From the NCBI RefSeq assembly GCF_027587195.1, contig NZ_JAPDDP010000083.1:1-32901 (forward strand): a DNA stretch of 32,901 nt, given 5' to 3'. Shown piece by piece: positions 1 to 32,901 of the stretch (positions within the stretch are counted from its first letter, which is position 1; each line of letters opens with the position of its first letter). Position numbers and translations under genes: made by a program. The DNA comes from Solirubrobacter phytolaccae (GTDB taxonomy: Bacteria > Actinomycetota > Thermoleophilia > Solirubrobacterales > Solirubrobacteraceae). The notes below the pieces were generated by a model. It saw only the letters and a program-made list of their open reading frames with translations, was not told where the DNA came from and ran no database searches.

Positions 1-267
1 CGCCGGCTGCAGCCGGTCGACGAGCCGCCGCGCCGCCCCGCGCCCAAGCGCCGCGCGCCCCAGGGTCCGCCGCCGCGCCAGGGCGGCAGCGGCGCCGGCA
101 AGTGGATCGCGCTCGTGCTCGTCCTGCTGTTGATCGCGGCCGGCGGCTACGCCTACACGCAGTTCGGCGGCAGCGAACGCCAGGTGCAGCTCAACGAGAG
201 CGTCGACGGCAACGTCTCCGACGCCGTCGGCGACTTCAAGCAGCTCGTCGAGGACAACACGCGATGA
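1..267 (+). CDS. 3' end of a membrane-anchored protein (partial)
   Basis: The first reading frame is open from the window edge to TGA at 265-267 and gives 88 residues of a C-terminus. A basic, proline- and arginine-rich stretch (RRPAPKRRAPQGPPPRQ) is followed by one hydrophobic helix at fragment residues 38-53 (WIALVLVLLLIAAGGY). About 35 polar residues ending in EDNTR come after it. This fits a single-pass protein with a cytoplasmic basic tail and a short outer domain, but no family motif is visible, so I name no function. Its 3' end overlaps the convergent methyltransferase gene by 32 bp. Confidence 0.6.
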   Translation, partial: RRLQPVDEPPRRPAPKRRAPQGPPPRQGGSGAGKWIALVLVLLLIAAGGYAYTQFGGSERQVQLNESVDGNVSDAVGDFKQLVEDNTR

Positions 268-1201
268 GGATCGTCACCGGCAGCTCGTAGCCGGTGGCGG
301 TGCGGAAGGGCTCGGCGAGGTCGGTGAGACGCGCGCGGACGCGGGCGCGCTCCTCGTCGGTGGCGCCCTCGATGCGCGCGGCCGTGCGGACGGTGCCGCC
401 GCGGATGCCGTCCCAGAGGGTGTCGAGCGAGTCCACGTGCAGCGTGTCGCGCACGACGCGCACGGACACGTGGCCCGGCGCGGCCGCGTCGCCACGCGGC
501 GCGTCGTCGCCACGCGGCGCGTCGTCGCCACGCGGCGCGTCGTCGCCACGCGGCGCGCCGTCGCCCGGCGCGGCCTCGCCCGGCCCGGGGTCGCCCGACG
601 GCGCGTCGTCGCTCCGCGTCGTCTCGTGGCCACCGGCCAGCAGCGCGGCGAGAGGGTCCGCGTTGGCGTAGCGTTCGGAGTCCGAGCCGTCGGGCACACC
701 ACCGAGGCCCTGCGCGGCCGCGGACGGCAGCGCCAGGAACGCGACCTCGTCCTCCGGGCCCCAGGCCGCGAGCGCGACCGTGCGCGCGACGCGGCGCAGC
801 TCGCGCACCGCCGCCTCGGCGTCCGGCGTGTGGTTGACGAGGAACGCGCCGAGCGCGACGTCGAACGTGTCGTCGTCGAACGGCAGCGCCTCCGCGTCGG
901 CCTGGAGGAACGTCAGGGCCGGGTGGCGCCGGCGGGACTCTTCCACCATGCCGTCGGCGAGGTCGACGCCGGTGACGTGCGCGCCCCGCTCGGCCGCCGC
1001 GGCCACGAGCGCGCCGGGCCCGCAGCCGACGTCGAGCACGCGGTCGCCCGGCTTGACGTGCGCGAGCAGCGGCGGGATGGCGAACGCGGTCGCGCGCGCC
1101 ATCAGCGCGTCGTACGTGCCGGCCCGGGCACTCCAGCCCGCGGACTCGAAGGCCTTGAAGTCGGAGCCCGGCGGGGCGGCCGCGCGCGGCGCGTCGGTCA
1201 T
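236..1201 (-). CDS. Class I SAM-dependent methyltransferase with an inserted repeat linker
   Basis: A 321-residue protein starting MTDAPRAAAPPG. Motif I of class I methyltransferases is present (VLDVGCGPG, about residues 55-63), followed by the acidic ribose-binding end of strand 2 (VTGVDLADGM) and a post-motif LPFDDDTFDVALG. It resembles the Methyltransf_11/25 (UbiE/menaquinone-like) group; the substrate cannot be told. A linker at about residues 213-236, made of GDDAPR hexapeptides, separates the fold from a C-terminal part ending GYELPVTILIACCPRRAA. The ATG overlaps the tgt stop codon (ATGA, 1198-1201), so translation is probably coupled to tgt. An in-frame extension upstream to 1651 exists but only shadows tgt. 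It converges on the gene at 1-267. Confidence 0.85.
   Translation of the reverse strand: MTDAPRAAAPPGSDFKAFESAGWSARAGTYDALMARATAFAIPPLLAHVKPGDRVLDVGCGPGALVAAAAERGAHVTGVDLADGMVEESRRRHPALTFLQADAEALPFDDDTFDVALGAFLVNHTPDAEAAVRELRRVARTVALAAWGPEDEVAFLALPSAAAQGLGGVPDGSDSERYANADPLAALLAGGHETTRSDDAPSGDPGPGEAAPGDGAPRGDDAPRGDDAPRGDDAPRGDAAAPGHVSVRVVRDTLHVDSLDTLWDGIRGGTVRTAARIEGATDEERARVRARLTDLAEPFRTATGYELPVTILIACCPRRAA
491..562. repeat. 18-bp in-frame tandem repeat, four units
   Basis: Four direct copies of an 18-bp unit (plus strand GCCACGCGGCGCGTCGTC) start at 491, 509, 527 and 545. The last differs by one base. On the minus strand each unit encodes one GDDAPR hexapeptide of the methyltransferase. Because 18 is a multiple of three, gain or loss of units would change linker length without breaking the frame. 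Confidence 0.9.
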
Positions 1202-2406
1202 CGCGCCGTCGCGAGCTCCCACGGGGCGGCGCCCGCACGGGTCGCGGCCGCGGCGGCGGGCAGCCGGCCCTCGTCGATCGCGTCGCGCAGCTCGGCCATC
1301 AGGCGCTGGAGGTAGGCGAGGTTGTGGATCGTCAGCAGGCGCTGGGCGGTCTGTTCCTTCGCCTTGAGCAGGTAGTGGATGTAGGCGCGGGAGTAGCCGG
1401 CCTCGCACGCCGGGCACGGGCAGCCCTCGAGAATCGGCTCGTCGACGCCGCGCCAGCGGGCCTTGGCCAGGTCCACGCGCCAGCGCTTCTCCGGGTCGGG
1501 CACGACGGCCATGCCGTGGCGGCCGATCCGGGTCGGCATCGCGCAGTCGAAGGTGTCGATGCCAAGCTCCACGCCGCGCACCAGGTCGTCGATCTCGCCG
1601 ATGCCGAGCAGGTGACGGGGCTTGCCCTCCGGCAGCTCCTCGATCGTCCATTCGACGACGGTGAACATCTGGTCCTTGGTCTCGCCCAGCGTGCCGCCGA
1701 TCGCGATCCCGCCCAGGTATTCACGCGCCGCGACCTCCTGGGCCGACGCGCGGCGGAGGTCCTCCTCCACGCCGCCCTGCACGATCCCGTACAGAGTCTG
1801 ACCCTCAGGTCCATGTTGAGTGTGCCAGTCGATGCAGCGATCGAGCCAGCGGTGCGTCCGCTCCGTGGACCGCGCGGTGTACTCGCGGTCGGCGTGGAAC
1901 GGCGTGCACTCGTCGAACACGAGCGCGATGTCCGAGCGCAGCGCGGCCTGGACCTCCATCGAGGTCTCCGGGCCCATGAAGTGCGTGGTGCCGTCGAGGT
2001 AGGAGCGGAACGTCACGCCCTCCTCCTCGATGGCGAGGATCGCGCCCGAGCGCTCGCCGACGAACTGCGCCTGCCGGCCCTTGATCTCGTCGGCCACGGT
2101 GCCGTGCCCCATCGAGAAGACCTGGAAGCCACCCGAGTCGGTGATGATCGGCTTGTCCCAGCGCTGGAACTCGTGCAGCCCGCCGAACTGCTTGATGAGC
2201 TCGTGGCCGGGCGTCAGGAACAGGTGGAACGTGTTCCCGAGGACCATGTCGTAGCCGAGCGCCTCGACCTCGCGCACTTCAAGGGTCTTGACGACCGCCT
2301 TGGTCGCGAGGGGCACGAAGGCGGGGGTCCGGACCTCGCCGTGAGCGAGCTTGAGCGTGCCGGTGCGGGCGTACGAGCCCGGGTCTTTGGTGCGAATGGA
2401 GAACAC
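1198..2406 (-). CDS. tgt: tRNA-guanine transglycosylase
   Basis: Bacterial Tgt, which swaps guanine-34 for the queuine precursor preQ1 in GUN-anticodon tRNAs. The TIM-barrel signatures are present: the nucleophile region ITDSGGFQVFS, GIVQGGVEEDLRR, YLGGIAIGGTLGE and FDCAMPTRIGRHG. The C-terminal zinc site CPCPAC with a downstream His (TIHNLAY) is also there. About 402 residues from the GTG at 2406 (VFSIRTKDPGSYARTG) is slightly longer than the usual 370-380, mostly from an Ala-rich tail. An in-frame GTG at 2427 is possible, but would overlap the upstream gene remnant and adds residues unlike the family. The stop overlaps the methyltransferase start by ATGA. No other queuosine gene is visible in the window. 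Confidence 0.95.
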   Translation of the reverse strand: MFSIRTKDPGSYARTGTLKLAHGEVRTPAFVPLATKAVVKTLEVREVEALGYDMVLGNTFHLFLTPGHELIKQFGGLHEFQRWDKPIITDSGGFQVFSMGHGTVADEIKGRQAQFVGERSGAILAIEEEGVTFRSYLDGTTHFMGPETSMEVQAALRSDIALVFDECTPFHADREYTARSTERTHRWLDRCIDWHTQHGPEGQTLYGIVQGGVEEDLRRASAQEVAAREYLGGIAIGGTLGETKDQMFTVVEWTIEELPEGKPRHLLGIGEIDDLVRGVELGIDTFDCAMPTRIGRHGMAVVPDPEKRWRVDLAKARWRGVDEPILEGCPCPACEAGYSRAYIHYLLKAKEQTAQRLLTIHNLAYLQRLMAELRDAIDEGRLPAAAAATRAGAAPWELATAR

Positions 2407-2419
2407 GGAGCCCGCGAGG

Positions 2420-2660
2420 TTAGCCACCCAACCATGCCCGCGGGCGGTTAGGCGGAAGCACCAACCCGAACGCGAGCAGCGCCAGGATCGTCCACAGCGC
2501 ATCGACGCCCGGGAAGCTCGCGACGAAGGTCCCGTCGAACTGCTTCGCGATCCCGGCCGGGGCGTTGCCGTCACCGTCGAACAGCTTCGACTTGCCGGAG
2601 TAGAAGAACAGGACGCCGACCAGGAAGTAGACCGAGACGTCCGGGGTGAGGCCACGTCAT
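2420..2660 (-). pseudogene. DoxX-like small membrane protein, broken gene
   Basis: One minus-strand frame from 2656 to TAA at 2420-2422 gives 78 residues with membrane-protein character. A helix DVSVYFLVGVLFFY is followed by the loop SGKSKLFDGDGNAPAG, then a second helix ALWTILALLAFGLVLP and a short tail. It resembles DoxX-like four-helix proteins of actinobacteria, but only two helices remain. The frame has no start codon: an in-frame TGA at 2657-2659 precedes it. An ATG at 2658-2660 would open it if the A at 2657 were absent (M-R-G-L-T-P-D-V). Both an N-terminal frameshift and a C-terminal loss are therefore suggested. It lies 13 bp upstream of the tgt GTG. Assignment to DoxX is from memory of the family. 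Confidence 0.5.
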
Positions 2661-2673
2661 CCCGCCGGGATGA
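2657..2673. repeat. 17-bp perfect palindrome
   Basis: TCATCCCG-C-CGGGATGA is an 8-bp perfect dyad with a one-base centre. It contains the only ATG that could start the broken DoxX-like gene. It may be a second terminator-like hairpin behind hsp20 or an insertion remnant. Confidence 0.55.
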
Positions 2674-2677
2674 TCGA

Positions 2678-2705
2678 GCGGGGGCGGCACGTTGGCCGCC
2701 CCCGC
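2678..2705 (-). terminator. GC-rich hairpin after hsp20
   Basis: Perfect 11-bp stem (GCGGGGGCGGC with GCCGCCCCCGC) and a 6-nt loop, starting 10 nt past the hsp20 stop codon. No T-run follows on the minus strand, which is common for high-GC actinobacterial terminators. Confidence 0.65.
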
Positions 2706-2715
2706 GAACCCGTGA

Positions 2716-3156
2716 CTAAGCGGCGGACGTCTCCAGCGTCTTCGGGCCGCCGGTCGAGATCTCGATCCGGCGCGGCTTGCGCTGCTCGGGCTTCGGGATC
2801 CGCAGCTCGAGCACGCCACGGTCGAAGCTCGCGGTGATCGCCTCGGCGTCGACGCCCTCGGGCAGGGTCAGCGTGCGGCGGAACGAGCCGAAGGCGCGCT
2901 CGACGCGGTGGTAGCCGCCCTTGCCCTCGGTGCGCTCGGACGTGCGCTCGCCCGAGATCGTCAGCACGCGGTCCTCGACCTCGATCTTGACGTCCTCGTC
3001 CGAGAGCCCGGGCAGGTCGGCCGTGAGCACGAACTCGTCGGCGCTCTCCGCCAGGTCCATCGCGGGCAGCCAGCGGCGCTGCGCGCCGGCGGTCGGGGCG
3101 AACAGACGATTGAGCTCGGAAAGGTCGCGGAACGGCTCCCAACGAACGATGGCCAT
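2716..3156 (-). CDS. Small heat-shock protein, Hsp20/alpha-crystallin family
   Basis: A 146-residue ATP-independent holdase chaperone. The N-terminus MAIVRWEPFRDLSELNRLF is typical of bacterial class A sHSPs. The alpha-crystallin domain runs from about residue 32 to 125, with the hallmarks ADLPGLSDEDVKIEVEDRVLTISGER and GSFRRTLTLPEGV and the closing GVLELRIPKPE. The IPK stretch is the usual C-terminal I-x-I/V-like anchor region. The start at 3156 is supported by a strong ribosome site (GGAGG, 7 nt upstream). It has its own promoter with a near-consensus -35/-10 and a HAIR-like palindrome, so heat or HspR-type control is likely. A hairpin terminator follows directly. Confidence 0.95.
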   Translation of the reverse strand: MAIVRWEPFRDLSELNRLFAPTAGAQRRWLPAMDLAESADEFVLTADLPGLSDEDVKIEVEDRVLTISGERTSERTEGKGGYHRVERAFGSFRRTLTLPEGVDAEAITASFDRGVLELRIPKPEQRKPRRIEISTGGPKTLETSAA

Positions 3157-3199
3157 GTCTTTCCTCCAGGTGGTCCGGGGTGAGAACTTCTGGACTTGG

Positions 3200-3229
3200 A
3201 GTATAGAAATCTCAGTCGCCGCGTATCAA
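3200..3229 (-). promoter_or_regulatory. Sigma70-type promoter of hsp20
   Basis: On the minus strand, TTGATA (3229-3224) and TATACT (3205-3200) are separated by 18 bp. Both match consensus at five of six positions. The predicted transcript start near 3193 leaves a leader of about 37 nt with the GGAGG site. This AT-rich box stands out in the surrounding GC-rich DNA. Confidence 0.7.
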
Positions 3230-3230
3230 G
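3210..3230. promoter_or_regulatory. HAIR-like (HspR) operator overlapping the hsp20 -35 box
   Basis: The plus strand reads TCTCAGT, then 7 bp, then TATCAAG. The HspR consensus is CTTGAGT-N7-ACTCAAG; this copy has the exact spacing and agrees at 9 of 14 arm positions. It covers the -35 box, as expected for a repressor. The match is partial, so the regulator is an inference; no hspR gene lies in the window. Confidence 0.4.
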
Positions 3231-3267
3231 TCTGAGCCTAAAAAGTAGTTAAGGCGTACGCGCCAAC

Positions 3268-6200
3268 GTGCTGGACGAACCGGTGAGTCGTCGCTTACCG
3301 TGCGGACATGGCGGGACGGATCGCCGTGGTGGGGCTCTGGCGCTGCTGACGTTTCCCTCCGTGGCGCGCGCGGAGCGGCCGTTCAGCGCGCGCTTCGCGC
3401 AGAACACCCAGGGCGACATCGCGCTCGCCGCGAACACGCTGCTGAGTTGTGTGGGCACGGAGCCGGCGTGTCCCGCGGCCCGCGCGGGATCCTCCTCGCC
3501 GATCTCGGGCGCGAACAACAACGCGCGGGTCATGACCTACGTCGACATCGACGCGGACCCTGCGACGTTCGCGTCGAGCACGGCCGCCCTCTCTCTCCCG
3601 ACCGACGCCCGGATCCTGTTCGCGGGCCTGTATTGGGGTGGTCGGACCGCCGCGGGCACCGGTGGCGCACCCGCGCCCGATCCCGCCGCTCGCGGCACGG
3701 TGTGGCTCCAGGCCCCGGGTGACGACGCGTACCGCGTGCTCAGCGCGAGCGCCCCCGTCGACACGGCCGGCGAGACCTACCAGGGCTTCCTCGACGTCAC
3801 GGCGATCGTGCGCACGGCCGGCCCGGGCGACTACACGGTCGCCAACGTCCAGGCGGGAACGGGCCGCAGCGACGGTCAGCTCGCCGGCTGGACGCTCGTC
3901 GTGGCCTACGGCGACGGCGGCGCGCCGCCACGCAGCCTGGCCGTGTTCGACGGCCTGCAGCAGGTCGGCTCGAGCAGCGCGGGCGTCACGATCCCGCTCA
4001 GCGGGTTCCGCACGCCGTCGAGCGGGCCGGTCCGCTCGCGGGTCGGCGTCGTCGTCTACGAGGGCGACCGCGGGACGACCGGCGACGGCGCGACGCTGCA
4101 GGGCGCGGCGGGCCCCGTCGCGCTCACGAACATCGCCAACCCGGCCACGAACGCCTTCAACTCGACGATCACGCGCGACGGCTCCGACGCCGGCACCCGC
4201 ACGCCGGCGTACGCGAACCAGCTCGGGTTCGACGCCGACGTGTTCTCCACCACGAACGTGCTCGGCAACGGCCAGACGAGCACCCAGGTGCGGCTGACGA
4301 CGAACGGGGACGCCTACCAACCGGGCGTGGTGACGATCGCCACCGAGCTCTTCGCCCCGCGGATCGCGGTCACCAAGCAGGTCAGCCGGGAGTCGGCGAG
4401 CCTGGGCGACGAGCTCACCTATACGACGACGATCGCCAACACCGGCGAGGACGTCGCGACCCAGGTGGACTTCGACGACGCGCTGCCGGCGGGCGTGGCG
4501 CCGCTCCCCGGGACGCTGACCGTCGACGGCACGCCGGTTCCCGACCCCACCGGCGGCGCGCTGCGGGTCGCCGACCTCCCGCCGGGCGCCACGCGCACCG
4601 TCGCCTTCCGCGTGCGGATCGCGGCCGACGGCATCGCCACGGGCACCGTCCTCGAGAACGTCGCCGAGGTGGCGTTCACCGCCACCGACCTCGGGACGCG
4701 CGACCTGGTCCGCAGCGCGCCGGCGCGGACGCGAGTGCTGGTGCCGGACGTCGCGGTCACCAAGCGCCACACGCCGGACTTCGTGGTCGGCGTGCCGTCC
4801 ACGTACACGATCGAGGTGCGCAACGCCGGTGAAGCGCCGACGAGCGGCGAGGTGCGCGTGAGCGACACGCTGCCGGCCGGCCTGGCCCCGGGCGCGGTGA
4901 CGGCGCCCGGCTGGACGTGCACCGCGCCGCCGGCGCTCAGCTGCACGCGCGCCGACGCGCTCGCGCCGGGCGAGACCTTCCCGCCGATCGAGCTGGTCGT
5001 CACGCCGCAGCTCGGCGCGGGCGACGTCAGCAACACCGTCACCGTGGACGCGACGCCCGACGGCCACGCCGCCAACGACGCCTTCACCGACGCCGGCGCG
5101 GCGAGCCTCGCGGTGGTCGACCTCGAGGTGTCCAAGCTCACCGTGAGCCGGCCGTCGCAGAGCCCGAGCGGCTTCATCCCGGGCGAGCGCATCGAGTTCG
5201 CCGTGACCGTGCGCAACAACGGCCCGGACACGGCGCGCGAGGTCGGGATCGCCGACCTGGCGCCGGTCTCGCTGGTCATCGACCGCGCGGCGACCGGCGC
5301 GCCCTATCCGTGCACGTACCCGCCCGCGCCCGTCCCCGGCACCTACGTCGAGTGCCAGGTCGGCACGCTGGAGCCGGGCGAGTCGCGCACGATCCCCGTC
5401 GTCGCGACCCTTGCGACGACGCTGCCGGACTACCCCTCGAACTCGGAGGAGGTCAACCGCGCGGCCACGAGCTCGCTCGCCGGCGAGTACGACTTCACCA
5501 ACAACCTGGCCGAGTCCACGTTCCCGACGCTGCCCGTGACCGACATCGCCATCAGCAAGCGCGCCGAGCCCGCCGAGGTGCCCGAGGGCGGGCTCGTCAC
5601 CTACACGCTGGTCGTGCGCAACGACGGGCCGGCCGTGGCCGACGTGTTCTTCGCCGACACGCTCCCCGACGAGCTGCTCGATCCCGAGGTGACGATCGCC
5701 GGCGGCACGGGCGACTGCACGCTGGAGCCGTTCCCCGACGTGACCGAGCGCCCCATCCCCCAGTGCGTGATCCCGCAGATGGAGGTGGGTGGGGAGCGGA
5801 CGATCACGATCCGCACGCGGGTGGCGCTGGGCACGGCCGGCCGGACGCTGCCGAACTTCGCCGCCGTCAGCCCGGACGCCGCCGAGCCCGACTTCACCGA
5901 CAACACGGCGAACGCCTCCGTGCTGGTGATCGCGGCCCCGCCGCCTGAGACTCCTGACCCGACCGCGGTGCCGCAGCCCGGCACGCCGGCTCCTGCCGCG
6001 CCGCCGCCGGTGACGGTCGAGACGACCTGCCGTTCCCAGCGCACGTTCGCGATCCGCCTGCGTGAACGCCGAGGTCGCGTGGTCCGCAGCGCGCGCGTGC
6101 TCGTCAACGGGCGGCGCGTGGCCACGTTCAGGCGCGCCGACGGCCGCTGGACGGCCAAGGTCGACCTCCGGGGCCTCCCGGCCGGAACCTACGCCGTCGA

Positions 6201-6312
6201 GCTCGAGGCCAGGCTGCGCGACGGGCGGCGCCTGCGCTGGACGCGCTCGTACCGGACCTGCACGACCAAGCTCCCGCCGTCCAACCGGCTGAGCGACCGC
6301 GACGCGCTCTAG
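3268..6312 (+). CDS. Secreted protein with four DUF11 repeats; N-terminus probably frameshifted
   Basis: About 1014 residues from the first GTG. After an Ala-rich presumed signal end (ALALLTFPSVARA) comes a globular region of about 330 residues with FAGLYWGG and DVTAIVRTAGPGDYTVANVQ, like the N-terminal domain often found ahead of DUF11 arrays. Four DUF11/CARDB-like beta domains follow, beginning near residues 366 (IAVTKQ), 495 (VAVTKR), 617 (VDLEVSK) and 758 (TDIAISK). Then come a proline-rich linker (about 890-917) and a basic Ig-like domain with one Cys at each end. There is no LPXTG and no membrane anchor. The start is doubtful: no good signal n-region exists in this frame, but ATG 3308 in another frame gives MAGRIAVVG, which would join perfectly if one G were added at 3331-3334. 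An adhesin or surface structural role is likely. Confidence 0.85.
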   Translation: MLDEPVSRRLPCGHGGTDRRGGALALLTFPSVARAERPFSARFAQNTQGDIALAANTLLSCVGTEPACPAARAGSSSPISGANNNARVMTYVDIDADPATFASSTAALSLPTDARILFAGLYWGGRTAAGTGGAPAPDPAARGTVWLQAPGDDAYRVLSASAPVDTAGETYQGFLDVTAIVRTAGPGDYTVANVQAGTGRSDGQLAGWTLVVAYGDGGAPPRSLAVFDGLQQVGSSSAGVTIPLSGFRTPSSGPVRSRVGVVVYEGDRGTTGDGATLQGAAGPVALTNIANPATNAFNSTITRDGSDAGTRTPAYANQLGFDADVFSTTNVLGNGQTSTQVRLTTNGDAYQPGVVTIATELFAPRIAVTKQVSRESASLGDELTYTTTIANTGEDVATQVDFDDALPAGVAPLPGTLTVDGTPVPDPTGGALRVADLPPGATRTVAFRVRIAADGIATGTVLENVAEVAFTATDLGTRDLVRSAPARTRVLVPDVAVTKRHTPDFVVGVPSTYTIEVRNAGEAPTSGEVRVSDTLPAGLAPGAVTAPGWTCTAPPALSCTRADALAPGETFPPIELVVTPQLGAGDVSNTVTVDATPDGHAANDAFTDAGAASLAVVDLEVSKLTVSRPSQSPSGFIPGERIEFAVTVRNNGPDTAREVGIADLAPVSLVIDRAATGAPYPCTYPPAPVPGTYVECQVGTLEPGESRTIPVVATLATTLPDYPSNSEEVNRAATSSLAGEYDFTNNLAESTFPTLPVTDIAISKRAEPAEVPEGGLVTYTLVVRNDGPAVADVFFADTLPDELLDPEVTIAGGTGDCTLEPFPDVTERPIPQCVIPQMEVGGERTITIRTRVALGTAGRTLPNFAAVSPDAAEPDFTDNTANASVLVIAAPPPETPDPTAVPQPGTPAPAAPPPVTVETTCRSQRTFAIRLRERRGRVVRSARVLVNGRRVATFRRADGRWTAKVDLRGLPAGTYAVELEARLRDGRRLRWTRSYRTCTTKLPPSNRLSDRDAL

Positions 6313-6779
6313 TCCGCCGAAGCGGCGCCGGGGAGCACGCGCTCCCAGGCGGAGGCGAAGCGACGCAGCTCGTCCTCGGAGAAGTGCACGAGGAAGCGCT
6401 CCCGGACGCCTTCCAGATGCGTCGGCCGTGCCCGCTCGAGCAGCTCGGCGCCCTTCTCCGTGAGCACGGCGAAGCAGCCGCGGCCGTCATCGGTGCAGGT
6501 ATCGCGAACGAGCAGGCCCTCGCGCTCCAGCCGGTCGACCAGCCGCGTCATCCCGGACCGGGAGAGCAGCACCGAGTCGGCGAGCTCCGCCATCCTCCGC
6601 TTGCGATCCGGCGCCGACTCCAGCGTGATGAGCACCTCGTACGAGCTCAACGGGAGGTCGTGCGCCGCGGCCAGCTCGGCGTCCAGGGCCTTCACGAGTG
6701 CCGTATGCACCCGCAACAGCCCGCGCCAGGCCGCCAATTCCGTCTCCGTCAGGTCAACGCGTGTCTCTGGTACCGCCAT
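6309..6779 (-). CDS. MarR-family transcriptional regulator
   Basis: A 156-residue winged-helix protein from ATG 6779. Dimerisation helices (AAWRGLLRVHTALVKALDAELAAAHDLPLSSYEVLITL) precede the recognition helix region MAELADSVLLSRSGMTRLVDRLEREGLLVR. The wing DDGRGCFAVLTEKGAELLERARPTH follows. Such proteins usually repress a nearby operon until a phenolic or oxidant ligand binds. A GTG six bases upstream (6785) is an alternative start but falls inside the operator arm. The gene follows the small membrane gene at 6835-7194 after 55 bp and has its own operator. Its TAG stop and that of the convergent DUF11 gene share the palindrome CTAG at 6309-6312. Confidence 0.92.
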   Translation of the reverse strand: MAVPETRVDLTETELAAWRGLLRVHTALVKALDAELAAAHDLPLSSYEVLITLESAPDRKRRMAELADSVLLSRSGMTRLVDRLEREGLLVRDTCTDDGRGCFAVLTEKGAELLERARPTHLEGVRERFLVHFSEDELRRFASAWERVLPGAASAD

Positions 6780-6814
6780 GCCCACGCAGTGTAGCGGCGT
6801 AGTTGCGTGGGCAA
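6780..6814. promoter_or_regulatory. Palindromic operator and start region of the MarR gene
   Basis: GCCCACGCA (6780-6788) and TGCGTGGGC (6804-6812) are perfect 9-bp inverted arms with a 15-bp spacer. The right arm forms a second palindrome, TTGC-GTGG-GCAA (6803-6814). On the minus strand TACACT (6793-6788) could be a -10 box, giving an almost leaderless transcript from ATG 6779. The position fits autoregulation by the MarR protein; that link is inferred. Confidence 0.55.
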
Positions 6815-6834
6815 CGGGTAATTGTCAGGTCAAA

Positions 6835-7194
6835 CTATTTGCGAGCTTCAAACCGTCGGAGCACGGCCCACAAGAGCACGCACACGCCGATCACGATCAG
6901 GGCCCCGACCGCCACGACGTCGCCGAGAGCGGTCCCGCAGCTCGGATCACAACCGGCCGGCTCGGACTCGGGGCGACCACGTCCATCGCCCAGCAGCAAC
7001 GCCAGCGACGACAGCAGCAGGGCCGCCACGATGAGCCCCGCCGCCCGTCCTCCGCCCGCCCGCCCGAGCGCGACGAGCGCCGCCACCCCCAGCAGCACGA
7101 GTGCAGCGGACCACGCGAGTCCGAACCCGCCGAGAGCAACGGCGAGCCCGGACCCGGTGGCGACGGCGAAGAGCAGCAGGTGGTTACGAGTCAT
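6835..7194 (-). CDS. Small hydrophobic membrane protein
   Basis: 119 residues with about four membrane helices: HLLLFAVATGSGLAVALGGF, WSAALVLLGVAALVALG, AAGLIVAALLLSSLALLLG and DVVAVGALIVIGVCVLLWAV. An outer loop before the last helix holds two cysteines (AGCDPSCG). No family is recognised. The ATG lies 11 nt inside the end of the large secreted DNRLRE gene, so the two are co-transcribed and probably translationally coupled. The gene could help export or anchor its neighbour, but nothing in the sequence proves this. Confidence 0.75.
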   Translation of the reverse strand: MTRNHLLLFAVATGSGLAVALGGFGLAWSAALVLLGVAALVALGRAGGGRAAGLIVAALLLSSLALLLGDGRGRPESEPAGCDPSCGTALGDVVAVGALIVIGVCVLLWAVLRRFEARK

Positions 7195-10100
7195 CGGCTC
7201 CCGGTGGCTTCGGGTCGCAGAAGCTCGTGATCTCGCGCGTCTGCTTGCCGCCCGAGTACTCGAGATGGACCCGGTGTCCGGGATCGGCCGCCACCTCGGT
7301 CAGGCGCGGGGAGCCGCCGAGCTTCTGGATCCACTGCGCGTCCGGCTGCGTCACCGGCCCGGCGGAGATCGCGGCGTAGTCGTAGCACACGGTCACACGC
7401 CCGAACGTGCAGCTCACGTAGCGCAATTGCTGGATGACGCCGCAATACGTGCTCTCGTTGGTCCCGACCGAGGTGCTGGTGGCCTGCGCGCTGTAGATCA
7501 CCGTCCCGCTGTCGGTCTCGCCCTCGTTGGTCGTGAAGTCGACCCAGTAGCGCTTGTTGTAGCGGTAGAAGTGCCCCGACTTGGCGACGATCGCGAAGTC
7601 GGGATACTTCTGCGGATCGACGGGGTTGTCCTGCAGACGGTCGTCGCCGTCGGCGATGTCGTCCTGGTAACGGCCCTTGCCAGGCAGGTTCCCCTGCGTG
7701 TACCGCGACGTGAAGTGGCTCTCCCAGTTCTTCGACCACCGGGCTGTCGGCGAGGGAAACACGCGCGCTTCGATCTCGACGTTGCGCTGTGTCGGCTCCG
7801 CCGCGCACATCCAGGCGAGGCTGACCGACGACAGCCACTTCCACCGCAGGCGATGGCGCTTCTGGTGCAGCCCGTCGTCGCCGTCTCGTGGGCCGAGCAC
7901 CGTGTCCGCCTTGTGATAGCTCGGTGCCCAGTAGACGGGGTTCGGCTCCTGGTTGGAGGCTTTGATCAGCCCGATCTGCCCGGCCTGGGCGCACGTCTTC
8001 TGATCGGCGGGAACGGACGCCGAGCGTGCGGCCGCCCCGCCGCCCGCGTCGGCCACTGTCTGCGCGTCGATACTCATCTCCGAGAGCCGTTGCGCGCCGC
8101 CGGCAGCGACGCTCGTGCCCGGCGCGAGCACGCTCATCGACTTGATCTGCGAAGTGGCCGACGGAGTCACCGCTGCCGATCGCAGCGCCACCTGCGCACC
8201 CGACGGGTTCAACCGCACGGTGATGCCCGTGACGAACGCGCCGCGATCGTCGAGCTGGTCCTTGAAGCGATTGAGGTCGGAGAGCTCGGCGGCGATCGCG
8301 TCCGCATCGTCCGGGTCGGTCGGCGTCTCGTTCTCGAGCTCGTCGATGTTGGCCTCGGCGAGATCCACCTGCTGCGCGTAGAAGTCCTCGATGCTGTCCG
8401 GCACGGAGCTGGGCGACGTGACACGCCCCGAACCGCCCAGACTCGCCACCTCGGGCTCGAAGTAGCCGTCGATCGCGCTCTCGACCTGCAATGCCGAGTG
8501 GTCGGGCAGCGCGGCCTCGACCTCACTCGGGTCCAGCGGCTCGTGGAAGCCGATCGCGACGTCCAGCGACTGGTTCGGGTGGGCGACGAAGTGCCGCGCG
8601 AAGACGAAGGCGTCGCGCATGCGGAACGTGAGGTCGCGCGCCGTGTCGTCCGACACCGAGTAGGTGAAGACGGGCGGCTGCCACAGCAGGTCCGCGTCAC
8701 CGCCGTAGGGCAGGTTGTCCGTCAACCACTCCTGGACGTCCGCCCCCCAGTCCGTGATCGCGTCGTAGCAGTCGCGCAACGCCGTGTCGTCGGCCTCGCA
8801 CTGCTGGGGGGTGTCCCAGTCGTCCGGCGGGAGCGGCATCGGGCCGGTCAAGGGCGCCGGTGACCGCACGTCGACCGATCCCTGGATCGCCGTCCGCCAG
8901 GAGGCCAGCATCGTGGCGTAGTGATTCTCGCGCGGCACGGAGATCGTCCACGTATGGCTGTCGGTCAACCCCGCCTGGTCGAACACGACCGCCTGGATCT
9001 GGTGGCTGCCCTCCGAGAGCGGGTCGGTGTACAGGTACCACTCGTCGGCGATCGTCGTGCAGGTCGTGCCGCAATCCGTGCCCGTGAAGGTCTCCTGCAG
9101 CGCGCCGTCGACGCGGACCTCGATCCGGTCGAGCGGGGCGCTGTGTGCCTGCGCGGACAGGTTCAGGCCGAAGTGATCCTGGCCGGTCGTCGGGTCCGCC
9201 GTCTGCGTCCACAGCTCACCGTCCAACCCGAGGTTCGGTCCAGGGCCCGAGTACTGGATGGTCAACAGCGGATCGATGTGCGCGCCGTCTCCCCAGCCGT
9301 GTCGACCGGGAAGCTGGACGGCGAGCCCGTGGTTGGGCGTCTGCCCGGTCCACCAGCCGCTCACCAGCGCCGTGAGGTCCGCCGGCTCGTAGGGGCCGTC
9401 GAGTGGACCGCCCGGCGTCCACGGCGTGGTGCCGTCGCTCGTGGTCCACGACACGTCGCTGGTCCACGGCTGCGTGACGCGATAGATCTCGAAGTCCGAG
9501 TTCGGCGCGTACTCGTAGTAGGCCCGCAGATCCATCGTTGCCTTGCGCACCGTCGTTCCGGCGGGAAGCAGGCCCGTGAGATCCCAACGCAGCATGGTGC
9601 GCCACGCCCAGCCGGCAGCCTCGTCCTCCCACACCGGCAGCACCTGCCCGCATTCCCCGCCGGGGCCGACCTCGTTGAAGATGCTGCACGCCAGTTGCGC
9701 ACACGACGGAGCGCTGCCCTGGGTGCAGTCGAGCCCGCCGCCGACGTAGACGCTCGGGTCGATCGTGACCGGCCACGCGCGGTCGCGAGCGGCAAGCCAC
9801 CGACGATCCGGGCGAAGGACGAGCCGCCACCCATCCGCTTCACGCCGCAGATCAGTGCGCACGCCGTGGTACTCGCCCTCGGCATCCAGCATCATCGAAC
9901 GCGAGAGGAGCATGCGCACAGCGCCCTCGCTGTCGCGCACGACGATCGTTCCCGACGCTGAGGCCTTCAGCGTGAAGCCCGCCGGCGCGCGCACGTCGAA
10001 GGCGAAGTCGCGCACGCTCGCGCGGTCGCGGACGATCAGCTCCTCCTTCACCGTGTCGCCGGTCGCCGTGTAGCGCAGTTCGACGCCCGGCCAGGCGCCC

Positions 10101-10582
10101 GCGAAGCCCGCGGCGGCTCCCCGCGCCGTCGCGGCCCGATTCGTGGCTCCCCGCGGTGCGAACTCGATCCAGGCGTTGCCGCGGGTGACCCGTACGGCAC
10201 CGCCGTTCAGCCGGCGCGGGATGCTGACGCGGTACTGGTTGGCCGCGTTCCGAAGCACCGCCCCGTCGCCTTCGAGTGCGTTGTCGACCGGCTTCCAGCG
10301 GCCGGATGCGTCGCGGAAGTTGAGCGACTCGGTGCCGATCTGCGTGGCGAACGTCCCGCGGCCGGTGCTGAACGTCCGCGAGGTCTGCGTGCGCAGGTCT
10401 GCGATGTCCGCGCCCTTCGCCCCCGCAGGCGGCGCCAATGCGGCTTGCCCGCGCTCCGCACCGTACGACGGCGCGACCGCGGCGGCCAGCGACACCGCCA
10501 CCGCGAGACCCAGCCATCGACCGAACCGCCTGGACGTACCGCCCCAGCGGCCATCCACCCGAAGCTGCGCACCGGCTCCCAT
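7184..10582 (-). CDS. Large secreted DNRLRE-domain protein
   Basis: 1132 residues. A basic n-region and hydrophobic stretch (FGRWLGLAVAVSLAAAVAPSYGA, about 20-42) form a signal peptide. Residues 60-290 resemble the N-terminal part of actinobacterial YD/RHS-repeat proteins (ADIADLRTQTSRTFSTGRGT, LNFRDASGRWKPVDNAL, WPVTIDPSVYVGGG). A DNRLRE beta-sandwich follows at about 325-455 (MLRWDLTGLLPAGTTVRKATMDLRAYY, SGWWTGQTPNHGLAVQL). An Ig-like unit comes next (LDRIEVRVDGALQETFTGTDCG, near 480-560). The C-terminal 550 residues match nothing I know and hold several Cys pairs and WKWLSSVSLAWMCAAEPTQ. No RHS repeats and no toxin domain are seen, so it is not a complete polymorphic toxin. A surface matrix or binding role is the cautious reading. 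Confidence 0.85.
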   Translation of the reverse strand: MGAGAQLRVDGRWGGTSRRFGRWLGLAVAVSLAAAVAPSYGAERGQAALAPPAGAKGADIADLRTQTSRTFSTGRGTFATQIGTESLNFRDASGRWKPVDNALEGDGAVLRNAANQYRVSIPRRLNGGAVRVTRGNAWIEFAPRGATNRAATARGAAAGFAGAWPGVELRYTATGDTVKEELIVRDRASVRDFAFDVRAPAGFTLKASASGTIVVRDSEGAVRMLLSRSMMLDAEGEYHGVRTDLRREADGWRLVLRPDRRWLAARDRAWPVTIDPSVYVGGGLDCTQGSAPSCAQLACSIFNEVGPGGECGQVLPVWEDEAAGWAWRTMLRWDLTGLLPAGTTVRKATMDLRAYYEYAPNSDFEIYRVTQPWTSDVSWTTSDGTTPWTPGGPLDGPYEPADLTALVSGWWTGQTPNHGLAVQLPGRHGWGDGAHIDPLLTIQYSGPGPNLGLDGELWTQTADPTTGQDHFGLNLSAQAHSAPLDRIEVRVDGALQETFTGTDCGTTCTTIADEWYLYTDPLSEGSHQIQAVVFDQAGLTDSHTWTISVPRENHYATMLASWRTAIQGSVDVRSPAPLTGPMPLPPDDWDTPQQCEADDTALRDCYDAITDWGADVQEWLTDNLPYGGDADLLWQPPVFTYSVSDDTARDLTFRMRDAFVFARHFVAHPNQSLDVAIGFHEPLDPSEVEAALPDHSALQVESAIDGYFEPEVASLGGSGRVTSPSSVPDSIEDFYAQQVDLAEANIDELENETPTDPDDADAIAAELSDLNRFKDQLDDRGAFVTGITVRLNPSGAQVALRSAAVTPSATSQIKSMSVLAPGTSVAAGGAQRLSEMSIDAQTVADAGGGAAARSASVPADQKTCAQAGQIGLIKASNQEPNPVYWAPSYHKADTVLGPRDGDDGLHQKRHRLRWKWLSSVSLAWMCAAEPTQRNVEIEARVFPSPTARWSKNWESHFTSRYTQGNLPGKGRYQDDIADGDDRLQDNPVDPQKYPDFAIVAKSGHFYRYNKRYWVDFTTNEGETDSGTVIYSAQATSTSVGTNESTYCGVIQQLRYVSCTFGRVTVCYDYAAISAGPVTQPDAQWIQKLGGSPRLTEVAADPGHRVHLEYSGGKQTREITSFCDPKPPGADDS

Positions 10583-10644
10583 CGCGTACCCGCCCTCTTG
10601 CGTCGTGTCCCGGGAGCATCTCCACGCTGCCCGGCGGCGGGGTC

Positions 10645-10673
10645 ATCAAAGCTTCCGCGCGCCGTCAGGTCAA
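10645..10673 (-). promoter_or_regulatory. Promoter of the DNRLRE-protein operon
   Basis: On the minus strand TTGACC (10673-10668) and TTTGAT (10650-10645) lie exactly 17 bp apart, matching consensus at five and four positions. The transcript would start near 10638, leaving a leader of about 55 nt before ATG 10582. Confidence 0.5.
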
Positions 10674-10675
10674 GG

Positions 10676-10736
10676 AACGTCGCGACGGTGGACGAGGCTC
10701 GGTCATGAGCCGAACTCGCCCACCGCGAAAGACGTT
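10676..10736 (-). terminator. Long hairpin after gpmI
   Basis: AACGTC (10676-10681) pairs with GACGTT (10731-10736). CGGTGGACGAG (10686-10696) pairs with CTCGCCCACCG (10715-10725). GGCTC pairs with GAGCC at the tip. The one mismatch in the middle arm is a G-U pair only when the minus strand is transcribed, which favours a role in gpmI mRNA. It ends 2 bp before the -35 box of the next operon. Confidence 0.5.
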
Positions 10737-10769
10737 TGCCCTGAAGCTGGGAGTGGTATGCGGGTGCGC

Positions 10770-12260
10770 TCAGCCGAGCAGTGAGCGACCCGTCATCGCG
10801 GACGGCTGCTCGATGCCCAGGAGCGCCAGCGCCGTCGGCGCGACGTCGGCGAGGATGCCCTCACCGTCGAGCGACTCGGCGCCCGCGGTGACGATGAACG
10901 GCACCGGGTTCAGCGAGTGGGCCGTGTTCACGGACCCGTCGTCGTTGAGCATGTGGTCGCAGTTGCCGTGGTCGGCGGTGACCAGGCACGCGCCGCCGGC
11001 CGCGTGGACCGCCGCGACGACGCGGCCGAGCTGCTCGTCGACGGTCTCGACCGCCTTGACGGCCGCCTCGATGACGCCCGTGTGACCGACCATGTCCGGG
11101 TTCGCGAAGTTGATGATCGCGAACGCGGGCTTCTCGGCGTTGAAGTGCTTGACGAAGCCGTCCGCGGCCTCGTGGGCCGCCATCTCCGGCTTGAGGTCGT
11201 ACGTCGCGACGTCGCGCGGTGAGGGCGCGAGCTCGCGCACCTCGCCGGCGTACGGGTGCTCCTCGCCGCCGTTGAAGAAGTACGTGACGTGCGGGTACTT
11301 CTCGGTCTCGGCGACGTGCAGCTGGCCGAGCCCCTTGTCCGCGATGAGCTTGCCGATCGTGATCGCCGGCCGCTTGGGCGGGAAGACGACCGGATAGTCC
11401 CAGTCCTCGTCGTACTCGGCGAGCGTGATGTAGCGGTCGATGAGCTCCGCCCCGCCGCGGTCCACGTCGGAGAACGACGGGTCGCACAGGGCGAGCGTGA
11501 TCTCGCGCATCCGGTCGGGCCGGAAGTTGAACGCGATCACGGAGTCGCCGGGACGGATCTTGGCCTCTTCGCCGACGGTCGTCGCCGCGATGAACTCGTC
11601 CGTCTCGTCGCGCTCGTAGGCCTGCGTGGCGGCCTCGGGAGCCGTGTCCACGTGATGGTCGGCCTTGCCGTGCACGAGCAGGTCGTAGGCCTTCTGGACG
11701 CGGTCCCAGCGCTTGTCGCGGTCCATGGCGAAGTAGCGGCCGATGACCGAGCCGACGCGCCCACCCCAGGACTCGACGTCGGCGAGGTATTGCTTGCCGC
11801 CCGTGGGCGACGTGTCGCGGCCGTCGGTGAACGCGTGGACGATCACGTCCGAGCCGGACGCGGAGGCGAACTCGACCAGCGCCTTCAGGTGCCGGTCGGA
11901 CGAGTGCACGCCGCCGTCGCTCACCAGGCCGATCAGGTGGATGCGCGGCGCGTCCTTCAGCGCCGCCTGCAGGACCTCGTTCTCACCGAGCGAGCCGTCC
12001 TCGACGGCCTTGTCGATGCGCGCGAGGTCCTGCGGCACGATCGCGCCCGCGCCGAGGTTCAGGTGGCCGACCTCCGAGTTGCCCATCTGCCCCTCGGGCA
12101 GCCCGACGCTCGGGCCCATGGCCGTGAGCGTCGTGTGGGGCTTCGTCGACCACAGCTCGTCGAAGACGGGCGTCTTCGCGAGCGACACGGCGTTGCCCGG
12201 ACCGTCGGGGGCGAGCCCCCAGCCGTCCAGGACGATGAGCGCGACGTGCGGGACGGTCAT
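10770..12260 (-). CDS. gpmI: 2,3-bisphosphoglycerate-independent phosphoglycerate mutase
   Basis: 496 residues, close to the usual 510 of iPGM. It converts 3-phosphoglycerate to 2-phosphoglycerate through a phosphoserine intermediate with two Mn ions. The alkaline-phosphatase-fold metal motifs are visible: ALIVLDGWGL (first Asp), GNSEVGHLNLGAG with the catalytic Ser, VSDGGVHSSDRHL, HAFTDGRDTSP, NFRPDRMRE, NFANPDMVGHTG and LVTADHGNCDHM. It is the last gene of the block and overlaps tpiA by ATGA at 12257-12260. A longer in-frame extension to 12509 only shadows tpiA. A long hairpin follows. Confidence 0.97.
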   Translation of the reverse strand: MTVPHVALIVLDGWGLAPDGPGNAVSLAKTPVFDELWSTKPHTTLTAMGPSVGLPEGQMGNSEVGHLNLGAGAIVPQDLARIDKAVEDGSLGENEVLQAALKDAPRIHLIGLVSDGGVHSSDRHLKALVEFASASGSDVIVHAFTDGRDTSPTGGKQYLADVESWGGRVGSVIGRYFAMDRDKRWDRVQKAYDLLVHGKADHHVDTAPEAATQAYERDETDEFIAATTVGEEAKIRPGDSVIAFNFRPDRMREITLALCDPSFSDVDRGGAELIDRYITLAEYDEDWDYPVVFPPKRPAITIGKLIADKGLGQLHVAETEKYPHVTYFFNGGEEHPYAGEVRELAPSPRDVATYDLKPEMAAHEAADGFVKHFNAEKPAFAIINFANPDMVGHTGVIEAAVKAVETVDEQLGRVVAAVHAAGGACLVTADHGNCDHMLNDDGSVNTAHSLNPVPFIVTAGAESLDGEGILADVAPTALALLGIEQPSAMTGRSLLG

Positions 12261-13014
12261 GAGCCCTGCGCCGCCTTCACGATGGCGCCGAACGACTCGG
12301 CGTCCAGCGAGGCACCGCCGACGAGCGCGCCGTCGATGTCCGGCTGCGAGAGGAGCTCCGCCGCGTTGTCGGGCTTGAGGGAGCCGCCGTAGAGCACGCG
12401 CACGGCGTTGCCGGCTTCCTTGTCGAAGCCCTGCACGAGCGCGCGGACGAAGCCGCACGTCTCCTGCGCCTGCTCGGTGGTCGCCGCCAGGCCGGTGCCG
12501 ATCGCCCACACGGGCTCATAGGCCACGACCACGCGGTGCAGCTCCGAGACGGGCACCTTCTCCAGGCCTTCCTGGACCTGGTGGCGGAGCCGACGCTCGG
12601 TGTCGCCCTGCTCGCGCTCCTCCTCGGTCTCGCCCACGCAGAGGATCGGGATCAGGCCCGCCTCCAGCGCCCGCGGGACCTTCAGCTGGAGCGCACGGTC
12701 CGTCTCGCCGAAGTACTGCCGGCGCTCGGAGTGGCCGAGGATCACGCCCTGCACGTCGATGTCGACGAGCTGCGGGGCGCTGACCTCGCCCGTGAACGCG
12801 CCCGAGTCCTTCTCGTGCATGTTCTGGGCGTAGACCTGGACGGCGCTGCCGCGCGCGCTGTCGACGACCGCGGACAGCGAGAGGAACGACGGCGCCACGA
12901 CGACGTCGACGTCCTCCACGGCCCCGACCCGCGGAAGGAGCCCTTGGATGAGCTCCTCCGCCTCGGCGATCGTGTTGTTCAGCTTCCAGTTACCGGCGAT
13001 GAACGGCTTGCGCT

Positions 13015-13018
<4 letters not shown>
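12257..13018 (-). CDS. tpiA: Triosephosphate isomerase
   Basis: 253 residues, full length for the family. It interconverts dihydroxyacetone phosphate and glyceraldehyde 3-phosphate. Catalytic elements are intact: GNWKLN (Lys), VILGHSERRQYFGE (His), VVVAYEPVWAIGTG (Glu, with loop 6) and VLYGGSLKPDNAAEL (phosphate grip). ATGA overlaps join it to pgk upstream (13015-13018) and gpmI downstream (12257-12260), so equal expression is likely. Confidence 0.97.
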
Positions 13019-15178
<2,160 letters not shown>

Positions 15179-15221
15179 CTACCGAAGGCGGCGACATAAC
15201 CCCGGTCGCGGTTACGCGGCG

Positions 15222-15249
15222 ATGACAGCTGCCCCCGTCCGGGTATGAG
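15222..15249 (+). promoter_or_regulatory. Possible promoter of the small membrane gene
   Basis: ATGACA (15222-15227), 16 bp, then TATGAG (15244-15249), 11 bp before ATG 15261. This is a modest match and would give a near-leaderless transcript, although GGAG also sits just before the ATG. Confidence 0.3.
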
Positions 15250-15260
15250 AATCGGCGGAG

Positions 15261-15581
15261 ATGGACAGCTCGATCAGCGATGACGACGACTGGCCCGTCC
15301 GCGCGATCGTGGTCGTGCTCGCGTGCCTCGCCGGGGCGGTCGCGGCGCTCGAGTCGCTGATCGTGTTCCTCGTGCTCGTCTGGGCCGATGACGACCACGG
15401 GAACCTCAACCCGGACGCCGCGCTCGTGCTCCGCGGGGCCTTCTACGTGCTGGCCCCGGCGGCGCTGGTGGGCGCGATCCTCACCTGGGAGCTGCGCTGG
15501 CGGCGCGTCGCCCGGATCGTGACCGTGCTCGTCGCGGTGCTCGGCGCCGCCGGTTGGTGGCTCGTCACGCACCACGTCTAG
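15261..15581 (+). CDS. Small three-helix membrane protein
   Basis: 106 residues with an acidic N-terminus (MDSSISDDDDW). Three hydrophobic helices follow: AIVVVLACLAGAVAALESLIVFLVLVWA, GAFYVLAPAALVGAILTW and VTVLVAVLGAAGWWLV. No family is recognised. It is divergent from gap. Its TAG stop (15579-15581) lies inside the left arm of the inverted-repeat element, so the last residues and the stop may date from that insertion. Confidence 0.65.
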   Translation: MDSSISDDDDWPVRAIVVVLACLAGAVAALESLIVFLVLVWADDDHGNLNPDAALVLRGAFYVLAPAALVGAILTWELRWRRVARIVTVLVAVLGAAGWWLVTHHV

Positions 15582-15745
15582 TGTCGCGATTCAGAAGTTC
15601 GCGGGCCGCTACCGGACGTCTCGCCGCGCCTGGCGGCCGCCGGCGATCCCGCACGTACACCCGGTATGCGCTGGAATCACCGCCGGACCCAGCCACGACG
15701 ATCGGGCCCGCTATCGACACGCGAACTTCCGACTCGCGACACTAG
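15578..15745. mobile_element. 168-bp element with 26-bp terminal inverted repeats (MITE-like)
   Basis: The left end (15578-15603) and right end (15720-15745) are inverted copies of each other over 26 bp with two mismatches. Both outer ends begin CTAGTGTCGCGA and both inner ends read GAAGTTCGCG. No credible coding frame lies between them. CTAG at each outer edge is compatible with a 4-bp CTAG or 2-bp TA target duplication, as used by IS5-like and IS630/mariner-like transposons. The size and lack of genes suit a non-autonomous MITE. Each end supplies the TAG stop of the gene running into it. A large bidirectional terminator is the alternative reading. Confidence 0.6.
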
Positions 15746-16479
15746 GCGGCGACCACCGCCACCCCGGTGCGGCCGCCGTCCACGTCGAGGACGACGCCGT
15801 GCACGAAGGCCGACTCGTCGCTCGCCAGGTAGACCGCGGCGGGGGCGATCGCCTCCGGCGTGCCGAGGTCCGCGGCGGGCGTGCCGCGCATCATCACGGC
15901 GCTCGGGTTGCCCGGCTCCTGGATCACCCCGGGCGAGATGGCGTTCACGCGCACGCCCTGCGGCCCGTACAGCGCGGAGTAGGCGCGGGTCATCGACTCG
16001 ACGGCGCCCTTGGTGCCGGTGTAGACCGGGCTCGGAACACCGAGCCGAGCGACCCACGAGCCGAGGTTGACGATCGCGCCGCCTCCGCGCTCGGCCATCC
16101 GCGGCGCGACGGCCTCGATCAGGAAGTGCGGAGCCTTCACGTTGACCGCGAACATCCGGTCGAACCAGCCCTCGTCGATGACGACGTCGGCCGACGAGGG
16201 GTACGTGGCGGCGCTGTTGACGAGGATGTCGATGCGGCCGCCGAGCGCGTCGGCGGCGGCGTGCGCCAGGGTCTCCGAGGCCGCGGGTGAGCCGTCGAGG
16301 TCGGCGGCGATGAACCGGCCGCCGCTCGCCGCCGCGACCTCCGCCCCACGGGCCGCGTCGCGGCCGCTGACCACGACCTGGGCGCCCTCCTCGCCGAACG
16401 CCAGCGCGATCGCGCGGCCGATGTTGCTGGTGGCGCCGGTGATCAGCGCGGTCTTGCCTTTAAGTCGATTGGACTGCAT
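15742..16479 (-). CDS. Short-chain dehydrogenase/reductase (SDR)
   Basis: 245 residues, classical SDR. Cofactor motif TALITGATSNIGRAIA (residues 10-25), NSAATY in place of NNAG, the catalytic Tyr-Lys as YTGTK, a Ser 13 residues before the Tyr (NLGSWVARLG), and the closing VLDVDGGRTG. The substrate is unknown. The start at ATG 16479 is set by the family N-terminus; a longer in-frame extension to 16890 shadows the TetR gene. It is transcribed divergently from a TetR regulator across 39 bp that hold two operator palindromes, one covering this ATG. Its TAG stop lies in the right end of the MITE-like element. Confidence 0.92.
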   Translation of the reverse strand: MQSNRLKGKTALITGATSNIGRAIALAFGEEGAQVVVSGRDAARGAEVAAASGGRFIAADLDGSPAASETLAHAAADALGGRIDILVNSAATYPSSADVVIDEGWFDRMFAVNVKAPHFLIEAVAPRMAERGGGAIVNLGSWVARLGVPSPVYTGTKGAVESMTRAYSALYGPQGVRVNAISPGVIQEPGNPSAVMMRGTPAADLGTPEAIAPAAVYLASDESAFVHGVVLDVDGGRTGVAVVAA

Positions 16480-16485
16480 GGTCCA
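16470..16485. promoter_or_regulatory. TetR operator copy 1, over the SDR start codon
   Basis: TGGAC-TGCATG-GTCCA is an inverted repeat with 5-bp arms containing the SDR ATG. It shares the TGGAC/GTCCA core with the second copy 25 bp away, so one regulator probably binds both. Confidence 0.6.
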
Positions 16486-16491
16486 GAACTG

Positions 16492-16513
16492 TACTGGACT
16501 ACGCAGTCCAGTA
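16492..16513. promoter_or_regulatory. TetR operator copy 2, perfect palindrome
   Basis: TACTGGACT-ACGC-AGTCCAGTA: 9-bp perfect arms around a 4-bp centre, 5 bp before the TetR ATG. A possible minus-strand -10 box TACAGT (16493-16488) abuts it. The layout fits repression of both SDR and tetR. Confidence 0.75.
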
Positions 16514-16518
16514 TCCTG

Positions 16519-17091
16519 ATGGGCATGCCGGCGACGACAGCGAAGGGCGCAGCGACGCGGTCGCGGATCGTGCAGACCGCGGCCGACCTCGTGCTCGAGC
16601 GCGGCGTCGGCGGCACGTCGCTCGACGACATCCGCGCCGGCACGGGCACCAGCAAGAGCCAGCTCTTCCACTACTTCCCGGCCGGCAAGGCCGAGCTGGT
16701 CGAGGCCATCGCGGCCTTCCAGAGCGAGCGGGTGCTCGAGGCGCAGCGCCCACACCTGGACGAGCTCGACAGCCTCGAGAGCTGGGAGCGCTGGCGGGAC
16801 GCGGTGCTCGCGCACTACGGCGCCCAGAAGCACCTTGCGTGCCCGATCAGCGCGCTGACGATGGAGGCGGGGGTCGACGCGTCCGCTCACATGGAGCGCT
16901 GGCAGGCATCCATCGAGGCGGGCGTGCGGCGGATGGGCGTCGACGACGACGGGCGCACCGCGCTCGCGATCTTCGCGGCGCTGCAGGGCGGGCTGCTGCT
17001 GATGCGGGCGTCGCAGTCGCTGGAGCCGCTGCGCGCGGCGCTGGACGGCGCGCTGGTCATCCTCCGGGAACGAGCAGCACCTTCCCGTTGA
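16519..17091 (+). CDS. TetR/AcrR-family regulator
   Basis: 190 residues. N-terminal HTH: SRIVQTAADLVLERGVGGTSLDDIRAGTGTSKSQLFHYFPAGKAELVEAI (residues 15-64). The C-terminal ligand domain includes ACPISALTMEAG, like the TetR_C_16/YxaF-type group that often ends its helix with GCP or CPI. It is divergent from the SDR gene, which is its likely target. ATG 16525 is an alternative start. Its 3' end overlaps the convergent MDR gene by 35 bp. Confidence 0.92.
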   Translation: MGMPATTAKGAATRSRIVQTAADLVLERGVGGTSLDDIRAGTGTSKSQLFHYFPAGKAELVEAIAAFQSERVLEAQRPHLDELDSLESWERWRDAVLAHYGAQKHLACPISALTMEAGVDASAHMERWQASIEAGVRRMGVDDDGRTALAIFAALQGGLLLMRASQSLEPLRAALDGALVILRERAAPSR

Positions 17092-18091
17092 AGCCGCCGG
17101 CCTCGGCGAAGCGCAGCGCTTCGGCCGCCTCGGTGAGCGGATAGCGCGCCGCGATCTGCGGCTCGATCACGCCGTCGCGCAGCAGCTCGAACACCTTCGT
17201 CAGGTCCGCGCGGAGCTGTGCGCGGAAGCGCGCGGGCCGGAAGCGCTTCCCCGCCCAGAGGTTGAAGAAGGTCGCGCTGCGCCCGTTTGGCAGGGCGTTC
17301 CAAACCTGGAGCTTGGCGATCAGCTTCAGCACCGGGAGCGCCGGGTTGCCGGGCACGTCGCGGGTGGACGCGCTGCCGTAGGAGACGAGCGTGCCGCCCC
17401 GGGCGAGCAGCTTCCAGGAGCCGTCGATGCCGGGCCCGCCGACGTGGTCGAACACGGCCGCGACGCCGTCCGGGGCCAGCTCGCGCACGCGCGCGTAGAC
17501 GTCCTCGCTGCGGTGGTCGATCACGGTCGCGCCCATCGCGCGGACGGCCTCGAGCTGCTTCGGGCCGGACGTCCCGATCACGTCGACGCCCGCGTGGCGC
17601 GCCAGCTGCACGAGCACCGAGCCGACGCCGCCGGAGGCGCCGAGCACGACGATCGTGTCGCCGCGCTCGACCTTCGCCGCGCGGTGCAGCATCCGCCACG
17701 CCGTCAGCCCGTTCACGACGAGCGTCTCCGCCGCCTCGGCGCTCACGCCGTCCGGCACGGGCACGAGATCCTCGTGGTTCAGCACCACGTACTCGGCCCA
17801 GCCGCCGACCTTCGTCAGCGCCGCCACGCGCTGCCCGCCCGCTCCGCCCGCGCCGCCCGCGCCGCCCGCGGCCGGCTCTCCCATCACGGTGCCGACCAGG
17901 TCGTAGCCGGGCACGAACGGGAACTTCGGCTGGTCGTAGTACTTGCCGCGGCGCATCTGCTGCTCGGCGAACGAGACGCCCGTCGCCTCCACGCGCACGA
18001 GCACCTGCCCCGGCCCGGGCGCCGGCAGCTCCGCCGTCCGCACCCGCGGGAACTCGCCCTGCGCCGCCATCTCCAGCTGTGTCGTCCGCAT
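17057..18091 (-). CDS. Zinc-independent MDR oxidoreductase (quinone reductase-like)
   Basis: 344 residues of the medium-chain dehydrogenase superfamily. GroES-like part: PAPGPGQVLVRVEATGVSFAEQQMRRGKY and FPFVPGYDLVGTV. Rossmann part: DTIVVLGASGGVGSVLVQLARHAG (AxxGGVG type, NADPH-preferring), then FDHVGGPGIDG and a C-terminal AGGFNGKVLLVPGG. The structural-zinc cysteines are absent, as in quinone oxidoreductases. A loop at about residues 74-86 is lengthened by GGA repeats. GGAGG 10 nt before the ATG supports the start at 18091. It is divergent from a TetR gene over a shared palindromic control region. Confidence 0.92.
   Translation of the reverse strand: MRTTQLEMAAQGEFPRVRTAELPAPGPGQVLVRVEATGVSFAEQQMRRGKYYDQPKFPFVPGYDLVGTVMGEPAAGGAGGAGGAGGQRVAALTKVGGWAEYVVLNHEDLVPVPDGVSAEAAETLVVNGLTAWRMLHRAAKVERGDTIVVLGASGGVGSVLVQLARHAGVDVIGTSGPKQLEAVRAMGATVIDHRSEDVYARVRELAPDGVAAVFDHVGGPGIDGSWKLLARGGTLVSYGSASTRDVPGNPALPVLKLIAKLQVWNALPNGRSATFFNLWAGKRFRPARFRAQLRADLTKVFELLRDGVIEPQIAARYPLTEAAEALRFAEAGGFNGKVLLVPGG
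17836..17871. repeat. 9-bp tandem repeat in the MDR gene
   Basis: Four 9-bp units (CGCCCGCTC, CGCCCGCGC twice, CGCCCGCGG). They encode a Gly-Gly-Ala loop between the catalytic-domain strands and do not break the frame. Confidence 0.8.
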
Positions 18092-18114
18092 GTTCGTCGC
18101 CTCCGTGTTATATG

Positions 18115-18140
18115 CTCTAACTGATGTTAGAGACTCTAAC
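18115..18140. promoter_or_regulatory. Operator of the MDR/TetR pair
   Basis: CTCTAAC (18115-18121) and GTTAGAG (18126-18132) form a palindrome with a 4-bp centre over the TetR ATG. A third half-site CTCTAAC lies at 18134-18140. The minus-strand -10-like TATAAC (18112-18107) for the MDR gene touches it. This is a strong candidate binding site for the adjacent TetR. Confidence 0.7.
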
Positions 18141-18642
18141 GCACCACCGCGGTAACCAGGTGCGGGCCGCCGTGAAGCGCATCGCCCTCACGCAGCTGGA
18201 GGCGGGCGGGCCCGCGGCGGTGGCGCTGAACGCGATCGCACGCGAGCTGGGCGTCTCCGGCCCCGCGCTCTACCGCTACTTCAAGAACCGCGACGCGCTG
18301 CTGTCCGCGCTGGTCCTGGACGCGTACGACGACCTCGCGGCCGCGCTCGAGCCGGCGCCCGATCTGTGGTCGGCGGCGCGCGCCTACCGCGCCTGGGCGC
18401 TCGCCCAGCCGCACCGCTACCGGTTGCTCTTCAGCGCGCCGTGGCCGGGCTACGACCCGCACCAGCCGGCGCTGGTCGAGGCCGCCAAGCGCTCGATGGA
18501 GGTACTGCTGCGGTTCGTCGACGAGGAGCGCGCAGTGACGCTGTGGTCACGCGTGCACGGCCACGTCAGCCTGGAGATCGAGGGCAACTTCGCCTCGATG
18601 GGGCTCGACGCGGACCGCCTGTTCGCGCACGTCACGGCTTGA
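18124..18642 (+). CDS. TetR-family regulator
   Basis: 172 residues. The HTH region VKRIALTQLEAGGPAAVALNAIARELGVSGPALYRYFKNRDALLSALV is clear. The C-terminal half (ARAYRAWALAQPHRYRLLFSAPWPGY) matches the TetR_C_13/WHG type. No ribosome site precedes the ATG, and TTATAT lies just upstream, so the mRNA may be leaderless. The divergent MDR gene is the probable target. It overlaps the end of rapZ by 11 bp. An in-frame GTG (VRAAVKR) at about codon 13 is an alternative start. Confidence 0.92.
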   Translation: MLETLTHHRGNQVRAAVKRIALTQLEAGGPAAVALNAIARELGVSGPALYRYFKNRDALLSALVLDAYDDLAAALEPAPDLWSAARAYRAWALAQPHRYRLLFSAPWPGYDPHQPALVEAAKRSMEVLLRFVDEERAVTLWSRVHGHVSLEIEGNFASMGLDADRLFAHVTA

Positions 18643-19558
18643 TCGGGAGCCGGTCCACGTCCCGGTGGGCCGACTCGACGAAGTACTCCGGCCGGTCCCG
18701 GAAGTGCGCCGCCAGGTTCTCCGTGATCGCCACGGAGCGGTGGCGCCCGCCCGTGCAGCCGATCGCCACCATCAGGTGCGCCTTGCCCTCCGCGATGTAC
18801 TGCGGCAGCAGGAACTCGAGCAGCGGCTTCACGTGCCCGTAGAACTCGTCCAGCCGCCCGTCACGCCCGACGTAGTCGACGATCCGCTGGTCGAACCCGG
18901 TCAGCGGGCGCAGGTTGGTGTCGTAGTGCGGGTTGGGCAGGAAGCGCACGTCGAACGCGAGGTCCGCGTCACGCGGCGGGCCGTGCTTGTGGCCGAAGGA
19001 CGTGAACGTCACGGCGAGCTTGCCGGACGACGAGCCCGGCCCGAGCAGCTCGTCGGCCACCTTGCGGCGCAGCGCCGTCGCGCTCAGCCCACTCGTGTCG
19101 ATGACGATGTCGGCCTTGTCGCGCACCGGCGCCAGCAGCTCGATCTCGGCGCGGATGCCGTCGACGACGCTGCCGTGCGGCGAGAGCGGGTGACGCCGGC
19201 GCGTCTCCTTGTACCGGGTCACCAGCGTCTGCTCGTCCGCCGCGAGGAACACCACGCGGTGCTGGACGTTGGCGTCCACCAGCTGGTCGAGCACGCCCGC
19301 CAGGCCCGCCAGGTAGTCGCCGCCGCGTGAGTCGCACACGACCGCCGCGCGCTCAACCTTCGAGCCGGCGTGCATGAACAGCTCCGACAGCGAGCGGATC
19401 ATCTCGCTCGGCAGGTTGTCGACGCAGAAGTAGCCCGCGTCCTCGAAGACGTTCATCGCGCTCGACTTGCCCGCGCCCGAGAGCCCGGAGATGACGACGA
19501 AGTCCTCCAGGTTCGAGTTGCCGACGCGCCCATCCGCGTCTCGCACGGCGTTGGCCAC
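18632..19558 (-). CDS. rapZ: RapZ-family nucleotide-binding protein
   Basis: 308 residues. Walker A VVISGLSGAGKSSAMNVFED near the N-terminus, then GYFCVDNLPSEMI, VCDSRGG, the FLAADEQTLVTRYKETRRRHPL block and the C-terminal signature FGHKHGPPRDADLAFDVRFLPNPHY and IGCTGGRHRSVAITENLA. RapZ tunes glmS through small RNAs in enterobacteria; its actinobacterial role is unclear. The start is taken as GTG 19558, 4 nt after the uvrC stop; GTG 19546 is also possible. It forms an operon with uvrC. In many actinobacteria yvcK and whiA come next, but here a TetR gene converges on it. Confidence 0.93.
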   Translation of the reverse strand: MANAVRDADGRVGNSNLEDFVVISGLSGAGKSSAMNVFEDAGYFCVDNLPSEMIRSLSELFMHAGSKVERAAVVCDSRGGDYLAGLAGVLDQLVDANVQHRVVFLAADEQTLVTRYKETRRRHPLSPHGSVVDGIRAEIELLAPVRDKADIVIDTSGLSATALRRKVADELLGPGSSSGKLAVTFTSFGHKHGPPRDADLAFDVRFLPNPHYDTNLRPLTGFDQRIVDYVGRDGRLDEFYGHVKPLLEFLLPQYIAEGKAHLMVAIGCTGGRHRSVAITENLAAHFRDRPEYFVESAHRDVDRLPIKP

Positions 19559-19562
19559 GAGG

Positions 19563-21443
19563 TCAGCGTCCAGTCTTGTTGAGGTGGGCGTACAGGTCGC
19601 GCGCGACCTTCTGCGGGACGCCCGGGACCTGCTCGAGCGCCTCACGGGAAGCGCCGAGCACCGCCTCGGGTGAGCCGAAGTGCTTGAGCAGCGCGCGCTT
19701 GCGCGCCGGCCCGACGCCGGGAAGCTCGTCCATGATCGACTCGGTCATGGCCTTGTCGCGGCGGATGCGGTGGTGGGTGATCGCAAACCGGTGGGCCTCG
19801 TCGCGGACGCGCTGGAGCAGTTGCAGCTCCGGCGTGTCGTGCGCCATCAGCACGGGATTCGGCACACCGGGCAGGAAGACCTCCTCGATCCGCTTGGCCA
19901 GCGACACCACGGTCGCGCCGTGGTCGCGGAAGCCCTGCAGGTGGGGCAGGCCGGCGCCGAGCTGGCCCTTGCCGCCGTCGATCACGATCAGGTTCGGGAG
20001 CGCGGCGAACGACGCGTCGCGGTCGGCGTCGTACGGCGACTTCTCGTTCTGCTTCTCCCACTGCGCGTAGCGGCGCGACAAGACCTCCGCCATGGACGCG
20101 AAATCATCGTTGCCATCGTGGGAGCGAATGGTGAAGCGCCGGTAATCGCTCTTCTTCGGCGCGCCGCCCTCGAACACCACCATCGACGCGACGGTGTGCG
20201 TGCCGCCGACGTGCGAGATGTCGAAGCACTCGATCCGCACCGGGATCGTGCTCAGCTCCAGCGCGGCCTGGAGGCCGTTGAGCGAGTCCACGCGCTGCTG
20301 GCGCTTGCGCTCGCTCTTGAGCTTCTCCTGGTCGAGCGCGAGCTTGGCGTTGCGCTCGGCGAGCTCGAGGATGCGGAACTTGCCGCCCCGCTCGGCGGCG
20401 CGGATCTCGACCGTGCTGCCGCGCCGCTCGCCGAGCAGCTGGCCCAGGACGCCCAGCTCCGAGCCCTCGGACATGACGCCCTGCACCACGATCAGCGGCG
20501 GGATCGACAGCGCGCTGGCGTAGAACTGGAGCATGAACTCCTCGGCGACGATCGCCGCGTTCTGCTCGGCCTGGTTGTCGAGGTAGAACGACTGGCGGTC
20601 AGACAGCACACCGTCACGGACCTGGAAGACCTGGGCGTTGGCCTCCGTGCCCTCCAGCGCCACCGCGACCGCGTCGTAGGTGCCGGCGCCGCCCTCGGCC
20701 ACGCGCTGGCGCTCGAGCAGCGCCTTGACCGACTGCAGCCGGTTGCGCTCGATCGTCGCCTGCTCGTAGTCGCGCTCGCCGGCGGCGAAGTACATCTTCT
20801 TCTCGAGGTCGCGCTCGATCTGCTTGAAGCGGCCCGACAGGAACGCGACGACGCCGTCGATGCCCTCGCGGTACTCCTCCTTGGAGACGTAGCCGACGCA
20901 GGGCGCCCCGCAGCGCTTGATGTAGTAGTCCAGGCACGGCGAGCCGCTGTGGCGCCCCGGCTCCGTCCCCTCGCAGGAGCGGAAGAGGAAGATCTTGCCG
21001 AGCAGGTCCAGCGTGCCGCGCACGCGCTTGGCGCTGCTGTAGGGGCCGAAGTACGCGCGCTGCTTCTTGTGGCGCTCGCGGGTGAAGTAGACCCGCGGGA
21101 AGTCCTCGTCGAGGCTGATGGCGATGTACGGGTACGACTTGTCGTCGCGCAGCCGGATGTTGAACTTCGGCTTGTACTGCTTGATGAAGTTCTGCTCGGT
21201 GAGCAGCGCCTCGGCCTCGGTGGTGACGACGAGCGGCTGGATGTCGTCGATCTCCGACGTCAGCGCGGTCGTCCCGTACATCGTGGGGTTCGAGAAGTGA
21301 CTCGCGACGCGCTTGCGGATCGACTTGGCCTTGCCGACGTAGATGACCTTGCCGCGCTTGTCCCGGAACACGTACACGCCCGGCTGGTCAGGGAGTGCGA
21401 GACGTTGCTCGCGAAGCCGCTCGGATTCGGTCTGAACTGCCAT
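19563..21443 (-). CDS. uvrC: Excinuclease ABC subunit C
   Basis: 626 residues. It makes both incisions in nucleotide-excision repair. The N-terminal GIY-YIG nuclease reads PDQPGVYVFRDKRGKVIYVGKAKSIRKRV. It is followed by the Cys-containing SPCLDYYIKRCGAPCVGYVS, a UVR motif region, the RNase H-like C-terminal nuclease (IECFDISHVGGTHTVASMVVFEGG, NLIVIDGGKGQL) and helix-hairpin-helix repeats (MDELPGVGPARKRALLKHFGS and ALEQVPGVPQKVARDL). The start is ATG 21443; a TTG 15 nt upstream is possible. The palindrome GTTGC-T-GCAAC (21446-21456) sits just before the start codon. Confidence 0.97.
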   Translation of the reverse strand: MAVQTESERLREQRLALPDQPGVYVFRDKRGKVIYVGKAKSIRKRVASHFSNPTMYGTTALTSEIDDIQPLVVTTEAEALLTEQNFIKQYKPKFNIRLRDDKSYPYIAISLDEDFPRVYFTRERHKKQRAYFGPYSSAKRVRGTLDLLGKIFLFRSCEGTEPGRHSGSPCLDYYIKRCGAPCVGYVSKEEYREGIDGVVAFLSGRFKQIERDLEKKMYFAAGERDYEQATIERNRLQSVKALLERQRVAEGGAGTYDAVAVALEGTEANAQVFQVRDGVLSDRQSFYLDNQAEQNAAIVAEEFMLQFYASALSIPPLIVVQGVMSEGSELGVLGQLLGERRGSTVEIRAAERGGKFRILELAERNAKLALDQEKLKSERKRQQRVDSLNGLQAALELSTIPVRIECFDISHVGGTHTVASMVVFEGGAPKKSDYRRFTIRSHDGNDDFASMAEVLSRRYAQWEKQNEKSPYDADRDASFAALPNLIVIDGGKGQLGAGLPHLQGFRDHGATVVSLAKRIEEVFLPGVPNPVLMAHDTPELQLLQRVRDEAHRFAITHHRIRRDKAMTESIMDELPGVGPARKRALLKHFGSPEAVLGASREALEQVPGVPQKVARDLYAHLNKTGR

Positions 21444-21514
21444 TCGTTGCTGCAACAAAGGGTACGAACCGGGCCGGTCCGCAACTCGGGGGGCTGCTAT
21501 CGGTTCCTCACCGT

Positions 21515-22453
21515 ATGCACCGAACGAGAACGACGATCGTCGTCGCCGCCATCGCGGCCCTCGCCATGTGCGCTCCGGCTTCCGCCAACTACCGGGTCGG
21601 TCTGAGTGAGCAGAATGCAGCGGTCTTCAGCCAGCCCGCATGGCAGGCGCTGAAGCTCAAGCGCATCCGCTACATCATCCCGTGGGATTACGCCAAGGAC
21701 CCGGGCCAGAAGGCCGAGGCCGACACCTTCTTGAACGCCGCACGCGCCGCGAACCAGGACGTCCTCCTGATGTTCACCGCCCGTCGAGGCTGCTGGAACG
21801 GCAGGACGTACTCGAAGTCCAGCGCCTGCAAGGCGCCCTCGACGAGCGCCTACAAGAAGGCGGTCTCCGCCTTCCGCAAGGAGCACTCGTGGGTCAAGAC
21901 CTACGCGCCGTGGAACGAGGCGAACCACGTCTCGCAGCCGACGTCCAAGAGCCCGAAGCGCGCCGCCCAGTACTACGCCACGCTGCGCAGCGTGTGCGGC
22001 TCCAAGTGCAAGGTGATGGCCGCCGACGTGCTCGACCAGAGCACCGTCAAGAAGTGGCTGACGGACTTCATCAAGTACTCCAAGAACAAGGGCCGCCTGT
22101 GGGGCCTGCACAACTACAAGGACGTCAACCGCAAGCAGTCCAAAGGCCTGACGACGGTCCTGAAGACCGTGCCGGGTGAGGTGTGGCTGACCGAGACCGG
22201 CGGCATCACCACGTTCGCCCCGGACTTCCCGACGTCGGCCACCCGCGCCGCCGCGTCGACGAAGTACATGTTCACGCTCGCCGACCGCTTCGACTCCAAG
22301 AAGAAGGGCTACAAGTCGAAGCTCACGCGCCTGTACGTCTACCGCTGGTTCGGTGAGACGGGCAACTGGGACTCGGGCCTCGTGAACGTCGACGGCACGC
22401 CGCGTCCCGCGCTCGAGCAGTTCGCGAAGTACGCCGCCAAGCGGCAGAAGTAG
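21515..22453 (+). CDS. Secreted glycoside-hydrolase-like protein
   Basis: 312 residues with a signal peptide (MHRTRTTIVVAAIAALAMCAPASA, cleavage before NYRVG). The order of motifs suggests a clan GH-A TIM barrel: IPWDYAKDPG, VLLMFTA, then YAPWNEANHV with candidate acid/base Glu135, ADVLD, LWGLHNYKD, and VWLTETGG with candidate nucleophile Glu227. YRWFG and VNVDGTPRPALEQFAKY follow. I cannot assign a GH family with certainty; GH39- and GH5-like proteins are closest in pattern. It is unusually rich in lysine (runs such as KKKGYKSK) for so GC-rich a genome. Two Cys pairs may form disulphides. It is divergent from uvrC. Confidence 0.75.
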   Translation: MHRTRTTIVVAAIAALAMCAPASANYRVGLSEQNAAVFSQPAWQALKLKRIRYIIPWDYAKDPGQKAEADTFLNAARAANQDVLLMFTARRGCWNGRTYSKSSACKAPSTSAYKKAVSAFRKEHSWVKTYAPWNEANHVSQPTSKSPKRAAQYYATLRSVCGSKCKVMAADVLDQSTVKKWLTDFIKYSKNKGRLWGLHNYKDVNRKQSKGLTTVLKTVPGEVWLTETGGITTFAPDFPTSATRAAASTKYMFTLADRFDSKKKGYKSKLTRLYVYRWFGETGNWDSGLVNVDGTPRPALEQFAKYAAKRQK

Positions 22454-22473
22454 CTAGTAGCGTCCGGCCCCTC

Positions 22474-23499
22474 ATGGGGCTGGTCAATCTCTACTCCGAT
22501 ACGCAGACCCGTCCGACCTCCGCCATGCGCACCGCCATGGCGGAGGCGGAAGTGGGTGACGAGCAGCGCTTCGAGGACCCGCAGGTCACCGCCTTGTGCG
22601 CGCGGGTCGCGGAGCTGCTCGGGATGGAGGCCGCGGTCTTCCTCCCCTCCGGGACGATGTGCAACGAGATCGCGTTCCGGCTGCACATCCGGCCGGGCGG
22701 CGACGAGGCGATCCTGCATCGCACGTCGCATCCGATCATCGCCGAGGCCGGCGGGCCCGCCGCCTTCGCCGGGGCGATGATGTACCCGCTCGACACGCCG
22801 CTCGGCATGTTCACCGCCGACGACGTGCGTGGCGCGCTGCGGCGGCCCGGCGATCGCTACTCGCCGCGCTCCCGGCTCGTGTCGGTCGAGCAGACGACGA
22901 ACATGGCGGGCGGACGCGTGTGGCCGTTGGCGCAGCTGCGGGACGTCGTGGCGGCCGCGCGGGAGGCCGGGTTGCGACTGCACATGGACGGCGCACGGCT
23001 GATGAACGCGGTCGTGGCGTCCGGTGTGCCCGCGTCCGAGATGACCGCCGGGTTCGACACCGCCTGGCTGGACTTCACGAAGGGCCTCGGCGCGCCGTTG
23101 GGCGCCTGCCTTGCGGGCTCGGCCGAGCTGATCGACGAGGCGTGGCGGTACAAGCAGATGCTCGGCGGCGCGCTGCGCCAAGCGGGAATCGTGGCCGCCG
23201 GCGCGCTGTACGCGCTCGACCATCACGTCGACCGGCTGGCCGAGGACCACGCGAACGCGGCGGTGCTGGCGCGTGGGCTGGCGGAGCTGCCCGGCGTGAC
23301 GATCGACCCCGACGCGGTCGAGACCAACATCGTCATCTTCGAGCACGACGATCCCGAGGGTCTGTGCGCCCGTTTGCGCGAGCAGGACGTAGTAATGGGT
23401 GCGATCGGCCCGCGACGGGTAAGGGCCGTCACGCACCTTGATGTGGACGCCGAAGCGATACAACGAGCCTTGCACGCGCTAGAAAGGGTGTGCGCTTGA
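22474..23499 (+). CDS. Threonine aldolase / beta-eliminating lyase family PLP enzyme
   Basis: 341 residues, fold-type I PLP protein. The N-terminus VNLYSDTQTRPTSAMRTAMAEAEVGDE is the low-specificity threonine aldolase signature. FLPSGTMCNEIA holds the phosphate-binding loop, and LHMDGARLMNA carries the pyridine-binding Asp. The Schiff-base lysine is probably Lys203 in DFTKGLGAPLGA. It should cleave L-threonine or related beta-hydroxy amino acids to glycine and an aldehyde. It lies 20 bp after the secreted glycosidase-like gene and overlaps the glyoxalase by one base (TGATG). Confidence 0.9.
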   Translation: MGLVNLYSDTQTRPTSAMRTAMAEAEVGDEQRFEDPQVTALCARVAELLGMEAAVFLPSGTMCNEIAFRLHIRPGGDEAILHRTSHPIIAEAGGPAAFAGAMMYPLDTPLGMFTADDVRGALRRPGDRYSPRSRLVSVEQTTNMAGGRVWPLAQLRDVVAAAREAGLRLHMDGARLMNAVVASGVPASEMTAGFDTAWLDFTKGLGAPLGACLAGSAELIDEAWRYKQMLGGALRQAGIVAAGALYALDHHVDRLAEDHANAAVLARGLAELPGVTIDPDAVETNIVIFEHDDPEGLCARLREQDVVMGAIGPRRVRAVTHLDVDAEAIQRALHALERVCA

Positions 23500-24434
23500 T
23501 GAAGCTCGAAGGCATTCATCACATCACCGCGATCACGGCCGACGCGCCGCGGAACGTCGACTTCTACGTGCGGCTGCTCGGGCTACGCCTGGTCAAGAAG
23601 TCCGTCAACCAGGACGATCCGACCGTCTACCACCTCTTCTACGCCGACGAGCACGGGTCGGCGGGGTCGGACCTGACGTTCTTCGAGTACCCGAACTCGC
23701 GCGTCGGCCGGGCGGGCGCGGGGATGGCGCACCGCATCGTCCATCGCGTCGCCTCCGCCGACACCGTGGACTTCTGGGCGGACCGGCTCGGGGCCGAGAG
23801 CGTGGCGACGTCGCGCGTGGAGTCCGGGCTGCGGTTCGCCGACTTCGAGGGCCTCGAGCACGAGCTGCGGGTCGTGGACGTGCCGGACACGCCGCTCCCG
23901 GCGCGCTCGACCGAGGTGCCCGCCGAGCACGCGCTGCTCGGCTTCCACGAGGTGCACGCCGCGGTCGCCGATCCGCGCAAGTCCGAGCGGCACCTGCGCG
24001 AGACGCTGGGCTTCGACGAGGTCGGCGCGCACGCGTTCGAGTCGCGCGGAACGGCGCGCGGCGGCGGGATCGTCTTCGAGCCCTCCCCCGGGCGCAGCCT
24101 CGGCGGCGCGGGCACGATCCACCACGTCGCGTGGGCCTCCCCCATGGACGACCACAAGGCCTGGCGCGAGCGCCTGGTCGCCGCCGGGTCGCAGGTCACG
24201 CCGGTGATCGACCGCTTCTACTTCCGGTCGATCTACTCCCGCGAGCCGGGCGGGATCCTGTTCGAGATCGCGACGATCGGGCCGGGCTTCGCGACGGACG
24301 AGCCGGCCGAGACGCTCGGCGAGTCGCTCGCGCTGCCGCCGGAGTTCGAGCACCTCCGCGAGCAGGTCGAGCCGCTGCTCACGCCGCTGCCGGACGTGCG
24401 GCAGTGGCGACCCTCAGCGGCACAAGCTTCGTGA
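23499..24434 (+). CDS. Two-domain VOC (glyoxalase) protein, ring-cleaving dioxygenase type
   Basis: 311 residues with two vicinal-oxygen-chelate modules. The first begins LEGIHHITAITADAPRNVDFYVRLLGLRLVKKSVNQDDP. The second begins LLGFHEVHAAVADPRKSERHLRETLGF and includes TIHHVAWASP and FYFRSIYSREPGGILFEIAT. It matches the MhqO-like group linked to hydroquinone and electrophile resistance. Candidate metal ligands are the first-domain His in GIHHIT, the His in TIHHVAW and the Glu in ILFEIAT. ATG 23499 is preferred over GTG 23490 because AAAGGG lies at the right distance. Translation is coupled to the upstream lyase. It overlaps the convergent MFS gene by 56 bp. Confidence 0.88.
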   Translation: MKLEGIHHITAITADAPRNVDFYVRLLGLRLVKKSVNQDDPTVYHLFYADEHGSAGSDLTFFEYPNSRVGRAGAGMAHRIVHRVASADTVDFWADRLGAESVATSRVESGLRFADFEGLEHELRVVDVPDTPLPARSTEVPAEHALLGFHEVHAAVADPRKSERHLRETLGFDEVGAHAFESRGTARGGGIVFEPSPGRSLGGAGTIHHVAWASPMDDHKAWRERLVAAGSQVTPVIDRFYFRSIYSREPGGILFEIATIGPGFATDEPAETLGESLALPPEFEHLREQVEPLLTPLPDVRQWRPSAAQAS

Positions 24435-25536
24435 GCAGCGCGGCGAGCGGCAGCGCCGCGCCGGCGATCACGAGCGCGCCCCGCGGGCTCGTGAGCGCGA
24501 TGACCAGCGGGGCCAGCATCGCACCCGCGCCGGTCGTCAGCCAGTAGCTGGACTCCAGGCGCGCGAACGTCCGGGCACGCACCGCGTCGTGCGTGAGCCG
24601 CTGGATGAGCGTGATGCCCGCGGTCTCCACGAGCGAGTAGCCGACGCCCAACGTGGTCAGCGCCACGAGTGCCGCGGCCGGACCGGGCAACGCCGCGAGC
24701 GCGAGCAGCGGCGCCCCGACGAGCACCGTGCCGAGCGGGAGCGCGCGGGTGGCGACCCGCAGCGCGAGCACGCCGCCGAGCACCCCTCCCACGCCCCACG
24801 CGCCATTGAGCCAGCCCACGCCGGCCTCGCCCACATCGACGATCTCGAGCGCGGTGACGACGACGAGCACGTCGACCATCCCCTCCACGAGCGTGCTCAC
24901 CGACAGCACCGCGACGAGCACGCGCGCCCGCCGATCCAACGCCGAAAACGCGACACCTGTTGCTAAAGAGGGACAGTCCCTCTTTATGTTCGTGAGCAGC
25001 GCGGCGGCGAGGAGGAAGGTCAGCGTGGCGCCGGCGAACGCGGCGGGTGCGCCGATGGCCGCGGCGAGGATGCCACCGGCCAGCGCGCCGAGGATGAACG
25101 CGGCGTTGTCGATCGTGCTCCAGAGCGCGTTGGCGGCCGCGGGACGGTCGGTCAGGTGCGGGATGAGCGCGGCCTGCGCGGGCTTGTGCGCGGCCTGGGC
25201 GATCGTGAACAGCGCACCGAGCACGAGCGTCGCGGCGAACACGTGCGCCGCCGCGGCGAGCGCGAGCGCGCCGAGCAGGACGGCGCGGATGAGGGTGGAG
25301 GCGAGCAGGACGTCGCGCCGCGAGCACCGGTCCGCGACACGGCCCAGCAGCGGTGCGGCCAGCCCGGCGGGCACCATCCGCGTCAGCGCCGCGAGCCCCA
25401 CCGCCGCTGCTCCGCCCTCACCGTAGGCGTGCACCGCGAGCGCGACCATGAACACCCAGCCGCCGAAGGCCGCCGCCGCCCACGCGGCCTGCAGTCGACG
25501 CAGGTCCGGCGTGGCGAGCGCGTCGCGGAGCGTCAT
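24379..25536 (-). CDS. MFS transporter
   Basis: 385 residues with about 12 hydrophobic segments. The loop 2-3 signature is LLGRVADRCSRRDVLLAS, and helix 4-5 has TIAQAAHKPAQAALIPHL, typical of MFS_3-like drug efflux proteins. Substrate unknown. The central cytoplasmic loop contains NIKRDCPSLATG, encoded by a perfect 23-bp palindrome that looks like an insertion (see 24964-24986). GTG 25554 is an alternative start. A CCACC/GGTGG inverted repeat lies in the 45 bp before it (25552-25576). Confidence 0.9.
   Translation of the reverse strand: MTLRDALATPDLRRLQAAWAAAAFGGWVFMVALAVHAYGEGGAAAVGLAALTRMVPAGLAAPLLGRVADRCSRRDVLLASTLIRAVLLGALALAAAAHVFAATLVLGALFTIAQAAHKPAQAALIPHLTDRPAAANALWSTIDNAAFILGALAGGILAAAIGAPAAFAGATLTFLLAAALLTNIKRDCPSLATGVAFSALDRRARVLVAVLSVSTLVEGMVDVLVVVTALEIVDVGEAGVGWLNGAWGVGGVLGGVLALRVATRALPLGTVLVGAPLLALAALPGPAAALVALTTLGVGYSLVETAGITLIQRLTHDAVRARTFARLESSYWLTTGAGAMLAPLVIALTSPRGALVIAGAALPLAALLTKLVPLRVATAARPAAA
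24964..24986. repeat. REP-like perfect palindrome inside the MFS gene
   Basis: TAAAGAGGGAC-A-GTCCCTCTTTA: 11-bp perfect arms and a one-base centre. It is markedly richer in A and T than its surroundings. It is read through in frame as part of the loop between transporter helices 6 and 7. Confidence 0.8.
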
Positions 25537-25581
25537 CGGCCGACGCTCGCCCACCCACCTTGGGCTGCGGTTGGTGGTTCC

Positions 25582-26109
25582 TTAGAGCGCGGGGATCAGG
25601 TCGCCGACAGTCGCCCTGAACTCGGGCATCTGGGGAGAGATCAAGTCCTCTTCGGCGTGTCGTTCCCACACGCCGTCGCTGCGATGCACGATCACGCGAC
25701 GGCCCACCGTGTCCACAAGCCACAGCTCGGGAACACCGTGTTCCAGGTAGAGCTCGCGCTTGCGGCCGAGGTCGTAGTGCCAGGTGCTCCGCGAGCGAAC
25801 CTCGACCAGCAGGTTCGCAGCCTTCTCGGCACGCCGGGTGTCAAGCGGCAGCGGTTCCTCGAACCACAGCACGTCCGGCGCGAGGACGCTGGTGTCGTAC
25901 ACGACATCGAGCGACAGGATCGCCGTGCCGCGGCCCGTTGGGCTCTGGGTCCACAGTCGGAGCGCCATGCCGATCTCGAGGACGACGTGCTGGTGGAGGG
26001 GAGTCGGCTGACTCACGACGACATGGCCGTCGATGAGCTGGGTGCCGCGCGGCCACTCGCGCGCCAAGAACTCCTCGACGGTGAGCCGATCGTCAACTGC
26101 CGTGCTCAT
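25582..26109 (-). CDS. Uma2-family (DUF820) putative endonuclease
   Basis: 175 residues. N-terminal LTVEEFLAREWPRGTQLIDGHVVVSQPTPLHQHVV; then the PD-(D/E)XK-like core VLAPDVLWF, NLLVEVRSRSTWHYDLGRKRELYLEHGVPELWLVD. The Asp of APDV and the Glu-x-Arg pair fit the degenerate nuclease site seen in many Uma2 proteins. The biological role of the family is not established. It stands alone between the MFS gene and the Cys-rich lipoprotein gene. Confidence 0.9.
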   Translation of the reverse strand: MSTAVDDRLTVEEFLAREWPRGTQLIDGHVVVSQPTPLHQHVVLEIGMALRLWTQSPTGRGTAILSLDVVYDTSVLAPDVLWFEEPLPLDTRRAEKAANLLVEVRSRSTWHYDLGRKRELYLEHGVPELWLVDTVGRRVIVHRSDGVWERHAEEDLISPQMPEFRATVGDLIPAL

Positions 26110-26130
26110 GCTCGCAATGGTAAGGCCACA

Positions 26131-26146
26131 TGCCCCTCCTAGGGCA
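26131..26146 (-). terminator. Weak hairpin after the lipoprotein gene
   Basis: TGCCC (26131-26135) and GGGCA (26142-26146) with a 6-nt loop, 27 nt past the stop at 26173. The stem is short and no T-run is seen. Confidence 0.25.
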
Positions 26147-26172
26147 CGGTGGACAGAGTTCGCCCCCTCCGG

Positions 26173-27387
26173 CTAGGAGAAGGTCACGAGCGGGCCGTCC
26201 ATGCTCTTGACGCCCGCGACGCACGCCTTGCGCGCAGCGGCCGTCGGGAGCTCGGGGCACCCGGTGGTGCGGAACTTCCCGTCGCTGACGACGCCGAGGG
26301 TCTTGCCGAGCCAGCGGTCGCAGGCGATCGCGAGCGCGCCGCGGAAGGTCGTGTTGCACGCCTTGATCAGGTCCACCGACATCTCGGGCGGGAAGTTCAT
26401 GAGGTTCTGGACCTTGGTGCCGCGGATGCAGGCGATGACGTCGGTGTCGACCTCCATGCCGGCGCAGACGGCGAGCTGGTTGACCGGGTCCGGCGGGCCG
26501 ATGACGCTCGCGCCGGTCACGCACGCCTGGCGCTGCAGGCCCTCGAGGCCGGAGCACAGCTCGTCGATCTGCGGGCCGGACTCGACCCGGGTGCCTTTCG
26601 CCGTCTCCACGAACGAGCGGTACCAGCACACGCGCACGAACAGCTCGGGCTGGGCGCCACACAGCTGACGCGGGTCGGTCACCAGGTCCTTCGGCTTGGC
26701 GGTGGAGTCGAGGCCGTTCACCGCGAACCAGTAGTCGTGGTAGATGCCCTGGGAGCAGTCGGCGGCGAGGCCGCTGCCCAGCTGCTCGCACATCTTCAGC
26801 GAGGACGCGATCTCCTCGTTGGTCAGGCGCATGAACGCGTGGCCGAAGCCGTGCGTGCAGCTGTAGCGCTGGTAGCGCGTCTCGGAATTCGCGCACAGGC
26901 GGACGGCCACCTTCGGCCCCGCCTTCTCGATCTCCGGCGCGACCGCGGTGACGAGGCCGTGCGCGTAGCCGGCCGAGCAGCCCGGGTCGTTCGTGCGCGG
27001 CAGGCTGTCCATCAGCTTCGCGAGCGTCAGGCCGGTGCGCAGCGCGTACTCGCGCGCGACCGTGTGCATGATCCCGTGGCAGTTGGCCAGCAGGAAGCCG
27101 GACTGGTCGGCGTACGCGGCCTTGGTGATGCCCTCGACGGCGGCGAGCGGGTCGCCCGCGCCGTTGACGATCGCGGCCAGCTCACGGGAGTAGCAGGAGC
27201 GGCCCTCGTCCTGGACGAGGCCGGCGCAGGAGTTCAGGTCGCCCGTGGCCGCCGGCTCGGCGGTGGCCTCCTCGATCGACTTCGTGAGCGTCTCGTCGGG
27301 CGCGGGCTTCGGGGCTTCGCTGCCGCCGCAGCTCGCGACGGTGAGGAGCATCAGCGCCGCGAGGGCGACGACGAGGAGGCGCCTCAC
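26173..27387 (-). CDS. Cys/His-rich lipoprotein of unknown function
   Basis: 404 residues from GTG 27387. MRRLLVVALAALMLLTVASC is a lipoprotein signal with lipobox VASC (Cys20). An Asp/Glu/Pro-rich tether follows. The mature part carries CAGLVQDEGRSCYSREL (54-70), then repeated His-Gly units each near a Cys: CHGIMH (103-108), GYAHG (140-144), CTHGFGH (177-183) and CSQGIYH (211-217). More Cys pairs continue to the C-terminus. The even spacing suggests tandem helical modules held by disulphides or binding a metal; no CxxCH haem motif is present. I do not know a named family. GTGA overlap with the upstream partner gene shows tight coupling. Confidence 0.8.
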   Translation of the reverse strand: MRRLLVVALAALMLLTVASCGGSEAPKPAPDETLTKSIEEATAEPAATGDLNSCAGLVQDEGRSCYSRELAAIVNGAGDPLAAVEGITKAAYADQSGFLLANCHGIMHTVAREYALRTGLTLAKLMDSLPRTNDPGCSAGYAHGLVTAVAPEIEKAGPKVAVRLCANSETRYQRYSCTHGFGHAFMRLTNEEIASSLKMCEQLGSGLAADCSQGIYHDYWFAVNGLDSTAKPKDLVTDPRQLCGAQPELFVRVCWYRSFVETAKGTRVESGPQIDELCSGLEGLQRQACVTGASVIGPPDPVNQLAVCAGMEVDTDVIACIRGTKVQNLMNFPPEMSVDLIKACNTTFRGALAIACDRWLGKTLGVVSDGKFRTTGCPELPTAAARKACVAGVKSMDGPLVTFS

Positions 27388-27773
27388 TGCGCGACCCAGC
27401 TCGTCCAGGAGGGCGTGCTCTCGTCGGTCGCGCCGACCCGGATGTGCAGCTCGCACAGCAGAGCGGCCGACGTGTCGTCCTGTGACGCGAACGTCACGAC
27501 GTTGGTGGTGCTCTCGTCGGGCGCGGCGAAGATCGCTTGGGGCGTGCCGGCCCGGCCACCGGCCGCGACGAGCTCACGCCCGACCTCGCGGGCGTAGCAA
27601 TCACGCGCGGCATCGCCCTTCAGGTTCGTGCAGAGCCCGACGTTGCCGCGCGCCGCGACCGCGGCGGACGGGTCTTCGCCGCGGACGAGCAGCACGCCGA
27701 GAACGGCGCCCGACGCCAGCAGGGCAACGAGCGCGGCCCAGCGGCGAGACGGTGACAGGAGACTCTGCGTCAA
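27384..27773 (-). CDS. Membrane-anchored partner of the Cys-rich lipoprotein
   Basis: 129 residues if TTG 27773 is the start. One N-terminal anchor (RRWAALVALLASGAVLGVLLV) leads to an outer domain. The domain contains CTNLKGDAARDCYAREV, which aligns without gaps to CAGLVQDEGRSCYSREL of the next gene with 8 of 17 identical positions. ALLCELHIRVG near the C-terminus has the Cys/His flavour of the partner. An in-frame ATG at 27878 would place the preceding terminator inside the gene, so I prefer the TTG. Possibly a shortened duplicate of the lipoprotein. Function unknown. Confidence 0.65.
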   Translation of the reverse strand: MTQSLLSPSRRWAALVALLASGAVLGVLLVRGEDPSAAVAARGNVGLCTNLKGDAARDCYAREVGRELVAAGGRAGTPQAIFAAPDESTTNVVTFASQDDTSAALLCELHIRVGATDESTPSWTSWVAQ

Positions 27774-27833
27774 GACGGATTCCAGCGTAGTCGGGGTGTT
27801 ACGCCACCCCTCCCCGAAAGGTTGGGTGCCTGA

Positions 27834-27869
27834 CCGGCCACCCGCCGGCCGGAGCCGACGGGTGGCCGG
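27834..27869 (-). terminator. Hairpin terminator of the M14 peptidase gene
   Basis: CCGGCCACCCG (27834-27844) and CGGGTGGCCGG (27859-27869) form a perfect 11-bp stem with a 14-nt loop, 17 nt past the stop codon. A second small dyad, GGGGTG/CACCCC, lies at 27793-27810. Confidence 0.7.
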
Positions 27870-27885
27870 AGCGGACATTCGCTCC

Positions 27886-29991
27886 CTACGGGTTCGTGGT
27901 GGAGAGCGTGAACGTCAGCGTCTTGCTGTACGTCCCCGTCCGCAGGGGGTCGCCGGCAGCGATGGCCTGCTTGAAGGCCACCGTCGCCGGATCGTTGCTG
28001 ACCGGTGCGGTCCAGGTCAGCAAAGGCGTGGGATTGGCGGAGCCGCCGACCGCGGCGAGCGCGGAGCCGGCACCGGCCGCCGGGCTCGACGCCGCCGCGC
28101 GGAGCGGCTGCGCGAGCGCGAACGCGCCGTTGACGAGCTTGCCCGTGTTCACGGTGTCCGCGTCGGAGACCGACAGCGTCGCGCTGCCGGCCGTGCTGAT
28201 CACGTCCGCCTTCGTGCTCGCGTCGTACTCGCGGGCGACACCGGGCACGAACGCGCCGAAGGTCGCCGGCACGCCGAGCGTGAGGCTGAGCGTCGCCGGC
28301 ACCGTGCCGCCGACGTTGCCGGTCGTGCACAGGCTGCGGTTCGCGAGCTCACCGCGCTTGATCTTGAGCGTGGTGCGCTCGAGCACCGTGCCGTCCGGCG
28401 CCGAGCAGACGAGCGTGTAGGACTCGTCCAGGTGCGTCGCGTTGTACTGGCTCGGGCGCACCGACGGGTTGACGTGCCACTCGAACCTGCCGGTCGCCGG
28501 GACCGTGATGCTCTGGGCGATCGTGTTCGGGAAGGCGCGGACCTCGGCGGGCTGGCCCGTCGTCCACACGGTGCTGGAGGTGTCCAGCGTGGTGCTCTTG
28601 GACAGCGTCAGCGTGGTGCCGGCCGGGGCGGTGCCCGTGAGCACGGAGTGCTTGTCGGCCTCGGTGGCCGCGGCGAACGCGTCGTAGTACAGGCCGCGCA
28701 TGGTCTGGTTCGCGTAGCGCGTGCCGGTGCCCAGGTAGTTGTCGATGACGTTCTGGTACGGCGGGTGGAACGTCTGCGTGCCGGAGAAGCCCGGGGTCGC
28801 CTCCGGCGTGAAGCCGAACGCGCCGTAGGCGTAGTAGGCCTGCTGCTCGGCGGTCGAGGACGCCTCGTAGTAGACGTCGGTCCACGGGCCCGCGGCCCAG
28901 CCGGGCAGGTTCTTGGAGAGGCGCTGCAGGAGGGCCTCGTACGCGACCTCGTCGGCGACGACGTCCGGCTCGTTGGAGGAGCTCGGCGCGCGCAGCAGGC
29001 GCTGGTCGGGCGTGTGGTTGTTGATCGCGACGGTGACGTTGCTCTTGTTGAGCAGGTCGATCATGCCCTGGATCTCGGGCTCGGAGCCCGGGGCCTCACC
29101 ACGCGTGTTGGAGGCGGTGGCGCTCGAGCTCGAGCCCGGGCCGCCCCAGAACGGCAGGTAGTTGCGGTTGAGGTCGATGCCGCGGTTGACGTTCGCGGCG
29201 AGCGTGCAGTCGGCGAGCGTCGGGATGACGCCGGCGGCGATGCGGCAGTTCTTGCGCTTCTGCTCGTTCTGCATCGAGCGGCTGAGGTCGTAGCCGTCAG
29301 GGTTGACGACCGGGACCGCGATCAGCTTGCCCTTCTCGAGCAGCGCGCTCGCGTCGTCGCCGGGCTTGTCGTTGAGCAGCAGGTCCCAGACGAACTCGAG
29401 CGTGAACTCGACGGTCGGCCACTCGCGGGCGTGGTGGGCGCCGCTGAGCAGGAAGCTCGGCTTCGCGCCGGCGGTCGCCACGTTGTGGCTGACCTCCACG
29501 CCGTAGATCGTCTTGCCGAGCAGCGACGTCTTGCTCAGCTCGAAGAGCTTGACCCGATCGGGGTAGGTCGCGGCGAGCTGCTGGAGCTCGGCGTTGACGT
29601 CCGTGAGCGTGCGGTACGCGACGCGGCCGGTCGGGAGCGTGGACAGCGGTGCGATGCCGCGCTCGGCGCGCTCCTGGTGGTCATCCTCGGAGTCCAGGTA
29701 GGCGTCGTTGGCGCCCTCCATGTCCTCGATCAACACCTTGTAGGCGTAGCCCGCGTCCTCGAGGATCTGCTTGTCCTCGGGGCCGTGGAGCATCAGCTCC
29801 GTCCGTGTCTCACCCTCGTGCGTCACGTCGAGGCCGAGCGCCTCGAGGTTGTGCAGCACAGCGTGGCTGGTCTCTTGGACCTCCACGAGCGTCGTCTTCG
29901 CCTGCGCGATGCCCGGCACGAGCAACGCGGTAGCCACCGCGAGCCCGGCAACGAGCTTGGAACCCTGCAACCCAATCCCCCCTCTGGTCAA
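27886..29991 (-). CDS. Secreted M14 zinc carboxypeptidase
   Basis: 701 residues. Signal peptide GSKLVAGLAVATALLVPGIAQA. After a propeptide-like stretch, the M14 domain runs from about 125 to 440. Zinc ligands are His187 and Glu190 in GAHHAREWP and probably His326 in INNHTPD; substrate motifs are NPDGYD and NRNYLPFW. Glu397 in FTPEATPGFSG is the likely general base. The last 250 residues are beta-rich and Thr/Ser/Ala-rich, perhaps a wall- or matrix-binding part. TTG 29991 is preceded by GGAGG; TTG 29970 is an alternative. The 83 bp before the gene show no clear promoter. A strong hairpin terminator follows. Confidence 0.92.
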   Translation of the reverse strand: MTRGGIGLQGSKLVAGLAVATALLVPGIAQAKTTLVEVQETSHAVLHNLEALGLDVTHEGETRTELMLHGPEDKQILEDAGYAYKVLIEDMEGANDAYLDSEDDHQERAERGIAPLSTLPTGRVAYRTLTDVNAELQQLAATYPDRVKLFELSKTSLLGKTIYGVEVSHNVATAGAKPSFLLSGAHHAREWPTVEFTLEFVWDLLLNDKPGDDASALLEKGKLIAVPVVNPDGYDLSRSMQNEQKRKNCRIAAGVIPTLADCTLAANVNRGIDLNRNYLPFWGGPGSSSSATASNTRGEAPGSEPEIQGMIDLLNKSNVTVAINNHTPDQRLLRAPSSSNEPDVVADEVAYEALLQRLSKNLPGWAAGPWTDVYYEASSTAEQQAYYAYGAFGFTPEATPGFSGTQTFHPPYQNVIDNYLGTGTRYANQTMRGLYYDAFAAATEADKHSVLTGTAPAGTTLTLSKSTTLDTSSTVWTTGQPAEVRAFPNTIAQSITVPATGRFEWHVNPSVRPSQYNATHLDESYTLVCSAPDGTVLERTTLKIKRGELANRSLCTTGNVGGTVPATLSLTLGVPATFGAFVPGVAREYDASTKADVISTAGSATLSVSDADTVNTGKLVNGAFALAQPLRAAASSPAAGAGSALAAVGGSANPTPLLTWTAPVSNDPATVAFKQAIAAGDPLRTGTYSKTLTFTLSTTNP

Positions 29992-30074
29992 GTCCCCTCC
30001 TGACCTTCATGTCCGGCGAGGCGCACGCTAGGGGAGTTGCCTCCACCGCGCGACTGCTTGGGTGTGGACTTCTC

Positions 30075-30656
30075 TCAGCGCAGGCCGTCGAACAGCGCGG
30101 CCAGGTCGAGCGGTTCGACGTCGACCTCGAGCGGCTGGAGCGTGCCGGTGGGGCCGTGGGTGGTGTACGTCGCGTAGCCGTCGGGGGTCGGGTCGCGGAA
30201 CACGCGCACGCGTCCGGCCTTGATGTCGACGACCCAGCACTCAGGGATGCCGGCCTCGGCGTAGAGCGGGGGTTTGATCTGCGTGTCGGTCTTGAGCGAC
30301 GTCTTTGCCACCTCGGCCACGAGCAGCGCACCGTACGGATGCTCGTGCAGGTGGTCCGCACGCTCGACGACGGCGATGTCCGGTTCAGGGAGCGACGTGT
30401 CGTCCGCCACTCTGATGACACCCTCGATGCGGACCCTATGTGAACCGGGGTTCCACAGCCACTCGGCCAGACGGCTCTTGAGCTCGCAGTGGTCGGGGCC
30501 TTTCACGGCCTTCTCCGTGAGCATCCCGTGCAGCAGCTCGAAGCGGTTGTCCTTCGGGATGATCCCGGCGTCCAACATCCGCATGACCTCGTCGGCCGTG
30601 AGCGGATGAATCGGGCTATCGCCGAGCACGAAGGCCATGGGGGCGATCGTAGTCAT
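30075..30656 (-). CDS. Second Uma2-family (DUF820) putative endonuclease
   Basis: 193 residues. HPLTADEVMRMLDAGIIPKDNRFELLHGMLTEKAVKGPDHCELKSRLAEWL is the Uma2 N-terminal half. SLPEPDIAVVERAD, LLVAEVAKTSLKTDTQIKPPLYAEAGIPECWVVDIKAGRVRVFRDP is the PD-(D/E)XK-like core. It is clearly diverged from the Uma2 protein at 25582-26109. The ATG at 30656 lies one base after the stop of the murein hydrolase gene, so it is co-translated with that gene. An internal Met (30638) is an alternative. Confidence 0.9.
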   Translation of the reverse strand: MTTIAPMAFVLGDSPIHPLTADEVMRMLDAGIIPKDNRFELLHGMLTEKAVKGPDHCELKSRLAEWLWNPGSHRVRIEGVIRVADDTSLPEPDIAVVERADHLHEHPYGALLVAEVAKTSLKTDTQIKPPLYAEAGIPECWVVDIKAGRVRVFRDPTPDGYATYTTHGPTGTLQPLEVDVEPLDLAALFDGLR

Positions 30657-30657
30657 T

Positions 30658-32007
30658 TCACGAGACCAGGCGGACGGTCAGCGCGGAGCCGCCGGGCGCG
30701 AGTGGCTGGCCCGCGCCGGACATCAGGCCGAGGATGCGGGCGACGTAGCCCTGCGTCTCCGGGAACGGCGGGACGCAGCCGCACGCGGCGACGCGGCCCG
30801 GGCCGGCGTTGTAGGCGGCGAGCGCGAGCGGGACGCTGCCGAACTGGCGCAGCAGGTCCCGCATCATGTGCGCCTGGGCGTTGATCGCCTCGGTCGCGTC
30901 GAACGGGTCTTCCAGGCCGTACGCCCGGGCCGTGCCCGGCATGAACTGCGCGATGCCCTGCGCGCCGGCTTTGGAGACGGCGAACGGGTTGAAGTTCGAC
31001 TCGGCGTACAGCTGCGCCGCGAGGAGCGTGGCGGAGACGTTCCAGCGCTGCGCGGCCTCGCGCAGGATCGGCGCGAACCTGGGCGGCACGAAGCCCGGAA
31101 CCGCGCCGCGGCCGACGCCCGCTTTGCCGTCGTTGCCGGTGGAGGACGCCGAGCCGGCATTGAGCGTGTAGCCGTAGTGCCAGGGCTCCCAGCTGTAGCG
31201 CTGGACGAAGTGGAAGCGCGTCGCGTTGGACGCCAGCCACGCGTAGGCCGCGGGCGGGCCGATGTCGAGCTCGGTGCCGTTGCGGTGCAGCGACTTCCCG
31301 GGCGGCGCGACCATCCGCGGGTCCGGATTGCGGGCGAACAGCACCGCCTGCTCGGCGTCCGAGCGGAAGCCGCTGTTGATCGTGAGCGCGACCCCGTCCT
31401 GCTTGGCGGCGGCCTCCAGGCGGTCGAACGCCTGTGCCACGTCGGGTCGCATCGGCTTGCCCTGTCTGTACGCGAGTGGGCCGTCGTAGCCGCCGCCGCT
31501 GGCGAAGCCGAGCTGCGGTGACGCGCCGAGCTGTGCCTCCGCGGTCGCCCGGATCGTCGCCTCCTGCTTCGCCTTGCCCCTGCCGACCTCGACGACGTCG
31601 GTGACGGCGACCCGCACGCGCACCGGCGCGATCGTGCCGGCGTCCGGGAAGCTCACGATCGCGGCGGCGCCGTTCTTGGCCGCGACCTGCAAGGCCACCG
31701 CGCGCCCGATCGCGAGGTACGCCTCCTTCTCCAGGTGCCGCGGGTTGGAGGCGTCATCGATGACCGCGGGCTCGAACAGCCGGTCGTAGTGCGCGTGCAT
31801 GGCCTTCGCGCCGGCGACCGCGGCCAGATCCGCCGCTCGCTGCGCCGCGGCCTCGCGCCCGACCGCCTTCGCGACGGCGCCCGCGATGACCACGGCGATC
31901 AGGACGCCGGCCAGGCCGCCGACGAGCAGGACCGACGCCTGGCCGCGCTCGGAGCTCGCGCGCCTGATGCCGCCCGAGCGTCGGGCTCGGGCCGCCGGGC
32001 CGCTCAT
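30658..32007 (-). CDS. TadE-like anchor fused to M15 peptidase and SLT transglycosylase
   Basis: 449 residues in three parts. Residues 1-190 are a TadE/TadG-like segment: SERGQASVLLVGGLAGVLIAVVIAGAV helix, then QRAADLAAVAGAKAM, as in actinobacterial pilus-locus TadE-like proteins. Residues 190-290 are an M15B/VanY D,D-carboxypeptidase with SGFRSDAEQ, the zinc motif SLHRNGTELD (240-249) and EPWHYGY. Residues 300-430 are a soluble-lytic-transglycosylase domain with the catalytic Glu in LYAESNFNPFAVS, AQGIAQFMPGTARAYG and LALAAYNAGPGRV. It could cut both peptides and glycan to open murein for a pilus. ATGA overlap with the upstream gene; the reading frame stays open further upstream but is not coding there. 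Confidence 0.88.
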   Translation of the reverse strand: MSGPAARARRSGGIRRASSERGQASVLLVGGLAGVLIAVVIAGAVAKAVGREAAAQRAADLAAVAGAKAMHAHYDRLFEPAVIDDASNPRHLEKEAYLAIGRAVALQVAAKNGAAAIVSFPDAGTIAPVRVRVAVTDVVEVGRGKAKQEATIRATAEAQLGASPQLGFASGGGYDGPLAYRQGKPMRPDVAQAFDRLEAAAKQDGVALTINSGFRSDAEQAVLFARNPDPRMVAPPGKSLHRNGTELDIGPPAAYAWLASNATRFHFVQRYSWEPWHYGYTLNAGSASSTGNDGKAGVGRGAVPGFVPPRFAPILREAAQRWNVSATLLAAQLYAESNFNPFAVSKAGAQGIAQFMPGTARAYGLEDPFDATEAINAQAHMMRDLLRQFGSVPLALAAYNAGPGRVAACGCVPPFPETQGYVARILGLMSGAGQPLAPGGSALTVRLVS

Positions 32008-32735
32008 CGGTCGCTCCCTCGTTCCGGGCGGATGAGGCGTCGGACCGTGGCCGCGGGACGGAGGCCGGCCCGTGCGAGCTCGCGGGGCAGCCCACGCCGC
32101 AGTGGCGGCGTGGTCGCGACGCGGGACAGCCCCGCCGTCGCCGCGATCGCCAGTGGCCCCTCCGGGTTCGCCGTGACGAGCACGACGAGGTCCTGGTCGG
32201 CGAGCGCGACGTCGATCGCCGCCGTCCGCGGCGCGGTGACCGCGAACACCACGGGCGCCGCGACGAGCGCGACCTGCCACGCCAGCGCGGCCAGCTCCGG
32301 ATCGGCCGGATCGAGCCGCACCCACGCGAGCCGGCCCCGCACACGCGGGTCGAGGCCTTCCGCCTGCAGCCGCGCGGCCAGCCGCCGTCCCGCGCCGCCT
32401 CCCCCACTCCCCTCCGGCAGCGGCGGACCGATCACCGCGACCGTCGCCGCCTTCGACCGCGTCTCCCGACGCAGCGCGAGCGCCAGCGCGGCCGCGACCG
32501 GCTCGGCCTCGCCCGCTCGACCGACGACCGCGGCACCCGTGACCACCTGGACCGGCGCGACGAGGTCCGCCACGCCGGGCGCCGCCCCGAGCGGGTCGCC
32601 CGGGACCAGCGCGGCGGCCGGCGAGAACGCGACGCCGGGCGCGGTCGGGGCGGACCCGGGCGGAACGTGCGGCGCGAGCGCGGGCGGCGCAGACGCGGAC
32701 GGAACGTGCGGCGCGAGCGCGGCCGGCGCAGACAC
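32004..32735 (-). CDS. Pilus-locus-associated protein of unknown function; start uncertain
   Basis: 243 residues from GTG 32735. The N-terminal 60 residues are Pro/Ala-rich and partly made of a 13-residue repeat (PSASAPALAPHV-like). The rest is an alpha/beta-looking domain: VQVVTGAAVVGRAGEAEPVAAALALALRRE, AATVAVIGPPLP, LAWVRLDPADPELAALAWQVALVAAPVVFAVTAPR, DLVVLVTANPEGPLAIAATAGL. The composition is that of real coding DNA, unlike the Arg/Gly-rich overlapping frame. The only start codon after the in-frame TGA at 32853-32855 arises from one base change in a repeat unit, so the true start may differ. ATGA overlap with the murein hydrolase gene places it in the same operon. Confidence 0.6.
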   Translation of the reverse strand: MSAPAALAPHVPSASAPPALAPHVPPGSAPTAPGVAFSPAAALVPGDPLGAAPGVADLVAPVQVVTGAAVVGRAGEAEPVAAALALALRRETRSKAATVAVIGPPLPEGSGGGGAGRRLAARLQAEGLDPRVRGRLAWVRLDPADPELAALAWQVALVAAPVVFAVTAPRTAAIDVALADQDLVVLVTANPEGPLAIAATAGLSRVATTPPLRRGLPRELARAGLRPAATVRRLIRPERGSDR

Positions 32736-32850
32736 GGACGGAACATGCGGCGCGAGCGCGGCCGGCGCAGACGCGGACGGAACATGCGGCGCGAGCGCGG
32801 CCGGCGCAGACGCGGACGGAACGCGCGGCGCGAGCTCGGGCGGCGCGGAC
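32662..32850. repeat. 39-bp minisatellite, about five units
   Basis: Units begin at 32662, 32701, 32740 and 32779, with a shortened fifth copy at 32818-32850. They differ by only a few bases. Each full unit is 13 codons long. In the frame of the 32004-32735 gene it encodes a Pro/Ala-rich VPSASAPAALAPH block. There are no unique spacers, so it is not a CRISPR array. Confidence 0.9.
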
Positions 32851-32901
32851 CGTCACCCGGGTCGTCCCGGCGGGCACGCCGGTGAGCTCGGCGGCGAACG
32901 C
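32851..32901 (-). other. Edge of an upstream gene, probably TadE-like (partial)
   Basis: Reading inward from the window edge, one minus-strand frame gives AFAAELTGVPAGTTRVTVRAA, which looks like the C-terminus of a TadE/TadG-type pilus protein. This frame has no stop before it enters the minisatellite, where it becomes Arg-rich nonsense. Its true end, or a frameshift into the next gene, cannot be settled here. Confidence 0.35.

What the first reader, a model, noticed from the sequence alone, without database searches (positions are those of the whole stretch)
15578..15745. Short inverted-repeat element whose two ends supply the stop codons of both flanking genes
The 26-bp ends match in inverted orientation with only two mismatches and begin with CTAG. 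The TAG of the left gene (15579-15581) and the TAG of the SDR gene (15742-15744, minus strand) both lie in these ends. Removing the element and one CTAG leaves two convergent genes sharing a single CTAG stop palindrome, exactly the arrangement seen at 6309-6312. This suggests insertion into a shared CTAG stop site, a target that does no harm to either protein.
Basis: partly seen in the sequence, partly recalled or inferred. Interest (0 to 1): 0.68.

Follow-up and report, generated by a model that had tools for sequence, protein, structure and literature searches.

The report
Mobile hairpin inserted at gene stops
A 168-base jumping DNA element lands on the short sequence CTAG, which in this bacterium often ends genes, so it splits two genes apart while each keeps a stop; unusually, its copies keep mutating in ways that preserve a long hairpin on one strand only, as a working RNA would.

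Summary
Window 15578-15745 is a 168-bp element with 26-bp inverted ends (2 mismatches) whose CTAG ends supply the TAG stops of both flanking genes. It is a non-autonomous mobile element (MITE): 11 full copies in the genome, full copies in 4 of 6 congeners, and empty sites for other copies, one reading exactly GG-CTAG-CC in four relatives. Its ends match IS630-family transposons, a family reported to prefer TA in CTAG. Of 30 aligned copies (28 genus, 2 other genera) 25 put an in-frame stop exactly at an end, 6 at both. The proposed shared-CTAG ancestor cannot be shown at the window locus, where two relatives lack the left gene and the element; another copy shows it as CTAA. Stop-sparing CTAG insertion has precedent (TnRErm46).

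Less expected: copies fold into one full-length hairpin kept on one strand. G-U variants outnumber A-C 33 to 7 by column pairs; nine Crossiella copies have 95 G-U cells and no A-C. An orientation-free test over 16 lineages agrees (0 of 5000 simulations), while control hairpins show no bias. This suggests selection on RNA or one DNA strand; a role is not shown.

The parts
15578..15745 (.). Whole element including CTAG at both ends (164 bp plus one duplicated CTAG)
   Evidence: 11 full copies in own genome, the window's included; exact empty site of another copy
15578..15603 (+). Left terminal inverted repeat, 26 bp; IS630-type end; supplies TAG of left gene
15720..15745 (-). Right terminal inverted repeat, 26 bp; supplies TAG of SDR gene on the minus strand
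   Evidence: this version shares 23 of 26 bases with the left end of the Roseomonas IS630-type transposon L265
15578..15581 (.). Left CTAG: junction of target TA and element G (model)
   Evidence: duplication model; TA in place in 20 of 30 copies, outer base C in 14 of those 20
15742..15745 (.). Right CTAG: junction of element C and target TA (model)
   Evidence: intact CTAG in 25 of 30 copies
15578..15745 (-). Full-length hairpin as read on the minus strand, G-U pairs included
15261..15581 (+). Left gene, 106-aa ORF with coding-type codon positions, no Pfam match, no match in 60 relatives at E 0.001
15742..16890 (-). Right gene, SDR-family dehydrogenase; last residues nearly those of G002 and G004, stop TAG instead of TAA
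15213..15242 (-). Remnant copy of the SDR 3' end with the TAA stop seen in relatives

Best explanation
The element is a non-autonomous miniature transposon (MITE) mobilised in trans by an IS630/Tc1-mariner-type transposase that recognises the 22-26-bp ends and inserts into the TA of CTAG, duplicating the TA. Because the element begins with G and ends with C, each junction reads TAG outward, so an insertion into the TA of a stop codon leaves a stop for the gene on either side (anatomy and empty sites: shown; transposase: inferred from matching ends). In this high-GC genome CTAG is rare, and insertions are found mainly at gene ends. The element body is a single hairpin kept paired on one strand by G-U wobbles and compensatory changes; the most likely reason is that the hairpin matters as RNA (for example as a dsRNA-like stem in transcripts that run through it, or in a transcript of the element), or as a strand-specific single-stranded DNA hairpin. 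That last step is inferred.
For: Copies: 11 full in G000, the ten others 87-96% identical to the window's, plus two diverged (L012, L014) and a 33-bp remnant (L017); full copies in 4 of 6 congeners, none found in G001 and G006 (13 candidates scored per genome). Empty sites: the L010 copy is GG-CTAG-CC in G002, G004, G001 and G006; L009 is TTCTAGG in G002; L011 is GCTAAC in G002; of 10 non-window copies, 6 have alignments spanning the site in G002. Ends: L265 (1195 bp, IS630-type transposase in two frames) and L323 (1171 bp, 361-aa ORF, Pfam DDE_3 E 3.4e-21) carry these ends with CTAG or CTAA; 5 of 22 DDE_3 loci of the order show CTAG-flanked inverted ends. Planctomycete Poly30 has about 28 near-full-length copies, three pairs in tandem sharing one CTAG. 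Hairpin: minus strand more stable by 21-49 kcal/mol in 30 of 30 copies; 57 double-change cells against 10.7 (sd 2.7) shuffled; one-strand wobble.
Against: No IS630 transposase found in the own genome; in the genus only a 56-aa match in G005, so the partner is absent now or was never resident. No clean empty site for the window copy. The wobble strand has no clear orientation relative to genes (a gene reads into it in 20 of 30 copies, into the other strand in 17 of 30), which speaks against a simple 3'-UTR role of that strand. No promoter- or terminator-like match in the region. Poly30 shows only a weak bias among new variants (6 G-U against 4 A-C), and L109, L110, L114, L252, L312 show little or none. 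The 30 copies are related, so their counts are not independent.
Confidence: 0.85

Rival explanations
1. Conserved bidirectional transcription terminator of the two convergent genes, not a mobile element.
For: Strong hairpin on both strands; 28 of 30 copies have a gene reading toward at least one end.
Against: Multicopy with empty sites; only one pair of insertions shared at both flanks; no T-run terminator match; two copies have no gene reading toward them.
Confidence: 0.04
2. REP/BIME-like repeat moved by a Y1 (RAYT-type) single-strand transposase that cuts beside a CTAG-like tetranucleotide.
For: Y1_Tnp genes occur in G000 and 5 of 6 congeners; hairpin on one strand; tetranucleotide at the ends.
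Against: No element end (up to 5 mismatches) in any of 30 Y1 loci, which reach about 1.5 kb to each side, while 4 of 22 DDE_3 loci had one: L131 at a transposon edge, L123 and L132 just past the transposase ORF, L126 a 5-mismatch match that may be chance. Y1 genes not found in G009, G015, G020, G023 and G058, which carry elements (G015 and G020 are incomplete genomes).
Confidence: 0.04
3. The hairpin symmetry and double changes come from intramolecular template switching (quasi-palindrome correction) or a strand-biased mutation process, not from selection on RNA.
For: In nine Crossiella copies distinct double changes (10) are more frequent than single wobble changes (7), and some are transversions, which stepwise evolution would make rare; correction of long inverted repeats in this way is recalled, not looked up.
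Against: Such correction acts on DNA and does not by itself explain why G-U is kept and A-C is not; both C-to-T (25) and A-to-G (8) types contribute; control hairpins with the same ends show no one-strand bias, though with few mismatches each. A transcription-linked deamination bias would still imply a transcribed strand.
Confidence: 0.35
4. IS481-family derivative, since that family also targets CTAG.
For: IS481-type TnRErm46 uses NCTAGN with stop-sparing insertion (PMC6794481, passages).
Against: Duplication is at most CTAG: the L010 site has different bases outside CTAG at the two junctions; ends match IS630 transposons and not the TnRErm46 end quoted in that paper.
Confidence: 0.02

Closest known systems
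IS630 / Tc1-mariner family (ISY100, IS630)
   Same: TA target duplicated (PMC2170065, passages); IS630 reported to prefer TA in 5'-CTAG-3' (title of Tenzen and Ohtsubo 1991, seen only in the reference list of PMC2170065); ends and CTAG flanks match IS630-type transposons here.
   Different: No transposase in the element; single long hairpin body.
RUP of Streptococcus pneumoniae
   Same: Short element proposed to be moved by an IS630 transposase at TA sites (PMC2229807 and PMC3049150, passages).
   Different: 107 bp; no one-strand wobble mentioned in the passages read; other phylum.
TnRErm46 (IS481 family, Rhodococcus equi)
   Same: Targets CTAG, which supplies TAG stops for the transposase and for some target genes (PMC6794481, passages).
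   Different: Transposon with its own genes, 6-bp NCTAGN duplication, other transposase family.
Correia/NEMIS, ERIC, YPAL and other bacterial MITEs
   Same: About 100-200 bp, mostly TA at the ends, transcripts predicted as long stem-loops; NEMIS RNA proposed to be cut by RNase III (PMC2229807, passages).
   Different: Sequences were not compared here; strand-specific wobble conservation not mentioned in the passages read.
CIR repeats of Caulobacter
   Same: Two-arm hairpin layout and GANTC motif, like the two-hairpin relatives found here (PMC2229807, passages; L214 and L228).
   Different: About 110 bp and listed without terminal inverted repeats in that review; the window element is a single hairpin. 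Sequences not compared.

Membership tests
IS630-type MITE | Terminal inverted repeats matching a known IS630-family transposon | tested here: met
   L265 left end 23/26 and right 19/26, L323 21/26 and 17/26 identical to the window right-end sequence; both carry IS630-type transposase sequence (L323 confirmed by Pfam; L265 by eye)
IS630-type MITE | Insertion at TA (in CTAG) with its duplication | tested here: met
   Exact empty site of L010 copy in four genomes; tandem copies sharing CTAG in Poly30. Whether TA or CTAG is duplicated cannot be told when the target is CTAG
IS630-type MITE | Multicopy and too short to encode a transposase | tested here: met
   168 bp; 11 full copies
IS630-type MITE | Autonomous partner in the same genome (usual, not required) | tested here: not met
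   0 DDE_3 matches in G000 and its six congeners; protein search finds only a 56-aa match in G005
IS630-type MITE | Movement by the transposase in trans | not testable with these tools
   needs an assay
REP/RAYT system | Repeats flanking or near a Y1 transposase gene | tested here: not met
   0 of 30 Y1 loci with an end
IS481-derived element | 6-bp NCTAGN direct repeat | tested here: not met
   bases outside CTAG differ at the two junctions of L010
Intrinsic terminator | GC-rich stem followed by T run | tested here: not met
   0 found in 15400-15900
Known RNA family (Rfam 15) | Match at gathering score | tested here: not met
   0 matches in the window
Structured RNA | Covariation beyond shuffled and slid controls | tested here: met
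   20 pairs and 57 cells with double changes against 6.8 and 10.7 shuffled; 3-9 pairs and 3-12 cells when slid; relatedness of copies inflates the shuffle control, and a DNA hairpin would give the same
Structured RNA | Transcript observed | not testable with these tools
   no RNA data

The most novel reading that the evidence does not exclude
There is a class of IS630-linked mobile elements, present in Actinobacteria and probably also in Planctomycetes and Gammaproteobacteria, whose body is a roughly 165-168-nt hairpin selected as a single-stranded molecule of one polarity: sequence turns over almost completely between lineages while length and one-strand pairing, with G-U but not A-C, are kept. 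The hairpin strand would then have a job in the element's own life cycle (transcript or single-stranded transposition substrate), and not only in the host genes beside it.
Probability: 0.35. Interest if true: 0.75.

Novelty: new variant of a known kind. Interest (0 to 1): 0.5.

Why it matters
It shows how a transposable element can spread in dense, high-GC genomes with little damage to genes: it aims at a motif that is rare there and rebuilds a stop codon on both sides. The one-strand wobble conservation, if confirmed, would mean that a hairpin made only of transposon ends and filler is selected as RNA or single-stranded DNA, which would open a testable question about how such tiny elements move or persist in genomes that hold no matching transposase.

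Tried and rejected
Plasmid collection, distant blastn: no match. Y1/RAYT idea: rejected. IS481 idea: rejected by the empty site. Terminator and promoter scans: nothing. Rfam: nothing in the window. The pooled control (131 G-U to 139.5 A-C in 124 half-hairpins) proves nothing by itself, because the orientation of each control element is arbitrary and pooling would hide a bias; I replaced it by an orientation-free test. The right CTAG is better kept than the left (TA in place 25 against 20 of 30; the outer base is G in 25 of 25 on the right, C in only 14 of 20 on the left); gene orientation does not explain it, and I leave it unexplained. A strict two-end pattern across the phylum found only the window copy in 396 genomes; it demands zero mismatches at both ends and misses the G023 copy, so it is a poor measure of spread. 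A covariance-model search was not attempted. The viral-contig scan gave 7 contigs with an end, not followed beyond size. The control half-hairpins are all elements of 160-172 bp among those 77 (65) minus L236, L311 and L317, 62 in all, not sorted by taxon; L214 and L299 among them can also fold full length. In one search the Poly30 copies were paired by position only, which puts the inner part out of register (529 of 2100 cells are neither Watson-Crick nor G-U nor A-C; pooled cells 255 G-U, 205 A-C), so only its variant list is used; 25 of about 28 copies entered.

Full report
What is there. The element at 15578-15745 has 26-bp inverted ends with two mismatches, begins and ends with CTAG, and gives the TAG stops of the 106-aa ORF on its left and of the SDR gene on its right. 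The same CTAG overlap of two convergent stops exists at 6309-6312. CTAG is rare here: 8 in 32,901 bases against 86 expected from base composition and 26 from a model that keeps the frequencies of CTA and TAG, and two of the eight are the element's own. The element folds as one hairpin over its whole length, better on the minus strand (z -8.5) than on the plus strand (z -5.85).

It is a repeated, mobile element. The own genome holds 11 full copies, the window's and ten at 87-96% identity to it (40 of 157 first-look candidates were scored), two diverged relatives (L012, L014) and a 33-bp remnant flanked by CTAG, apparently at another gene end (L017). A pattern search for the end found 24 matches; of the 22 with at most two mismatches all but one lie in these full copies. 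In the genus, G002, G003, G004 and G005 carry 6, 3, 3 and 5 full copies, plus fragments, and none was found in G001 and G006 (13 candidates scored per genome, so these are lower bounds). With one copy each from two other genera of the family (G023, G015) this makes the 30 copies used below. Comparing 900 bp of both flanks of the 30, one pair of insertions (L007 in G000, L084 in G004) is shared on both sides and one (L087, L104) on one side.

Empty sites. The ten own copies other than the window's were turned into joined flanks and searched in the genus. In G002, alignments span the site for six of ten (copies L002, L003, L008, L009, L010, L011). The cleanest is L010: four relatives read GG-CTAG-CC where the filled site reads GG-CTAG-element-CTAG-CC (two of the four, G001 and G006, look nearly identical to each other there). 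L009 is TTCTAGG in G002. For L003, L008 and L002 the site is empty but the target bases differ now. For the window copy, G002 and G004 lack the ORF and the element; the SDR gene there ends TAA after nearly the same residues, and a 30-bp remnant of that end is still present in the window at 15213-15242. SDR is also less similar to these relatives (88% and 79%) than the region before it (95% and 94%), so ORF, element and SDR may have come in together by recombination; this is inference.

How it inserts. Five of 22 DDE_3 loci of the order show CTAG-flanked inverted ends around the transposase (L122, L125, L126, L130, L131). Among them two IS630-type transposons carry the motif at both ends: L265 (Roseomonas, 1195 bp, transposase in two frames) and L323 (Halomonas MAG, 1171 bp, a 361-aa ORF with DDE_3 at E 3.4e-21, whose own stop codon is the TAG of its end); the second end matches with 2 and 4 mismatches. 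IS630-family transposition duplicates TA (PMC2170065, passages), and a preference for TA in CTAG is the title of a 1991 paper that I saw only in that reference list. No such transposase was found in G000 or the congeners, apart from a 56-aa match in G005.

Why it does little harm. The element starts with G and ends with C, so TA from the target plus that base reads TAG outward at both ends. With genes called by codon-position composition (score at least 20), of 30 copies 9 lie between convergent genes, 19 beside one gene end (14 with the other side reading away, 5 with the other side unclear) and 2 between divergent genes; 25 have an in-frame stop exactly at an end (in 22 copies at least one of these is a TAG), and 6 at both ends. 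Without the threshold the figures are 14, 14 and 2, and by hand 26 and 7 for the stops. The same trick has been described for an IS481-type transposon in Rhodococcus equi (PMC6794481, passages), so the principle is not new.

The hairpin. In 30 of 30 copies the minus strand folds better, by 21-49 kcal/mol. RNAalifold on the minus-strand alignment gives 47 pairs, 20 with double changes. Against 500 shuffles there are 57 double-change cells for 10.7 expected, and sliding the partners by 1-3 columns gives 3-12. To avoid choosing pairs that suit one strand, I aligned each element to its own reverse complement with symmetric scores: summed over the 30 copies, G-U 295 and A-C 65.5. By column pairs whose commonest state is a Watson-Crick pair, 33 have a G-U variant and 7 an A-C variant. 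Other lineages: G015 12:0, G023 10:0, L012 12:0, L014 15:0, L111 7:0, L112 4:0, L108 3:0, L113 10:2, L236 10:0, L311 11:0, L317 8:2; but L109 7:4, L110 3:2, L114 3:2, L115 3:1, L252 4:3, L312 2:1 (for those outside the alignment the lower-energy strand was taken, which favours an excess). An orientation-free test avoids that choice: with one element per lineage (16), the larger class sums to 112 of 131, for 83.4 (sd 3.5) expected if both classes were equally likely, 0 of 5000 simulations as high; some of these lineages share interior sequence, so they are not fully independent. Control half-hairpins with the same ends, mostly alphaproteobacterial, give 207 of 268 for 202.5 (sd 4.6) expected, 939 of 5000 as high, though they have few mismatches each, and 5 of the 16 halves with four or more such mismatches are one-sided. 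The strongest single set is Crossiella: nine full copies with 95 G-U cells and no A-C; distinct variants are 10 double Watson-Crick changes, 7 single changes to G-U, none to A-C, 2 to mismatch. Poly30, a planctomycete with about 28 near-full-length copies, has a weak bias among new variants, 6 against 4.

Reading of the hairpin. One-strand pairing points to selection on RNA or on one DNA strand. It does not match a simple role in the untranslated region of the neighbour, because genes read into the element from both sides to a similar degree (20 and 17 of 30). Double changes being at least as common as single ones in Crossiella suggests that one arm is sometimes copied from the other, a DNA process; the lack of A-C still asks for a strand-specific filter. 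I hold selection or filtering of one strand likely and its purpose open.

Spread and size. Of 77 elements with two ends (from 125 loci), 65 are 163-171 bp. The alphaproteobacterial ones looked at in detail (L214, L228) can form two inverted hairpins, each bounded by CTAG. In Poly30 three pairs of copies share a single CTAG (7446121-7446452, 1530305-1530636, 4799535-4799866), which shows the element using its own end as a target.

Literature. Seven searches in an open-access library; in their listings and in the passages read I found no description of this family or of one-strand wobble in MITEs. Only passages of those papers were read, and papers outside that library were not seen.

Noticed in passing
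window 15261-15581: 106-aa ORF with strong coding-type codon positions but no Pfam match and no match in 60 relatives.
   Followed up: partly
window 15213-15242 and 15743-15772: Both stretches correspond to the same 3' end of the SDR gene in G002; the first is a remnant with the TAA stop, suggesting that ORF, element and SDR arrived as a block.
   Followed up: partly
L214, L228, L299 and about 60 other loci: Elements of 163-171 bp with the same ends, mostly in Alphaproteobacteria; L214 and L228 can form two inverted hairpins of about 75 bp, each bounded by CTAG; the ends contain GANTC.
   Followed up: partly
L362-L389 (Planctomycetes bacterium Poly30): About 28 near-full-length copies, most 95-99% identical, three tandem pairs sharing one CTAG, several with the same flanks and so probably inside another repeat; looks recently active.
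   Followed up: partly
L323:2185-2187: The stop codon of the IS630-type transposase is the TAG of its own terminal repeat.
   Followed up: no
30 aligned copies: The base outside TA is always G at the right end (25 of 25) but C in only 14 of 20 at the left end, an asymmetry without explanation.
   Followed up: partly
G000:C4:13803-14129 and G000:C149:21207-21530: Two Y1-type transposase genes in the own genome, and Y1 genes in five of six congeners; whether they have REP-like partners was not looked into.
   Followed up: no
L328-L334: Seven viral contigs carry the end motif; L333 has a 165-bp element.
   Followed up: no
window, whole: CTAG is depleted about tenfold against base composition (8 seen, 86 expected).
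   Followed up: no
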